Shown here one piece after another: positions 1 through 64,000 of a stretch of 64,000 bases of DNA. Every line of letters starts with the position of its first letter. Positions within the stretch are counted from its first letter, which is position 1. The stretch spans positions 1,488,001 through 1,552,000 of the forward strand of contig NZ_FNQB01000003.1 in the NCBI RefSeq assembly GCF_900107455.1, written 5' to 3'. This DNA is from Asanoa ishikariensis (lineage in GTDB: Bacteria; Actinomycetota; Actinomycetes; Mycobacteriales; Micromonosporaceae). A program made the translations under genes and the position numbers. The notes under the pieces are model-generated. The model did no database searches and was not told where the DNA came from. It saw nothing but the letters and a program-made list of their open reading frames with translations.

Positions 1-1319
1 AACCGGTCACCCGGTTCCTCGTCACCGAGGCCGGCAGTGGCTTCCTGTTGCTCGCCGCCGCGATCGCCGCGCTGGTCTGGGCCAACGTGCCGGGCGGCTC
101 GTACGAGTGGGTCTGGGAGACCACCGCCTCGATCCAGCTCGGCGACTACGGGATCACGTTGGACCTGCAGCACTGGATCAACGACGCGGCCATGGCGATC
201 TTCTTCCTCACCGTCGGTCTGGAGATCAACCGCGAGGTCACCGTCGGCGAGCTGCGCCGCAGGCGGTACGTCATGGCGCCGATCTTCGGTGCCGCCGGCG
301 GTGTCATCGTCCCGGCGCTGATCTTCTACGGGTTCAACGCGGGGACACCGGCCGAGCACGGCTGGGGCATCCCCATCTCCACCGACACCGCGTTCCTGCT
401 CGGCATCCTGGCCCTGTTCGGACCGCGCTGTCCGGACCAGCTCCGGCTCTTCTTCCTGACCCTGGCGATCGTCGACGACATCGTGGCGATCCTGGTGCTG
501 GCCATCTTCTACACGCCAGAGCTGTCGATGGTGCCGCTGATCGTGGCGATCGTGCTGACCGCCGTCCTGTTCGGCCTGCGCTGGGCGGGCGTCTGGCAGC
601 TCCGGTGGTACGGGCTGGTCGGCATCGCCCTCTGGTTCGCGATCTACGAGTCCGGCCTGCACGGAACCCTGGCCGGCGTCATCCTCGGCCTGCTGGTCCC
701 GGCCACGCCGACCGACCCGCGCCTGCTGGAGTTCCTGCGGTTCTACGGCCGCGGGCTGATCGAGCGGGCGGACGCGCAACGGGCCCGGCTCACGGTGCAG
801 GCCGCGCGGGCCACCGTGCCCGCCAACGACCGGATGCAGGACGTGCTGCACCCCTTCAGCGCGTACGTCATCGTGCCGGTCTTCGCCCTGGCCAACGCCG
901 GCGTCGTGCTCAACGCGGAGAGCCTGTCCCGGGCTGCCCGGTCGCCGGTGACGATCGGCATCCTGGTCGCGCTGGTGGTCGGCAAGACCGTCGGCATCTC
1001 GCTCGGCACGGCGATCGCGCTCTGGACGAAGCTCGGCGAGCTGCCCGGGAGGGTGCGCTACGGCCACCTGATCGGCGGTGCGGCCCTGGCCGGGATCGGC
1101 TTCACGATCAGCCTGTTCATCGCCGGCCTGGCGTACGACGACCCGGTGTTGAACGCCGACGCGAAGATCGGCGTGCTGGTCGGCTCGGTGCTCGCGGCCG
1201 TGATCGGCTCGCTGGCCCTGCGCTACCTGGGCGAGCGGTTGCCGCTGTGCATGGTGGAGGACGACGAGGCCGTGCCCGCCCTGCCCACCGGCCCGTGGAC
1301 CGATCCCACGCGCCCGTAG
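1..1319 (+). CDS. nhaA: Na+/H+ antiporter NhaA, 5' end cut by the window edge
   Basis: Inner-membrane antiporter that expels Na+ in exchange for protons. The reading frame is open from base 3 and already reads like NhaA there (RFLVTEAGSGFLLLAAAIAA), so the start codon lies to the left of the window; a TTG at 48 is in frame but is not needed as a start. Family hallmarks in order are GLEINREV, the segment GIPISTDTAFLLG, the paired transport aspartates in LAIVDDIVAIL, and GIGFTISLFIAGLAY near the end. The visible part spans nearly the whole family length of about 400-440 residues. It converges on a PAS sensor gene with a strong palindrome between them. Identity is secure; the true start is unseen. 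Confidence 0.95.
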   Translation, partial: PVTRFLVTEAGSGFLLLAAAIAALVWANVPGGSYEWVWETTASIQLGDYGITLDLQHWINDAAMAIFFLTVGLEINREVTVGELRRRRYVMAPIFGAAGGVIVPALIFYGFNAGTPAEHGWGIPISTDTAFLLGILALFGPRCPDQLRLFFLTLAIVDDIVAILVLAIFYTPELSMVPLIVAIVLTAVLFGLRWAGVWQLRWYGLVGIALWFAIYESGLHGTLAGVILGLLVPATPTDPRLLEFLRFYGRGLIERADAQRARLTVQAARATVPANDRMQDVLHPFSAYVIVPVFALANAGVVLNAESLSRAARSPVTIGILVALVVGKTVGISLGTAIALWTKLGELPGRVRYGHLIGGAALAGIGFTISLFIAGLAYDDPVLNADAKIGVLVGSVLAAVIGSLALRYLGERLPLCMVEDDEAVPALPTGPWTDPTRP

Positions 1320-1320
1320 T

Positions 1321-1378
1321 GCGATTGGAAGGGACCCTTGTTATGCGGAAAGCGATTGAAGGGGTCCCTTCCAATCGC
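1321..1378. terminator. Palindrome between convergent genes, likely bidirectional terminator
   Basis: A perfect 17-base inverted repeat (1321-1337 with 1362-1378) encloses a 24-base loop between the stop codons of nhaA and the PAS gene. The same element also contains two imperfect direct copies of GCGATTGgAAGGG (1321 and 1352), and each copy carries its own AAGGG(A/T)CCCTT mini-palindrome. It lacks a clear T run. Terminator function is inferred from position; the mirrored structure also resembles a dispersed extragenic palindrome. Confidence 0.7.
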
Positions 1379-1379
1379 C

Positions 1380-3461
1380 TCAGCCGAAGCGGCGCCAGAC
1401 GCTGCGGCGGTTGCGGCCCGGTGCGGAGCGGTCCAGCCGGCGCAGCGTCGACGGTAGGTCGACCCGGCGGTCAGGGGTGACGTCGTGCAGGGTCAGCACC
1501 AGGCCCTGGACCGCCGGGTGGTTGCGCAGGTCGCGGCAGTTGACCTCGACCTGGATCCAGGAGCCGTCGGAGCGGCGCAGGGTCCACTCGGTGTTGACGC
1601 CGCTGCCGTCCAGGGCGGAGCGGGCCCGGTCGAGGGTGTTCTCCACCTGGCCGTGGTCGTCGCGGTGGACGATGTCGCGCCAGGTCGACAGGATCGGCAC
1701 CGAGACCTTGAGCATGTCGGCCATGGACGGGCTGGCGTAGCGGATCCACTCGTCGGCGTCGAGCAGGATCACCACGTCGGCGGTGCGCTCGCTGACCGCG
1801 CTCAGGTAGGCGTCGCGCTCGCGCCGGCTGGTCTCCACCGTGTGGCCGACCCGGCGCAGTGCCAGCGCCGCCTGGCTGGCCAGCACCTCGAGGGTGTCCT
1901 GGAGGCCGGCGAGCACGGCGTGGTCGCCGGCGATCGCGACGGCGCTGATCGGCGAACGGTGCCGGCCGGGCTGCTCGGCGGCCAGCGAGGCGACCAGGGT
2001 GGCCGGCAGCCCGGCCAACGGGGCGCGCAGGTCGGGGTGCAGCAGCCGGGTGGCGCTCAGCCGGCTGCGCCGGCCGCCGGCCGTCGCGGGCGGCTGGTGG
2101 TCGAGCAGCACCAGCGGGCGCCAGGCCATCGCGTCGGCGGCCTCGACCCGGCCGAAGACCGGGCCGGCCGGGACGGGTGCCTTGCCGGTGGCCCTGGCCT
2201 GCCCGGCCGCCAGGCGCCGGTCGATCGCCGGTCGCAGGTCGGCGGTCTCCTCGCTCGCCTTGAGCCGGCGTGCCCGGCCGTCGGACCCGTTGACGGACGG
2301 CCAGGAGCTGGGTAGTCGCGGCGGACCCGCGGCCACACCGGACAGCGGCAGCGTCTCGCCGTCGTCCGCGTCGTCCGGCGCGACCGTGCTGACGAAGATG
2401 ACCCGGTGCGGATGGCCCCGCGGCAGCAGCCGGTCGATGCCGGCGACCAGGGTCGCGGCCACCGCCTCGGCGTCGGAGGCGGCCACGAGCTCGCCGCAGG
2501 CGTGCCGGAGCAGCCGTTCCCGCTCGACCGCGCGGCGCTGGGCGGTCAGTGCGTCGTTGAGCCGGGTCGCCACCAGCACGGTCATCAGCGCCGAGCCGAT
2601 CGCCACCACCGTGACCACGCCGACGTCGTCGCGGACGTCGCCGACCAGCAGCAGGCCCGGGCCGGTCAGCGCGATCAGCAGCACCGGCAGCACGCCCAGC
2701 CCGCGCCCGGAGTCGATCCGCGGCTCGACCGGCAGGGTCAGCCGCGCCATCGACGGCGGCAGCGCCGCGGCACCCCAGGCGGCGTAGCAGACCAGGTAGC
2801 CGAGCTCCCAGTAGCGGGCGCCGGGCACGCCGGCGCCCACCTCCGCCATCGCTTCGAGCGTGTCGGCGGCGAGCAGGCCGACCGCGCCGGTCGCGAGCAG
2901 CACGGCGGAGACGTTGCGGGCGCGGGTGGCCACGACCAGCGCGGCGGTGACCACGAGGACCACGATCGAGCCGAGCACGTGTGCGGCGGCCAGCGAGCGG
3001 TCGTAGACCGGCCAGGTCGACGCGCCGGAGAACGGGCTGGTGGTCACCGTCCAGCCGATCAGGCCGGCGGCGACCACCAGGGACAGCAGGTCGACCATGG
3101 TGGACCGGTCCCGCAGGGCGGCGCTCGTCCGGGTCAGGCCCAGCAGCGCGTACGCCAGCAGCGGGAACAGCGTCAGGTAACAGATCTCGGCGACCACCAG
3201 CCAGGCGCCGCCCTGGTCGGAGCCGTGGCTGCTGAGGTCGTAGGCGACGTCGCCGGCCCCGAGGGCGGCCACGGCGGCGGCGAGCAGGATCCACGGCGTG
3301 CGGCGGGCCGGCTGGTGTGCCCGGATGCCGAACAGGATGCCGGCGGCGGCGATGGCACCGGCGGTGCCCCACAGCACGCCCGCGATGCCGGGGAACACGA
3401 TGATCCCGACGCCCAGCACGACCGTCACGGCAGCGGCGAGCGCCAGCGCTCGTCTCGCCAT
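1380..3461 (-). CDS. Multi-pass membrane protein with C-terminal PAS domain
   Basis: A 693-residue protein. Residues 1-310 form about nine or ten hydrophobic segments of a MASE-like membrane sensor type. Residues 320-540 are a soluble linker with a possible degenerate GAF region, and about 560-670 is a PAS domain (starting near RTADVVILLDADEWIRYASP and ending in VLTLHDVTPDRR). In many actinomycete relatives this layout continues into GGDEF/EAL output domains; here the protein ends about 25 residues after PAS, with a basic tail. ATG 3461 is chosen because GGAG lies 5-6 bases upstream; an in-frame TTG at 3500 would add 13 residues. It may signal through a partner protein or be a truncated cyclic-di-GMP sensor. 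No kinase motif is visible. Confidence 0.75.
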   Translation of the reverse strand: MARRALALAAAVTVVLGVGIIVFPGIAGVLWGTAGAIAAAGILFGIRAHQPARRTPWILLAAAVAALGAGDVAYDLSSHGSDQGGAWLVVAEICYLTLFPLLAYALLGLTRTSAALRDRSTMVDLLSLVVAAGLIGWTVTTSPFSGASTWPVYDRSLAAAHVLGSIVVLVVTAALVVATRARNVSAVLLATGAVGLLAADTLEAMAEVGAGVPGARYWELGYLVCYAAWGAAALPPSMARLTLPVEPRIDSGRGLGVLPVLLIALTGPGLLLVGDVRDDVGVVTVVAIGSALMTVLVATRLNDALTAQRRAVERERLLRHACGELVAASDAEAVAATLVAGIDRLLPRGHPHRVIFVSTVAPDDADDGETLPLSGVAAGPPRLPSSWPSVNGSDGRARRLKASEETADLRPAIDRRLAAGQARATGKAPVPAGPVFGRVEAADAMAWRPLVLLDHQPPATAGGRRSRLSATRLLHPDLRAPLAGLPATLVASLAAEQPGRHRSPISAVAIAGDHAVLAGLQDTLEVLASQAALALRRVGHTVETSRRERDAYLSAVSERTADVVILLDADEWIRYASPSMADMLKVSVPILSTWRDIVHRDDHGQVENTLDRARSALDGSGVNTEWTLRRSDGSWIQVEVNCRDLRNHPAVQGLVLTLHDVTPDRRVDLPSTLRRLDRSAPGRNRRSVWRRFG

Positions 3462-3569
3462 GGCGACTCCGATCCGGGGCGGCGTCGAGAGGGGGGACAA
3501 CGTCGTGGTGGCACGGACACACCATCTTCACCTGTGTATGCGCTGTGCGGAAGGGGGCCAACTCCGGCG

Positions 3570-4922
3570 CTAGCCGACGCGTTTCACCGGTGGCAGGGCG
3601 TACGTACCCTGCAGGATCTCGGATCGTGGCTGGTAGAGGCGCATGATCGGCCGGAAGGCGCCGGGCGGGGCCGGCAACCAGTTGGCCGTATCGCCGTCCT
3701 CGGGAGCCGAACGACCCACCCGGAGAGTGAATGATCCGTCGGGTTCGCGGCGCAGTCCGGGGGTACGGTCACCGATCGAATAGCGGTCGAGCGGGTTCGG
3801 TGCCAGGTAGTAGTCCGGCATGTCGTACATGGTCAGTGACCAGAACGCGTCCACCGGCGGCGGCGCCGGGAAGTGGATCTCGTACGCGTGCGCACCGTTC
3901 AGCGGCGCGCCGTCGGCGTCGACGTAGACGGGCGCGTACACCGCCTCATAGCCGTGGTTGCCCCAGAGCCCGACCCGCGCCGCGACCGCCCGTGCCAGGT
4001 AGCCGCGCGTCCGGTCGGTCATCTTCCACTGTGGGGAATCCACGGTGCCGGGGCCGAGGAAGTCGACGTTGTAGTCGAACGCGTGCGGCGCGAGGTGCCA
4101 GCCGTTGACGGTGCGCGCCGTTCGGGACGCCTCCTCGATCCGCGTGCGGCCCTGCGCGGCGCCCTCGGTCAGGGCCTCGGCGAGGTCGGCGGGCGGGTCC
4201 GCGTACGGCGGGTCCCGGTCCAGCAGCCCGATCGGCCGGAACCGCTCCTGGTAGGCCCGGTCCGGCACGGCCGGCGGGAAGGCGGCGAGCCAGCACCGCA
4301 GGTGCTCGAAGAAGAGCAGGTCGGTGGGTACGCCGGTGGCGGCGACCGGGGGCAGCGGCGCCCGCTCCGAGGGGGTGAACGCGTTGAGCCGCAGGCCCTT
4401 CTGCAGGCGCTCCACGCGGGGCAGGTCGGCGGGTCCGGCGCAGGCCAGCCGCCCGATGATCGAGACCACCGTGGTCGAGGCCGGGATCAGGGTGGTGTCG
4501 TCGGGCACCTCGCCCGACCAGCCGCGCGGGGCGATCAGGAAGCTGGCGGCCTTCGTGCCGGACGCGCGCCGGCCCACGTACGCGATGTTGTTGGTCCAGG
4601 CGTCGACGACCTGGAGCACGTAGTAGGCGCCGTCGGTGTCGGGCACCGCCAGCCGCACCGGGCCGCCGCCGACGTCGACCTGGCCGATCGAGTAGACGGT
4701 GTCGTTGTTGACGCTGACGAAAGTGTCGTCCGGGCCGGCCAGCCGATGGGCGTGGCCGAAGGCGTTGAACCGCGTGGCCGGCACCGCGGCCAGCCCTTCG
4801 CGGGTGAACCGGCTGACCTCGGACAGGCTCGCGACCAGCGGGTACCCGTACACGTAGGCATCAGCGGCCAGCCCGGCACGGTCCATACCTGCGAGGCTAA
4901 TGCCGGCCGAGACCTGGTTCAT
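3570..4922 (-). CDS. DUF1254/DUF1214 domain protein
   Basis: About 450 residues. The N-terminal half begins AADAYVYGYPLV and contains FVSVNNDTVYSIG, typical of DUF1254. The C-terminal half contains AHAYEIHFP, FWSLTMYD and a terminal RLYQPRSEILQGTY, typical of DUF1214. This two-domain family is widespread and its biochemical role is not established. There is no signal peptide. The gene starts 5 bases after the anti-sigma gene ends if ATG 4922 is used (GGAGG about 13 bases upstream) or at ATG 4886, which is closer to the usual family N-terminus. Co-transcription with the anti-sigma gene suggests membership in that sigma regulon, which is an inference. Confidence 0.85.
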   Translation of the reverse strand: MNQVSAGISLAGMDRAGLAADAYVYGYPLVASLSEVSRFTREGLAAVPATRFNAFGHAHRLAGPDDTFVSVNNDTVYSIGQVDVGGGPVRLAVPDTDGAYYVLQVVDAWTNNIAYVGRRASGTKAASFLIAPRGWSGEVPDDTTLIPASTTVVSIIGRLACAGPADLPRVERLQKGLRLNAFTPSERAPLPPVAATGVPTDLLFFEHLRCWLAAFPPAVPDRAYQERFRPIGLLDRDPPYADPPADLAEALTEGAAQGRTRIEEASRTARTVNGWHLAPHAFDYNVDFLGPGTVDSPQWKMTDRTRGYLARAVAARVGLWGNHGYEAVYAPVYVDADGAPLNGAHAYEIHFPAPPPVDAFWSLTMYDMPDYYLAPNPLDRYSIGDRTPGLRREPDGSFTLRVGRSAPEDGDTANWLPAPPGAFRPIMRLYQPRSEILQGTYALPPVKRVG

Positions 4923-4927
4923 GCCGT

Positions 4928-5713
4928 TTAGGCGGCCTCCGACCGGTGCTGTGCGGTCACAGGGGCGCCGACCGTGGCGCGACGCTCGACCAGGCGCAGC
5001 CGGGGCGGGGCCGTGGCGGGTTCGGGGTCGAAGGACGCCGTCCAACGCCTGGTGCCGCGAGCGGGCGGCTCGCCAGGGTCCAGGGCCGGGCGGGACAGCG
5101 CCAGGGTGATCAACCAACCGGCGATCAGGAAGCCGTGGCTGGCCAGCCGGCCCGGCTCCACCCGGCCGGCGATGATGTCGTTGGCGGACAGCAGGGTGAG
5201 CACGCCGACGAACGCGGTCAGCGTGGGCAGCATCCCGGTCGGCCGGGTCCGGTGCAGGGCGACGAAGGCGAAACCGGCCCCGATGGCCAGGTTCCAGGCC
5301 GCCGACTCGTGCCAGAGGTGCCCGGAGCCGAGCGCCGCGTCGTGCGCGTGGTCGTCCCGGCCGAGACCGGCGACCTGGGCGGCGCCGAGCAGGAACTGGA
5401 CAGCGCCGATCGCCGCGAGGCCGAGCCGCAGCCCGATCGCCAGCCGTGGCCGCCCGCGCTGGGGCTGGGACTGGGGATTGGGCTGGGGCTTTGGCTTGGA
5501 CTTGGGCGCTGCGGACACCAGGTCGACCTCGATGGGCTTCGCCTGCGGCACGGGTGCCGTGCGGGCCAGGCGGGTCACCACGGCGGCGGCGTCGAGCCAG
5601 GCCGCGCAGTGCTTGCAGCCGGCCAGGTGCAGTTCGGTCAGCTCGCGCTCGCCCGGCGCGTCTTCGCCGTCGAGCCGTGCCGACAGCATTTCCCGGATCC
5701 GCTCACACTCCAC
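4928..5713 (-). CDS. Zinc-binding (zf-HC2) membrane anti-sigma factor
   Basis: A 261-residue protein that starts with an anti-sigma zinc finger: Cys3 and then His29-x3-Cys33-x2-Cys36. A Lys/Pro/Gln-rich linker follows (about 70-90), then four hydrophobic segments (about 92-205) and a cytoplasmic-looking tail. The GTG start faces the ECF sigma gene across 97 bases, the standard arrangement for a sigma factor and its cognate membrane anti-sigma. It presumably sequesters that sigma factor until a redox or envelope signal releases it; the signal cannot be read from sequence. The DUF1254 gene follows immediately on the same strand. Confidence 0.85.
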   Translation of the reverse strand: MECERIREMLSARLDGEDAPGERELTELHLAGCKHCAAWLDAAAVVTRLARTAPVPQAKPIEVDLVSAAPKSKPKPQPNPQSQPQRGRPRLAIGLRLGLAAIGAVQFLLGAAQVAGLGRDDHAHDAALGSGHLWHESAAWNLAIGAGFAFVALHRTRPTGMLPTLTAFVGVLTLLSANDIIAGRVEPGRLASHGFLIAGWLITLALSRPALDPGEPPARGTRRWTASFDPEPATAPPRLRLVERRATVGAPVTAQHRSEAA

Positions 5714-5797
5714 AACTCCATAGTCGCGCGAAAGCCGCGTTCAGTTCCCACCAGATTTGCCTCTGACCGCGGGGTGACCGGGGTAAACCGGACAAGC

Positions 5798-5803
5798 TAG
5801 CCT
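5798..5803 (+). promoter_or_regulatory. -10 box TAGCCT, leaderless start of the sigma gene
   Basis: TAGCCT stands 7 bases before ATG 5811, and no Shine-Dalgarno fits in between. This is the usual geometry of actinobacterial leaderless transcripts. A GGGGTAAACC stretch about 20 bases upstream could be a -35 region. Confidence 0.6.
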
Positions 5804-5810
5804 TGCCGGC

Positions 5811-6428
5811 ATGCGCCTACCCGGACCGCAGCGCAGCCCCCGCGCCGGCGAGCCCGCCACCGACCTCGACGAGGTCACCGGTTGGGCCCTGGCGGCGAAG
5901 GCCGGCGACCGCGCCGCGGCCCACGCCTTCGTCGAGGCGACCCAGCACCAGCTCCGGCGCTTCGTGGCGCACCTGGTCGGCCCGGGCGAGGCCGACGACC
6001 TGACCCAGGAGATCTACCTGCGGGCGATGCGAGCCCTGCCGGCGTTCGACGCCCGGTCCACGGCCCGCACGTGGCTGCTGGCGATCGCCCGGCGAGCCTG
6101 CGCGGACCACATCCGGTACGTCTCGCGCCGCCCCCGACTGGCCGCCCTCGACGACTGGCAGCCGGTCGCGGAGGCCGAGCTCGCGCGTGATCATGGTGGC
6201 GCGGGGTTCGAGGCGGGGTTCGCGCTGACCGACCTGATCGAAGCCCTCGACCCGGAGCGCCGCGAGGCGTTCGTCGCGACCCAGATCGCCGGCCTTAGCT
6301 ATGCCGAGGCGGCCGAGGTGTGCGGCTGCCCGGTCGGCACGATCCGCTCCCGGGTGGCCCGGGCCCGCGCGGACCTGGTGGCCGCGATGGCCGACCGCGA
6401 AGGCCACCGCCTCCGCTCCACCTCTTGA
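5811..6428 (+). CDS. ECF sigma factor, SigC-like
   Basis: A 205-residue RNA polymerase sigma-70 factor of the ECF class. Region 2 runs about 30-105 (GEADDLTQEIYLRAMRALP, then TARTWLLAIARRACADHIR). Region 4 runs about 140-195 with the helix-turn-helix GLSYAEAAEVCGCPVGTIRSRV. The DHIR...RRPR pattern after region 2 and the partner zf-HC2 membrane protein fit the mycobacterial SigC group, though that assignment is from memory of the family. It is divergent from its presumed anti-sigma gene, so both may be autoregulated from the shared 97-base region. Confidence 0.88.
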   Translation: MRLPGPQRSPRAGEPATDLDEVTGWALAAKAGDRAAAHAFVEATQHQLRRFVAHLVGPGEADDLTQEIYLRAMRALPAFDARSTARTWLLAIARRACADHIRYVSRRPRLAALDDWQPVAEAELARDHGGAGFEAGFALTDLIEALDPERREAFVATQIAGLSYAEAAEVCGCPVGTIRSRVARARADLVAAMADREGHRLRSTS

Positions 6429-6538
6429 TCCAGTAGCGAGCAACGTACTGCGGTACGAGAAGCCGACGGCGCGCCGATGGCATGATCATGTGTGATCCGC
6501 GGTGATCATGGTCGGGCTGGTTGCGACATGATGGCCCC

Positions 6539-7018
6539 ATGTCGGATGAGCTGAGGCTGTTCGCGGACTACTACCAGATCCACGTGTTCGACGAGGGATC
6601 CACATCCGACCTCGGAGAGGCCTGGACCGACGACACCGACATGCTCGCGGTGGCCGAGGACGCCGTCGCGGTCGGGACCGTTGTCAATGTGTGGGTGCGG
6701 GTCGCCGTAGAGGTGTTGGAGCGGTCTCCGGTGGACGACAGCGCCGACTTCGACGACGTTGCCGAGGCCAGCATCGAGGTGCGTTCCGGGCGCCTCATCG
6801 TGATGGGCTGCACAGACTACGAGCCCGAAGCGACCCGCTTCCCGGTGCCGCCGGGATGGCTGCGGGTCCGCGTGGCGAAGTCGAACCTGGAGGTCGCGCG
6901 GCGGCTCGACCTCGACTCCGACGATGACCCCGCCACCATGGAACGGCTGCGGATCCAGGTCTGGCCCATGGCGGCGGTGCCGGTCGTCGTGGTCAAGCGG
7001 TGGTCCCAGGCGGGCTAG
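6539..7018 (+). CDS. Small hypothetical protein, possible ComJ-like fold
   Basis: A 159-residue acidic, soluble protein. The pattern YYQIHVFDEGS, AWTDDTD, and PPGWLRVRV resembles the Bacillus ComJ (nuclease inhibitor) family, where YxQFxVF, WTD and a late P-x-G-x-Y/R-x-x segment occur. This is recognition by eye and not a verified homology. ATG 6539 is preferred over an in-frame TTG at 6521; neither has a good Shine-Dalgarno. The stop codon overlaps the convergent aldo/keto reductase stop by 4 bases. Actinomycetes carry many such proteins as immunity-like orphans. Confidence 0.6.
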   Translation: MSDELRLFADYYQIHVFDEGSTSDLGEAWTDDTDMLAVAEDAVAVGTVVNVWVRVAVEVLERSPVDDSADFDDVAEASIEVRSGRLIVMGCTDYEPEATRFPVPPGWLRVRVAKSNLEVARRLDLDSDDDPATMERLRIQVWPMAAVPVVVVKRWSQAG

Positions 7019-7992
7019 AAGCCCTCGGGCAGGTGCGGGACGTAGTTCTCTTCCAGCAGCGCGAGCTCGTCGTCCGTCAGCTCGAGGTCCAGGGCGGCCA
7101 CCGCGTCGGTCAGGTGGTGGTCCTTGGTGACGCCGACGATCGGGGCCGTGATCGCGTCCTTCGACAGGGCCCAGGCCAGCGCCACGGCCGCGCGGGTGGT
7201 GTCGCGTTTCGCGGCTACCGTGCCGACCGCCTCCACGATGGCGCGGTCCGAGTCCACCGACTGGCCGTACAGGGTCGAGCCGAAGCGGTCCGTGCGGCCG
7301 CGTTCGGTCGTCGCCGCCCACTCTCGGGTCAGCTTGCCCCGGGCCAGCGGGCTCCACGGGATCACGCCGACGCCGGAGTCGAGGCAGTACGGGAGCATCT
7401 CCCGCTCCTCCTCGCGCATCAGCAGGTTGTACTGGTTCTGCATGGACACGAAGCGGGTCCACCCGCCGAGGTCGGCGGCGTGCTGCATCGACGCGAACTG
7501 CCAGGTCCACATGGACGACGCGCCGAGGTAGCGGACCTTGCCCGCGCGGACCAGGTCGTGCAGCGCCTCCATCGTTTCCTCGACCGGGGTTTCCGGGTCG
7601 AAACGGTGGATCTGATAGAGGTCGATGTAGTCGGTGCGCAGGCGGCGCAGGCTGGCGTCGACCTGGGTCATGATGGCGCCCCGGGACAGGCCCGCGCCGT
7701 TCGGACCGGAAGCCATCCTGCCGTTCACCTTGGTCGCGATGACGACCTCGTCGCGGCGGGCGAGGTCGCCCAGCAACTCGCCGACGATCTCCTCGCTGGA
7801 GCCGTACGCGTACACGTTGGCCGTGTCGAAGGTGGTGATGCCGGCTTCGAGGGCCTGGCGGATCAGCGGCCGGGTCGCGTCGAGGCCGAGGCTCCACGAG
7901 TGGTGGCCGCGGTCGGGGTCGCCGAAGCCCATGCAGCCCAGCACGACCTTCGAGACGACGAGGCCGGACGAGCCCAGGCGGGTGTATTCCAT
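7015..7992 (-). CDS. Aldo/keto reductase
   Basis: A 325-residue NADPH-dependent oxidoreductase of the AKR superfamily, with a single (beta/alpha)8 barrel. The catalytic set is visible: Asp and Tyr in TFDTANVYAYGSSEE, Lys in VIATKVNG, and the His position in DLYQIHRFD. The late NADPH-binding segment is present as ALAWALSKDAITAPIVGVTK. Length and order match YhdN/Tas-type members. Start ATG 7992 has GGAG 7-8 bases upstream. The substrate cannot be predicted. It stands alone between a convergent small gene and the permease. Confidence 0.92.
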   Translation of the reverse strand: MEYTRLGSSGLVVSKVVLGCMGFGDPDRGHHSWSLGLDATRPLIRQALEAGITTFDTANVYAYGSSEEIVGELLGDLARRDEVVIATKVNGRMASGPNGAGLSRGAIMTQVDASLRRLRTDYIDLYQIHRFDPETPVEETMEALHDLVRAGKVRYLGASSMWTWQFASMQHAADLGGWTRFVSMQNQYNLLMREEEREMLPYCLDSGVGVIPWSPLARGKLTREWAATTERGRTDRFGSTLYGQSVDSDRAIVEAVGTVAAKRDTTRAAVALAWALSKDAITAPIVGVTKDHHLTDAVAALDLELTDDELALLEENYVPHLPEGF

Positions 7993-8093
7993 GGCGACGC
8001 TCCGTTCACACCGAGGGGTTCGATGCGGAGGGTACGCGGCACAACGCGGAACGCCCGCGCGGCACTGAGGTCGCGCGGGCGTTCGTCACATGC

Positions 8094-9584
8094 TCAGTGA
8101 ACCGGCACGTAGTCCGAGTCTGACTTGCCGGACTCATCAGCGGTCAGCGGCTGGCCGACCGTACGCCCGATGCCCTCGTAGACGTCGGGACGCGACGACT
8201 TGAGGATCAGGCCCCAGATGACGCCGATGAGAGCCGCGACGGCGATCAGGCCTGGCAGCAGGTAGCGCAGGTACGACGGGTTGGTCGGCGCGAGCAGGCT
8301 GTTGAAGTTGACCACGAGGGTCACCAGCAGCGCACCGAGCAGGATCGTCGCCGCGAGCGGAGCGACGGTGCCCTGCCAGAGCGACTCGTCGGCCCGGCGA
8401 ACGCGGAAGTAGCCGACCACCGCGGCCGAGGTGGAGGCCATGAGCAGCACGACGCCGACCGCCGAGACGCCCGACAGCCAGGTGAACAGGTCGAGCAGCG
8501 GGTCCTTGCCGGCGGCGATGAAGCCGACCAGCACGACGATCGCGATGACGGTCTGGGTCAGCGAGCCGGCGATGGGAGCCATCGTGCGGCGGCTGGTGCG
8601 GCCGAGGAACTGCGGCAGCACGCGCTCACGGCCGAGCGCGAACAGGTAACGCGCCACTCCATTGTGGAACGAGAGCAGGGCGGCGAACACGCTGGTGAAG
8701 AACAGCACGACGGCGATGTCGGCGACCGTGTTGTTGGTGTGCTCGGCCAGCGTGCCGAACACGACACCCGGGCCGGCCTCGGTGGCGGCCTGCTGCACGT
8801 TGTCCGGGCCGACGGCCACGGTCATCGCCCACGCCGAGATGGCGTAGAAGATGCCCGTGAAGAGCACGGCGAGGAAGGTGGCCCGGGCGACCGTGTGGCG
8901 CGGGTCCTTGACCTCTTCGCTGTAGATGGCGCCGGACTCGAAGCCGGTGAACGCCGCGATGCCCAGTGCGAACACCGCGCCGACGCCGCCGGCGAACAGG
9001 TTGCCGAAGTCCCAGCCGGCCATCGAGACGCTGCCACCGGCCGGGTTGCCCAGGCCGACGATGTCGAACACCGCGGTGGCGATGATCTCGAGAACCAGCA
9101 GCACGGCGAGGACGCTCGCGTTGAGGTCGACGCGGAGCATGCCGAGGATGCCGATGAGGACCCAGGCCATCAGCGCCCAGACCCACCACTTCGCGGTGAC
9201 GTCGAACTTGGTCGTCATGAAGTCGGCGAAGATGTAGCCGAACAGGCCGTACAGGCCGACCTGGATCGCGTTGTACGCGGTCAGCGCGACGAACGAGCCG
9301 CCGACGCCCGCGGGGCGGCCGATGCCCTGCGCGATGTAGGAGTAGAACGCACCGGCGTTGGCGACGTGGCGGCTCATCGCCGCGTAGCCCACGGCGAAGA
9401 TGCCCAGGATCACGGCGAGCACCAGGAAGGACAGCGGCACGCCCTTGGAGCCGGTGACGGCGAACGTGGTCGTGACGCCGCCGCCGAGCACGGTCAGCGG
9501 CGCGGACGCCGCCACAACAAAGAAGAACAGGTGTACTACGCCAAGGCGTCGCCTGGCGAGAGTTCCTGCGAGCTGTTCGGACAC
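8094..9584 (-). CDS. APC-family amino acid/amine permease
   Basis: A 496-residue membrane transporter with about 12 hydrophobic segments and the APC signature near the N-terminus (VHLFFFVVAASAPLTVLGGG), plus GFESGAIYSEEVKDPRHT in the middle. GTG 9584 is chosen because AGGA stands 8 bases upstream and the protein then starts VSEQLAGTLARRRLG, like the family; an upstream in-frame start at 9662 would add a polar, unconserved 26 residues. Substrate is likely an amino acid or polyamine. The copper amine oxidase operon lies 1 kb away, so amine import is possible, but they are not co-transcribed. Confidence 0.88.
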   Translation of the reverse strand: MSEQLAGTLARRRLGVVHLFFFVVAASAPLTVLGGGVTTTFAVTGSKGVPLSFLVLAVILGIFAVGYAAMSRHVANAGAFYSYIAQGIGRPAGVGGSFVALTAYNAIQVGLYGLFGYIFADFMTTKFDVTAKWWVWALMAWVLIGILGMLRVDLNASVLAVLLVLEIIATAVFDIVGLGNPAGGSVSMAGWDFGNLFAGGVGAVFALGIAAFTGFESGAIYSEEVKDPRHTVARATFLAVLFTGIFYAISAWAMTVAVGPDNVQQAATEAGPGVVFGTLAEHTNNTVADIAVVLFFTSVFAALLSFHNGVARYLFALGRERVLPQFLGRTSRRTMAPIAGSLTQTVIAIVVLVGFIAAGKDPLLDLFTWLSGVSAVGVVLLMASTSAAVVGYFRVRRADESLWQGTVAPLAATILLGALLVTLVVNFNSLLAPTNPSYLRYLLPGLIAVAALIGVIWGLILKSSRPDVYEGIGRTVGQPLTADESGKSDSDYVPVH

Positions 9585-9800
9585 GGAGGGGTTCCTCGAT
9601 TCAGAGGGTCTTTGATCGGTTTCGCGACGCCCGATCGTACGACCACCCCGGTTTCCACTCAAGACTGTGGAGGGTGCTTATCGAAGGATCACAACAGTTG
9701 AATGCTGTTCAAGATCGGCGTACAGTTTGCCCCGCACAAAATCGGCGCCCCTTCCCGCTGCCGGTGATCCCATCGACTCTTCGACACACCGCCTGAGGTT

Positions 9801-10445
9801 ATGAGCGATTTAGGGCTTGCCGACGAACTTTTCATGGTCGGACACAACGAATACACCGGCAAGACCGTCATCAACGACGAGATGTTGGATGCCGGCCTAG
9901 CCGGTGCCGCTCTCGCGGAATTGATCCTTCAGAGACGCGTGACCGTCGTCGCCGGCAAAGTGGCCGTCGACGACCCCCGCCCATGGGGAGACCCGGTCAC
10001 CGATGTCGTGCTGCGCGAGATCCACAGCAGAGGGAGCGAGTTCGTTCCCCGCGCCTGGATCGAGCACCTGCGCGGCAACGTCGGTGAGGTGGTCGCACAG
10101 CGTGTCGTCGCCGCGGGGATGATCCGTCGCGACGAGCAGCGTTCTGGTTTGTCCAGAAAGCTTACTGTGCGTTACCCCGCGGTCAACGCACTGACGGCGA
10201 CCCGTCCGCTCGTGCGACTCTCCTACTACCTACAGCGACCGGCCCAGATCGACGCGCAGACGGCCACGCTGGCCGCTCTGGTCAAGGCGACTGGCCTCGA
10301 ACAACGCATCATGCTCGAGTGGACGCGGCAGGAGGTCACCGACGCCATCACGGCGATCGTGGTCCGGCTGCCCGCTCCGCTGCGTGACACCATCCAAGGG
10401 GTGGAAGGCGCGGTCGCCGCCATGGCGGTCATCACTAGGCGTTAA
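9801..10445 (+). CDS. GPP34 (Golgi phosphoprotein 3) domain protein
   Basis: A 214-residue protein with the GPP34 pattern: a short N-terminal helix LGLADELFMVG, then AGLAGAALAELILQRRVTV, KVAVDDPRPWGDPVTDVVL, the central WIEHLRGNV, and a late helical region with a hydrophobic end. Eukaryotic homologues bind phosphoinositides; bacterial copies are numerous in actinomycetes and their role is unknown, with peripheral membrane association likely. Codon use and local GC are a little lower than the neighbours. It is divergent from the permease and is followed by a strong terminator. Confidence 0.85.
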   Translation: MSDLGLADELFMVGHNEYTGKTVINDEMLDAGLAGAALAELILQRRVTVVAGKVAVDDPRPWGDPVTDVVLREIHSRGSEFVPRAWIEHLRGNVGEVVAQRVVAAGMIRRDEQRSGLSRKLTVRYPAVNALTATRPLVRLSYYLQRPAQIDAQTATLAALVKATGLEQRIMLEWTRQEVTDAITAIVVRLPAPLRDTIQGVEGAVAAMAVITRR

Positions 10446-10455
10446 ATTAAGAATT

Positions 10456-10496
10456 GTTTCGGGGGTATGTCCGCGCGGTGGACGTACCCCCGAAAC
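10456..10496. terminator. Terminator hairpin between convergent genes
   Basis: A 17-base stem (10456-10472 with 10480-10496, one G-U pair) with a 7-base loop lies between the GPP34 stop and the amine oxidase stop. It starts with GTTTCGGGGGT, so the minus-strand transcript ends its stem in AAAC. It probably serves both genes. Confidence 0.85.
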
Positions 10497-10500
10497 GTTG

Positions 10501-12390
10501 TTAATGGCAGTGCTTAGCCGTGCTGGCGGGAACGTCCAGAGTGGGGTTCCGGTCAAAGAATCCGGCCGGTTTCAACGAGAATCCGCAGCGGTCGACCGGC
10601 ATCACGGGCCAGTCCTCCACACGCGGGAAATGTGTGCTGCCAAATGTGTGCCAGACCACGATGTCCTCGCCGTCGATCGACTCGTCGTCGGCGACGAACT
10701 GTGGCAGGCCCGCACCACCGGGGTGCTGGTTGACGTGGTTGCCGGCCGGGTAGCGCTCGTCGGCGTCGTAACGGGTAACCCACAGGTGCTTGGTGGCGAA
10801 CGTCGCGCGGCGGGCGATCGACGAGCTCTCGTCGGCCAGCAACGCCGGCTGGCCCTCCGGACGCAGCACGTACGAGACCGGCTGCCCGAGGCGGTTGGTC
10901 TTGTCCGGGTTGGAGATCCGCCACACGCGACCGACGCCGTTGTCGGCACTGCGCGCGCCCTGTGACTCGCTGGTCAGGCGGGTCGCGGTGCGGGTGAACG
11001 CGTTGCCGTAAGGATTCGCCTCACCGACCGGGACCCGCCGCACGTCGAGCTCGTCGACCGCGTTGCCGACGCCGTCGAGCATCATGTCCAGCCGCGCGCT
11101 GAACAGGTGCTGGTGGTACGGAGCGCCGAGGCCCGGTGCGATCTCGGTGGCGTACTCGGCACCCTCGGCGTACGACGAGGTGAACACCACGCCGGTCGCC
11201 TTGACCTCCATCTCGACGGTGCCGTCGAGGTAGAGGTACCAGAAGAAGCCGTAGTCGTAGTTGCCGACCGTGGCCCAGTAGGAGATGACCAGCCGGCGCT
11301 GGCGACGCGTCTCGGCCGCCTCGGTGAACAGGTCGGAGTGCTTCCACAGCACCCCGAAGTCCTCCTCGTGCAGGCAGATCGCGTTATTGATCTCACGTGG
11401 GTTGCCGTCGCCGTCGGCGAGGACCGCGTCGAAGTAATAGATCTCACCGAGACAGTCACAGCCGAGCACCAGCGAGTTGGCCTGCTGGCCGAGCAGGTAC
11501 TCCCCCGCGTCGAAGTAGTTCTGCCAGAACCGCACCGGGCTCGGGTCCGCGTACGGGACCACCATCTCGGCGATCGAGGCGCGGTAGATCAGCGGGCGGT
11601 CCTGGATGGAGAGCTGGTGCAGCACCAGGCCCTCGCGCGGGTCGAAGCCGACCCGGAACCTCCAGCCCTCCCAGGTCACCTCGTCGCCGTCGACCTGGAA
11701 GCTGGCGCCGTCGGGCTGGGTGATCTCCAGCGCCTTGAGCGTCTCACGCGGCGGCCCGGTGAACGCGGGGTCGTCGTAGTTGCCCTCCTCCTGCGGGATC
11801 GGCAGCAGGGCGTGGTCGATGAGCTGGACGACCTTCTGCTCGATCAGGTCGACGTAGGCGACGACGCCGTCGATCGGGTGCGCCCAGCAGTGGTCCTCGG
11901 GCCGGTTGGCCACGAACGACAGCACGCGCAGCAGGCGGCGGCCGCTCTCGCCGTCGATGTCGAAGTCGCCGGCGGACAGCGGGCACGGGCGGACCAGGTC
12001 GAAGTCGGTGATGCCGCGGCGCTCGATCGCGGCACGCCAGGCGGCGTCGCCCTTGACGATCTCGTCGACCGAGATGAACTCGTCGAGCAGGATCGGTGGC
12101 TGGCCGTCGACGGCCGGGTCGAGGTCGACGACCTCGTCGACCTCGTCGCGGGTCACGGACACGACCGCCGACCGGACCGCCCCGGTGGCCACGTCGAGTA
12201 GCAGCGCGCGTACGCGCCGGTCGAGGGGATCGCCCGGGCGCCAGGCCAGGACCGCGCCCTTCGCCGGCTCCTCCAAAGCCAGGGTGGCGAACCGGGTGGT
12301 GGGGCTGAGCAGGTCGTTCTTCTGGAAGAGCGTGCGTGCGGCGTCGATCTCGGCGGCACTGAGCCGCTCTAGCGGATGACCGGCGGTCAT
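10501..12390 (-). CDS. Copper-containing primary amine oxidase
   Basis: A 629-residue enzyme that oxidises primary amines to aldehydes, releasing ammonia and hydrogen peroxide. The topaquinone precursor tyrosine is Tyr378 in VGNYDYGF, and the catalytic base is Asp294 in NYFDAGEYLLG. Copper ligands are the HxH in YHQHLFSARLD and the late His in GSTHFPRVEDWPVMP. Length is normal for bacterial tyramine/histamine-type oxidases. There is no signal peptide. A strong Shine-Dalgarno (GAGGTGA) precedes ATG 12390. It lies 58 bases downstream of the molybdenum hydroxylase operon on the same strand, so the aldehyde product could be passed to that enzyme. Confidence 0.93.
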   Translation of the reverse strand: MTAGHPLERLSAAEIDAARTLFQKNDLLSPTTRFATLALEEPAKGAVLAWRPGDPLDRRVRALLLDVATGAVRSAVVSVTRDEVDEVVDLDPAVDGQPPILLDEFISVDEIVKGDAAWRAAIERRGITDFDLVRPCPLSAGDFDIDGESGRRLLRVLSFVANRPEDHCWAHPIDGVVAYVDLIEQKVVQLIDHALLPIPQEEGNYDDPAFTGPPRETLKALEITQPDGASFQVDGDEVTWEGWRFRVGFDPREGLVLHQLSIQDRPLIYRASIAEMVVPYADPSPVRFWQNYFDAGEYLLGQQANSLVLGCDCLGEIYYFDAVLADGDGNPREINNAICLHEEDFGVLWKHSDLFTEAAETRRQRRLVISYWATVGNYDYGFFWYLYLDGTVEMEVKATGVVFTSSYAEGAEYATEIAPGLGAPYHQHLFSARLDMMLDGVGNAVDELDVRRVPVGEANPYGNAFTRTATRLTSESQGARSADNGVGRVWRISNPDKTNRLGQPVSYVLRPEGQPALLADESSSIARRATFATKHLWVTRYDADERYPAGNHVNQHPGGAGLPQFVADDESIDGEDIVVWHTFGSTHFPRVEDWPVMPVDRCGFSLKPAGFFDRNPTLDVPASTAKHCH

Positions 12391-12448
12391 CGGATCACCT
12401 CGTCGAAAGGGGGGTTACGACGATCGCCAAGCTAATCCGAGGATTGAT

Positions 12449-14554
12449 TCACTGTCCACTGGTGATCGCGCGGGCCGGGCCGATCGGGAGCTCCCGTTGG
12501 CGCACGCCGGTCGCGTGCCAGACCGCGTTGGCGATCGCGGCGGGCACGCCCACGATGCCGATCTCGCCGAGCCCCTTGACCCCGGAGGGGTTGAGCTCGT
12601 CGTCGGGGTCGTCGACGAACGCGACGTCGAGCTCGCCCACGTCGGCGTTGGTCGCCACGTGGTAGTCGGCCAGGTTGTGGTTGACGAAGCCGCCGAACCG
12701 CGCGTCCATCATGGACTCCTCCAGCAGCGCGCAGGACAGTCCCATCGTCATGCCGCCGAGCAACTGGGATCGCGCGGTCAGCGGGTTGACCACCCGGCCG
12801 ACCGCGTACACGCCGGTCAGCCGGGGCACCCGCACCTCGCCGGTGGACACGTCGACGGCGACCTCGGCGAAGTGCGCGCCGAACGCGTACCGGGACAGGT
12901 CGCGGCGGGCGCCGACGGCGTCGGTGGAGTCGAACGTGCTGGTCAAGCCCTCCGGTGGCAGCGGCTCGCCGGACGCGAGGCGGTGGGCCAGGTCGTGGCA
13001 GGCGGTGACCACCGGCCAGCCCCAGGACGCGGTGCCCATCGAGCCGCCGGCGCCGTGGGCCGGACCGAAGTCGCTGTCGCCGATCAGGACCCGGACGGTT
13101 GTGACCGGCACCTCGAGCGCGTCGGCGGCGAGCTGGGTCAGCGCGGTGCGGGCACCGGTGCCGAGGTCGGTCGCCGCCACCCGCACCACGTAGTCGCCGG
13201 ACCGCAGCGCGGTGACGTGCGCCGTGGTCGGTGCCGTCCGGGCCGGATAGTGCGCGCCGGCCATGCCGGTCCCTCGCCACCACCGTCCGTCCCGGCGCCC
13301 GGCCGGCCGTGGGTCGCGGCCCGCCCAGCCGAACCGGCGTGCCCCTTCGCGGAGGCATTCGGCCAGCCGGCGGCTGCTGAACGGCAGCCCGGACGCCGGC
13401 TCGGCCTGGGTGTCGTTGCGCAGCCGCAGCTCGACCGGGTCGACTCCGCACGCCTCGGCCAGCTCGTCCATCGCGGACTCCAGCCCGAACGAGCCGGGTG
13501 CCTCGCCGGGTGCCCGCATCCAGCGCGGCGTGGGCACGTCCAGGGCGACGACCCGGTGGCTGGTACGCAGGTTGTCCGCGGCGTACATCGCCCGGGAGTA
13601 GATCGCCGTCTGTTCGGTGAACTCGACCAGCCGCGACGTCTGCGAGGCCGCTCGATGCTCCAGCGCGACCAGCCGGCCGTCCTCGTCCGCGCCGAGTCGC
13701 ACCCGTTGCGCCGTCGGCGTGCGGTAGCCGGTCAACGGGTAGAGCTGCGGCCGGGTCAGGGTGACCCGGACCGGGCGGCCGACCAGGGTCGCCGCCATCA
13801 CCGCGAGCGCGGCGTCCGGTCGTGCCGGAGCGCCCTTGTTGCCGAAGCCGCCACCGATGTGCTCGGAGACGACGCGCATCGTGCCGGGGGCGAGTCCGAA
13901 CAACCGGGTCAGGCTCTGCGCCACCGTGTACGCGTACTGCGTGGACGTGTAGAGGGTGACCCGGTCGTCGGCCCAGACCGCGGTCGCCGAGTGTGGCTCC
14001 ATCGCGTTGTTGTGCTGCGCCGGGGTGCGGTACTCCCGGTCGACCACGACGGCCGCGCCCGCGATCGCCGCGTCGACGTCGCCCTTGTCGGTCGTGGTCG
14101 CGTTGTTGGGGTTGACGTGGTCCGGTGTGTACAGGCCGGGATGGTCGGGGCGGAAATCCGCGTCGTGCGGCTCCGGGAGATAGTCGACCGCGGTGCGCTC
14201 CGCGGCCTCCCGTGCCCGCTCCGGTGTGTCGGCGATGACCAGCGCGACCGGGGCGCCGCGATGGGCCACCCGGTCGTTCTGGAACAGCGCGAGCGTGCCC
14301 TCACCGATGTCGGCCAGCCGCGGCGCGTTGTGCGGATGCAGCACGGCCAGCACGCCGGGCATGGCCAGCGTGGCCGCCACGTCGATGCCGATCACCCGGC
14401 CGCGCGGGATGGTGGCCGGCACCACCCAGCCGTAGACGAGGCCGGGCAGCGCGATGTCAGCGGCGTAGCGGGCCCGTCCGGTCACCTTGTCCAGACCCTC
14501 GACCCGGGTCAGCGGATGCCCGACCGACGGCGCGGCCTGCCAGGTGCGGGTCAT
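12449..14554 (-). CDS. Molybdenum hydroxylase large subunit (xanthine dehydrogenase/aldehyde oxidase family)
   Basis: A 701-residue molybdopterin-cytosine-dinucleotide binding subunit. It begins HPLTRVEGLDKVTGRARYAAD and has the family segments EHIGGGFGNKG and GVKGLGEIGIVGVPAAIANA, the latter holding the conserved glutamate that activates the Mo-bound water. The size and the separate FeS and FAD genes fit the PaoABC/YagTSR aldehyde oxidoreductase type more than single-chain xanthine dehydrogenase. ATG 14554 overlaps the stop of the FAD-subunit gene by 4 bases, so the two are translationally coupled. It is the last gene of the three-subunit operon before the amine oxidase gene. Confidence 0.92.
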   Translation of the reverse strand: MTRTWQAAPSVGHPLTRVEGLDKVTGRARYAADIALPGLVYGWVVPATIPRGRVIGIDVAATLAMPGVLAVLHPHNAPRLADIGEGTLALFQNDRVAHRGAPVALVIADTPERAREAAERTAVDYLPEPHDADFRPDHPGLYTPDHVNPNNATTTDKGDVDAAIAGAAVVVDREYRTPAQHNNAMEPHSATAVWADDRVTLYTSTQYAYTVAQSLTRLFGLAPGTMRVVSEHIGGGFGNKGAPARPDAALAVMAATLVGRPVRVTLTRPQLYPLTGYRTPTAQRVRLGADEDGRLVALEHRAASQTSRLVEFTEQTAIYSRAMYAADNLRTSHRVVALDVPTPRWMRAPGEAPGSFGLESAMDELAEACGVDPVELRLRNDTQAEPASGLPFSSRRLAECLREGARRFGWAGRDPRPAGRRDGRWWRGTGMAGAHYPARTAPTTAHVTALRSGDYVVRVAATDLGTGARTALTQLAADALEVPVTTVRVLIGDSDFGPAHGAGGSMGTASWGWPVVTACHDLAHRLASGEPLPPEGLTSTFDSTDAVGARRDLSRYAFGAHFAEVAVDVSTGEVRVPRLTGVYAVGRVVNPLTARSQLLGGMTMGLSCALLEESMMDARFGGFVNHNLADYHVATNADVGELDVAFVDDPDDELNPSGVKGLGEIGIVGVPAAIANAVWHATGVRQRELPIGPARAITSGQ

Positions 14555-15528
14555 CGGGCGAGCTCCGTGAGCACCGCGACGACGAGGTCACGGGTCAGCG
14601 GCACCTTGTACGCGTTGTCGCGCAGCGGCCGGGCGGCGTCGAGCTCAGCCACCGCGGCCGCCTCGAACGCCTCCGCCGTGGCCGGACCCCCGCGCAGTTC
14701 GCGCTCCGCGATCCGGGCTCGCCACGGGTGCGACGCGACCGCGCCGAGGGCGATCCGCACGTCACTGACCATGCCGTCCGCCACGACCAGCACCGCGGCC
14801 ACGGCACCGATCGCGAACGCGTACGACGCCCGCTCCCGGACCTTGCGGTATCCGGTCCTGGTGCCGGCCGGCAGCGGCGGCAGCGAAACCCCGGTGAGCA
14901 GCGCGCCGTCCCGGACCGTCAGCTCGAGGTCGGGCCGGTCACCGACGGGCCGATAGAGGTCTTCGAGGGGTAGCTCGTGCGGCCCGGCCAGGTCCTGCAC
15001 GCCGACCCGGGCGTCCAGCGCGGACAGGGCGACCGCGAGGTCCGACGGGTGGGTCGCGACACAGTGGTCGGACGCGCCGAGGATGGCCAGGTTGTGGTGT
15101 TCGCCCTCGATCGCGGGGCAGCCCGAGCCGGGCATCCGCTTGTTGCAGGGCATGGTCGGGTCGGTGAAGTAGCCGCAGCGGGTGCGCTGGACCAGGTTGC
15201 CGCCGGTGGTGGCCACGTTGCGGAGCTGGCCCGAGGCGCCGTTGAGCACCGCCTGGCTGAGCACGGGATAGCGCTCGCGGACCAGCGGGTGCGCGGCCAG
15301 GTCGCTGTTGCGCACCAGGGCGCCGATCCGCAGCCTGCCGCCGTCGTCGACGACCTCGTCCAGCGGGAGGCCGGTCACGTCGACCAGCAGCTCCGGGCGT
15401 TCGATGCCGAGCTTCATCAGGTCGACCAGGTTCGTGCCGCCGCCCAGGTAGCGGGCGCCCGGGTTGTCGGCGACCAGCGAGACCGCGGCGTCGACGTCGC
15501 GGGCTCGGGCGTAGGAGAACTCGCGCAC
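14551..15528 (-). CDS. Molybdenum hydroxylase FAD-binding subunit
   Basis: A 325-residue middle subunit that passes electrons from the FeS clusters to the acceptor. It starts MREFSYARARDVDAAVSL and has the FAD-binding loop ARYLGGGTNLVDLMK. A cysteine-rich stretch (QRTRCGYFTDPTMPCNKR to SGCPAI, about 117-140) matches the PaoB/YagS-type extra [4Fe-4S] cluster, which supports the aldehyde-oxidoreductase assignment. It lies one base downstream of the FeS subunit gene and overlaps the large subunit gene. Confidence 0.92.
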   Translation of the reverse strand: MREFSYARARDVDAAVSLVADNPGARYLGGGTNLVDLMKLGIERPELLVDVTGLPLDEVVDDGGRLRIGALVRNSDLAAHPLVRERYPVLSQAVLNGASGQLRNVATTGGNLVQRTRCGYFTDPTMPCNKRMPGSGCPAIEGEHHNLAILGASDHCVATHPSDLAVALSALDARVGVQDLAGPHELPLEDLYRPVGDRPDLELTVRDGALLTGVSLPPLPAGTRTGYRKVRERASYAFAIGAVAAVLVVADGMVSDVRIALGAVASHPWRARIAERELRGGPATAEAFEAAAVAELDAARPLRDNAYKVPLTRDLVVAVLTELAR

Positions 15529-15529
15529 G

Positions 15530-16057
15530 TCAGTCTCCCCCGGCGACCTCGCGGATGGCCGCGACGATGTTCGGGTACGCGGCGCAGCGGCAGAGGTTGC
15601 CCGACATCCGCTCGCGGATCTCGGCGTCGTCCAGGTGCACCGGGCCGGCCGTGACCGCGCTTGGCCAGCCCTCGGCGAGCTCGTCGAGCATGCCGATCGC
15701 CGAGCAGATCTGCCCCGGTGTGCAGTAGCCGCACTGGAACGCGTCGTGCGCGAGGAAGGCGGCCTGCATCGGGTGCGGCTCGTCGTCTTCGAGGCCCTCG
15801 ACGGTGGTCACCTCGCGGCCGTCGACGGCGACCGCCAGCAGCAGGCAGGAGTTGGCGCGGCGGCCGTCGATCAGCACCGTGCAGGCGCCGCACTGGCCGT
15901 GGTCGCAACCCTTCTTGGTGCCCGTGTGGTCGAGCCGGTCCCGGAGGAGGTCGAGCAACGTGGTGCGGTTGTCGACCGTCAGCTCCTGAGGCGCCCCGTT
16001 GAGCATGAGGCGCACGGTGCTGGACAGCTCCGGACCAGTCATGGCATTTCTGACCAT
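15530..16057 (-). CDS. Molybdenum hydroxylase [2Fe-2S] subunit
   Basis: A 170-175-residue small subunit with two [2Fe-2S] clusters: the plant-ferredoxin-like GCDHGQCGACTVLIDG with a later Cys in NSC, and the C-terminal helical domain QCGYCTPGQI and SGNLCRCAAYPNI. It has no Tat signal, unlike periplasmic PaoA, so this enzyme is probably cytoplasmic. Start may be 16057 or ATG 16042; neither has an ideal ribosome site. First gene of the operon, separated from the upstream phosphoesterase gene by a hairpin. Confidence 0.93.
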   Translation of the reverse strand: MVRNAMTGPELSSTVRLMLNGAPQELTVDNRTTLLDLLRDRLDHTGTKKGCDHGQCGACTVLIDGRRANSCLLLAVAVDGREVTTVEGLEDDEPHPMQAAFLAHDAFQCGYCTPGQICSAIGMLDELAEGWPSAVTAGPVHLDDAEIRERMSGNLCRCAAYPNIVAAIREVAGGD

Positions 16058-16058
16058 A

Positions 16059-16083
16059 CCCGCCGCGCTGGCTGCGCGGCGGG
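16059..16083 (-). terminator. Hairpin between phosphoesterase gene and molybdenum operon
   Basis: A 10-base perfect GC-rich stem (16059-16068 with 16074-16083) with loop TGGCT lies downstream of the metallophosphoesterase stop. It sits directly next to the upstream candidate start (16057) of the FeS subunit gene. No T run follows. Confidence 0.55.
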
Positions 16084-16135
16084 CATCGGTGTCAGTGGCT
16101 CTGCTTGCTAGAAGCGCCTTCGGCGCAACACCCGA

Positions 16136-17509
16136 TCAATGGCAGGAACCGGTGCCGCTGTCGCTGTACGTCTTGCCCGACTGCGGGACGAACTGCCAGT
16201 CGTACGAGTTGCTGTGCAGCGTGAACTTGAGGACGCCGAACGTGTCGCTGTTGCGGGCCTGGCTGTTGGGCTGGATCGTGCCGAAGCCGTAGTGGTCGGC
16301 GCCGCCCATACCGGCCACGAAGGACCGCAGGCCACGGGAGCTGTCGGCCCCGCCGCTGGGGTTCATCGGCGCGAACCGCTCGTACTGGTGGTTGTGGCCC
16401 CACACGACGACGTCGGCGTTGGCGTCGTAGAGCGCCTGGTAGAGCGGGCGGGTCGAGGTGGACGGCGCGTGGTTGGCACCCGAGGTGAACAGCGGGTGGT
16501 GCCAGTAGGCCAGCGTGCACGCCTGGGTGTTGGCCGCCAGGTCGTTCTTCAGCCAGGTGACCTGGGCCGAGCTCGCCGACATGCTGATGTTGGAGTTGAG
16601 CGAGACGATGTGCCAGTTGCCGACGTTGTACGAGTAGTAGCCCTGCCCAGACGGACCGGCCTGCGACCCGAAGTAGTTGTAGTAGCCGGTCGCGCCCGAG
16701 GTGTTGTAGTCGTGGTTGCCCGGCGCCGGCCGGGTCCGCGACTTGAAGGCGCCCCAGGTCGGCTGGTAGTAGCTGTTGAACTCGCCGGCCGTGCCGTTGG
16801 TGTAGACGTTGTCGCCGGTGGTGAACACCGTGCCGGAGATGCCGTTGACCAGCGCCGCGGTCGCGCTGTCGCCGGACCCGGAGGTGGCGATGTCGCCCGC
16901 GCCGACCAGCACCGGGTCGCCGCTGGGCGGCGGCGTGGTGGTCGTGCCGGTGGTCAGCACGAGCTGCGGGGCGTCGGCGCCGCTCTCCCGCGAGTCGTAG
17001 TAGGCGCCGTCGGTGTTGCTGGACGTCGCGCCGAAGCTGAACGTGCCGTTGCCCTTCACGACGCTGGTGACGTCGACCTCGTACCACCCGTTGGCGGTGA
17101 CGCTGCCGATCGAGCCGACGGTCGCGCCGTCGATCGCGGGCTGGTTGTTCCAGGTCGTGCCGGTCTCCGACCAGGTGGTGTTGGACATGGCCCGGAACGA
17201 GCCGCCGTTGTCGCTGCCGTCGTTGCCGGAGATCGTCCGGAGGCGGAGCTTGGCGGAGCTGACCGTGCCGCTGACGCCGCTCACCGAGAAGCGCAGGAAC
17301 ATGCGGCGGACCGGGCTGTTGTCGACCGTGATCTGGGTCGACGTGCCGTAGTTGGTCGAGGCCGTGTCGGTCTGCACGTAGGTGTCGGCGGACGGCGAGA
17401 ACGTCGTGGTCGCCGCCATCGCGGGACTGGTCGAGGTGAGTACGGCGGCGATGATGCCGCCGGCCAGGACGGTCGCCGTGGTGGCGCCGGCCAGGATACG
17501 GATGCGCAT
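16136..17509 (-). CDS. Secreted metallophosphoesterase with N-terminal DNRLRE/CBM96-like domain
   Basis: A 457-residue exported protein. A signal peptide covers about 1-32 (cleavage near SPAMA-A). Residues 33-190 form a beta-rich carbohydrate-binding-like module (ADTYVQTDTASTNYG, then RMFLRFSV, and ATWNNQPA-like and YYDSRESG segments of the DNRLRE type). A Thr/Pro linker follows. From about 200 the calcineurin-like metallophosphoesterase motifs appear in order: GAGDIA, GDNVY, PGNHDY, YWHHPLF and GHNHQYER. This set binds two metal ions. The enzyme is likely an extracellular phosphatase or phosphodiesterase held on a polysaccharide. Confidence 0.9.
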   Translation of the reverse strand: MRIRILAGATTATVLAGGIIAAVLTSTSPAMAATTTFSPSADTYVQTDTASTNYGTSTQITVDNSPVRRMFLRFSVSGVSGTVSSAKLRLRTISGNDGSDNGGSFRAMSNTTWSETGTTWNNQPAIDGATVGSIGSVTANGWYEVDVTSVVKGNGTFSFGATSSNTDGAYYDSRESGADAPQLVLTTGTTTTPPPSGDPVLVGAGDIATSGSGDSATAALVNGISGTVFTTGDNVYTNGTAGEFNSYYQPTWGAFKSRTRPAPGNHDYNTSGATGYYNYFGSQAGPSGQGYYSYNVGNWHIVSLNSNISMSASSAQVTWLKNDLAANTQACTLAYWHHPLFTSGANHAPSTSTRPLYQALYDANADVVVWGHNHQYERFAPMNPSGGADSSRGLRSFVAGMGGADHYGFGTIQPNSQARNSDTFGVLKFTLHSNSYDWQFVPQSGKTYSDSGTGSCH

Positions 17510-17517
17510 GGCTTGGA

Positions 17518-17523
17518 AATCTA
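17518..17523 (-). promoter_or_regulatory. Possible -10 box TAGATT of the phosphoesterase gene
   Basis: TAGATT lies 8 bases before ATG 17509 on the minus strand, with no Shine-Dalgarno between, so the gene may be leaderless. The spacing is one base longer than ideal. Confidence 0.4.
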
Positions 17524-17629
17524 CGGAAGTGAATGAACGGCGTCCGGGCTAACGGATGAACGGAGGACGACCGATCTGTTCACCTGGCCGCGGTTGTCCC
17601 ACTCCGACGCGGCATACAGGGTTTTCCAC

Positions 17630-18868
17630 GTGTACCTGTCGACGATCACCCGGCCCCGCGCGGCCAAGGGGCGCGGCGTGGCGTTCGTCGGCGGCAACGT
17701 CCTGGCGCTCGGCACCGTCAGCCTGATAACCGACGTCTCGGCCGAGATGGTCACCGCCGTGCTGCCGCTGTACCTGGTGCTGGGACTGCACCTGAGCCCA
17801 CTCGCGTACGGGGTCGTCGACGGCGTCTACACCGGAGCCACCGCGCTGCTGCGGATCGTCGGCGGCTACGTCGCCGACCGGGTCCGGGCCCGCAAGACCC
17901 TGGCCGGGTTCGGCTACGCACTGTCGGCGGTCGCCAAGCTCGGGCTGCTGGCCGCCGGGCGCTCGCTGACCGGGATCGGCTTCGTGGTCGCGGTCGACCG
18001 GATGGGCAAGGGCCTGCGCACCGCGCCCCGGGACGCGCTGATCACTATGTCGACGCCGCCTTCCGCGCTGGGTCGGGCGTTCGGGGTGCACCGCACGATG
18101 GACGCCGTCGGCGCGTTCCTCGGGCCGCTGGTCGCGCTGGCGGTGCTGGCCGGGTCCGGGCAGTCGTACGACGCGGTCTTCGTGACCAGCTTCCTCGTCG
18201 CGATCCTCGGCGTGGCGGTGCTCGTGCTCTTCGTGCGGGAGCGGGACCCGCTCGCGGCCTCCCCGCCGGCTTCCCCGACCCGGGTGCGGGACGCGGTGGC
18301 GTTGCTGCGCTCCGCGGACCTGCGCCGGCTGCTGCTGGCGGCCACCCTGCTCGGCGTCGCGACGATCGGCGACGGCTTCGTCTACCTGATGCTGCAACGG
18401 CGCACCGAGATCGGGCTGCTCTGGTTCCCGCTGCTCGCGGTCGGCACGAGCCTGGGCTACCTGCTGCTGGCCGCGCCGCTGGGGATGCTGGCCGACCGGA
18501 TCGGGCGACGGCCGGTGCTGCTCGCCGGCTACGCCGCCCTGGCGGTCACCTACCTGCTGCTGGCCGCGCCGATCGGCGGCTGGGCGCTGCTGGTCGCGGC
18601 CCTCGCCGCCTACGGGCTGTACTACGCCGCGACCGACGGGGTGCTGATGGCGCTGGCCGGGCCGGTGTTGCCAGATGCCTTGCGGGCGACCGGGCTGGCA
18701 CTGGTGCAGACCGGGCAGGCGCTGGCCTACCTGGTCTCGTCGGTGTTGTTCGGGCTCGCCTGGGCCGCCTGGGGTCCGACCGCCGCCGTCCTGATGGCGG
18801 CGCTGGTCGCGGTCGTCGCCGGCGGAGTCACCGCCGGCCTGCTCTTCCACAAGGGACGGTTGGCGTGA
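17630..18868 (+). CDS. MFS transporter
   Basis: A 412-residue, 12-segment major facilitator. The loop-2 motif is GGYVADRVRARKTL, and repeated MFS features include DRMGKGLRTAPRDAL and, in the second half, GMLADRIGRRPVLL. The DRxGKGxRxxPRDAL segment is shared with a family of putative drug or metal exporters. GTG 17630 is preferred over TTG 17594 because AGGG lies 8 bases upstream and the extra N-terminus is unlike the family. Its stop overlaps the start of the next gene by 4 bases, so the two are coupled. Confidence 0.88.
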   Translation: MYLSTITRPRAAKGRGVAFVGGNVLALGTVSLITDVSAEMVTAVLPLYLVLGLHLSPLAYGVVDGVYTGATALLRIVGGYVADRVRARKTLAGFGYALSAVAKLGLLAAGRSLTGIGFVVAVDRMGKGLRTAPRDALITMSTPPSALGRAFGVHRTMDAVGAFLGPLVALAVLAGSGQSYDAVFVTSFLVAILGVAVLVLFVRERDPLAASPPASPTRVRDAVALLRSADLRRLLLAATLLGVATIGDGFVYLMLQRRTEIGLLWFPLLAVGTSLGYLLLAAPLGMLADRIGRRPVLLAGYAALAVTYLLLAAPIGGWALLVAALAAYGLYYAATDGVLMALAGPVLPDALRATGLALVQTGQALAYLVSSVLFGLAWAAWGPTAAVLMAALVAVVAGGVTAGLLFHKGRLA

Positions 18869-19863
18869 GTTTGAGCGTACGGACACGGCTGCTGGTGGTG
18901 CTCGGGGTCGCGCTGGCGCTGGCGGTGGTGGCGGTGTTCTACATCCGGGGCGCGGCGGCGCGCACCACCTCGGCCCCGCCTTCAGCATCGAAGCCGGTCA
19001 CGCTCGACCCCGCTGCTGCTTTGTTGACGGTGACCGACCGGCACATCGCCATCGTGTCCACGATGGACCCCGGCGGCCCACGCACAGTCTCCTCGGTCGA
19101 ATGCGTGCGGGCGTACGCGGCCGGCGGCACCGGTGTCTGCCTGCGACCGGCGACGCCGTGGACGTACAAGATGGTGGTCCTGGACCGGAATCTGGCACCG
19201 GTGCGCTCCGTCGACATCCCTGGGCTGCCCAACCGGGCCCGGGTCTCGGCGTCGGGCCGGATGATCGGCTGGACCACCTTCGTCGGCGGCGACTCCTACA
19301 ACAGCGGCGGCTTCTCCACCCGCACCGGCATCCTCGACACCGCCCGCGGCACCCTGGTCCCGTCGCTGGAGGAGTTCACGGCGACGCGCTCCGGCAAGGA
19401 GGTGCGCGCCGCCGACCGCAACTTCTGGGGCGTGACATTCGCCGCGGACGACAACACCTTCTACGCGACGATGTCCTCGGGCGGGCACCGCTACCTGATG
19501 AAGGGCGACTTCGCCGCACGTACGCTGCGCGCCATAGCCGACAACGTCGAGTGCCCGTCGCTGTCCCCGGACGGCGGCCGGATCGCCTTCAAGCACGCGA
19601 TCGACGGCGACCCGACGCGCGGTTGGCGGTTGTCCGTGCTCGACCTCGGCTCCCTCGCGGTCACCCCGTTGGCCGAGACCGCCAGCGTCGACGACCAGCC
19701 CGCGTGGCTCGACGGGTCGACGATCGGCTACACGGTCCGCCAGGGCGACGGCCGCCCCGACGTGTGGTCGGTGCCCGCCGACGGCTCCGGGACGCCGCGG
19801 CTGCTCGTGCCCGGCGCGGAGTCACCGGCCGCGCTGGGAGTAACGGCGGGCCCGAACGGGTAA
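18865..19863 (+). CDS. Membrane-anchored beta-propeller (TolB-like) protein
   Basis: A 332-residue protein with one N-terminal membrane segment (about 8-28) followed by an extracytoplasmic domain rich in propeller-like repeats, e.g. VECPSLSPDGGRIAFKHA and VDDQPAWLDGSTIGYTV, which match PD40/TolB blades. No catalytic motif was seen. GTG 18865 overlaps the MFS stop codon, so it may act with that transporter, for example as an extracellular binding partner. The function is otherwise unknown. Confidence 0.8.
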   Translation: MSLSVRTRLLVVLGVALALAVVAVFYIRGAAARTTSAPPSASKPVTLDPAAALLTVTDRHIAIVSTMDPGGPRTVSSVECVRAYAAGGTGVCLRPATPWTYKMVVLDRNLAPVRSVDIPGLPNRARVSASGRMIGWTTFVGGDSYNSGGFSTRTGILDTARGTLVPSLEEFTATRSGKEVRAADRNFWGVTFAADDNTFYATMSSGGHRYLMKGDFAARTLRAIADNVECPSLSPDGGRIAFKHAIDGDPTRGWRLSVLDLGSLAVTPLAETASVDDQPAWLDGSTIGYTVRQGDGRPDVWSVPADGSGTPRLLVPGAESPAALGVTAGPNG

Positions 19864-19874
19864 AGCCCCTCGTC

Positions 19875-20567
19875 ATGCGTCACGTCCTGCTCCGACTGCT
19901 GCTGCCACTGGTCGCCCTGTACGGGCTGATGATCGCGCTCGGCCTGTTCGTCACGAAGGTCGCGGACGGCTGGTGGCCGTTCACGGTCGAGGACCGGATC
20001 AACGAGTCGCTGGAAGCGGCCCGGTCCGGCTCGCTGACCGCCGCCTCCCTGGTGTTCAGCACCATCGCCGACACCTGGTCGGTCATCGCGGTGTGCGTGT
20101 TCGCGGTGGTGATCCTGCTGGTCACCCGCCGGCCGTGGCGCGAGCCGCTGTTCCTCGCCTGCGCCGTCGCCGCCCAGGCCGTCATCTTCCTGTGCACCAC
20201 GCTGGCCATCGACCGGAACCGCCCGCAGGTCGAGCACATGGACGTCTCCCCGCCGACCTCGAGCTTCCCGTCCGGACACACGTCGGCGGCCGCCACCCTC
20301 TACTGCGGGCTGGCACTGCTGTTCGCGCTGCGCTCGACGAGCCGGCGGTGGGAGACGATCGTCTGGACCGTCTTCGTGCTGATCCCGCTCGGGGTGGCAC
20401 TGACCCGGCTGTACCGCGGCATGCACCACCCGAGCGACGTCATCAGCTCGTTCGTCAACGCGGGCGCCTGCCTGACGATCATGTACTTCGGCATCCTGCG
20501 CTGGCGTGGCGCTCCCCCACCGCGCCCGGCCGAGGAACGCCCACCGGTGTCGCTGGCCCGCGGATAA
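19875..20567 (+). CDS. PAP2-family membrane phosphatase
   Basis: A 230-residue protein with about six membrane segments and the complete acid phosphatase signature: DRNRP (KxxxxxxRP-like first motif), SFPSGHTSAA and TRLYRGMHHPSDV. It probably dephosphorylates a lipid such as undecaprenyl diphosphate or phosphatidate at the outer face of the membrane. It starts 11 bases after the propeller gene stop and may be in the same transcript. Confidence 0.9.
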   Translation: MRHVLLRLLLPLVALYGLMIALGLFVTKVADGWWPFTVEDRINESLEAARSGSLTAASLVFSTIADTWSVIAVCVFAVVILLVTRRPWREPLFLACAVAAQAVIFLCTTLAIDRNRPQVEHMDVSPPTSSFPSGHTSAAATLYCGLALLFALRSTSRRWETIVWTVFVLIPLGVALTRLYRGMHHPSDVISSFVNAGACLTIMYFGILRWRGAPPPRPAEERPPVSLARG

Positions 20568-20608
20568 CGTCTTGGCGTTGGCGCCGGAACACGGTTCACT
20601 GGCGGGCG

Positions 20609-21808
20609 ATGCCACCGCAGCTCTCCCCCGCCCGCGCCACGGCCACCCTGGTCGCCCTGTCCCTGGCCGCCTTCGCCTACGTCACCACCGAGCTCGCGCC
20701 GGTCGGCCTCCTGACGGTGATCGCGCCTGACCTGGACCGGTCCCGGTCCGAGATCGGGCTGCTGGTCACCGGCTACGCGGTCGTGGTGGTGCTGATGTCG
20801 CTGCCACTGACGCACCTGACCAAGCGGATCCCCCGGCGCCGACTGCTCGCCTTCACGTTCGTCGTCTTCGTCGTGGCGACCACGGCGGCCGCCCTCGCCA
20901 CCGACTACTGGGTGCTGGCGGGCGCGCGGTTGGCCACGGCGGCCACGCAGGCGCTGTTCTGGTCGGTCGTCGGGCCCACGGTGACCGGCCTGTTCCCGCC
21001 CGGCGTACGCGGCCGGATCGTGTCGCGGTTCGCGATCGGCCCGTCGCTCGCCCCGGTGCTCGGCGTCCCGCTCGCCACCTGGGTCGGCCAGGAGGCCGGC
21101 TGGCGCACGGCGTTCGCGGTCCTCGCCGGGCTCGGCCTGCTCGCGGGCGCCGTGGTCACCGCCCTGCTCCCGTCGTTCCCGCCGGACGCCGGGGGCGCCG
21201 CCCGGGGCACCATGCCCGACGCACGCCGCTTCCGCACACTGCTGCTGCTCACGGCGCTCGGCATCACCGGCGCCTTCTGCGCGCAGACCTACATCACGCC
21301 GTTCCTGCTGGACGTGAGCGGCTTCCCCGAGTCGTCGCTGTCGTTGCTGCTCCTGGTCGGCGGCATCGCCGGCGTGTTCGGCACGATCGTCATCGGCCGG
21401 TTCATCGACAGCCGGCCGGTGGCCGCCGTGACGGTCCCGCTGGCGGTGGTCGGCGCCAGCCTGCTGCTGATGTACGCCTTCGGCACCGTACAGCCGGTGA
21501 CGGTCGTGCTGTTCGCCCTGGCGGGTCTGGCGTTCAGCGCGTTCGCCGCGATGGTGCAGGGACGCACGCTCCAACTCGCGCCGGGCAACACCGACCTCGC
21601 CTCGGCCGCGTCGGGCTCGGCCTTCAACGTCGGCATCGCCGCAGGCTCCCTGCTCGGCGGCGTGCTGCTGCCCGCGTTCGGGCCGCGCCCGCTGACGCTG
21701 GTCGGCGGGCTGCTCGTATTGGCGGCCCTGGCCGTCGCACTGGTCGACGCCCGCCGCCACCGCGCCCCACACGAGGCGGCTCGGCCGGTGCCCGTCGCGG
21801 CGGGCTGA
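20609..21808 (+). CDS. MFS transporter, sugar-efflux/drug-efflux type
   Basis: A 399-residue, 12-segment MFS protein. The start TLVALSLAAFAYVTTELAPVG, the mid-loop LPLTHLTKRIPRRRLL and the segment LASAASGSAFNVGIAAGSLLGG resemble the DHA1 group that includes AraJ/SetA-like and chloramphenicol exporters. ATG 20609 follows a weak GGCGGGCG ribosome site. Substrate unknown. It lies 41 bases after the PAP2 gene. Confidence 0.87.
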   Translation: MPPQLSPARATATLVALSLAAFAYVTTELAPVGLLTVIAPDLDRSRSEIGLLVTGYAVVVVLMSLPLTHLTKRIPRRRLLAFTFVVFVVATTAAALATDYWVLAGARLATAATQALFWSVVGPTVTGLFPPGVRGRIVSRFAIGPSLAPVLGVPLATWVGQEAGWRTAFAVLAGLGLLAGAVVTALLPSFPPDAGGAARGTMPDARRFRTLLLLTALGITGAFCAQTYITPFLLDVSGFPESSLSLLLLVGGIAGVFGTIVIGRFIDSRPVAAVTVPLAVVGASLLLMYAFGTVQPVTVVLFALAGLAFSAFAAMVQGRTLQLAPGNTDLASAASGSAFNVGIAAGSLLGGVLLPAFGPRPLTLVGGLLVLAALAVALVDARRHRAPHEAARPVPVAAG

Positions 21809-21957
21809 CGGTCGCGGGAATCGTCACTCTTACGCGTGGCCAAAAACGAATAGCAGCGCTGGATCATTCACGTCCCCTAGCCGCCGGCCGCGGAACTCCG
21901 ATATCTTGTGGTCGCCGGTTTCCCGGCCAAGCAGGTGCGATCTTTCGGTGCATATCT

Positions 21958-21962
21958 GGAGG
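21958..21962 (+). promoter_or_regulatory. Shine-Dalgarno GGAGG that fixes a TTG start
   Basis: GGAGG stands 8 bases before TTG 21971. An in-frame GTG at 21908 has no comparable site, so the TTG is the likely start of the FHA gene. Confidence 0.65.
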
Positions 21963-21970
21963 ACAGGTCA

Positions 21971-22705
21971 TTGCCCGACGGAAAAGACGGGGGCAACGCA
22001 CCAAAGTGGATCGCTGTCGATTTCGGCAGGCGGCAATTCCCGCTGCGGGTCGGTGAGGTGCTGACGGTCGGCCGCGCCCGATCATGCGATCTCCAACTGC
22101 CGGACGATGACCACCTTTCCCGCCGCGCGTGTTCGTTGCGCGTGCTCGACGACTGCGTGCTCATCCGGAACGACTCGACCCGCAAGCCCGTGGTCGTGCG
22201 CCCCCCGGCCGGCGAGGATCGCGTGGTGGAGCCCGGTGCGGCGACCACGTCGCTCCCGTTTCCCCGATTCGCGCTGGTGCTCACGGGACGCACCGGGACC
22301 GTCGTCACGGTGACCGTCGACGCCAGCCGCCTAGCACCGAATTCACCACCCGTCACCCCGCGACAAAGCTTGGATCGCGCGACAGCTCTCGAACCGATCG
22401 AGTTGAGCGCCGCGCAACGACGAATTCTCGTGGCATTGTGTGCTCCCGTTCTGACCGAGTCCGGGCCACGCGCCGTTCCTGCGACCTATGCGCAGGTCGG
22501 CGCGAAACTCGGTCTGCAACCGCAATATGTGCGCAACGTCGTCAAGACCCTTCGGGAAAAGCTGTGGGGTCATGGCGTGCACGGGCTGACTCCGGACGAC
22601 AGCGACGCCGCGCACGACGATTTCCGCTGGACCCTCGTCCGCTGGGCCGTGCGCAGTGGCTGGGTGACCGCGGTGGACGTGGCGGGCGGCGATGACGCCA
22701 CCTGA
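21971..22705 (+). CDS. FHA domain fused to a winged-helix domain
   Basis: About 244 residues from TTG 21971. The N-terminal third is a forkhead-associated phosphothreonine-binding fold: TVGRARSCDLQLPDDDHLSRRACSLRV holds the conserved G-R-x-x-x-C/S-D and S-R positions (split here as TVGRARSCDLQL and HLSRRACSLRV). A short linker follows. The C-terminal half (about 130-230) has a helix-turn-helix: LSAAQRRILVALCAP, then TYAQVGAKLGLQPQYVRNVV, and LREKLWGHGV. It overlaps the downstream kinase gene by 14 bases, so it is probably the phosphorylation-dependent DNA-binding partner of that kinase. Local base composition is lower in GC at the 5' end. Confidence 0.8.
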   Translation: MPDGKDGGNAPKWIAVDFGRRQFPLRVGEVLTVGRARSCDLQLPDDDHLSRRACSLRVLDDCVLIRNDSTRKPVVVRPPAGEDRVVEPGAATTSLPFPRFALVLTGRTGTVVTVTVDASRLAPNSPPVTPRQSLDRATALEPIELSAAQRRILVALCAPVLTESGPRAVPATYAQVGAKLGLQPQYVRNVVKTLREKLWGHGVHGLTPDDSDAAHDDFRWTLVRWAVRSGWVTAVDVAGGDDAT

Positions 22706-24188
22706 CGAGCCGGCGACCCGCGGCGGCTACGTGCTGCCGCCTCCGGTCGCCGCCGGCGAGTTCGTCGGCCCGCCCGACGACCTCGACCGCTACGAGCTCA
22801 TCGGGCCGGGCATCGCCGGCGGCGAAGGCGTCACCTGGCGGGCGCGCTACCACGGCCAGCTCAAGGAACCACTGCCGCTGGCGGTCAAGGCCCTGCGGCC
22901 GCCACCGGGCACCGGCGACGACTGGCCGACCGACGCCGACCGGGCCCGCTGGCAGGACCAGGCCGCCCTGTTGCGGCATCTGCATCTCGACCATGTGGTC
23001 CGGCTCTACGAGATCTTCTCCGGGCCGGCGCCACATCCGTCGGGCGCCGGCGACGATGCGACCGGACGGGCCGCGTACCTGGTCATGGAATGGGTCGACG
23101 GCCCGACGCTGCACGAGCTCTGCGCTGACCAGCCCGCCGCCGGCTCGACCATCGAGGAGCGCATGGCCTTCGTCGGCCAGGCCGCGACCGTGCTCCGCGA
23201 GCTCGCCTCCACCACCCGGGCGGCCGGCAACCCGAGCCTGCACCGCGACGTCAAGCCCGGCAACTGCATCATCAACGGCGAGCGCGGTCTGGTTCTCGTC
23301 GACGTGAGCACGCTGCGGCTCGTCGACGACAGCTTCGATCCTGTCGGGCTGCACACCCCCGCGTACACCGCACCGGAGGTGTTGGCAGCACCGCACCTGC
23401 CCCGCATGCCGGCCACCGACGTCTACTCGCTGGGCGCGCTGGCCTATTTCTGCGTGACCGGACAGGATCCGGCCCCGGGAGCGGCTGACCGAGGACGGCT
23501 CGAGGCCAGCCTCCGCGCCACCGGCGTGCGCGACGCGCAGGCGCTGACCCGGCACATCATGACCACCGTGGACCCAGACCCGGCGAGACGACCCGCCGAT
23601 CTTGCCGAATGGCGGCGGGAGCTGCTGACCCTCGGCCGCCGGGTCAGACCACGGCGGCGGGGCCCGGTCTACCTGGCCGCGGCGGCGGCCGCGCTCACTG
23701 CCAGCATCACGGTGCTCAACTGGCCCACGCTCCCGCGCGGCGAACGCGCCGGCCCGACCCTGCCCACGCCCGCCGTGTCCACCGCGTCGGCGCTCGGCGC
23801 GATCGTCTCTCCGCGCGACGGGGCGAACGTCGAGCAGTGCGCACACCTGTCCGGCACGGCCACGCCGGAGCCCGGTATGACGCTAGTCCTCGCCATGCGG
23901 AACCTGTCCAACGGTGACCCGACCCGCTATGTCGAGACCGTCTACGACTGGGACGACCCGTCGAAGCTCGCGAACTGGCGGGGTGCGCAGTATTTCGGCC
24001 AGGCCAACGACACCGTGGGGCAAGACTACGAGGTGCAGCTCATCTCCGTCGCCGTCGACATGACCCGACGGTGGACCGAGTCAGACGACAACACCGGTGA
24101 CGCGCTCGCGGCGTCCGGCACCGTGGTCGCTTCGGTCCGGCTGCACCGTGTCGCCGGCCTGGTCCCCGGCAACTGCGAAGGCTCCTGA
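22692..24188 (+). CDS. Transmembrane Ser/Thr kinase-like protein with altered motifs
   Basis: A 498-residue protein. Residues 30-320 form a Hanks-type kinase domain: LAVKAL (ATP-binding lysine), HRDVKPGN catalytic loop, APE in TAPEVL, and DVYSLG. Two deviations are visible: the DFG triplet reads DVS (LVDVSTLRL), and the helix-C glutamate position appears as Gln/Ala in WQDQAALLRHL. The glycine loop is also loose. One membrane segment lies at about 330-350 (YLAAAAAALTASITVL), followed by a roughly 140-residue extracytoplasmic domain of unknown fold. It may have low or no kinase activity. The gene is translationally coupled to the FHA/winged-helix gene. Confidence 0.85.
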   Translation: MTPPDEPATRGGYVLPPPVAAGEFVGPPDDLDRYELIGPGIAGGEGVTWRARYHGQLKEPLPLAVKALRPPPGTGDDWPTDADRARWQDQAALLRHLHLDHVVRLYEIFSGPAPHPSGAGDDATGRAAYLVMEWVDGPTLHELCADQPAAGSTIEERMAFVGQAATVLRELASTTRAAGNPSLHRDVKPGNCIINGERGLVLVDVSTLRLVDDSFDPVGLHTPAYTAPEVLAAPHLPRMPATDVYSLGALAYFCVTGQDPAPGAADRGRLEASLRATGVRDAQALTRHIMTTVDPDPARRPADLAEWRRELLTLGRRVRPRRRGPVYLAAAAAALTASITVLNWPTLPRGERAGPTLPTPAVSTASALGAIVSPRDGANVEQCAHLSGTATPEPGMTLVLAMRNLSNGDPTRYVETVYDWDDPSKLANWRGAQYFGQANDTVGQDYEVQLISVAVDMTRRWTESDDNTGDALAASGTVVASVRLHRVAGLVPGNCEGS

Positions 24189-24195
24189 ACGCTCG

Positions 24196-24219
24196 CGACA
24201 GTGCGGGGCCGCACTGTCG
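24196..24219 (+). terminator. Hairpin after the kinase gene
   Basis: A perfect 10-base stem (24196-24205 with 24210-24219) with a 4-base loop starts 7 bases after the kinase stop. No T run follows. It probably separates the kinase transcript from the glycosidase operon. Confidence 0.6.
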
Positions 24220-24285
24220 TTGACCGGCCGATCAACGGTCCACTGCTCACGTGGCAAACCACCACCGAGCAGGACAGGAGCGGCC

Positions 24286-25566
24286 ATGAACACTTCCTTC
24301 GCCCGATCACGAACCGCGGCCGCGGGCGCCGCACTCCTCACCATGGCGGCGCTCGTCGTCGGCGTGTCCGGCAGCCCGGCCGCCGCCGCGCCGAACGCGT
24401 GCAGCAACCCGGTGCTGGCGACGAACCTCAACGGCTGGGGCTCGTTGGACGGCAGCTGGGTCACCCGTGACCAGGTCGGCGACCTCGCCGGTGTGAGCTG
24501 GGCGTTCGACACAGGCGGGCGCGAGTTCTACATGCCGCAGGTCGGTGTCACCGCCGGCCAGACGTGGACGTTCAGTGCGCACGACCGCGTCGTGTTCGGC
24601 TCCGGCACCGCCCGGATCGTCGTCGAGTGGTACGGGTCCAACGGCCAGTACCTGAGCGAGAACCAGGGTCCGCTGGTCTCGCTGCCCGCCGCGAACCCGA
24701 ACGGCGGCGACCCCTGGTATCCGGTGTCCGCGACGGCCACGGCGCCGGCCGGGGCCACCTCCGCACATGTGCTCCAGGTCGGCAACTTCGGGTCGGCCAC
24801 CGGCATCAACTTCAAGGCCACCAAGTGCGACTACCAACTAGGTGCCGCGCCGCCGGCGCAGAGCACCTCCGCCGCCGTCCGCTACGGCTGGGGCACGCCG
24901 TTGGCCAGCCAGTCCGACGAGTACAACGGCACAGCGGTCGACCTCACCAAGTGGGGGCTGTTCGGCTCGTCTGAAGGACAACCCACCGGTTGCTCGGACG
25001 GCTATCAGAAGAACGGACAGCGGTGCACGTCGCAGACCACCCAGACGGGCGGCTACCTGTCCGTGACCGGCACCGCCGACGGCAAGACGGGCGGCCTTTA
25101 CAGCCGCATGCGACCGTTCCGCTACGGCCGCATCGAGGTCCGCGAGCGCGCCGTGCCATTGGCCAACAACGGCGGTCGTGCCTACCACGCCGTGCCGCTG
25201 CTGTGGCCGCACGACGAAGCCAGGTGGCAGGACGCGGAGATCGACTTCGCCGAGCGCGACGTCGACTCGGCCACCGTCGAGCTGTTCGTGCACCACAACG
25301 GAACGCAGACCAGCCGGTCCCTGACCATCGACTCGAAGCAGTTCCACAACTACGCCATCGACTGGCAGCCCGGATCGGTCAAGTGGTACGTCGACGGCAA
25401 CCAGGTCGGCACCACCGTCAACGCGTCGATCACCGAGTTCAGCAGCAGCAACGGCGGCGCGCAGCTCGACATGTTCCCGCCGACCGGAACCCTCATGCGA
25501 CCGGCCCGCCAGGACGTCGACTGGATCCGCATGTACCCCAACCAGTACACCCAGTACCTCTCGTGA
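24286..25566 (+). CDS. Secreted glycoside hydrolase family 16 enzyme
   Basis: A 426-residue exported protein with a signal peptide over about 1-36 (ending PAAAA-APN). Residues 37-185 are a beta-sandwich carbohydrate-binding-like module. Residues about 200-426 are a GH16 jelly roll with the catalytic signature AEIDFAE (nucleophile and acid/base glutamates around the aspartate) and the late MRPARQDVDWIRMYP. Likely substrates are beta-1,3 or mixed-link glucans, agar-type or wall polysaccharides; sequence alone does not decide. AGGAG lies 5 bases before ATG 24286. It is followed after 11 bases by the CHAP hydrolase gene. Confidence 0.88.
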   Translation: MNTSFARSRTAAAGAALLTMAALVVGVSGSPAAAAPNACSNPVLATNLNGWGSLDGSWVTRDQVGDLAGVSWAFDTGGREFYMPQVGVTAGQTWTFSAHDRVVFGSGTARIVVEWYGSNGQYLSENQGPLVSLPAANPNGGDPWYPVSATATAPAGATSAHVLQVGNFGSATGINFKATKCDYQLGAAPPAQSTSAAVRYGWGTPLASQSDEYNGTAVDLTKWGLFGSSEGQPTGCSDGYQKNGQRCTSQTTQTGGYLSVTGTADGKTGGLYSRMRPFRYGRIEVRERAVPLANNGGRAYHAVPLLWPHDEARWQDAEIDFAERDVDSATVELFVHHNGTQTSRSLTIDSKQFHNYAIDWQPGSVKWYVDGNQVGTTVNASITEFSSSNGGAQLDMFPPTGTLMRPARQDVDWIRMYPNQYTQYLS

Positions 25567-25577
25567 AGGGCGCCCTG

Positions 25578-26891
25578 ATGACACACGAACGACCGCGGCG
25601 GCACCGGATCGCGCTGTTGACCGCGACCGCCCTCGTCGGCTCCGCCCTCGCCGTCGCCGGCAACGCCGGAACCGCGCTGGCGGCACCCAACACCTACCGC
25701 ACCATCTCCGTCACGGCCGCCGGGAGCGGTTACGTGCTGACCAACACCATCGGCGGCACGTATGCCTTCGGGTCGGTCCGCTACCACGGCAACCCGGCGG
25801 GCTTCTCGGGCTCGATCGTCGGCGTCTCCACCACCGCGGACGGCAGTGGCTACGCCGCCATCTCCAGTGCCGGCCAGGTGTACGCGTACGGGTCGGTCCA
25901 GCACCGGGGCAACCCGACCGGCTTCTCCGGGTCCATCGCCGGGATCTCCACGACGGCCAACGGTTCGGGGTACGTCGCGGTGTCGACCACCGGGCAGGTG
26001 TACGCCTACGGATCGGTCCAGCATCGCGGCAACCCGACCGGCTTCTCCGGCTCGATCGTCGGCGTCTCCGCGACGGCCGACGGCAGCGGGTACGCGGCCA
26101 TCTCCAACACCGGCCAGGTCTACGCCTACGGATCGGTCCAGCACCGCGGCAACCCGGTCGGGTTCTCGGGCTCCGTCGTCGGCATCTCGACGACCGCCGA
26201 CGGGTCCGGCTACGCGGCGATCTCCAGCACCGGCCAGGTGTACGCGTACGGCTCGGTCACCTATCGCGGCAACCCGACGGGCTTCACGGGCGGGATCGCC
26301 GGCGTGTCCGTGACGGCGAACGGGGCCGGTTACGCCGCCGTCTCCGGGACCGGTCAGGTGTACGCCTACGGCACGGTGTCGTACTGGGGCAACGGCGACC
26401 CGGGAAGCACGTCGGTGTCCGGGATGCGGGCGACCGTTGTCGACAAGGCCCGCGCCGAGGCCGCCAACCCGGCACACAACCGCGAAATCGGCGGCACGGA
26501 CTGCAACTTCTACAGCACCGCCCTCGGTGTGGGTCCGCGGTGCGCCAACGGGTGGATCGGGCAGGCCTGGTGCGCCGACTTCGCCAAATGGATCTGGGGC
26601 CAGTCCGGAGCCCGCACCAACGGGCTCGACGCCGGCGCGGTGTCGTTCAGCCGGTACAGCACCTGGCGCTCCGACACGAGTTTCCCGAACCTTGCCGGTG
26701 TCCAGCCGGGTGACGTCGTCGGCTGGCGATTCCACACCGGCGACTCTCGCAACGACCATGTCGGCGTCGTCGTCGCGGTGTCCGGCGACACGATCACCAC
26801 CGTCGACGGCAACTTCAGCAACATGGTCAAGGCCAACACCTTCAATCGGACGCACGCCGAGATCTCCGGTTACGCCAGCCCGCTGACATAA
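25578..26891 (+). CDS. Secreted CHAP-domain hydrolase with six 40-residue repeats
   Basis: A 437-residue exported protein: signal peptide about 1-36, six tandem 40-residue units (43-282), then a CHAP-type NlpC/P60-superfamily domain. The catalytic cysteine is about Cys332 in QAWCADFAKWIWG, with the His in NDHVGVVVAV and a polar residue in TVDGNFS. CHAP domains cleave peptidoglycan as amidases or endopeptidases. The repeat unit (GSGYAAISSTGQVYAYGSV and GNPTGFSG) looks like a propeller or wall-binding blade. It is co-transcribed with the GH16 gene, so the pair may remodel or process wall-associated glycan. Confidence 0.87.
   Translation: MTHERPRRHRIALLTATALVGSALAVAGNAGTALAAPNTYRTISVTAAGSGYVLTNTIGGTYAFGSVRYHGNPAGFSGSIVGVSTTADGSGYAAISSAGQVYAYGSVQHRGNPTGFSGSIAGISTTANGSGYVAVSTTGQVYAYGSVQHRGNPTGFSGSIVGVSATADGSGYAAISNTGQVYAYGSVQHRGNPVGFSGSVVGISTTADGSGYAAISSTGQVYAYGSVTYRGNPTGFTGGIAGVSVTANGAGYAAVSGTGQVYAYGTVSYWGNGDPGSTSVSGMRATVVDKARAEAANPAHNREIGGTDCNFYSTALGVGPRCANGWIGQAWCADFAKWIWGQSGARTNGLDAGAVSFSRYSTWRSDTSFPNLAGVQPGDVVGWRFHTGDSRNDHVGVVVAVSGDTITTVDGNFSNMVKANTFNRTHAEISGYASPLT
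25704..26423 (+). repeat. Six in-frame 120-base tandem repeats
   Basis: Six consecutive units of exactly 120 bases encode the 40-residue repeats of the CHAP hydrolase. Units 2 to 5 are closest; the first and last diverge at their outer edges. Bases such as the CAGGTGTACGCCTACGG stretch recur in register at 25875, 25995, 26115, 26235 and 26355. Confidence 0.9.
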
Positions 26892-26903
26892 CCGCACCGA
26901 GAC

Positions 26904-26940
26904 CACCTGCCCCGAGCCTCCGGATGGCTCGGGGCAGGTG
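26904..26940 (+). terminator. Terminator after the CHAP hydrolase gene
   Basis: A perfect 15-base stem (26904-26918 with 26926-26940) and 7-base loop start 12 bases after the stop codon. There is no T run, as is common in GC-rich actinomycetes. Confidence 0.85.
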
Positions 26941-26992
26941 CCGTGTCGGAGGCCGTCGCGGAGGTGATCGGAGGGCATGGCAGTCTGTGACG

Positions 26993-27919
26993 ATGACTCG
27001 ACGACCACTGCTGCTCGTTGACTCGGCGAGCCTCTACTTCCGGGCCTACTTCGGCATTCCGGAGTCGGCGGCCCAAGCCCCCGACGGCAGCCCGGTCAAC
27101 GCGGTCCGTGGCTTTCTCGACATGGTCGCCCAGCTCATCCGCACCCGCCGGCCCGACCGGCTGATCTGCGCCCTCGACTACGACTGGCGTCCGGCGTGGC
27201 GGGTCGAGCTGATCCCGTCGTACAAGGCGCAGCGGTTGGCGCCCGGTGGTGGCCCGTCGACCGAGGTCGTGCCGGACAACCTCGAGGCCCAGGTGCCGCT
27301 GATCCTCGAGGTGCTGGCCGCGGTGGGCATCCCGGCGATCGGGGCCAAGGACTACGAGGCCGACGACGTGATCGGCACGCTGGCCACCACGCAGCCCGGC
27401 CCGGTCGAGGTGGCCTCCGGCGACCGCGACCTGTTCCAGCTCATCGATGACGCGAAGCCGGTCCGCCTGCTCTACTGCGGACGCGGCGTCGGCAAGCTCG
27501 AGGACTGTGACGACGCGGCGGTGCAGGCGAAGTACGGCGTCCCGGCGGCCGGCTACGCCGACTTCGCGGCCCTGCGCGGCGACCCGAGCGACGGCCTGCC
27601 CGGGGTGGCCGGCGTCGGCGACAAGACCGCGGCGCGCCTGATCGCCCGCTACGGCACCCTGGACGCGATGCTGGCGGCCCTGGACGACCCGAAGGCCGGC
27701 TTCGCCCCGGGCCTGCGCGCCAAGCTCGACGCGGCCCGCGACTACCTCGCGGTCGCCCCCACCGTGGTGAATGTCGCCCGCGACGTCCAACTCCCCGATG
27801 TGGACCCGGCACTACCGGCCGCGCCCGCGGACGGCGACGCCCTGCTCGCGCTGGCCGAGAAGTGGAACCTGGCCGGCCCGTGCCGCCGCCTGGTCGACGC
27901 GATCAGCCACGCGGGCTAG
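26993..27919 (+). CDS. Stand-alone 5'-3' exonuclease (PolI N-domain type)
   Basis: A 308-residue flap-type nuclease homologous to the N-terminal domain of DNA polymerase I, without a polymerase domain. Metal-binding acids appear in LLLVDSASLYFRAYF, CALDYDWRP, KDYEADDVIGTLA and ASGDRDLFQLID, and the helix-hairpin-helix is GLPGVAGVGDKTAARLI. A standalone version next to helY is also found in mycobacteria (Rv2090, from memory), so the neighbourhood supports the call. GTG 26987 is an alternative start. It converges on helY with only 8 bases between stops. Confidence 0.9.
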   Translation: MTRRPLLLVDSASLYFRAYFGIPESAAQAPDGSPVNAVRGFLDMVAQLIRTRRPDRLICALDYDWRPAWRVELIPSYKAQRLAPGGGPSTEVVPDNLEAQVPLILEVLAAVGIPAIGAKDYEADDVIGTLATTQPGPVEVASGDRDLFQLIDDAKPVRLLYCGRGVGKLEDCDDAAVQAKYGVPAAGYADFAALRGDPSDGLPGVAGVGDKTAARLIARYGTLDAMLAALDDPKAGFAPGLRAKLDAARDYLAVAPTVVNVARDVQLPDVDPALPAAPADGDALLALAEKWNLAGPCRRLVDAISHAG

Positions 27920-27927
27920 CGCGGTCC

Positions 27928-30690
27928 TCAGGCGTTGATGTAGGCCAGCACCCCTCGGTTGATCATGCCGATGGATTGGCGGGCGGTGGTGCGGACCTTG
28001 CTGGAGGCGCCACCCGCGTCGGCGATCTGGCCGAGCAGGTCCACCACCTGGCGGGCCCAGCGCACGAAGTCACCGGCGGGCATGTCGCCGTCGAGGTTGT
28101 GGCCGCTGGCCAGGACCTTGGCCAGGGCCTCCCCACGCGCCCAGCGGACGATCGGCCACACGAAGCCCAGGTCGGGTTCGCGGGTCCGGTCGACGCCGCG
28201 GGCCGCCTCGTCGGCTTCCAGCTCGGCCCAGATCTTCATGGTCTCGTCGATCGCGTCCGTGATCGGGCCGCGCGGCACCGACGCCCGCTCGTCGCTCTCG
28301 CGGCGCGCCTCGTAGAGCACCACCGAGACGGCGCCGGTGAGCTCCTCCGGGGTCAGGGCGTCCCAGACGCCCCGGCGCAGGCATTCGGCGACCAGCAGGT
28401 CGGCCTCGGACCAGATCCGGGCCAGCATGCGGCCGTTGTCGGTGACCTCGCCGTCGTCGGACAGGTAGCCGCGCGCCGTCAGCAGCGCGCACACCCGGTC
28501 GAAGATCCGGGCCAGCGAGCCGGTCCGGCTGGACACCCGCTTGCGCAGCTCGTCCGTGTCGAGCGACAGGCGGCGCCGGCGCTCGGCCCAGCGGGCGTGC
28601 TCCTCGCGGTCGGGGCAGGCGTGGCACGGGTGCTTGCGCAGCTTGTCGCGCAGGTCGACCAGGTGCGCGTCCTCGCCCGTGCCCCGGGCCCGGCGGCCAC
28701 GGCGGCTGTGCCGGTCGATGCCGGTGCCGGCGACCTCGGCGGCCAGGTCGCGGCGGGCCGATGGGTTGCGGTGGTTGAAGTGCTTCGGCACCCGGATCCG
28801 GGCCAGCACCTCGGCGGGCGAGGTGAAGTCGGCCGAGGTGATCCGGCCGGCCCAGCGGTCCTGGGTCAGCACCAGCGGGCGGGGGTCACCGAAGCCGGCG
28901 GCGCCTGGGTCCAGGACCACCGCGAGGCCGGCGCGCCGGCCCGACGGCACCCGGATGACATCACCGATCCGCAGGCGCTCCAGCGACGACACCGCCTGGG
29001 CGCGGCGCTGGGTCTGGCCCTGCCGGGCCAGCGCGCGTTCCCGCTCGCCGATCTGCATCCGCAGGTCGAAGTACTCGTCGAAGTCGCCGTGGCTGCACTG
29101 GACTTCCTGCGTGTACTGCTCGATCGTCTCCTCGTTGCGCTGCACCTGCTTGGCCAGCCCGACCACCGACCGGTCGGCCTGGAACTGGGCGAACGAGGCC
29201 TCCAGCAGCGCCCTTGAACGGTCGGCACCGACGGTCCCGACCAGGTTCACGGCCATGTTGTACGAGGGCCGGAAGCTGGACCTCAGCGGGTACGTGCGCG
29301 TCGACGCGAGGCCGGCTACGTGCCGCGGGTCGACCTCGGGCGACCAGACGACGACCGCGTGGCCCTCGATGTCGATGCCGCGTCGACCGGCCCGGCCGGT
29401 GAGCTGCGTGTATTCGCCGGGCGTCAGGTCGACGTGCGCCTCGCCGTTGAACTTGACCAGCCGCTCGAGCACCACGCAGCGGGCCGGCATGTTGATGCCC
29501 AGTGCCAGCGTCTCGGTGGCGAACACGGCCTTGACCAGGCCGCGGACGAACAGCTCCTCGACGACCTCCTTGAACGCGGGCAGCATGCCGGCGTGGTGTG
29601 CGGCCAGGCCGCGCTCGAGGCCGTCGAGCCACTCCCAGTAGCCGAGCACCGACAGGTCCTCGCCGGGGATCGCGGTGATCCGCTCCTCGACGACCCGGCG
29701 GATCTCGGCCCGCTCGTCGGGTGTGGTCAGCCGCAGGCCGGCGGCCAGGCACTGCTGCACGGCCGCGTCACAGCCGGCGCGGCTGAAGATGAACAGGATC
29801 GCCGGCAGCAGGTTCTCGCGGTCGAGGCGCTCGACGATCTCGGCCCGCAGCGGGCCCTTCCAGCGCGGCCCACGGCCGCCCCGGCCGCCGCCGGCCCAGC
29901 CGTCACGGCCCATCTCCAGCCGGCGCAGCATCTCCCGCGAGTAGCGCAGCAACTCGGGGTGCACGTCGTGCTTGCGGGCCGCGGCGGCGTCGTGGAACAG
30001 GTCGAACATCCGGCGGCCGACGAGCATGTGCTGCCAGAGCGGCACCGGACGGTGCTCGCTGACCACCACGTCGGTGTGGCCGCGGACGGTCACCAGCCAG
30101 TCGGCGAACTCCTCGGCGTTGGAGACGGTGGCCGACAGTGAGACCAAGGTCACTGACGCCGGCAGGTGGATGATCACTTCTTCCCAGACCGCGCCGCGGA
30201 ACCGGTCGGCCAGGTAGTGCACCTCGTCCATGACCACGTACGCGAGGCCCCTGAGCGCCGGTGAGCCGGCGTAGAGCATGTTGCGCAGCACCTCGGTGGT
30301 CATCACGACCACGGGTGCGTCGCCGTTGATCGCGTTGTCGCCGGTCAGCAGGCCGACGTTGGCGGCGCCGTGCCGCTCCACCAGGTCGTGGTACTTCTGG
30401 TTGGACAGGGCCTTGATCGGCGTGGTGTAGAAGCACTTCTTGGGCGGGGCGTCCGGTTCTCCCTCGGCCAGCGCCAGGTGCACGGCGAACTCGCCGACCA
30501 CGGTCTTGCCGGCGCCGGTGGGCGCGCAGACCAGCACACCGCTGCCGCGCTCCAGCGCCTCGCACGCCTCGCGCTGGAAATCGTCGAGATCGAAACCGAT
30601 CCCGAGGGCGAAGTCTTCCAGGGCCGGGAACGCGCTGGCCTTGGCGGCCCGGCGGCGCGCCGCGGCGTAGCGCTCGGCGGGGCTCGACAT
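27928..30690 (-). CDS. helY: DEAD/DEAH-box helicase HelY (Ski2/Mtr4-like)
   Basis: A 920-residue superfamily 2 RNA helicase. Motifs run in order: Walker A APTGAGKTVVGE, TTPIKALSNQKYHD, DEVH box VMDEVHYLAD, SATVSN, then FATETLALGINMPAR and QLTGRAGRRGID in RecA domain 2, and a long C-terminal region with the Ski2-type helical DSHCT domain ending NRGVLAYINA. A Gly/Arg-rich loop sits near residue 260. Probable role is RNA unwinding in turnover or ribosome-related processing, by analogy with Mtr4. ATG 30690 is leaderless, with TAATCT 7 bases upstream. Confidence 0.94.
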   Translation of the reverse strand: MSSPAERYAAARRRAAKASAFPALEDFALGIGFDLDDFQREACEALERGSGVLVCAPTGAGKTVVGEFAVHLALAEGEPDAPPKKCFYTTPIKALSNQKYHDLVERHGAANVGLLTGDNAINGDAPVVVMTTEVLRNMLYAGSPALRGLAYVVMDEVHYLADRFRGAVWEEVIIHLPASVTLVSLSATVSNAEEFADWLVTVRGHTDVVVSEHRPVPLWQHMLVGRRMFDLFHDAAAARKHDVHPELLRYSREMLRRLEMGRDGWAGGGRGGRGPRWKGPLRAEIVERLDRENLLPAILFIFSRAGCDAAVQQCLAAGLRLTTPDERAEIRRVVEERITAIPGEDLSVLGYWEWLDGLERGLAAHHAGMLPAFKEVVEELFVRGLVKAVFATETLALGINMPARCVVLERLVKFNGEAHVDLTPGEYTQLTGRAGRRGIDIEGHAVVVWSPEVDPRHVAGLASTRTYPLRSSFRPSYNMAVNLVGTVGADRSRALLEASFAQFQADRSVVGLAKQVQRNEETIEQYTQEVQCSHGDFDEYFDLRMQIGERERALARQGQTQRRAQAVSSLERLRIGDVIRVPSGRRAGLAVVLDPGAAGFGDPRPLVLTQDRWAGRITSADFTSPAEVLARIRVPKHFNHRNPSARRDLAAEVAGTGIDRHSRRGRRARGTGEDAHLVDLRDKLRKHPCHACPDREEHARWAERRRRLSLDTDELRKRVSSRTGSLARIFDRVCALLTARGYLSDDGEVTDNGRMLARIWSEADLLVAECLRRGVWDALTPEELTGAVSVVLYEARRESDERASVPRGPITDAIDETMKIWAELEADEAARGVDRTREPDLGFVWPIVRWARGEALAKVLASGHNLDGDMPAGDFVRWARQVVDLLGQIADAGGASSKVRTTARQSIGMINRGVLAYINA

Positions 30691-30697
30691 GTATCCA

Positions 30698-30703
30698 AGA
30701 TTA
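30698..30703 (-). promoter_or_regulatory. -10 box TAATCT, leaderless helY start
   Basis: On the minus strand TAATCT ends 7 bases before ATG 30690, with no room for a Shine-Dalgarno. Confidence 0.65.
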
Positions 30704-30762
30704 CGGCGTGCACGCCGCGCCGACGCGGTAGGCCGTGCGGGACCCGCCCGGTAGGTCCTGGG

Positions 30763-30768
30763 TAAGGT
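30763..30768 (+). promoter_or_regulatory. -10 box TAAGGT, leaderless HAD gene start
   Basis: TAAGGT ends 7 bases before GTG 30776. This box and the helY box lie back to back in the 85-base divergent region. Confidence 0.6.
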
Positions 30769-30775
30769 CCTCGGC

Positions 30776-31534
30776 GTGCCATTGCCAGACCGTGCGGAGC
30801 CGCCCAACCCACGTGTGCCGGACAGAGCGGACCAACTGTCCAGACGCCCCGTAGAGGCCGTGCTCTTCGACTTCCACGGCACCCTCGCCCAGGTGGAGGA
30901 CCCGGTGGCCTGGGTGGTCGCCGCGGCAGTGGCCTGCGGTGCGCAGCTCGACCGGGGCCGCGCGACGGTGCTCGCCGACCGGCTGGTCACCGCCGGCCGG
31001 GCGGGCGGTCCGCTGCCGCACCGGGTGCCCGTGCACCTGGCCGAGGTGTGGGCGGACCGCGATCTGTACCCACACGCCCACCGGGCGGCGTACGTGGGCC
31101 TGGCCGCGACCGTGAACACCGACATCGAGGGGCTCGCCGACGCCCTCTACGAACGGCTGCTCGGCGCGCCGGGCTGGCTCCCGTACGCGGACACGGCCGA
31201 GTCGCTCAAGGCGCTGCGCGCCGCCGGTGTCCCGGTGGCCGTGGTCAGCAACGTCGGCTTCGACATCCGGCCACACTTCGAGCAGTGGGGCCTGGCCGAG
31301 CTCGTCGACGAGTTCGTCCTGTCCTACGAGGTCGGCCGGTGCAAGCCGGACCCGGCGATCTTCCTGCGGGCCTGCGGCGCACTGCGGGTCGACCCGGAGC
31401 GGGCGCTGATGGTCGGCGACACGCCGGCCGACGCGGGCGCGGTGCGCGCCGGGCTGACCGCCCTGCTGGTCCCGGCCGCCGACCCGGGCAAGGTCAACGG
31501 GCTCGGCGCGGCGGTGGCGCTCACCCGGCCGTGA
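30776..31534 (+). CDS. HAD-family hydrolase with DxH motif I
   Basis: A 252-residue haloacid dehalogenase-superfamily protein. Motif I reads VLFDFHGTLAQ, so the nucleophile Asp is present but the usual second Asp (general acid/base) is His. Motif II is AVVSNVGFD, motif III the Lys in GRCKPDPAIF, and motif IV MVGDTPADAGA. A helical cap lies between motifs I and II. It is probably a phosphatase of a small metabolite or a related hydrolase; the His substitution makes phosphatase activity less certain. The last 14 bases overlap the convergent lipid kinase gene. Confidence 0.88.
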   Translation: MPLPDRAEPPNPRVPDRADQLSRRPVEAVLFDFHGTLAQVEDPVAWVVAAAVACGAQLDRGRATVLADRLVTAGRAGGPLPHRVPVHLAEVWADRDLYPHAHRAAYVGLAATVNTDIEGLADALYERLLGAPGWLPYADTAESLKALRAAGVPVAVVSNVGFDIRPHFEQWGLAELVDEFVLSYEVGRCKPDPAIFLRACGALRVDPERALMVGDTPADAGAVRAGLTALLVPAADPGKVNGLGAAVALTRP

Positions 31535-32429
31535 GCACCCGCAGCGCACCGGGTACGCACTCGACCGTGACCGGCAGCGGTGCCACCCGCTCGCCGTCGG
31601 CGTAGCCGACGATGCCCTCGGCGGCGAGCTCGATGCGCGTCGCCCGGTAGGTGTCGACGGCCGGGTGCGTGACGTGCGTGCCCGCGTAGATCCGCGGCTT
31701 GACCCGGACCAGGGTCGTGCGGCTGATCGGCCGCACGACGGTCAGGTCGAGCACACCGTCGGCCGGGTCGGCGGCTGGGCTGATCCGCATGCCGCCGCCG
31801 TAACTGCCGGCGTTGGCCACCGCGACCAGCACCGCGTCGCGCTCCTGGACCTCGCCGTCCAGGACGATCCGGTAGTGGCGGGCGCGCAGCCGGGCGAGCT
31901 CGACCATGATCGCGAGGTCGTACCGGATCGGGCCGCGGGGCCAGCTCATCCGGTTGCCGCGCTCGTTGACGATCGCGTCGAAGCCGGCCGCGAGTACGCC
32001 GCCGAACCAGCGCGTGGTGCCGTCGCCGGCGGTGAGCCGGGCCAGGTCGAGGGTGGCGGTGCCGCCGGCCGGGATCGCGGCGGTCAGTGTCACGAGCGCC
32101 CGGTGCGGGTCGTCGGTGAAACCGGCGGCGACCGCGAAGTCGTTGCCGGTGCCGGCCGGGACGATGCCCAGCGGCACGCCGGTGCCGGCCAGGGCCTGCA
32201 GGGCGAGGTGGACGGTCCCGTCGCCGCCGACGGCGATCAGGGCGCCGGCACCGCCCGCGACGGCCGTGTGGCAGGCGGCGAGGGCTTCGCCGGGGCTGGT
32301 GGCCGCCAGCGGCTCAACGGCGTGTCCGGTGGCCCGCAGATGGGCCAGGACTGCCGGAAGCACGTCGCGGTGCCGGCCGCGCCCCGCTGCGGGGTTGGCC
32401 AGCACCGCGATAGGCCCGTCGATCTTCAC
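31521..32429 (-). CDS. Diacylglycerol/lipid kinase (DagK/YegS type)
   Basis: A 302-residue lipid kinase: nucleotide-binding GGDGTVHLALQALAG and GIVPAGTGNDFA, the N-terminal VLANPAAGRGRH, and a C-terminal beta-sandwich with VECVPGALRVL at the end. It phosphorylates diacylglycerol or a related lipid at the membrane and recycles it to phosphatidate. GTG 32429 appears leaderless with TAGGGT 6 bases upstream. It lies downstream of tatC on the same strand, but a terminator hairpin covers the junction. Confidence 0.9.
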   Translation of the reverse strand: MKIDGPIAVLANPAAGRGRHRDVLPAVLAHLRATGHAVEPLAATSPGEALAACHTAVAGGAGALIAVGGDGTVHLALQALAGTGVPLGIVPAGTGNDFAVAAGFTDDPHRALVTLTAAIPAGGTATLDLARLTAGDGTTRWFGGVLAAGFDAIVNERGNRMSWPRGPIRYDLAIMVELARLRARHYRIVLDGEVQERDAVLVAVANAGSYGGGMRISPAADPADGVLDLTVVRPISRTTLVRVKPRIYAGTHVTHPAVDTYRATRIELAAEGIVGYADGERVAPLPVTVECVPGALRVLTAG

Positions 32430-32458
32430 GGCGGCACCCTATATCCGGGTGCCGCCGT
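32428..32458 (-). terminator. tatC terminator overlapping the dagK promoter and start codon
   Basis: A perfect 12-base stem (32428-32439 with 32447-32458) with a 7-base AT-rich loop starts 11 bases after the tatC stop on the minus strand. The dagK -10 box (TAGGGT, 32436-32441) and its GTG start (32427-32429) lie within the proximal arm and loop, so one element ends one transcript and begins the next. Confidence 0.7.
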
Positions 32459-32469
32459 CACGACAGAGG

Positions 32470-33405
32470 TCAGGTGATGTCGTCGTCGTAGCGCCGGTCG
32501 ATCGGCTGGGGTGCCGACACCGGTGCGATCTGTTCGATCGGCGCGCCCGCCGCGACGGGCTCGCGTTCGTCTTCCAGTTGCGACATCTCGTCGTCGTCGA
32601 CGTCCGCGTAGAGCTCGCGACCGCGGCCCCGGCGTTTGTCGTTGAGGAACGCGATGCCGACCGCGGCGAAGTAGAGCGCGCTCAGACAGGCGCCGAGCGC
32701 GGTCATGCCGAACGGGTCGGGCGTCGGCGTGACCACCGCCGAGAACAGGAAGAAGACGAAGACCGCGACCCGCCACCAACCGAGCAGCTTCTTCGCGCTC
32801 GCGAGGCCCACGAAGTTGAGCATCAGCACGATGAGTGGGAACTCGAACGCCACTCCGAAAATGAGCAGCATGTTGGTGACGAACGATATATATCGGGTGA
32901 CTTCGAGTTGTTGTTGTGTGCCGGTGACGCCGGCTTCGAGCAGGAAGTGCAGGCCCTTCGAGACGACGAAGAAGGCCAGCACAGCGCCGGCGATGAACAG
33001 CGGCGCCGCCAGGGCGACGAAGAAGTAGGCGTACTTGCGCTCGTGGCGGTGCAGACCCGGTGCGATGAACGCCCAGAGCTGGTAGAGCCAGACCGGCGAC
33101 GCGACGATCAGGCCGACCCAGAGGGCCAGCTTGAGCTTGAGCAGGAAGCCGTCGCCCGCGCCGAGTTGGAGGAACTCGACGTCGGCGCACGCCTTGCCGG
33201 GGAACTGCGCGCAGTAGGGCTGCTTGAGCAGGTCGAAGACGGGCTGCGCCAGGATGTAGCCGACGATGAAACCGCCGACCAGCGCCAGCGACGCCTTGAA
33301 CAGCCGGTTGCGGAGCTCGCGGATGTGCTCGACGAGCGTCATCGAGCCGTCGGAGGCTCGCTGAAACTCGGTCGGCCCCTTACGGCGCAGGGAGATGGCG
33401 GCCAT
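32470..33405 (-). CDS. tatC: Twin-arginine translocase subunit TatC
   Basis: A 311-residue polytopic protein of the Tat export complex, the receptor for twin-arginine signal peptides. The N-terminal segment MTLVEHIRELRNRLFKA, the first periplasmic FDLLKQPYC region and the LWVGLIVASPVWLYQLWAFIAPGL segment are canonical; six membrane segments follow. A charged tail of about 60 residues extends beyond the family core, ending RRYDDDIT. It follows tatA by 21 bases. Confidence 0.96.
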   Translation of the reverse strand: MAAISLRRKGPTEFQRASDGSMTLVEHIRELRNRLFKASLALVGGFIVGYILAQPVFDLLKQPYCAQFPGKACADVEFLQLGAGDGFLLKLKLALWVGLIVASPVWLYQLWAFIAPGLHRHERKYAYFFVALAAPLFIAGAVLAFFVVSKGLHFLLEAGVTGTQQQLEVTRYISFVTNMLLIFGVAFEFPLIVLMLNFVGLASAKKLLGWWRVAVFVFFLFSAVVTPTPDPFGMTALGACLSALYFAAVGIAFLNDKRRGRGRELYADVDDDEMSQLEDEREPVAAGAPIEQIAPVSAPQPIDRRYDDDIT

Positions 33406-33426
33406 GACCGGACGACGTCCCGGTCG

Positions 33427-33705
33427 TCAGATCACGTCGCGGCTGCGCTGCACCGGGTCGACGACCGGCGGAGGCGTCTGCTGCACCGGCTGCTGCGGGA
33501 GCGGCTGGCGACCGGACTGCGCGTCGGCCTTCTCGGCGAGGTTGTCGTCCGTCTTGCCGTCGTCGACCAGACCCTTGGTCTCGGCCTTGATGATGCGCAG
33601 CGAACGGCCGAGCGAGCGTGCCGCGTCAGGAAGCCGCTTCGCGCCGAAGAGCAGAACCAGCAACACCACGAGTACGGCGATGTGCCACGGCTTGAGGGCG
33701 CCCAT
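33427..33705 (-). CDS. tatA: Twin-arginine translocase subunit TatA
   Basis: A 92-residue protein with one N-terminal membrane helix (WHIAVLVVLLVLLFGAKRLP), the FGAKRLPD hinge and an amphipathic helix ARSLGRSLRIIKAET. It forms the Tat pore. The Pro/Gln-rich tail is variable. Start ATG 33705 has GGAG 5 bases upstream. It is in the tatAC operon downstream of the pafBC genes, as in mycobacteria. Confidence 0.95.
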   Translation of the reverse strand: MGALKPWHIAVLVVLLVLLFGAKRLPDAARSLGRSLRIIKAETKGLVDDGKTDDNLAEKADAQSGRQPLPQQPVQQTPPPVVDPVQRSRDVI

Positions 33706-33859
33706 GGGAACTCCAAAGTCGATCAGATGTCGGACGGTCTGGTGCGTCGGGGTGGACGTGCCCATCCTACGGGTGACATCCGACGACGCCACCCGCTGGT
33801 GGACCTCAATAGCCGGTGAAGACTGGTGAAAGCCCGGCCCAAGATCGACAATTGGGGCG

Positions 33860-34111
33860 TCACGCCCGACCGCGACCGGCCTTGATGATCGCGATGCGTT
33901 CCTGTGCGGTCACCGCGCGTTCCTGAACGGCCTCGACCCGCTCCTGGAGGTCGGCGAGTTGCGTGCCGAGCTGTTCGGCCCGGGCCTGCCGGTCTTCGAG
34001 CCGGCGCAGCGCGCGGGCGAGCTCGGGCAGCCGGGCCAGCACGGGCCGGGCGGCCAGGGCCAGCAGGAGCAGGCCGAGCACCGCCGCGCCGATCACGATC
34101 CAGAGCACCAC
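33860..34111 (-). CDS. Small membrane protein with a coiled coil
   Basis: An 83-residue hypothetical protein: one membrane helix at about 3-22 (WIVIGAAVLGLLLLALAAR), then about 50 residues of heptad-rich helix (LARALRRLEDRQARAEQLG, LADLQERVEAVQERAV) and a basic end. GTG 34111 appears leaderless, with TAAGCT 7 bases upstream that overlaps the pafC stop codon. No function is known; position between pafC and tatA suggests envelope or Tat association, or a simple hitchhiker. Confidence 0.7.
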   Translation of the reverse strand: MVLWIVIGAAVLGLLLLALAARPVLARLPELARALRRLEDRQARAEQLGTQLADLQERVEAVQERAVTAQERIAIIKAGRGRA

Positions 34112-34118
34112 GGGCGAC

Positions 34119-34124
34119 AGCTTA
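34119..34124 (-). promoter_or_regulatory. -10 box TAAGCT overlapping the pafC stop
   Basis: TAAGCT lies 7 bases before GTG 34111, and its first bases are the TAA stop of pafC. Confidence 0.5.
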
Positions 34125-35105
34125 GAGCGTTTCGGTCACCGGTGCCGCGTAGGCGTCGAGTGCGGCCGTGGCCGCGTCGCGGACCCGCTCCACCAGTTCC
34201 GGCGGCGACACCGCGGTCGCGTCGGGACCGAGGCCGAGCACGAAGCGCTGTGCCCAGGCCAGGTCGGTGACCCGCAGCGTCACGATCCACTCGTCGGGCT
34301 CGCGCGGGTCGGGCCGGACGTCCTCGCACGGGTAGTACTCGGTGATCCACCGGCCGCCCCGGCCCACCCGCAGGGTGATCAGCGGCAGCTCGGCGCCCGG
34401 GTTGAACACGCCGTCACGCAGGTCGTGCAGCTCGGCGCTCGGCGGCGGGTTGGCCGGCTCGTCGAGCTCGGCGAGGGCGTCGATGCGGTCGGCCCGGAAC
34501 AACCGGACCGCCTCGGCCCGGCGGCACCACGCCTCGACGTACGCCCGGCCCTCGACCATCAGCAGCCGGATCGGGTCGATCACCCGCTGCGTGGTCTGGT
34601 CGCGGGTCTGCGCGTAGTAGGTGATCCGCAGCGCCCGGCCGCGCTCGACCGCGCCGCGCAGGGTGGCCAGGCGGTCGTCGCTGCCCGGCATGCGGACCGC
34701 GACGGGCGCGCCGGCCAGGTCGCCGGCCGCGTGCTCGATCTTGGCCAGGGCCCGCTCGATCGCGTCGCGGTTGGCCATGCCCGGCGTCTCGGCCAGCATC
34801 CGCAGCGCCACCACCAGGGCCAGCGCCTCATCGGGGGTCAGCCGCAGCGGCCGGTCGATGCCGGCGTCGTAGGTGATGGTCACCCGGTCGCCGTCGAAGG
34901 CCATGTCGATCAGGTCGCCCGGGCCGTAGCCGGGCAGCCCGCAGACCCAGAGCAGCTCCAGGTCCTCGCGTAGCTGCCGCTCGGTCACGCCCAGGTCCCC
35001 GGCCGCCTGCGCGACCTCGATCCCCGGCCGGGCCAGCAGGTAGGGCACCAGGTTGAGGAGCCGCCCGAGCCGATCGGCGCTGGGCCGCACCGCGCCGGGC
35101 GTCAT
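34122..35105 (-). CDS. pafC: WYL-domain transcriptional regulator PafC
   Basis: A 327-residue paralogue of PafB. It has an N-terminal winged helix (RLLNLVPYLLARPGIEVAQA, GVTERQLREDLELLWVCGLP), a middle WYL domain with LRITYYAQTRDQ and EGRAYVEAWCRRAEAVRLFRADRI, and a C-terminal WCX-like region. With PafB it forms a regulator of the DNA-damage response in mycobacteria. ATG 35105 overlaps the pafB stop by 4 bases, so the pair is made together. Confidence 0.93.
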   Translation of the reverse strand: MTPGAVRPSADRLGRLLNLVPYLLARPGIEVAQAAGDLGVTERQLREDLELLWVCGLPGYGPGDLIDMAFDGDRVTITYDAGIDRPLRLTPDEALALVVALRMLAETPGMANRDAIERALAKIEHAAGDLAGAPVAVRMPGSDDRLATLRGAVERGRALRITYYAQTRDQTTQRVIDPIRLLMVEGRAYVEAWCRRAEAVRLFRADRIDALAELDEPANPPPSAELHDLRDGVFNPGAELPLITLRVGRGGRWITEYYPCEDVRPDPREPDEWIVTLRVTDLAWAQRFVLGLGPDATAVSPPELVERVRDAATAALDAYAAPVTETL

Positions 35106-36088
35106 GCCAGCACCGGGCTCTCGTGGCGGGCAGCGGTCTCCTTGAGACGCTGGATCACCGCGTCGCGTACCTCCGGCGGCTCGACCACCCGCACGTCGGG
35201 CCCGTAGTTGACGAGCTGGGTGGCGATGAAGTCGACGTCGGCGTAGCGCAGCACGACCCGGTCGACCTCCGGACCCGGCACCGTCTCCTGCGCCCACCGC
35301 CGCAGTCCGGCGGCGCGGCCCTTGCGGACCAGGACCGTGGTGCGCCCGGTGCGCTCGATCGGCCCGCTGAACCGGGCGACGTAGCTGATCAGGTCCAGGT
35401 CGCGGGGCGGCTCGTAGGCGCCGGGACGGCCGGTGAGCCGGACCGCGCCGACCACCCGGGAGAGCCGGAAGCAGCGCGGCGCGGCGCGGTCGAGGTCGTG
35501 GCCCACCACGTACCACCGGCCCCGCCAGCACACCACGCCCCACGGCTGGAGCCGGCGGCTGGTCGGGCCGTCCTGCTCGGGCACCCGGTAGTCGAAGGCC
35601 ACCGTGCGCCGGTCGCGGGCGGCCGCGGTCAACGGCGCGAACGTGGGGTCGACCCGGACGATCGGCTCGACGCCCAGGGTCGCCTGCGGGTCGACGTCGA
35701 CACCGGCGGCACGCAGCTTGGCCAGGCCCGAGGACGCGGCGGCGGCCAGCCCGGCGTGCTGCCAGAGCCGCCCGGCGATGCCCACGGCGGCGGCCTCGTC
35801 GGGCGCGAGCGGGATGTCGGGCAGGGCGTAGTCGCGGCGCGCGATGCGGTAGCCGGGCTCGGTGTCGAAGACACTCGCGGAGCCGGTCTCCAGGGGAACG
35901 CCCAGCTCACGCAGCTCAGACTTGTCGCGTTCGAACTTGCGCTGGAACGCCTCGTGGTCCTTCGGGTCCTCCGGGTCGTGCTCGTAACCGGGAACGGTCG
36001 CGGCGATCTGCGCGGCGGTCAGGAACCGTCGCGTGGACAGAAGGCAGATCACCAGGTTGACCAGGCGCTCGGTGCGGGTCCGCGACAC
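35102..36088 (-). CDS. pafB: WYL-domain transcriptional regulator PafB
   Basis: About 328 residues: winged helix (RTERLVNLVICLLSTRRFLTA, FERDKSELRELGVPL), WYL domain (VAFDYRVPEQDGPTSRRLQPW, VCWRGRWYVVGHDLDR, CFRLSRV) and a C-terminal WCX region. GTG 36088 is preferred as a leaderless start because TAGCGT lies exactly 7 bases upstream; an ATG at 36118 would add 10 residues lacking family similarity. The gene faces the CDF transporter gene across 65 bases with a second leaderless promoter. pafBC lie beyond pafA, which here is separated by two plus-strand genes. Confidence 0.92.
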   Translation of the reverse strand: MSRTRTERLVNLVICLLSTRRFLTAAQIAATVPGYEHDPEDPKDHEAFQRKFERDKSELRELGVPLETGSASVFDTEPGYRIARRDYALPDIPLAPDEAAAVGIAGRLWQHAGLAAAASSGLAKLRAAGVDVDPQATLGVEPIVRVDPTFAPLTAAARDRRTVAFDYRVPEQDGPTSRRLQPWGVVCWRGRWYVVGHDLDRAAPRCFRLSRVVGAVRLTGRPGAYEPPRDLDLISYVARFSGPIERTGRTTVLVRKGRAAGLRRWAQETVPGPEVDRVVLRYADVDFIATQLVNYGPDVRVVEPPEVRDAVIQRLKETAARHESPVLA

Positions 36089-36095
36089 TCCCAAG

Positions 36096-36101
36096 ACGCT
36101 A
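36096..36101 (-). promoter_or_regulatory. -10 box TAGCGT, leaderless pafB start
   Basis: TAGCGT on the minus strand with exactly 7 bases to GTG 36088. Confidence 0.6.
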
Positions 36102-36140
36102 GCAGTGTTGGTACGCATGTGCGCACACCCTTGCGAGGCA

Positions 36141-36146
36141 TAGCCT
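36141..36146 (+). promoter_or_regulatory. -10 box TAGCCT, leaderless CDF transporter start
   Basis: TAGCCT with exactly 7 bases to GTG 36154; no Shine-Dalgarno precedes the start. Confidence 0.65.
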
Positions 36147-36153
36147 TGCCATC

Positions 36154-37188
36154 GTGACCTCGGAAGACCCTGACCGGCCATCTGACTTCGACGACGTGGA
36201 TCTGGAGGGTGAGCCCGAGGTACGGCACGCCGCGATCCCCGACCAGGACGACGCGCCGTCCGAGTCCGTCCTGACCGTGATCATCGCGGGCCTGGTCAAC
36301 CTGGCCATCGCCGTCGCGAAGTTCGTGGCCGGCCTGCTCACCGGGTCGGCCGCGCTGTTGTCCGAGGCCGCCCACTCGCTGGCCGACACCACGACCGAGG
36401 TGCTGCTGTACACCGCGCTGCGGCGCGGCGCGAAGGATCCCGACGACCGGCACCCCTTCGGCTACGGCAAGGAGAGCTACGTCTGGGCGTTCATCGCAGC
36501 GCTGTTCACTTTCGTGGCCGGCGCCGGATTCTCGATCTACCACGGGATCGAGACGATCCTGCACGGCGAGGAGGTCAGCGACTTCCTCGTCGGGTACATC
36601 GTGTTGGCCGTCTCGGCCATCCTGGAGGGCATCTCGTTCCTCCGGGCGCTGCGTCAGGTGCGCGGCGAGGCGACTCGCTGGCGCACCTCGCCCTTGCGGT
36701 TCCTGCGGTTGACCCCGGACACCGCGGTCAAGGCCGTCTTCCTGGAGGACAGCGCGGCACTGATCGGTCTCGCCCTGGCCGCGGCCGGCCTCGGCCTGAC
36801 CGAGGCGACCGGCGACCCGGTCTGGGACGGCATCGCCTCGATCGGCATCGGCGTGCTGCTGCTGGTGGTCGCGTTCGTCCTGTCGCTGGCCAACATCTCG
36901 CTGCTGGTCGGCCAGTCGGTGCCGAGCCGGCTGCACCAGCGGCTGCGCGAGGAGCTCTCCGCCGTACCCACCGTCGACCGCGTCGACCAGCTCCTGACCA
37001 TGCAGCTCGGCCCCGACGACGTGCTGGTCGCCGCCAAGGTCGACTTCGACGACACGGCCACCGGCGCCGAGATCGAGGCGGCGGCCGACGCGGCCGAGCG
37101 GCGCCTGATCAGCGTCTACCCGTCCGTTCGGTACGTCTTCCTCGACCCGACGCGCGGCCGCGCGAGACGCGACCAGCCGGACCGGTAA
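36154..37188 (+). CDS. Cation diffusion facilitator transporter
   Basis: A 344-residue metal exporter of the CDF family. An acidic N-terminus of about 40 residues precedes six membrane segments. The metal-site helix reads LLSEAAHSLADTTTEVLL (the family HxxxD), followed by ALRRGAKDPDDRHPFGYGKE, and the second metal helix is present as ALIGLALAAAGL. A cytoplasmic beta domain closes the protein (VDRVDQLLTMQLGPDDVLVA). Probable substrates are Zn2+, Fe2+ or Mn2+. The gene starts leaderless opposite pafB. Confidence 0.9.
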   Translation: MTSEDPDRPSDFDDVDLEGEPEVRHAAIPDQDDAPSESVLTVIIAGLVNLAIAVAKFVAGLLTGSAALLSEAAHSLADTTTEVLLYTALRRGAKDPDDRHPFGYGKESYVWAFIAALFTFVAGAGFSIYHGIETILHGEEVSDFLVGYIVLAVSAILEGISFLRALRQVRGEATRWRTSPLRFLRLTPDTAVKAVFLEDSAALIGLALAAAGLGLTEATGDPVWDGIASIGIGVLLLVVAFVLSLANISLLVGQSVPSRLHQRLREELSAVPTVDRVDQLLTMQLGPDDVLVAAKVDFDDTATGAEIEAAADAAERRLISVYPSVRYVFLDPTRGRARRDQPDR

Positions 37189-37199
37189 CCTTTCCTGCC

Positions 37200-38345
37200 A
37201 TGGTCAGGTGGCGCGCCGGGGTGGTCGCGGAAGTGCGGCGGCGCTGGCGCGGCGCCGTCGAGCTGTCGGTGACGGTCGACGGCGTGGCGACCCGCGCGCT
37301 GGCCTACCCCGAGCTCGTCGGCGAGCCGGAGCCCGGCGACCGCGTCCTGCTCAACGTCAACGCCCAGCTCATGGGGCTGGGCACCGGCGGCTACGCGCTG
37401 GTCGTGGCGCTCCCCGACCGGCTGCCGCCGGACCCGCCCGGCGCCGGCACCGACCGCGACAGCGGCCACGTGGTCAAGGCCCGCTACACGCCGCTGCAGG
37501 CGATCGTGCGGGGCGTCGAGGAGCCGTCGTCGCCGCACCACGCGGCGATCGCGGCCGCCGACACCCTCGCGGGCATGCCGGTGGTCACCGCCGACCTGCA
37601 CTCGGCGCTGCCGGCCATCGTCGCCGGCATCCACGCCGACCGGCCCACGGCCCGGATCGCCTACGTGATGACCGACGGCGGCGCACTGCCGGCCTGGTTC
37701 TCCCGCACCCTCGACGGGCTCCGCGACCGGCTGGTCGGCACCGTCACCGTCGGGCAGGCGTTCGGCGGCGACCTGGAGGCGGTCACCACCCACAGCGGCC
37801 TGCTGGCCGCCCGCTACGCGCTCGGCGCGGACGTCGCGGTGGTGGCGCAGGGGCCGGGCAACCTCGGAGCGGGGCTGCCGTGGGCGTTCTCCGGTGTCGC
37901 GGTCGGCGAGGCGGTCAACGCGGCCGGCACGCTGGGCGGGCAGGCGGTCGGCGCGCTGCGGATCTCCGCCGCCGACGCCCGGGAACGACACCAGGGGATC
38001 TCGCACCACAGCTTGACCGCGTACGGGCGGGTCGCGCTCGTGCCGTGCGATTTGCCGTTGCCGGACGGTCTCGACGCACCGCTGGCCGCCCGGGTCGAGG
38101 CGCAGATCGCGGACCTGTCCGTGCGGCACCGGATCATCCGGGTGCCCAGCGACGGGCTGGACGCGGCGCTGCGGGCCTCACCCGTGCCGCTGTCGACCAT
38201 GGGCCGCGGACTGGACGCCGACCACGGCTATTTCCTGACCGCGGCCGCCGCCGGCCGGCACGCCGCCGCGCTAGCTCTAGCCGGTCAAGCTCTAGCCGGT
38301 CAGGAAGATGAACAGGAGCCAGGCGGCCACCAGCGCGACCAGTAG
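37200..38345 (+). CDS. DUF3866 family protein
   Basis: A 381-residue protein of a conserved actinobacterial family without known function. It starts with an SH3-like/hydrophobic half (VRWRAGVVAEV, RVLLNVNAQLMGLGTGGYALVV) and has an alpha/beta core with SALPAIVAGI and GPGNLGAGLPWAFSGVAVGE. It begins 11 bases after the CDF gene, with TAACCT 8 bases before ATG 37200. Its last 54 bases overlap the convergent small gene, and a 15-base tandem duplication adds residues to the C-terminus. Confidence 0.88.
   Translation: MVRWRAGVVAEVRRRWRGAVELSVTVDGVATRALAYPELVGEPEPGDRVLLNVNAQLMGLGTGGYALVVALPDRLPPDPPGAGTDRDSGHVVKARYTPLQAIVRGVEEPSSPHHAAIAAADTLAGMPVVTADLHSALPAIVAGIHADRPTARIAYVMTDGGALPAWFSRTLDGLRDRLVGTVTVGQAFGGDLEAVTTHSGLLAARYALGADVAVVAQGPGNLGAGLPWAFSGVAVGEAVNAAGTLGGQAVGALRISAADARERHQGISHHSLTAYGRVALVPCDLPLPDGLDAPLAARVEAQIADLSVRHRIIRVPSDGLDAALRASPVPLSTMGRGLDADHGYFLTAAAAGRHAAALALAGQALAGQEDEQEPGGHQRDQ
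38273..38302. repeat. 15-base tandem duplication at a gene tail overlap
   Basis: AGCTCTAGCCGGTCA occurs twice in direct succession (38273-38287 and 38288-38302) inside the overlap of the DUF3866 gene and the convergent 86-residue gene. The second copy carries the stop codon of the minus-strand gene. Confidence 0.9.
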
Positions 38346-38552
38346 CGCCGCCATGACCCAGGTCGGCACCTTGTAGTCGCCGCGCCGGTTGCGGTCGATC
38401 TCGTCGCGCACCTTCTGCTGACGCTTCTGCAACCAGCCCTGCCGGATCACTTCAGGCCGGGTCTCGGGCATGGACAGGCGAGGCGCGGTCTCGGGCTCGC
38501 GTGGCGCGGAGCCCTCGTCGCGGTGCATCGAAGCACTGTCGGGGAGCGTCAT
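38292..38552 (-). CDS. Small tail-anchored protein downstream of pafA
   Basis: An 86-residue protein: a charged N-terminal half (MTLPDSASMHRDEGSAPREP), a basic stretch (RQGWLQKRQQKVRDEIDRNR) and one C-terminal membrane helix VPTWVMAALLVALVAAWLLF. It starts 26 bases after the pafA stop on the same strand, so it is probably co-transcribed. No known family was recognised. The end overlaps DUF3866 by 54 bases. Tail-anchored topology close to the Pup ligase suggests it could tether something to the membrane, but this is speculation. Confidence 0.75.
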   Translation of the reverse strand: MTLPDSASMHRDEGSAPREPETAPRLSMPETRPEVIRQGWLQKRQQKVRDEIDRNRRGDYKVPTWVMAALLVALVAAWLLFIFLTG

Positions 38553-38578
38553 GGTGCCCCAGAGCGTACCCGGATGCG

Positions 38579-39937
38579 TCACATGCTCGCGATCAGCCGT
38601 TCCACCCGCTCGTCGTACGCGCGGAACGGGTCCTTGCACAGCACGGTGCGCTGAGCCTGGTCGTTGAGCTTGAGGTGCACCCAGTCGACGGTGAAGTCGC
38701 GCCGCTTCTCCTGGGCGTGCCGGATGAACTCGCCGCGCAGGCGGGCCCGGGTGGTCTGCGGCGGGGTCTCCTTGGCCTCGAAGATCTCCAGGTCGGTGGC
38801 GACCCGGTCGACCTGGCCGCGCTTCTCCATCAGCCCGTAGAGCCCGCGGCCGCGCCGCAGGTCGTGGTAGGCGAGGTCCATCTGGGCGATCCGGGGGTGG
38901 GACAGCGGCAGGTCGAACTTGTCCTGGTAGCGCTCGATCAGCCGGAGCTTGGTCACCCAGTCGATCTCGCGGGACACCGGCTCCAGGTTGTCGGTCTCGA
39001 TCGCCCGCAGCACCCGGCCCCAGAGCTCGACGACCCGCTTGGCGGTCTGGTCGCCGCCCCGGCGCTCGACGAACTCGGTCGCCTTGGCCAGGTATTCCTG
39101 CTGGATCTCGAGGCCGCTGATCTCCTTGTTGTTGGCGAGGCGGACCTTGCGCCGGCCGGTCACGTCGTGCGAGACCTCGCGGATCGCCCGGATCGGGTTC
39201 TCCAGCGAGAGGTCGCGCATGACCACGCCGGCCTCGATCATCCGCAGCACGATGTCGGCGGTGCCGACCTTGAGCAGCGTGGTGACCTCGTTCATGTTGC
39301 TGTCGCCGACGATCACGTGGAGGCGGCGGTAGCGCTCGGCGTCGGCGTGCGGCTCGTCGCGGGTGTTGATGATCGGCCGGGACCGGGTGGTCGCCGAGGA
39401 GACGCCCTCCCAGATGTGCTCGGCACGCTGCGACAGGCAGTAGACGGCGCCGCGCGGGGTCTGGAGCACCTTGCCGGCGCCGCAGATGAGCTGCCGGGTG
39501 ACCAGGAACGGGATCAGCACGTCGGCCAGGCGGCCGAACTCGCCGTGCCGGGAGACCAGGTAGTTCTCGTGGCAGCCGTACGAGTTGCCGGCCGAGTCGG
39601 TGTTGTTCTTGAACAGATAGATCTCGCCGGCGATGCCCTCGTCGTGCAGGCGCTTCTCGGCATCGACCAACAGGCCTTCGAGGATCCGCTCGCCGGCGCG
39701 GTCGTGCGCGACCAGGTCGGCGACGTTGTCGCACTCGGGGGTGGCGTATTCGGGGTGAGATCCGACGTCGAGGTAGAGGCGGGCGCCGTTGCGAAGGAAG
39801 ACATTGCTTGACCGGCCCCAGGACACGACCCGCCGGAACAGGTAGCGGGCTACCTCGTCCGGCGACAGCCGACGCTGGCCGCGATAGGTGCAGGTGACGC
39901 CGTATTCCGTTTCGAGCCCGAAGATTCGCCGCTCCAT
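38579..39937 (-). CDS. pafA: Pup-protein ligase PafA
   Basis: A 452-residue ATP-dependent ligase that joins the C-terminal glutamate of Pup to lysines of target proteins. It starts [16 protein letters not shown] with the family GxETEYG, has the metal- and ATP-site residues in [17 protein letters not shown], then [17 protein letters not shown] and [15 protein letters not shown], and a C-terminal Pup-binding domain. Length is exactly typical. ATG 39937 appears leaderless with TAGTGT 6 bases upstream. In the mycobacterial order it follows prcA; here about 7 kb of other genes separate them. Confidence 0.97.
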
Positions 39938-39943
39938 AGCAAG

Positions 39944-39949
39944 ACACTA
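39944..39949 (-). promoter_or_regulatory. -10 box TAGTGT, leaderless pafA start
   Basis: TAGTGT on the minus strand ends 6 bases before ATG 39937. The gene therefore has its own promoter and does not depend on prcA transcription. Confidence 0.6.
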
Positions 39950-40048
39950 GCCGGGAAAACCCGTCGGTGGTCAGTGCCGCGACGCGCCGTCATCGCTTCG
40001 ATGGCGGAAAACATTCACGGGGTACGTTCGACGCCCGGTTCGTCTGGT

Positions 40049-40642
40049 TTAGCCAAGGCTCTGGACGTAGGCGCGGCATTCCTCGTAGTCGGGCAGGAGG
40101 CCCGCGGCCGTCGCCTCCTTGAGCGACGGGGCGGCCTCGTCTCGGGCCGACAGGATCGGCGCGTCGGTCGGCCACTCGATGCCGAGCTCCGGGTCCAGCG
40201 GGTGGATCGTGTGCTCCCCCGTCGGGTTGTAGCCGGTCGAGCAGAGATAGGCCAGCGTCGCGTCGTCGGTCAGGGCGCAGAAGCCGTGCCCGAGCCCCTC
40301 GGCGAGGTAGACCGCGCGCCGGTCGACATCGTCGAGCCGCACCGCCTCCCAGCGCCCGAAGGTCGGCGAGCCGACCCGGATGTCGGCGATCACGTCGACC
40401 ACGGCGCCGCGTACGCAGGTGACCCACTTGGCCTGGCCCGGCGGGACGTCGGCGAAGTGGATGCCACGGACCACGCCCCGGGCCGACACGGACATGTTGG
40501 CCTGGGCCAGCGTGAACCGGTGGCCGGTCGCGGCCTCGAACGCCTCGGCCTTGAACCATTCCAGGAACAGCCCGCGCGGGTCGCCGTGCTGCTGCGGGGT
40601 CACCTCGAAGGCGCCCTCGATGCCCAGCTCACGGATCTTCAT
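40049..40642 (-). CDS. rmlC: dTDP-4-dehydrorhamnose 3,5-epimerase
   Basis: A 197-residue cupin that epimerises the 4-keto-6-deoxy sugar in dTDP-L-rhamnose synthesis. Family segments are [21 protein letters not shown], the catalytic-region [35 protein letters not shown] and a late [20 protein letters not shown] 40642 overlaps the rmlA stop by 4 bases. It is the second gene of the rmlAC pair, transcribed away from rmlBD. Confidence 0.95.
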
Positions 40643-41520
40643 GCGACGGTCTCCTCCTTCTCGGCGAGCAGGCCCAGCAGGTACGTACCGTAGCCACTCT
40701 TGGTCAGCGGGCCGGCCAGGTCGCGCAGCGCGGCGTCGTCGATCAGCCCCGCGCGCCAGGCCACCTCCTCGACACAGCCGATCTTGAGGCCCTGCCGCTC
40801 CTCGATCACGCGTACGTACTCGGCGGCCTGCATCATCGAGCTGAACGTCCCGGTGTCCAGCCAGGCGGTGCCCCGGTCCAGGACGGTGACGGTCAGCTCG
40901 CCCCACTCCCGGTAGGCCTCGTTCACCGCGGTGATCTCGAGCTCGCCACGGTCGCTCGGCTTGAGCCCCTTGGCGATCTCCACGACGCGGTTGTCGTAGA
41001 AGTAGAGGCCGGGTACGGCGTACCGCGACTTCGGTTTGACCGGTTTCTCCTCGATCGAGAGCACCTTGCCGTCGGCGTCGAACTCGACCACGCCGTACTC
41101 CCGGGGGTTGGCCACCGGGTAGGCGAAGACCCGGCCACCGACCAGCGGACCGGCCTCGCCGAGCTGCCGGCCCAGGCCGACGCCGTGGAAGATGTTGTCG
41201 CCGAGGATCAGCGCGACCGAGTCGTCGCCGATGAACTCCTCGCCGAGCAGGAAGGCCTGCGCGATGCCCTCGGGCCGGGCCTGAGCCTGATATTCGATCT
41301 TGAGACCGAACTGGCTGCCGTCGCCGAGCAGGCCCCGGAACTGCGCCTGGTCGTCCGGCGTGGTGATGATCAGGATCTCGTCGATGCCCGCCATCACCAG
41401 CGTGGACAGCGGGTAATAGATCATCGGCTTGTCGAAGATCGGCATTAGCTGCTTCGAGACGGCCATCGTGATCGGCCACAGCCGCGATCCCGTGCCGCCC
41501 GCCAGAAGAATCCCTCGCAC
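40639..41520 (-). CDS. rmlA: Glucose-1-phosphate thymidylyltransferase
   Basis: A 293-residue nucleotidyltransferase that makes dTDP-glucose, the first step of the dTDP-rhamnose path. The signature [18 protein letters not shown] opens the protein; [41 protein letters not shown] and GTAWLDTGT follow in order. GTG 41520 appears leaderless, with TAGGGT 7 bases upstream. The start lies only 48 bases from rmlB on the other strand. Confidence 0.96.
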
Positions 41521-41527
41521 GGCGGCC

Positions 41528-41533
41528 ACCCTA
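41528..41533 (-). promoter_or_regulatory. -10 box TAGGGT, leaderless rmlA start
   Basis: TAGGGT on the minus strand, 7 bases before GTG 41520. Confidence 0.6.
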
Positions 41534-41553
41534 CTGGGTGGGGTCCGGTCGCG

Positions 41554-41559
41554 TAGACT
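41554..41559 (+). promoter_or_regulatory. -10 box TAGACT upstream of rmlB
   Basis: TAGACT lies 9 bases before GTG 41569. Two bases longer than the other leaderless cases, so the transcript may carry a very short leader. The two rml promoters are squeezed into 48 bases. Confidence 0.45.
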
Positions 41560-41568
41560 CCGGAACCC

Positions 41569-42555
41569 GTGAGGATCCTCGTGACCGGCGGAGCCGGGTT
41601 CATCGGTTCGGAGTACGTCCGCATGCTGCTGACCCCGGGCTCGGGGCCGGACCTGGCCCCCAGTGCGGTGACGGTGCTGGACAAGCTCACCTACTCGGGC
41701 AACCGGGCAAACCTGGCGCCCGTGGCCGGCGACCCCCGGCTGCGGTTCGTCGAAGGCGACATCTGCGACGCCGCCCTGGTCGACTCGGTGGTGCCCGACC
41801 ACGACGTGATCGTGCATTTCGCGGCCGAGTCGCACGTGGACCGCTCCATCGACGGCGCCAGCGTGTTCGTGACGACCAACGTGCTCGGCACCCAGACGCT
41901 GCTCGACGCCGCCCTTCGGCACGGCACCGGGCGCTTCGTGCACGTCTCCACCGACGAGGTGTACGGGTCGATCTCCGAGGGCTCGTGGACCGAGGACTGG
42001 CCCCTCGCCCCCAACTCGCCTTATTCCGCGTCGAAGGCCGGCTCCGACCTGCTGGCGCTGGCCTACCACCGCACGCACGGGATGGACGTGGTGGTCACCC
42101 GCTGCTCCAACAACTACGGGCACTACCAGTTCCCGGAGAAGGTCATCCCGCTGTTCGTCACCAACCTGCTCGACGGCGGCACGGTGCCTCTCTACGGCGA
42201 CGGCGGCAACATCCGCGACTGGCTGCACGTGCACGACCACTGCGTCGGCATCGCCCTCGTGCAGGACAAGGGCCGGGCCGGCGAGGTCTACCACATCGGC
42301 GGCGGCACCGAGCTCACCAACAAGGAGCTGACCGGGCGGCTGCTCGACGCGTGCGGCGCGTCGTGGGACCAGGTCGTGCCGGTGGCCGACCGCAAGGGCC
42401 ACGACCGGCGCTACTCGCTGTCGATCGCCAAGATCCAGGACGAGCTCGGGTACGCGCCGAGCGTCGACATCGACCGCGGGCTCGCCGAGACCGTGGCCTG
42501 GTACAAGGAGAACCGCTCGTGGTGGGAGCCGTTGAAGGCGGCCTCCGCCCGATGA
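41569..42555 (+). CDS. rmlB: dTDP-glucose 4,6-dehydratase
   Basis: A 328-residue short-chain dehydrogenase-type enzyme, second step of dTDP-rhamnose synthesis. NAD site [14 protein letters not shown], then [18 protein letters not shown], catalytic region STDEVYGSI and YSASKAGSD (Tyr-x3-Lys), [17 protein letters not shown]. Start GTG 41569. The stop overlaps the rmlD start by 4 bases. Confidence 0.96.
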
Positions 42556-43418
42556 CCAAGGTTCTGGTGACCGGCGCCGGCGGGATGCTGGGGTCGGATC
42601 TGGTCGCTGTGCTTTCAGTTGATCCGTCATTCACCGTGACGGCGGCGCGTCGGACGGATCTTGACCTGCTCTCCCCCGCCGACGTGCGGGCGGCCGTGCC
42701 CGGGCACGACGTGGTGATCAACGCGGCCGCCTGGACGAACGTCGACGGTGCCGAGACTTCCGAGGAAGCGGCGACGGCGCTGAACGGCGGCGCCGTCGCG
42801 TCGCTGGCCTCGGCCTGCGCCGCTTCCGGGGCGCGGCTGATCCACGTCTCGACCGACTACGTGCTGTCCGGGTCGGCGTCCTCGCCCTACCCGGAGTCGG
42901 CTCCGCCCGCCCCGATCAACGCCTACGGGCGCAGCAAGCTGGCCGGCGAGCAGGCGGTGCTGTCGCTGCTGCCCTCGTCGGGCTACGTGGTGCGCACGGC
43001 GTGGCTCTACGGACAGCACGGGCGCAACTTCGCGGCAACGATGCTGCGGCTCGCGGCCGCGCGCCCGACCGTGAACGTCGTGGCCGACCAGCACGGGCAA
43101 CCGACGTGGTCGCTCGCGCTGGCCCGGCAACTGGTCGCGTTGGCCTCGGCGCCGTCCGCACCCGCCGGGATCTACCACGGCACGGCCGGCGGATCGACGA
43201 CGTGGTACGGGTTCGCCCAAGCGGTGTTCTCGCTGAGTGGTCTGGACCCGGAGCGGGTGCGGCCCATCCCCAGCGCCGATTTTCCGTTGCCGGCGCCACG
43301 GCCCGCGTATAGCGTCCTCGGTCATGATCGATGGGCTTCGGCCGGGCTCGCGCCCATGGCGGACTGGCACACGTCACTCGCGGCAGCGGTGGCGGCCGGC
43401 GCGGTCCGCGCGGGCTGA
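42552..43418 (+). CDS. rmlD: dTDP-4-dehydrorhamnose reductase
   Basis: A 288-residue NADPH-dependent reductase, last step to dTDP-L-rhamnose. Cofactor site [13 protein letters not shown], then [33 protein letters not shown] (Tyr-x3-Lys) and [14 protein letters not shown]. Translationally coupled to rmlB through an ATGA overlap. With rmlA, rmlB and rmlC this completes the four-step pathway, whose product feeds cell-wall or surface glycans. Confidence 0.95.
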
Positions 43419-43435
43419 GTCCTGGCTGGTGGTCC

Positions 43436-44083
43436 GTGCTAGCTGACTACTGGCCGCTGCTCGGCCTGCGGCTGCGGGTGGGTCCGGTCGAGCTGCGGCC
43501 ACCGTCGGACGCGGACCTGTCGGCGCTGGCCGCCGTCGCGTTCGAGGGCATGCAGAAGCCGGGCACGCGTACGTTCCTGACGCCGTGGACGGACCTGCCA
43601 CCGATGGACCGGGCGCGGCACGTGGTGCAGGGCGTCTGGTCGGGCCGGGGCGAGTGGACGCCGGAGGACTGGTCGCTGCACCTGGGCGTCTTCGTCGACG
43701 GCGTCGCGGTGGGCATGCAGGGCGTGCTGGGGTCGTCGTTCGGGCTGCTGCGCGAGGTCCGCACGTGGTCCTGGCTCGGCCTGCCGCACCAGGGCGCCGG
43801 GCTGGGCACCACGATGCGGCAGGCAGCGCTGCATCTCGCTTTCGCGGAGCTCGGGGCCGCCTGCGCGTCGACCGCGTCCTTTGTCGACAACCCGGCTCCG
43901 CTGCGGGTGTCGCGCAAGCTCGGCTACGAGGACGACGGGATCACCCGCGACCTGCTGCACGGCGAGGTGGTCGTGTCGCAACGGCTTCGGCTCTCACGGG
44001 AGCGGTGGGCGGCGCAACCCCGGCCGGACGTTGCGATCAGCGGCCTGTCGGCGGACTGCCTGGCCCTGTTCGGGGCCAACTGA
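43436..44083 (+). CDS. GNAT-family acetyltransferase
   Basis: About 215 residues from GTG 43436. GNAT features are VELRPPSDADLSALA at the start, WSLHLGVFVDGVAVGMQG for beta strands 3-4, the acetyl-CoA-binding segment LPHQGAGLGTTMRQAALHLAF (Q-x-x-G-x-G/A) and ASTASFVDNPAPLRVSRKLGY near the end. It resembles RimJ/RimL-type N-acetyltransferases. It follows rmlD by 17 bases. Substrate unknown. Confidence 0.85.
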   Translation: MLADYWPLLGLRLRVGPVELRPPSDADLSALAAVAFEGMQKPGTRTFLTPWTDLPPMDRARHVVQGVWSGRGEWTPEDWSLHLGVFVDGVAVGMQGVLGSSFGLLREVRTWSWLGLPHQGAGLGTTMRQAALHLAFAELGAACASTASFVDNPAPLRVSRKLGYEDDGITRDLLHGEVVVSQRLRLSRERWAAQPRPDVAISGLSADCLALFGAN

Positions 44084-44084
44084 C

Positions 44085-44717
44085 TCAGAACACCAGCGGG
44101 GCGCGCTCCACCCGGCACGCCCGCGGCTCGAGCAGGCGGGCGGCCTCCCGCGCGTCCGCCTCGGTGACGAAGACGCCCACTGTGCGCCCGTCGTCGTCGA
44201 CCAGCACGTACGCGGGATGCCACCGCTCCCGACGCCCGTCCCCGGCCAGGCCGCCGGTCACTGCTTCGACGACATCGGCCGGCGACGCACGGCCGAGCCC
44301 ACCGTCCGCTCCGGCGATCGGCCGCGTCGGCCAACGCACGTCCATCTCGGAGACCGGGCTGAACAGGCTCGGCTGGAGGCGACCGAGCACGCCTTGGCGC
44401 CACCCGAAGGCCATGCACACGACGTAACCCTCGAACCCCTGACCGGCGAGAGTCAACAACCGCCGACCCGGCGCCTCCTCCTGTCTCGCGGCGACGCTGA
44501 CCACCAGGCCGTCGAAATACGACCGCAGCCGGAGCTCCTCGACGGGCTTGAACAGGAGTTGCACCGTCGTACCGTCCTCCGCCGGAGCCGGCGACGACAG
44601 CAGGAGCTGGCCGTGCGAGATCGTGTAGGCCACCACGTGGAACGCGCGCTCGCTGCGGAACAGTTCCGCGCCGGGTGGGAAGTCATGGTCGTTGCACAGC
44701 CACCGGTCCGCGATCAC
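44085..44717 (-). CDS. Hypothetical protein
   Basis: A 210-residue soluble protein with no recognised family. The first part has a beta-rich run (AFHVVAYTISHGQLLLSSP, TTVQLLFKPVEELRLRS, GLVVSVAARQEE) and the end has VLVDDDGRTVGVFVTEADAREAARLL, which resembles a regulatory tail. GTG 44717 has no clear ribosome site. It ends one base from the stop of the convergent GNAT gene and is next to a redoxin gene on the same strand. Confidence 0.6.
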   Translation of the reverse strand: MIADRWLCNDHDFPPGAELFRSERAFHVVAYTISHGQLLLSSPAPAEDGTTVQLLFKPVEELRLRSYFDGLVVSVAARQEEAPGRRLLTLAGQGFEGYVVCMAFGWRQGVLGRLQPSLFSPVSEMDVRWPTRPIAGADGGLGRASPADVVEAVTGGLAGDGRRERWHPAYVLVDDDGRTVGVFVTEADAREAARLLEPRACRVERAPLVF

Positions 44718-44748
44718 CGCGTGAGCATCCGCCCGCCCATGCCAACGG

Positions 44749-45351
44749 TCAAGATCTGCGCCCGTCCTGCGCGGCGGCTACGGGTTTCCGGTCGTACCCA
44801 TGGAACGGCGCCATGTCCCCCGCGTCCCACGCCTCGCGCAGACCCGGCGCGCTGAGGTCCCAGTCGGGGCGCACCTCGGCGGTCGCGGCGCGCAGGTCGC
44901 GCCAGAGCTCGTCGGTGGACGGGCGCCCCCAGAACCAGTAGCCGTTGTAGACGCTGTGCACGACCAGGCCCGGCTTGAGCACGAGGGTGTGCGGGATCAT
45001 CGGATCGTTCTCGGGGTCGGTGTATTCCTTGATGTCGAGGTCCCGCTGAACCATCCGGTCCACATCGGACAAAAACGTCCACTGTGCGCCCACCGACAAC
45101 CGAAACTCTTGAAGCGCGTGATGCCCATCGGTAGCGATGGTCACCATGCTCGTATAGGCGACGGCAACCTTCGACTGAAACGCGGCCAGGTCGAGATGCT
45201 GCTGGTGTTCCTTGGGGCAGTAGTGACCACGAGCCAACGTCAGGATCATCGGGTCATCACCCTGAAGCTCCCTGAGCGTCCGCACGGTGCCGGTGTGGTC
45301 AGGCAACGCGTAATCGGGAAACACGCCGCCAGCGGTGATGTCGCTGCGCAT
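44749..45351 (-). CDS. Redoxin/peroxiredoxin-like protein with CPKEH motif
   Basis: A 200-residue protein with a thioredoxin-like fold. FPDYALPDHTGTVRTLREL is the opening strand-and-loop of AhpC/TSA proteins; the active-site region reads LARGHYCPKEHQQHLDL, a single cysteine in the context RGxYCP. IATDGHHALQEFRLSVG and FLSDVDRMVQRDLDIKEY fit the family core. There is no second resolving cysteine nearby, so it may be 1-Cys. ATG 45351 has GGGGGG about 9 bases upstream. Substrate unknown. Confidence 0.8.
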   Translation of the reverse strand: MRSDITAGGVFPDYALPDHTGTVRTLRELQGDDPMILTLARGHYCPKEHQQHLDLAAFQSKVAVAYTSMVTIATDGHHALQEFRLSVGAQWTFLSDVDRMVQRDLDIKEYTDPENDPMIPHTLVLKPGLVVHSVYNGYWFWGRPSTDELWRDLRAATAEVRPDWDLSAPGLREAWDAGDMAPFHGYDRKPVAAAQDGRRS

Positions 45352-45521
45352 CTGGGTTGACCCCCCTTTTACGGATGGCGGTCCTTCCACCGTACGCAGC
45401 CGGGCCGAGGGAACGTTCGTGGTCGCTGACAGGCTCACCGCAGGCGGGGCTCTCACGCTTGATCGGGCCGCCGTCGAGGTTCTCCTGACCGTGCCGAGCT
45501 GACCGGGCTCACACCCTGTTG

Positions 45522-45536
45522 GGCGTCCTAGGACGA
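45522..45536. repeat. First copy of a 15-base palindromic element
   Basis: GGCGTCCTAGGACGA, with the perfect palindrome CGTCCTAGGACG, is present here and again at 46319-46333. No other copy was noticed in the window. Confidence 0.85.
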
Positions 45537-45587
45537 TGTCGTCTCCTTGGATCTGCCTGCGGCGGGGTGAGAGTCCGGTTGAGGATC

Positions 45588-45617
45588 AGGGCTAACGGCC
45601 TGCGGGCCGGAAGCCCT
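45588..45617 (+). promoter_or_regulatory. Nested hairpin in the leader of the SnoaL-like gene
   Basis: AGGGCT pairs with AGCCCT and, after a symmetric 3-base internal loop, GGCC pairs with GGCC around a TGCG tetraloop. It sits directly upstream of the GAAGGAG ribosome site for ATG 45634. It could act as a leader structure or be fortuitous. Confidence 0.4.
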
Positions 45618-45633
45618 GTCGAAGGAGTGCCGG

Positions 45634-45990
45634 ATGCCGACGATCGAAGACCTGATGAAGGCGAACCTGCTGGAGGTCTTCAACGAACGCGACCGGGAAC
45701 GGCGCCGGGCGGCCATCGGCCGGACGTACGTCGCGGACGTGCGATTCACCGACCCCGAGGAGACAGTCGTCGGCCACGACGCAGTGGACGCCAAGGCTGC
45801 GCGGCTACTCGACGACTCCCCCGAGTTCGCCTTCACCCCGGAGGGTTCGATCCACGTGGTCGACGACCTGGGGTACCTCGCGTGGAGCTTCGGCCCGCTC
45901 GGAAAACCACCAGTCGTGCGCGGTGTCGATATCGCCCTGGTCAGCAACGGCTTGATCACCCGCGTCTACACGCTGCTGCTGGCCGGCTGA
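45634..45990 (+). CDS. NTF2/SnoaL-like small protein
   Basis: A 118-residue cone-shaped alpha+beta protein of the SnoaL type: MPTIEDLMKANLLEVFNERD, RTYVADVRFTDPEETVVGHD and late strands AWSFGPLGKP and LVSNGLITRVYTLLL. GAAGGAG precedes ATG 45634 with good spacing. The role is unknown; such proteins are common as ligand-binding or isomerase-like partners. It borders a repeat-rich stretch. Confidence 0.85.
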   Translation: MPTIEDLMKANLLEVFNERDRERRRAAIGRTYVADVRFTDPEETVVGHDAVDAKAARLLDDSPEFAFTPEGSIHVVDDLGYLAWSFGPLGKPPVVRGVDIALVSNGLITRVYTLLLAG

Positions 45991-46096
45991 CCGCCCGAAC
46001 CGCGGGGAACCTGGGCAGAAGCTCTGGGATTTGGATCTCCGAATCACCGGACGTGCCGCCGAGATCCCCGCTCTCAACTCTCACGGCCGGCCGGCC

Positions 46097-46260
46097 GCAC
46101 GCCGCTTCCACCACGGACTACCCCGCCGCATGCCGCTTCGGCGCGTCCTGCTTCCACCACGGACCACCCCGCCCGCACGCCACCTCGGCGCGTCCTCGTC
46201 GCACGCCGCTTCCAAGCGCGGACCACCCCGCCGCACACCGGCTCTCGGCGCGAACCCAAG
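46097..46260. repeat. Degenerate repeat block
   Basis: Three decaying copies built on GCACGCCGCTTCCA and GGACCACCCCGC. The anchor GGAC(T/C)ACCCCGC recurs at 46115, 46161 and 46219-46220, with uneven spacing of 46 and 59 bases. Confidence 0.6.
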
Positions 46261-46318
46261 GGTGCGCTGCAACGCCGAATGTGCGACCGAGCGAACCGAC
46301 TGGCCGCACACTTCCAAA

Positions 46319-46333
46319 GGCGTCCTAGGACGA
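46319..46333. repeat. Second copy of the 15-base palindromic element
   Basis: Identical to 45522-45536 in the same orientation. A half copy (CGTCCTAG) is at 46537-46544, at the edge of the tandem array. Confidence 0.85.
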
Positions 46334-46542
46334 AACCATCGGCTCCGCGAGCCACAGGCCGGCCTGAGGTGGCCACGCCTCGGCCCACGGCACGAAGAAA
46401 CAAACGAGCCCCTTGACGCAGCCCTGGAGAGTCGCCAGGGCGCGCTGTTCGCTGAGCACGGTGTCCACGTCGCCCCGCCCGCGATCCCATCTGCGGGCGA
46501 TGCAGAGGATGCGCCCACCCCGCCGAGCCACGAGTTCGTCCT

Positions 46543-47010
46543 AGCCCACGCGGGACCACCCACGGGCCGTCAGCCCGCCTCAACCCACCGCTGGACCGTC
46601 AGCGCGCCTCAACCCACCCCTTGGACCGTCAGCCCGCCTCAGCCCACGCGGGGACGCGCCCACCCACGAGCCGTCAGCTCAACCTCAGCCCACGCGGGAC
46701 CACCCACGGGCCCTCAGCCCGCCTCAACCCACCGCTGGACCGTCAGCGCGCCTCAACCCACCCCTGGGACCGTCAGCCCGCCTCAGCCCACGCGGGGACG
46801 CGCCCACCCACGAGCCGTCAGCTCAACCTCAGCCCACGCGGGACGCGACCGCCCACGAACCGCCAGCCCCACCTCAGCCCACGCAGGACGCGCCCACCCA
46901 CGAACCGCCAGCCCCACCTCAGCCCACGCGGGACGCGACCGCCCACGAACCGCCAGCCCCATCTCAGCCCATGCGGAATGCGACCGCCCGCAGACCGTCA
47001 GCCCGCCTGA
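46543..47010. repeat. Hierarchical minisatellite: 144-base unit x2, then 45-base unit x3-4
   Basis: Two near-identical 144-base units begin at 46543 and 46687. They are followed by 45-base units at 46831, 46876, 46921 and a diverged one at 46966. Every unit starts with AGCCCACGCGG-like sequence and uses shared blocks (CGCCCACCCACGA, CCGTCAGC). Both periods are multiples of three, so reading frames stay open through the array on both strands. Confidence 0.9.
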
Positions 47011-47040
47011 GCCGCGCAGGATGCGCCCACCAACAAAGCC

Positions 47041-47079
47041 GTCAGCCCCGCCCCCCTTCGCAGGGGGCACGGGGCTGAC
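47041..47079 (-). terminator. prcA terminator, nested hairpin
   Basis: A 10-base outer stem (47041-47050 with 47070-47079) encloses a 6-base inner stem (47052-47057 with 47062-47067). It begins 23 bases after the prcA stop on the minus strand. Confidence 0.8.
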
Positions 47080-47102
47080 AACAAAGACGGGGTGCGGGTG
47101 GA

Positions 47103-47930
47103 TTACTCCAGGTCGGCGGAGCCGGCGGATGACGTGGGCTTGTCGGGGCCCGACGCCGGAGGCTTGGCGCCCTCCGCCCCTTCGGTGGCCTTGTCGTCGC
47201 CCTTGCCCGACTCCTTTGCCGGGGCTGCGCCGTTGCCGTTCAGGAGGTCCGTCAGGACCTTGCCCGTCAGGCGGCGGAAGGTGCGGCCTCGGCGGGCGCG
47301 GTCGAGGATGGCTACCTCGAGTTGGTTGGGGGCGATGGTGCGGGCGGCGCCGCCCTCGCCTCCGACGCTGCTCAGGGCCTTGAGCGCGAGTTTGACCGCG
47401 TCGGCCAGGGACATGTCGCTCTTGTGGGCGCCCTTGAGGACGGTGGCGATCGCTTCGGCTTGGCCGCCCATGGCCATGAAGCCCGGCTCGTCGTTGACCG
47501 AGCCGTCGTAGGCCAGGCGGTAGATCTGGTCTTCGGCCGGCGTCGGACCGACCTCGGCGACGCAGATCTCGACCTCGAACGGCTTCTGCTGGTCGCTGAA
47601 TATCGCGCCCAGGGTCTGGGCGTAGGCGTTCGCCAGCGCCAGGCCTGTGACGTCTCGGCGGTCATAGGAAAGGCCGTTGAGGTCCGCCATGCGGACGCCC
47701 GCTCGGCGGAGGTTCTCGAACTCGTTGTAGCGGCCCACCGCGGCGAAGCCGATGCGGTCGTAGATCTCGCTGATCTTGTGCAGCGAGCTCGACAGGTTCT
47801 CGGCCACGAAGAGCACGCCGCCGGTGTAGGTCAGCGCCACCGCGCTGCGGCCGCGGGAGATGCCCTTGCGGGCCAGCTCCGAGCGGTCCCGCATGATCTG
47901 GTCGATGTTGGTGTAGAACTGCATCGCCAC
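47103..47930 (-). CDS. prcA: Proteasome alpha subunit PrcA
   Basis: A 275-residue 20S proteasome alpha-type subunit that forms the outer gating rings. It starts [27 protein letters not shown], cut here as [17 protein letters not shown], with the gate-forming N-terminus; [14 protein letters not shown] and [19 protein letters not shown] follow. The Ala/Lys/Gly-rich tail of about 45 residues is variable. GTG 47930 is preferred because AGGAG lies 7 bases upstream. It follows prcB by 51 bases. Confidence 0.97.
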
Positions 47931-47981
47931 GGCGGCGCTCCTAGCGGTGGTCGAAGTCGGACAACGAAGCAACCAGCATGA

Positions 47982-48821
47982 TCAGCCGCCCGGGTTCTCC
48001 ATGCGGGCCGAGACCACGGCGTTGGCGATCGCCGCGGTCTCCTCGTCCGTCAACCGGTGGGTGCCCTCGGCCGTCGCGGTCATCACGACCGGGAAGATGC
48101 GGCGGGTCAGGTCAGGACCGCCGGTGGCGGTGTCGTCGTCGGCCGCGTCGTAGAGGGCCTCGACCGCGAGTCGGGCCGCCTCCGCGATCGGCTGGCCGGC
48201 GCGGAAGCGCTTCTTGAGGGCCGCGTTGGCGAAGATCGAGCCGGAGCCGATCGCGTCGTAGCCGCGCTCCTCGTAGGGGCCGCCGGTGACGTCGTAGCTG
48301 AAGATGCGGCCGGCGCGGGCCGGGTCGTTGGCCGACAGGTCGAAGCCGGCGAACAGCGGCACGACCGCGAGGCCCTGCATCGCGGCGCCCAGGTTGCCCC
48401 GGATCATCGCGGCGAGCCGGTTGGCCTTGCCGTCGAGCGAGAGCATCGCGCCCTCGATCTTCTCGTAGTGCTCGAGCTCCACCTGGAACAGCCGCATCAG
48501 CTCGATGCCGACGCCCGCGGTGCCGGCGATGCCGACCAGCGAGTATTCGTCGGCCGGGTGGACCTTCTCGATGTCGCGGCTGGCGATCATGTTGCCCATC
48601 GTGGCGCGGCGGTCGCCGGCCATCACGACGCCCTCGGCGGCGGTGATCGCCACGATCGTGGTCGCGTGCGGGGCGAGCGAGGCCGCGGAGCCCGGAGGAA
48701 GGGGCCGGCGGCCGGGCAGCAGCTCGGGCGCCGCCTGGCTCAGGAACTGCGTGAACGACGAGGTGCCGGCGTTGGTGAACACGTCGGGTAGGCGCCCGGA
48801 AGGATCGAATCCCGCTGCCAC
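47982..48821 (-). CDS. prcB: Proteasome beta subunit PrcB
   Basis: A 279-residue catalytic subunit. Residues 1-53 are a propeptide ([17 protein letters not shown]) and mature protein begins with the nucleophile Thr54 in [20 protein letters not shown]. Lys and Asp of the active site lie in [22 protein letters not shown] 48821 has AGGG 5 bases upstream. Downstream of pup by 159 bases that hold a small hairpin. Confidence 0.97.
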
Positions 48822-48980
48822 GTGGTCCCTTTCAGATGTAGGCGCCGCGATCGAGCGGCGCTGGAGCAGACTATCTTGGGCGCGACGCAGACGCGACGAT
48901 GCGCGCCCACACGCCCCGGACCGCAATGGTTGCGGCGCCGCAGGATGAACCCGCCGCGCCGCACCAAACCGGACTAAAGC

Positions 48981-49196
48981 CTACTGGCCGCCCTTTTGGA
49001 CGTACCCCCTCACGAACTCCTCCGCGTTCTCTTCGAGAACCGAGTCGATCTCGTCAAGTAGGTCGTCGACGTCTTCGGTGATCTCCTGTTGCCGTTCGGC
49101 CACCTCGGGGTTGGCCTCGGTGGTGACGTCCTCGATCTCCTCGTCGCGGCGGGCCTTGCCCGACTGCGACTGGCCGCCGCTGTCCCGAGTTGCCAT
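48981..49196 (-). CDS. pup: Prokaryotic ubiquitin-like protein Pup
   Basis: A 71-residue disordered, acidic protein that tags proteins for the proteasome. It ends in Gly-Gly-Gln, so the last residue must be deamidated to Glu by Dop before ligation. The Arc-binding helix region is ERQQEITEDVDDLLDEIDSV. A GAGGGAGG ribosome site precedes ATG 49196. Confidence 0.97.
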   Translation of the reverse strand: MATRDSGGQSQSGKARRDEEIEDVTTEANPEVAERQQEITEDVDDLLDEIDSVLEENAEEFVRGYVQKGGQ

Positions 49197-49266
49197 GCGT
49201 GCCCTCCCTCAACAGGACTCAACTGTGCCCTGCGAAAAACCTACCTCGCCGGTACGACAATCTGGC

Positions 49267-49296
49267 CCGCCGCGCGCGATGTTTCGCGCACGGCGG
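49267..49296 (-). terminator. Hairpin between dop and pup
   Basis: A 13-base stem with one mismatch (49267-49279 with 49284-49296) and loop TGTT lies 64 bases after the dop stop. It may separate or attenuate dop and pup transcription. Confidence 0.55.
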
Positions 49297-49359
49297 ACGG
49301 TTCAGGGACAATGCCAGATTCCGATGGCGTACGCACGGCGACGCGCCCAACCGCATAGA

Positions 49360-50877
49360 TCACCCGCCGGTGATCGCCTCGAGCATGTCCTTGGCGCTCG
49401 GGCAGCGATCGAACAGGGCACCGACGTGCTTCTTCGTGCCACGCTCGGGCTCCATCATGGGCACCCGCACCAGCGACTCGCGCCCGACGTCGAAGATGAC
49501 CGAGTCCCACGACGCGGCGACCACCTCGGACGGATACTGCGCGAGGCAACGACCCCGGAAGTACGCGCGGGTGTCCTCCGGCGGCTCCACCATGGCCGTA
49601 CGCGTCTCCTCGTCGGTCAGCAGTGTCTGCATCGCGCCGCGGGCGACCAGCCGGTGGTAGAGGCCCTTCTCCGGGCGCACGTCGCTGTACTGAAGGTCGA
49701 TCAACTGGAGCTTGGGAGAGGCCCACTGCAGGTTCTCGCGGTCGCGGTAGCCCTCCAGCAGACGCAGCTTGGCCACCCAGTCGAGCTCGTCCTGTGCGGA
49801 CATCGGGTCGCGGCCGAGCTTGTCGAGGATGGCCTCCCAGCGCTCGAGCACCTGCACGGTGTCGATGTCGGCGTCGTTGCCGTAGCGGTCGTCCACGAAC
49901 GCCTTGGCCCGCTCGTAGTAGGCCCACTGCAGGTCGAGCGCGGTCAGCCGGCGCCCGTCGCGCAGCCGCATGCGGTGCGTCAGCGTGGTGTCGTGGCTGA
50001 CCGCCTTGAGCTCGGCCACCGGGTCCGCGATGCCGAGGTCGGGCGTGAGCACCTTCTCCTCGATCATCGTGAGCACCAGGGAAGTGGTGCCCACCTTGAG
50101 GAAGGTGGAGATCTCCGACAGGTTGGCATCACCGATGATGACGTGCAGGCGGCGGTATTTGTCGGCGTCGGAGTGCGGCTCGTCGCGGGTGTTGATGATC
50201 GGGCGCTTCAGCGTGGTCTCCAGCCCGACCTCGACCTCGAAGAAGTCGGCGCGCTGGGTGAGCTGGTAGCCCGGCTGTGACCCGTCCTGCCCGATGCCGA
50301 CCCGGCCGGCGCCGGTGAACACCTGGCGGGTCACGAAGAACGGGGTCAGATAAGCGACGATGTCGGCGAAGGGGGTCTGGCGCCGCATCGAGTAGTTCTC
50401 GTGGGCGCCGTAGCTGGCACCCTTGTTGTCGGTGTTGTGCTTGTAGAGGTGGATCGGGTGGGTGCCCGGGATGGTGGCAGCCCGGCGGGACGCCTCGGCC
50501 ATCACCCGCTCCCCCGCCTTGTCCCAACGGACCAGGTCCATCGGGTTGGTCACCTCGGGCGTCGAATATTCGGGGTGTGCGTGGTCGACGTACAACCTCG
50601 CGCCATTCGTCAGAATGACGTTGGCCAGCCCGAGATCCTCGTCGGCGAGCGCCTCAGCCGGGTCGTACGCGGCGCCGGAGTAGGTGAAGCCCCGCGCGTC
50701 CCGCAGCGGCGACTCCTCTTCGTAATCCCAGCGCGCCCGCCCGCCCCGAGTCAGCTCGGGTCGCGCCCCGTAGGCATTGACGACCTGCGAGGACGTCACC
50801 ATCGGGTTGGCTCCGGCCTGGCCCGGCACCGAGATCCCGTATTCGACTTCGGTGCCCATGATTCGCCGTACCGTCAC
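49360..50877 (-). CDS. dop: Pup deamidase/depupylase Dop
   Basis: A 505-residue homologue of PafA. It deamidates Pup and also removes Pup from substrates. GTEVEYGISVPGQ starts the catalytic fold; the Dop-specific loop lies around residues 40-80; the nucleophilic aspartate is in RLYVDHAHPEYSTPE, followed by NTDNKGASYGAHENY and [18 protein letters not shown] 50877 has AGGTGG close upstream; a possible -10 box TACGCT lies at 50912-50917. The presence of Dop fits the Gln-ending Pup. Confidence 0.96.
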   Translation of the reverse strand: MTVRRIMGTEVEYGISVPGQAGANPMVTSSQVVNAYGARPELTRGGRARWDYEEESPLRDARGFTYSGAAYDPAEALADEDLGLANVILTNGARLYVDHAHPEYSTPEVTNPMDLVRWDKAGERVMAEASRRAATIPGTHPIHLYKHNTDNKGASYGAHENYSMRRQTPFADIVAYLTPFFVTRQVFTGAGRVGIGQDGSQPGYQLTQRADFFEVEVGLETTLKRPIINTRDEPHSDADKYRRLHVIIGDANLSEISTFLKVGTTSLVLTMIEEKVLTPDLGIADPVAELKAVSHDTTLTHRMRLRDGRRLTALDLQWAYYERAKAFVDDRYGNDADIDTVQVLERWEAILDKLGRDPMSAQDELDWVAKLRLLEGYRDRENLQWASPKLQLIDLQYSDVRPEKGLYHRLVARGAMQTLLTDEETRTAMVEPPEDTRAYFRGRCLAQYPSEVVAASWDSVIFDVGRESLVRVPMMEPERGTKKHVGALFDRCPSAKDMLEAITGG

Positions 50878-51100
50878 GTCGCCACCTCGTTCCGCTGCCC
50901 CATGACGTCAAAGCGTAGTCCGACCAGACCCCCGCCCGCCCCCGGGCCGCGTGCGAATCTCCGGCATCAGGGCGCGACAGCCGCCCCAAACGACCCTCAA
51001 ACCCCTCTGGCGAGGGCCCTTCGGTGTACGTCACGAGCGGTAGAACCCCTCGTCGGCCTGCTCGATGTCCGCGGCCCGGCGGCAGCGGCAGCCGCACCGA

Positions 51101-51868
51101 CTATCCCCACTGGTCGTAGAACCCCTCCGGTGCCTTCTTGACCTGGCCGGCCGGGGGCGGGTCGATCTCGACGGGCTCGCCGAGGTCGTCCGTCATGATC
51201 GTGGCGGTGGCCTGGCCTTCGGCGACCTCGAGCGTGTAGGTCAACTGCTTGAGCCGGCCGGCGTCGTCGAGCACCCCGCGGACCGGCACCGCGGCCGCGT
51301 TCCGGGCGGAGTCGCGTTCCCGTTCCGCGCCCGGCCGTCGAGCCGCCGACGCGTTCTTGGCGGCGAGCCGCAGGTCAGCGACGCCCTTGTACGGGCCGCC
51401 GAGCTCGTCGCCGCCGCGGGTCGCGGACACCAGGCCGTCGAGAAGTCCCGCGAAACGGCCGAGGTCCAGGCTCCGGAGGACCGGGTCAGACTGGTCGAGC
51501 CGGGACACGTCGACCAGGTACCAGGTGTCCGAGCCCAGCTTCTCCTGCATCCAGAGGTCGTCGCCGATCCGGACCGTCTCGCTCGACCTGCCGTTGTAGA
51601 ACACGGTCGTCTTGAGCGCGTCACGGCGGTCGTCGACCCAACCCTGCACCTGAATCGGCCCGGTGGTGATGACCACCGAGAACGAGCCCGCGTCGAACAG
51701 CCTGTCGTACGACTCCTTGAACGCGTTCACCACCTCGTCGGAGGCGGACAGGCCCTCGGCCGCCGACGTGGGCCTGGACCGTGGGTCCCCCGGTGCGGAG
51801 GTCGAGGAGCAGCCGGCGACCAGCACCACGCCGCTCAGTGCGGTGGCGGCGATCCTGCGCGCGCTCAC
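51101..51868 (-). CDS. LppX/LprG-type lipoprotein, second of a tandem pair
   Basis: A 255-residue secreted lipoprotein with lipobox LVAGC in its N-terminal signal. The LprAFG fold shows as FSVVITTGPIQVQG, DDLWMQEKLGSDTWYLVDV and GRLKQLTYTLEVAEG. Such proteins carry acylated lipids or lipoglycans across the cell wall. The end reads EGFYDQWG. GTG 51868 overlaps the stop of the upstream lipoprotein gene by 4 bases. The pair lies between arc and dop. Confidence 0.85.
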   Translation of the reverse strand: MSARRIAATALSGVVLVAGCSSTSAPGDPRSRPTSAAEGLSASDEVVNAFKESYDRLFDAGSFSVVITTGPIQVQGWVDDRRDALKTTVFYNGRSSETVRIGDDLWMQEKLGSDTWYLVDVSRLDQSDPVLRSLDLGRFAGLLDGLVSATRGGDELGGPYKGVADLRLAAKNASAARRPGAERERDSARNAAAVPVRGVLDDAGRLKQLTYTLEVAEGQATATIMTDDLGEPVEIDPPPAGQVKKAPEGFYDQWG

Positions 51869-52683
51869 AGCGCCGCGTACTGCTCGGCGGTGGCCTCCTT
51901 GACCTGCTCCGGCTTCGGCCGGGCCACCGTGACGCCCGTGCCGTGGCCGCCCATCTGGATCAGGGTCCGGACCGGTCCCTGCGCGGTCGTGACCTGGTAG
52001 GCCAGGTGCAGCAGGCGGCCCTGCTCGTCGACGCCGAGCCGGAAGGGGACCGCCTTGGCGTTGCCGGCCTGCCGCAGCGTCGCCCGCATCGACGCGCGGG
52101 CCTTGGCCGGGGCGGCGGCGACCGCCTTGTGCAGGTCCGCCGTGCCCTCGTAGATGCGCTTGCCGGCCGTTTCCTCGACCTTGCGCGCCGCGACCACGCC
52201 GCCGAGGATGCCGGAGTGCTCGGCCAGGTCGAACGCGCCGCGCAGCGGGCTGCCGGCCCGCAGTTTGCCGATCTCGACCCGCACGAAGGTGTCGGCACCG
52301 GGCGTGTCGGCCTGTTTGATCAGGATCTCGTCGCCGAACTTGAGCATCTCGGCGTACTCGTCGGTCATCATGGTCAGCTTCGCGACGTCGGCCTCGACGT
52401 CGACGGTCATGTCGATCTTGGCGGCCTGACTTTCGCCGAGCGAGATCTGGACCGCCATGCTGAAGGTCTTCTCGACGAAGCCGCGCTCGAACGCCTCTTT
52501 CGTGACGGTCAGGTCGTCGCGCGTGTCGGGCGCGGCCGAGGTCGGCGCGGCGGGGGTGCTGGGCGACGCGGGGGTGCTGGGTGACGCGGGCGCGGCCGTC
52601 GGCGCGGGCGTCGCGGCGGTGTCGCCGCACGCGGACAGCAGCAGAGCTCCGATCAGGAGCGGAATGATCATGACCCGACGCAT
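51865..52683 (-). CDS. LppX/LprG-type lipoprotein, first of a tandem pair
   Basis: A 272-residue lipoprotein with lipobox LLSAC, then a low-complexity Ala/Pro/Thr/Ser linker (about 20-55) and an LppX-like domain (FSMAVQISLGESQAAKIDM, VRVEIGKLRAG, RLLHLAYQVTTAQGPVR). It is a diverged paralogue of the next gene, with which it is translationally coupled. Start ATG 52683. It lies downstream of the arc terminator. Confidence 0.85.
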   Translation of the reverse strand: MRRVMIIPLLIGALLLSACGDTAATPAPTAAPASPSTPASPSTPAAPTSAAPDTRDDLTVTKEAFERGFVEKTFSMAVQISLGESQAAKIDMTVDVEADVAKLTMMTDEYAEMLKFGDEILIKQADTPGADTFVRVEIGKLRAGSPLRGAFDLAEHSGILGGVVAARKVEETAGKRIYEGTADLHKAVAAAPAKARASMRATLRQAGNAKAVPFRLGVDEQGRLLHLAYQVTTAQGPVRTLIQMGGHGTGVTVARPKPEQVKEATAEQYAAL

Positions 52684-52756
52684 GCCGGCACAGTAGTGAG
52701 CCGGCGCCGCCACCGCTGCGCGGGGGGTAGGCCCACGCCGGAGGTCGCCACGGATG

Positions 52757-52794
52757 CGGAACGGGGCGGCGCCCGAAGGCGCCGCCCCGTTCCG
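52757..52794 (-). terminator. arc terminator with UUCG tetraloop
   Basis: A perfect 17-base stem (52757-52773 with 52778-52794); on the minus strand the loop is TTCG closed by C-G, the exceptionally stable tetraloop. It begins 11 bases after the arc stop codon. Confidence 0.88.
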
Positions 52795-52805
52795 TGCAGA
52801 GCGTC

Positions 52806-54587
52806 TTACAGGTACTGACCGGTGTTGCTGGCCGTCTCGATGGAGCGGCCGGCCTCGGTGCCCTTGCCGCCGGAGACGAGCGTGCGGATGTAGACGATCC
52901 GCTCGCCCTTCTTGCCGGAGATCCGGGCCCAGTCGTCGGGGTTGGTGGTGTTGGGCAGGTCCTCGTTCTCGCGGAACTCGTCGACGCAGGCGTCGAGCAG
53001 GTGCTGCAGGCGCATGCCCTTGCGGCCCGAGGCGAGGAACTCCTTGATCGCCATCTTCTTGCCCCGGTCGACGATGTTCTGGATCATCGCGCCCGAGTTG
53101 AAGTCCTTGAAGTAGAGGACCTCCTTGTCACCGTTGGCATAGGTGACCTCGAGGAACCTGTTCTCTTCGGACTCGGAGTACATCCGGAGCACGACCGCCT
53201 CGATCATCGCCTCGACCGTGGCCTGGGCGTCGCCGCCGTGCTCGGTCAGGTCGTCGCCGTGGAGCGGCAGGCCGGCCAGGATGTACTTGCTGAAGATGTC
53301 CTTCGCCGCCTCGGCGTCCGGACGCTCGATCTTGATCTTCACGTCGAGTCGGCCGGGTCGCAGGATGGCAGGGTCGATCATGTCTTCGCGGTTGGACGCG
53401 CCGATCACGATGACGTTCTCGAGCCCCTCCACGCCGTCGATCTCCGACAGCAGCTGCGGGACGATCGTGTTTTCCACGTCGGAGGAGACGCCGGAGCCGC
53501 GGGTGCGGAACACCGAGTCCATCTCGTCGAAGAACACGATCACCGGAGTGCCCTCGCCGGCCTTCTCACGGGCCCGCTGGAACACCAGTCGGATGTGCCG
53601 CTCGGTCTCGCCGACGTACTTGTTCAGCAGCTCCGGACCCTTGATGTTGAGGAAGTAGCTGGTGTGCTTCTCCTCGCCACGCCGCTCGGCGATCTTCTTC
53701 GCCAACGAGTTGGCGACCGCCTTGGCGATCAGGGTCTTGCCGCAACCGGGCGGTCCGTAGAGCAGGATGCCCTTCGGCGGTCGCAACTGGTGCTCGCGGA
53801 ACAGGTCGGCGTGCAGGAACGGCAGCTCCACCGCGTCGCGGATCGCCTCGATCTGCGTGTGCAGGCCACCGATGTCCTCGTAGCCGACGTCGGGGACCTC
53901 CTCGAGGACGAGCTCCTCGACCTCGCTCTTCGGGATCCGCTCGTAGGCGTAGGACGAGCGGGGCTCGATCATGAGCGAGTCACCGGTGCGCAGCGGCGAA
54001 CCGATCAGCGACTCGGCCAGATGGACGATGCGCTCCTCGTCAGCGTGGGAGATCACCAGAGCGCGGTCACCAGCACCGCCACTCGGGTTTTCGAGGATCT
54101 CCTTCAGCATCACGACCTCACCGACCCGCTCGTAGCCGAACGCGTCGACCACGTTGAGCGCGTCGTTGAGCAGGACCTCCTGGCCGCGCTTGAGCTCCTC
54201 GGTCTCGATCGAGGGCGACACGGCCACGCGCAGCTTGCGACCGCCGGTGAACACGTCCACCGTGCCGTCGTCGTGGCGAGTCAGGAAGACTCCATAACCG
54301 CTCGGCGGTTGCGCCAGGCGGTCGATCTCTTCCTTGAGTGTGACGATCTGGGCCCGAGCCTCTTTGAGGGTCGTGACGAGCCGCTCGTTGTTTTCGGACA
54401 CTCGGGCCAGCTGCGCCTGCGTTGCCGCGAGCCGCTCCTCGAGCTGACGGACGTGTCGGGGGCTCTCTGTGAGCCTGCGCCGCACCAGAGCGAGTTCCTC
54501 TTGAAGGAACGCGACCTGGGTGGAGAGATCGTGGGTCTCCTTCTCCCACCGTGCGGCGCGCGCATCCGCGTCGTCGCTGCGTGCCAC
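52806..54587 (-). CDS. arc: Proteasome-associated ATPase (ARC/Mpa)
   Basis: A 593-residue AAA+ unfoldase ring that binds Pup and feeds substrates into the 20S core. N-terminal coiled coil (about 15-95), two OB folds (about 96-230), AAA domain with Walker [15 protein letters not shown], Walker [11 protein letters not shown] and Arg fingers near [10 protein letters not shown]. The C-terminus is GQYL, the penultimate-Tyr motif for proteasome docking. GTG 54587 has GGGAGGTGGG upstream. It is divergent from the ferredoxin gene. Confidence 0.97.
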
Positions 54588-54776
54588 GTCCCACCTCCCC
54601 GGGGGGCTAAAAACGTTCTGTCATAACACTAACCGCTCCGACGACGATTTAGACCCAGGCAACACCCTCGTCACTGAGTCTTGATCTCGAAGACTTGGTG
54701 TTCGTCACTGCGGAGGAGCCCCAAAACCTTCGTCGGGTACGGTCGGAACGTACGAACGTAGCTCGCGGGAGGCCAA

Positions 54777-55076
54777 GTGACGACTCAGACCGAGACTGAT
54801 CAGTTGCGTGTCTGGGTGGACCAGGATCTGTGCACGGGCGACGGGCTCTGTGTGCAGTACGCCCCTGACGTGTTCGAGTTCGACATCGACGGTCTGGCGT
54901 ACGTCAAGGACGGCTCCGGGGAGCTTCAGGTGTCACCCGGTGTCCGGGTTGACGTGCCTGCCCACCTGCGGCTAGACGTGCTCGACTCGGCGAAGGACTG
55001 CCCCGGCGAGTGCATCCACGTCATGCGCGGCGACTCCGACGAGGAGATCGCCGGCCCGAACGCCCCGATCGAGTGA
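54777..55076 (+). CDS. Ferredoxin, 3Fe-4S/4Fe-4S type
   Basis: A 99-residue ferredoxin: WVDQDLCTGDGLCVQYAPDVF holds C-x5-C (third ligand position Asp/Gly as in 3Fe-4S types), and the last cysteine is in DCPGECIHV. Small acidic electron carrier, usually for cytochrome P450s or oxygenases. GTG 54777 has GGGAGG 4 bases upstream. It stands alone, divergent from arc, with two GAACGTA direct repeats upstream. Confidence 0.88.
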   Translation: MTTQTETDQLRVWVDQDLCTGDGLCVQYAPDVFEFDIDGLAYVKDGSGELQVSPGVRVDVPAHLRLDVLDSAKDCPGECIHVMRGDSDEEIAGPNAPIE

Positions 55077-55089
55077 TGGCGCCGCCGTC

Positions 55090-57778
<2,689 letters not shown>

Positions 57779-57785
57779 CGTATCG

Positions 57786-57791
57786 ATGCTA
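57786..57791 (-). promoter_or_regulatory. -10 box TAGCAT, leaderless M50 protease start
   Basis: TAGCAT lies 7 bases before ATG 57778 on the minus strand. Confidence 0.65.
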
Positions 57792-57832
57792 TCGACACGA
57801 CCCGCCGGCGCGGATTCGTCGTACCCCTCGTT

Positions 57833-57838
57833 TAGCGT
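57833..57838 (+). promoter_or_regulatory. -10 box TAGCGT, leaderless RecB-like start
   Basis: TAGCGT lies 7 bases before ATG 57846. The two leaderless promoters face away from one another across 67 bases. Confidence 0.65.
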
Positions 57839-57845
57839 CTGAGGC

Positions 57846-58766
57846 ATGACAACGCAGGCTGTGTCCATCGAACCGCACGACGAGGCGCCGGTTCATCCCA
57901 CGCTGTCCCCGTCCCGTGCGGCCGACTTCAAGACCTGCCCGCTGCTCTACCGCTTCCGCACGATCGACCGCCTCCCCGAGACCCAGACCCCTGACCAGGC
58001 CCGCGGCACCCTGGTGCACGCGGTGCTGGAGAGGCTGTTCGACCTACCCGCCGCCGACCGCACCGCCGACGCGGCCGCCGACCTCGTGGCACCCCAGTGG
58101 TCCCGGATGGTCGAGGAGGCGCCCGACCTGGCCGGCCTGTTCGAGGACGGCCCCCCGGCGCTGGTGCCCGACGCCGCGGTCGACGTCGTCCGCCCGTGGA
58201 CCACCGACGACTTCCTGGCGTCGGCCCGGGCGCTGCTGGCCGGCTACTTCACGGTGGAAGACCCGCGCCGGCTGGAGCCCGCCGAGCGCGAGACGCTGAT
58301 CAGCGCCCTGGTCGACGACCAGCTACTGATCCGGGGCTACATCGACCGGCTCGACGTCTCCCCCGACGGCGACCTACGGGTCGTCGACTACAAGACCGGC
58401 GGCGCGCCCCGCGAGGCCTTCGAAGCCCGCGCGCTCTTCCAGCTCAAGTTCTACGCCCTGGTCCTATGGCGCACCCGCGGCGTCGTGCCGCGGGTGCTGC
58501 GCCTGCTCTACCTGAAAGACCAGGAGATCTGCGACTACTCACCGGACGCCGACGAGTTGGCCCGCTTCGAACGCACCCTGCTCGCGCTGTGGCAGGCCAT
58601 CGAGCGGGCCAAGGCCGCCAAGGAGTTCCAACCGAAACCGAGCCGCCTGTGCGGCTGGTGCGCGCACCAGGCGCTGTGCCCGTCGTTCGGCGGCACGCCC
58701 CCGCCATACCCGGCACCCCGCCAGCGCGACGCCGTCGAGGTCGTGACCCCAGGAGCCGACGACTAG
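57846..58766 (+). CDS. RecB-family (PD-(D/E)XK) nuclease
   Basis: A 306-residue protein of the Cas4/RecB-like nuclease group. It starts TLSPSRAADFKTCPLLYRFR and has ARGTLVHAVLERLF, the active-site core IRGYIDRLDVS...LRVVDYKTG (DxxxxD and the K of YKTG) and a C-terminal Cys cluster LCGWCAHQALCPSF that can hold an FeS cluster with a fourth Cys in TCPLLYRF. Role in DNA repair or recombination is likely. No CRISPR is near. The Mtb neighbour Rv2119 is the equivalent. Confidence 0.9.
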   Translation: MTTQAVSIEPHDEAPVHPTLSPSRAADFKTCPLLYRFRTIDRLPETQTPDQARGTLVHAVLERLFDLPAADRTADAAADLVAPQWSRMVEEAPDLAGLFEDGPPALVPDAAVDVVRPWTTDDFLASARALLAGYFTVEDPRRLEPAERETLISALVDDQLLIRGYIDRLDVSPDGDLRVVDYKTGGAPREAFEARALFQLKFYALVLWRTRGVVPRVLRLLYLKDQEICDYSPDADELARFERTLLALWQAIERAKAAKEFQPKPSRLCGWCAHQALCPSFGGTPPPYPAPRQRDAVEVVTPGADD

Positions 58767-58780
58767 CCCCCCGGGGCGGG

Positions 58781-59332
58781 TCAGATGTCGAGGTCTTCGA
58801 CGATCGGGTCGTCGTGGATGGTGTGTAGGGCTATCGCGTACAGCTCCGGGGGCAGCAGGGGTTCGAGCTCCTCCGGGGTGTCGACGACCGAGAACGTGGC
58901 CTGGGCGGGTGTTCGCATCCAGGCCTGGTCCGGCGACCAGTCACCGAGCCAGCCCCGCCAGCCGGTAGACCACTTCCTGGACCGTTCCGCGTTGGGGCCG
59001 ACCGGGGTCTGTAGCTCCGACCGGTCGTGATGCACGGCGAACCGGCCCCGGCTGGTCCGGAACAGCGAGTACGTCTCGGAGCCCTGCTCGGTGGACGAGG
59101 TCCACTCGCCCAGGGCGGTGCCGAGGAAGCGTTTGATCCCCGCACGCCCGACGCCGACCTTGACGGTGATCTCCTCGAACCCGGACCGCTTCGCGTCCTC
59201 GACCTCGATGAGCCGGCGGAGCGCGGTGACGATCGTGGCCGACAGGGTGCCGCCGACGAGTTCCTGGGCGCGTCGCAGCAACGGCAGGTCGTCGTCGGCG
59301 ACATAGATCGTCTTGTTGGGCACGAGATTCAC
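58781..59332 (-). CDS. EXLDI protein, ribbon-helix-helix-like
   Basis: A 183-residue protein ending EDLDI, the EXLDI family signature. The N-terminus KTIYVADDDLPLLRRAQEL followed by SATIVTALRRLIE matches the strand-helix-helix of ribbon-helix-helix regulators, so it probably binds DNA. The middle is beta-rich. It faces a drrAB-type exporter, the usual neighbour of this family. GTG 59332 has GAGG 5-6 bases upstream. Likely a repressor at the operator in the 46-base gap (inference). Confidence 0.85.
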   Translation of the reverse strand: MNLVPNKTIYVADDDLPLLRRAQELVGGTLSATIVTALRRLIEVEDAKRSGFEEITVKVGVGRAGIKRFLGTALGEWTSSTEQGSETYSLFRTSRGRFAVHHDRSELQTPVGPNAERSRKWSTGWRGWLGDWSPDQAWMRTPAQATFSVVDTPEELEPLLPPELYAIALHTIHDDPIVEDLDI

Positions 59333-59359
59333 CTTGACCTCTGGACAGCGGGGTGTCTA

Positions 59360-59377
59360 TACGTATATTACTACGTA
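59360..59377. promoter_or_regulatory. TACGTA-n6-TACGTA operator candidate
   Basis: Two copies of the palindrome TACGTA, 12 bases centre to centre, in a 25-base AT-rich island of an otherwise GC-rich region. It lies 1 base before the ATG of the exporter ATPase and probably overlaps its promoter (TATATT). Confidence 0.6.
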
Positions 59378-59378
59378 C

Positions 59379-60386
59379 ATGACAGAACGAAGCGTCGCGT
59401 CGCGGCCTCCCACGACGGTCGGCGACGTCGTCGCGGCGGTGGAGGTCGAAGATCTCGCCGTGTCGTACGGCGCGGTGAAGGCCCTCGACGGGTTGAGCCT
59501 CACCATCTCGCCCGGCACCGTGTTCGGGCTGCTCGGCCCTAACGGTGCGGGCAAGACGACGCTGGTGCGGGTGCTGTCGACACTGCTGCGCCCGGGCGGC
59601 GGGCACGCCCGCGTGCTGGGTCACGACGTCGTCCGTGAACCGCTGGCGGTGCGCTTGATGATCGGGCTGGCCGGGCAGTCCGCCGCGGTCGACGCGGAGC
59701 TGACCGGTCGGGAGAACCTGGAGATGGTCGGCCAGCTCTACCGGCTGCCGCGCGCGGAGGCGCGCCGCCGGGCGGCGGAAATCCTCGACCGGTTCGACCT
59801 GGCGGACGCCGCGAACCGGCGGGTCGGCACCTACTCCGGCGGTATGCGCCGGCGCCTCGACCTGGCGGCGAGCCTGACCGGGCGCCCGCCCGTGCTGCTG
59901 CTCGACGAGCCCACCACAGGCCTCGACCCGCGGTCGCGGCTGGAGCTGTGGGCGATCGTCGACGAGCTACGCGACGCCGGCACGACGGTGCTGCTGACCA
60001 CGCAGTACCTGGACGAGGCCGACCGGCTGGCCCAGCGCATCGCGGTGATCGACGCCGGCAAGGTGATCGCCGAAGGAACCCCCGCCGAACTGAAGGCCGA
60101 GGCCGGCACCGACGTCCTCCGGATCCGCCTTGACGACGCCAGCGCCGTGGCCGCGGCCGAGCCGTTGCTCGCGGACCTCGCCGCGCCCGGCACCAGCGTC
60201 GACACCGCCGACGACGAGCTCACCCTGCGGGTGGTCCGACCGGACGCCTCGGCCGAGGCGGTGCGCCGCCTGGACGGCCACGGCCTGCACGTGTCGGTGA
60301 TCCAGTTGACCCAGCCCAGCCTCGACGACGTGTTCCTGTCGTTGACGGGCCACACCGCCGCGACCGGCGAGGAGGAGACCGCATGA
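59379..60386 (+). CDS. ABC exporter ATPase, DrrA type
   Basis: A 335-residue daunorubicin-resistance-type ATPase: Walker A LLGPNGAGKTTLVRVLSTLL, Q-loop in GLAGQSAAVDAELTG, signature TYSGGMRRRLDLAASL, Walker B VLLLDEPTTGLDPRSR, and switch His analog Q in LLTTQYLDEAD. The C-terminal extension ending DDVFLSLTGH is DrrA-like. ATG 59379 is directly behind the operator and lacks a Shine-Dalgarno, so it may be leaderless. The stop overlaps drrB by 4 bases. Confidence 0.93.
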   Translation: MTERSVASRPPTTVGDVVAAVEVEDLAVSYGAVKALDGLSLTISPGTVFGLLGPNGAGKTTLVRVLSTLLRPGGGHARVLGHDVVREPLAVRLMIGLAGQSAAVDAELTGRENLEMVGQLYRLPRAEARRRAAEILDRFDLADAANRRVGTYSGGMRRRLDLAASLTGRPPVLLLDEPTTGLDPRSRLELWAIVDELRDAGTTVLLTTQYLDEADRLAQRIAVIDAGKVIAEGTPAELKAEAGTDVLRIRLDDASAVAAAEPLLADLAAPGTSVDTADDELTLRVVRPDASAEAVRRLDGHGLHVSVIQLTQPSLDDVFLSLTGHTAATGEEETA

Positions 60387-61204
60387 CCGACACCACGGTG
60401 CGCCGCGTAGGACTCGTGGACCGCGGCGGGCGGCAGCGGCTGTCGCTCGCGGGAATCCTGCGGGACAGCCGGGTGATGGCGACACGGCAGCTACGCAAGA
60501 CGCTGCGCCGACCCACGTACATCGTCTTCTCGTTCGTCCAGCCGGTCATCTTCGTCCTGCTGTTCCGCTACATCTTCGGCGGCGCGATCGACACCGGGTC
60601 GGTCTCCTACGTCAACTACCTGATGCCCGGGATCATCGTGCAGACCGCTGTGTTCGGCGCGATGGTCACCGGCATCGGGCTGACCGAGGACCTCTCGACG
60701 GGTGTCGTGGACCGGCTGCGGTCGCTGCCCATGGCCCGGTCCGCCGTCCTGTTCGGACGCACCGCCGCCGACGCCGTCACGAACGTGCTGACCCTGATCG
60801 TGATGACCGCCGTGGGCCTGCTGGTCGGGTTCCGCCCGTCGCAGCCGGCCTGGCGGCTCGCCGCGGCGTTCCTGCTCGTGATCGCCTTCTCGTACGTGTT
60901 CTCGTGGATCAGCGCCTGGGTCGGGCTGTCCGTCAAGAACCCGGAGACCGCCCAGTCCGCCGGCTTCATCTGGGTGTTCCCGCTGACCTTCGCGTCGTCG
61001 GCGTTCGTGCCGACGGAGTCGATGCCCGCGGCGGTCCGCGCCTTCTCCGAGGTCAATCCGGTGAGCCTGTGCGTCGACGCCGTGCGCTCCCTCACCATCG
61101 GTGGCCCGTCGGCGACCGCCCCGGCGCTGCAGACCCTGGCCTGGCTCGCCGGGCTCCTCGTCATCTTCGTGGCGCTCGCCGTCCGCGCCTTCCGCCGTGC
61201 CTGA
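60383..61204 (+). CDS. ABC exporter permease, DrrB type
   Basis: A 273-residue ABC-2-type permease with six membrane segments. YIVFSFVQPVIFVLLFRYIFG and the DLSTGVVDRLRSLPMARS segment are DrrB hallmarks, and NPETAQSAGFIWVFPLTFASSAFVP is the late re-entrant region. With the ATPase it forms an exporter for a hydrophobic compound, possibly a drug or lipid. Overlaps the next gene by 8 bases. Confidence 0.93.
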   Translation: MTDTTVRRVGLVDRGGRQRLSLAGILRDSRVMATRQLRKTLRRPTYIVFSFVQPVIFVLLFRYIFGGAIDTGSVSYVNYLMPGIIVQTAVFGAMVTGIGLTEDLSTGVVDRLRSLPMARSAVLFGRTAADAVTNVLTLIVMTAVGLLVGFRPSQPAWRLAAAFLLVIAFSYVFSWISAWVGLSVKNPETAQSAGFIWVFPLTFASSAFVPTESMPAAVRAFSEVNPVSLCVDAVRSLTIGGPSATAPALQTLAWLAGLLVIFVALAVRAFRRA

Positions 61205-61739
61205 GGACGAGCGTCCCGCCCGGGCGCTGAGCGCCGACGTGCTCTCGGCGCTGGACCAAGGGACGGAAGCGGTCCTGATCCCCTTCCTCAACGAACTGCT
61301 GGACGAGCTGCCGTGGTGGAACCCGGCCTGGCGCGTCACCCGCGTGGAGGCCGTCAAGCCAAGCGCCGCCAAGACCGTCGGTTCGGGCTTCGACGAGGTC
61401 ACCGTGCTGGGGCAGGCCGGCGCGGATCCCCTGCCGTTCGTAGGACGGATCCGCCTCCAGGACGACCGGTTGGTCCGGTTCCAGGCCAAGATCGGTGACG
61501 TGGTCATCGGGCCGGGCACGACGCCCGCGGGAGAGCCCGAGCCGGATCCGTTCGCCGCGATCATCCGCATCCTGATGGACGTACGCGGGGTCTCGGACCA
61601 GGACCTGGCCCGGCAGTGCTACCTGTCCCGGGCGACGATCCGCACCCTGCGCGGCGGCTGGAGCCCGGATCCGGTCGTCGTCCGACGGATCGAAGAGGCC
61701 ATGGACTTCGTTTTCGACGCCCGCTCCGACGCGAAATGA
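61197..61739 (+). CDS. Hypothetical protein downstream of the exporter, possible DNA-binding tail
   Basis: A 180-residue soluble protein from GTG 61197. The first half has helices ([21 protein letters not shown]) and a beta-rich region ([40 protein letters not shown]). The last 60 residues read like a helix-turn-helix: [21 protein letters not shown], then [18 protein letters not shown]. It is translationally coupled to the permease. No family was recognised. Confidence 0.7.
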
Positions 61740-61762
61740 AAGTCGGGTAGCGTTATCGGTCC

Positions 61763-61843
61763 GAGACGAGAGGCGCTGCAACGGGGTCCGCCCCGCCACG
61801 CTCGTCCGGGAAACACCCAAGGTCGCCTCCGTTTATTCGGAGG
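61763..61843 (+). ncRNA. S-adenosylhomocysteine (SAH) riboswitch upstream of metH
   Basis: The segment matches the SAH riboswitch core: P1 GACGAG (61765-61770) with CTCGTC (61801-61806); conserved AGGCGCTGCAAC (61771-61782); inner stem CGGGG/CCCCG (61782-61786 with 61791-61795); then GCCACG before P1 closes. A pseudoknot can form between AGGCG (61771-61775) and CGCCT (61824-61828). A hairpin CCTCCG/CGGAGG (61826-61831 with 61838-61843) covers the metH Shine-Dalgarno and shares bases with the pseudoknot, so the two are mutually exclusive. SAH binding would thus free the ribosome site. Confidence 0.85.
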
Positions 61844-61851
61844 TGGTCGGT

Positions 61852-64000
<2,149 letters not shown>

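Follow-up and report, generated by a model that had tools for sequence, protein, structure and literature searches.

A probable SAH riboswitch, of an actinomycete version, before a methionine synthase gene in Asanoa ishikariensis

The window, that is, the whole stretch of 64,000 nucleotides analysed here, comes from the genome of Asanoa ishikariensis (G000:C3:1488001-1552000; genome size 9.09 Mb). At its end lies a forward-strand gene with an ATG at 61852–61854, which runs from 61852 to position 64000 and continues beyond the window. A preliminary description had taken this gene to be metH, encoding a cobalamin-dependent methionine synthase, and the identity is borne out by a TIGR02082 match above cut-off and by the best relative of solved structure, 9ssp (E 1.2e-250). 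The end of the reading frame was found past the window, in L294, and the length of the protein computed from the coordinates is about 1201 residues.

The leader of metH is short, and all of its features lie on the forward strand. A −10-like hexamer, TAGCGT (61748–61753), is an instance of a TANNNT motif common to metH leaders. Between this hexamer and the metH ATG stand P1, P2, the core GCGCUGCAA, CCACGCUCG, AAGG and the strand CGCCUC. Read directly and checked by script, P1 pairs 61765–61769 with 61802–61806, P2 pairs 61782–61786 with 61791–61795 around the loop UCCG (61787–61790), and the core AGGCGCUGCAA occupies 61771–61781. A pseudoknot joins AGGCG in the core (61771–61775) to CGCCU (61824–61828). 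It can be extended to six pairs by 61770 with 61829, giving GAGGCG at 61770–61775 (aptamer positions 7–12) opposite CGCCUC at 61824–61829 (positions 49–54), while 61770 has an alternative partner in 61801, at the end of P1. The pair 13x48 is broken, C13 (61776) facing U48 (61823).

The 3′ strand of the pseudoknot doubles as a strand of a hairpin over the Shine-Dalgarno sequence (SD). Here the anti-SD strand CCUCCG (61826–61831) pairs with CGGAGG (61838–61843), an arm established by direct reading, by script and from relatives, and two further pairs extend the hairpin to 61824–61845. The preliminary description had placed P1, the inner stem, the core, the pseudoknot and this hairpin exactly, and was also right that the hairpin covers the GGAGG of metH, since the SD (61839–61843) lies inside the arm. 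Its further point, that the two folds cannot coexist, holds as well: both need 61826–61829, and they are therefore mutually exclusive. The estimated energies are −13.6 kcal/mol for the SD hairpin and −9.5 kcal/mol for the pseudoknot helix; the greater strength of the hairpin fits a default OFF state which a ligand could tip. When the pseudoknot strands were blocked in a folding model with P1 and P2 kept, the bases of the start codon were unpaired with probabilities of 0.95, 0.90 and 0.92, against 0.39, 0.22 and 0.74 otherwise. In the same model the five SD bases were unpaired at 0.16, 0.84, 0.23, 0.08 and 0.09, four of the five re-pairing elsewhere, and the SD was still largely paired when accessibility was computed without forcing P1 and P2.

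The preliminary description had also assigned the element to the family of S-adenosylhomocysteine (SAH) riboswitches, RF01057. The covariance model of that family does match 61762–61835 over its full length (1–78 of 78) with an E-value of 1.1e-4 in a local search, or 6.7e-4 across the 9.09 Mb genome, but the score of 33.4 bits misses the curated gathering cut-off of 37 bits. Across the 64,000-nt window, no Rfam family scores as high as its gathering cut-off. In 61600–61960, RF01057 is the only riboswitch family listed at E-values up to 10, and the SAM/SAH riboswitch RF01727 gave no match there at that threshold. Checked against the traits of RF01057, the element has both stems in the family's order, a pseudoknot of six pairs between core and 3′ strand with 13x48 broken, and a place before a gene of the SAH cycle. 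The core letters GCGCUGCAA, CCA-GCUCG and AA are kept, whereas the consensus G30 and C46 are here C (61799) and G (61821). A second sound RF01057 hit in the genome (35.8 bits; G000:C2:957688-957768, L001) lies before ahcY.

Comparison with other actinomycetes gives stronger figures. From 95 diversity-filtered aptamers, nine, mostly longer ones, were dropped by hand, and the alignment of the remaining 86 left out both the window and its ortholog L035. A covariance model built from this held-out alignment scored the window at 69.5 bits (E 3.5e-11 genome-wide), and this score together with the gene context rules out a chance RF01057 hit. The 20-pair structure, comprising P1, P2, the pseudoknot and 30x46, is 95.1% paired in the 86 relatives, against at most 44.6% for slid versions of it. 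Two-sided changes occur in 11 of the 20 pairs, and none of 500 shuffles comes up to these values. P1 (helix 1) is 94.7% paired and has two-sided changes; P2 has them in five of its six helix pairs; the pseudoknot (helix 2) is 100% paired, with two-sided changes in two pairs. The 30x46 pair shows no variation in these 86 aptamers. A plain fold of 61755–61870 is of ordinary stability (z −0.23): 82 of 200 shuffled sequences fold as stably or more so. The evidence for the element that these sequences offer is comparative, not energetic.

Searched phylum-wide at E-values up to 0.001, the actinomycete model matched 8 of 296 genomes, one of the matches (L262) being judged a chance hit, so that the switch appears patchy. 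Among all phylum-wide hits of this model L262, L289 and L291 were judged to be chance, and the rest, which include loci already encountered, are all C/G at positions 30 and 46. The E-values of this model can mislead, as L252 shows: it scored 30.3 bits (E 7.3e-5) and was nevertheless judged a chance match, in DNA which looks like part of a helicase gene.

The letters at positions 30 and 46 were followed through a wider scan, which gave 222 hits in 219 loci and, once duplicates and L113 (whose locus ends before the 3′ strand) had been removed, 206 distinct aptamers. Among the matches listed, 127 distinct aptamers carry C30/G46 and 77 carry G30/C46, with none mixed among these 204. L249 (C/C; E 0.013) and L252 (C/T; E 0.0176) were set aside as chance because they are weak hits in which the AA before the strand is absent. 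One of the pattern searches, which returned at least 119 stretches, was limited to G or C at position 30; when another search excluded G there, all aptamers recognised by the scan were C30. Thirty-five loci had no scan hit: nine metH loci of the window's family that lack the switch, six loci with a distant metH-like gene, and a further 20 made up of weak RF01057 hits and L128. Re-inspection of these 20, together with L249 and L252, found none of the 20 with the core plus AA and 3′ strand, the best by the actinomycete model being L245 (E 0.010).

All 127 C30/G46 aptamers come from Actinomycetota, 84 from genomes of the window's phylum and 43 from titled records. Of the G30/C46 type, 76 of 77 come from titled records, mostly Proteobacteria by title, along with a few MAGs whose titles say no more than bacterium; non-proteobacterial records are L106 (Armatimonadetes), L179 (Fimbriimonadaceae) and L207 (Holophagaceae). 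Since the proteobacterial examples were drawn from titled records, aptamers with A or U at position 30 may also exist in that phylum. One strong G30/C46 aptamer, L241 (57.5 bits; G120:C76:7637-7703), belongs to a genome of the window's own phylum, a small and distant one; it may have been transferred, represent an old branch or lie on a misplaced contig. With L241 as sole exception the exchange tracks the phylum split, so it may go back to a single event. That 30 and 46 change together in this way suggests a base pair between them without proving it.

The exchange bears on both the pocket and the annotation. In a crystal structure with SAH, as described in the accessible part of PMC7057144, C16 and A29 flank the adenine, which bonds with G15, and the tail of the ligand contacts C46. 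The exchange thus falls on a reported contact position, while G15, C16 and A29, the adenine-holding letters, are kept in the actinomycete type. This type differs from the RF01057 consensus at 30, 46 and the pseudoknot letters, and it usually falls under the cut-off: the Rfam threshold was reached by 3 of 18 actinomycete loci (sampled from 43), compared with 17 of 18 G30/C46 loci (sampled from 73). Within the window's family, RF01057 is found in 56 of 91 genomes at E-values up to 0.1 and passes the cut-off in 31 of the 91. We class the window element as a variant SAH riboswitch of the actinomycete type instead of a plain RF01057 call.

The genes that follow these aptamers belong largely to the SAH cycle. 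As judged by tblastn, the 127 C30/G46 aptamers are followed by metH in 65 cases, by ahcY in 49 and by neither in 13, and metH follows only 5 of the 77 G30/C46 aptamers. In six of the 13 remaining loci (L006, L077, L213, L227, L228 and L236, from genomes G014, G078, G085, G024, G036 and G081) a MOSC-domain gene comes directly after the aptamer, with Pfam MOSC_N and MOSC above cut-off; we know of no reason for SAH control of a MOSC-domain protein. Adenosine deaminases follow the aptamer in L092 and L222, both confirmed by Pfam, and the genes in L145 and L121 look like deaminases by sequence. Hydrolysis of SAH yields adenosine besides homocysteine, which makes a deaminase a sensible target. A methyltransferase-domain gene follows in L024 (658-1485; G056), and the target in L108 is cut by the end of the locus; L189 is the last of the 13. 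In the literature searched, for the most part papers free of subscription, neither MOSC nor adenosine deaminase genes are named as SAH riboswitch targets.

Close relatives of the window's metH occur in 40 of the 91 genomes of its family, at 42 loci; the scan found the aptamer at 33 of these and none at nine. Six of the nine switchless loci form one clade (support 100/99), which is present in all six searchable genomes of the genus and includes a second metH of the same genome, C2:447937, 77% identical to the window copy over the part compared. The window metH and its ortholog in G003 make up a separate clade (100/100); within the genus sample no other metH carries the switch. These support values come from a tree whose bootstrap had not settled. 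The presence of the switch on this clade and its absence from the genus-wide one suggest that a metH responsive to SAH was acquired or retained alongside a switchless one. When ten metH-type loci were searched with Rfam at E-values up to 0.5, a SAH aptamer appeared only in L034 and L035, and the second copy (G000:C2:447937-448836, L041) returned nothing, its leader having no SAH aptamer. The genome also holds a third, distant MetH-like gene (G000:C3:1587632-1588486, L046), 38% identical over the part compared. The broken pair 13x48 is peculiar to the same two switch-bearing genes: across the 127 actinomycete aptamers it is C-G in 123, U-A in two and C x U in two, the window and L035. U-A replaces C-G in L030, L244 and L257–L261 (family f8), a two-sided change which supports the pseudoknot. 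The preliminary description had mentioned neither this mismatch, nor the exchanged letters at 30 and 46, nor the switchless second metH.

The switching geometry is general among metH leaders. In all 65 distinct metH leaders with an aptamer, at least four of positions 51–55 pair with a downstream SD-like arm, so that the competition described above for the window recurs throughout; the expectation with shuffled 3′ parts is already 36.7 of 65, the shuffle preserving single-base composition only and many of the leaders coming from related genomes and so not being independent. Several pair types occur at positions 54, 56 and 57, for instance C-G in 61 leaders and U-A in four at position 54, and G-C in 35 and C-G in 21, besides other pairs, at position 56, these counts being taken from each sequence's own predicted fold and hence biased towards pairing. 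In ahcY leaders an SD-like hairpin is found in 30 of 49, where 15.8 are expected. Upstream, every one of the 65 distinct metH leaders has a TANNNT that begins 11–27 nt ahead of the core GAG, compared with 2 of 65 for a control stretch further upstream; ahcY leaders give no such signal (20 of 49, control 15 of 49). From the −10-like motif we infer that the metH transcript starts at about 61759–61761.

Taken together, these observations make it very likely that the leader from about 61760 is entirely a switch, an actinomycete version of the SAH riboswitch that activates translation of metH. The metH mRNA would begin near 61760, at the start of the aptamer. With little SAH present, 61824–61831 would pair with the SD in the hairpin 61824–61845, and metH would barely be translated. 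As SAH builds up, it would bind at the junction of P1, P2 and the pseudoknot and hold 61824–61829 in the pseudoknot; the SD would be freed, MetH made, and the homocysteine from SAH recycling returned to methionine. The ON direction is what the exclusive geometry predicts. The reading as a whole is favoured by the full-length RF01057 match, the held-out model score and the covariation, by the target genes (65 metH and 49 ahcY among 127) and by ahcY following the genome's other aptamer, as well as by the exclusive SD hairpin in 65 of 65 leaders, the conserved TANNNT and the lack of U runs of four or more after the hairpin in metH leaders. Counted against this reading are the sub-cut-off score, the z of −0.23, the high shuffle control for the hairpin, the re-pairing of the SD, the broken 13x48 and the genome-mate metH that has no switch.

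The last two points also speak for a rival reading, a decayed or de-tuned SAH riboswitch, one that folds and binds SAH weakly and leaves the second metH mostly off or barely regulated: C13 x U48 is confined to the window and L035 (2 of 127), and the window metH is an extra copy beside the genus-wide one. Such decay is improbable, given that the leader is otherwise intact in its core positions, SD hairpin and −10-like motif and that the mismatch is common to two genomes with 92% identity between their MetH fragments, which argues that the leader has been kept. It is more doubtful still that the hairpin hides no SD and instead terminates transcription. A U run of at least four follows the arm in 7 of 49 ahcY leaders, but in none of the 65 metH leaders, and the window has UGGUCGGUAUG after the hairpin; termination before metH was rejected on these U-run counts, and we consider it barely credible. 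In ahcY leaders such as L007, L104 and L119 a U run after the SD-like hairpin makes it resemble an intrinsic terminator, and there the pseudoknot strand may control termination.

The exchange at 30 and 46 raises the question of the ligand. That the actinomycete RNA recognises a related compound, such as adenosine or another adenosyl thioether, might be argued from the exchange itself, 46 being the tail contact reported in the accessible part of PMC7057144, from the adenosine deaminases among its targets, and from close pocket variants with different ligands in other riboswitch classes, described in the available parts of PMC10853860 and PMC9295807. This we regard as very improbable, because ahcY or metH make up 114 of the 127 targets and the reported adenine-holding letters G15, C16 and A29 are kept. 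A broader proposal has a somewhat better, though still small, chance of being correct: the actinomycete RNAs would form a distinct pocket variant in which the long-range 30/46 pair is reversed and the ligand tail read differently, with a changed affinity or choice of ligand and a wider regulon that includes adenosine deaminase and MOSC genes. The literature searched, again mostly papers free of subscription, holds no account of a 30/46 exchange.

The translational SAH riboswitch favoured here belongs to an established kind of switch and represents its actinomycete version. With RF01057 it has in common P1, P2, the core letters other than those at 30 and 46, the pseudoknot, the placement before SAH-cycle genes and the strand exchange at the SD; it departs from the family in having C30/G46 instead of G30/C46, other pseudoknot letters, the 13x48 mismatch and a score under the cut-off. 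SAH riboswitches have already been published for Mycobacteriaceae (PMC3766115), which are likewise actinobacterial, and the parts of that paper that were available give no account of a 30/46 exchange. According to the accessible part of PMC4239095, metH is a taxon-specific target of the SAH riboswitch in Comamonadaceae; the target gene is the same as in the window, although the hosts are Proteobacteria. The SAM/SAH riboswitch RF01727, as presented in the available part of PMC7367207, also binds SAH and has a pseudoknot, but it is an H-type pseudoknot of another plan, found in Rhodobacterales before metK.

For Asanoa ishikariensis, the short RNA switch before metH very probably senses SAH, a toxic by-product of methylation, and permits synthesis of the enzyme in response, which probably accounts for the control of one of two methionine synthases. 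The clean exchange at a reported ligand contact provides a naturally occurring double mutant of a riboswitch whose crystal structure is known, with which the role of this contact could be tested. Since the Rfam cut-off passes over 15 of the 18 sampled actinomycete examples, annotation underestimates the SAH regulon in these bacteria.
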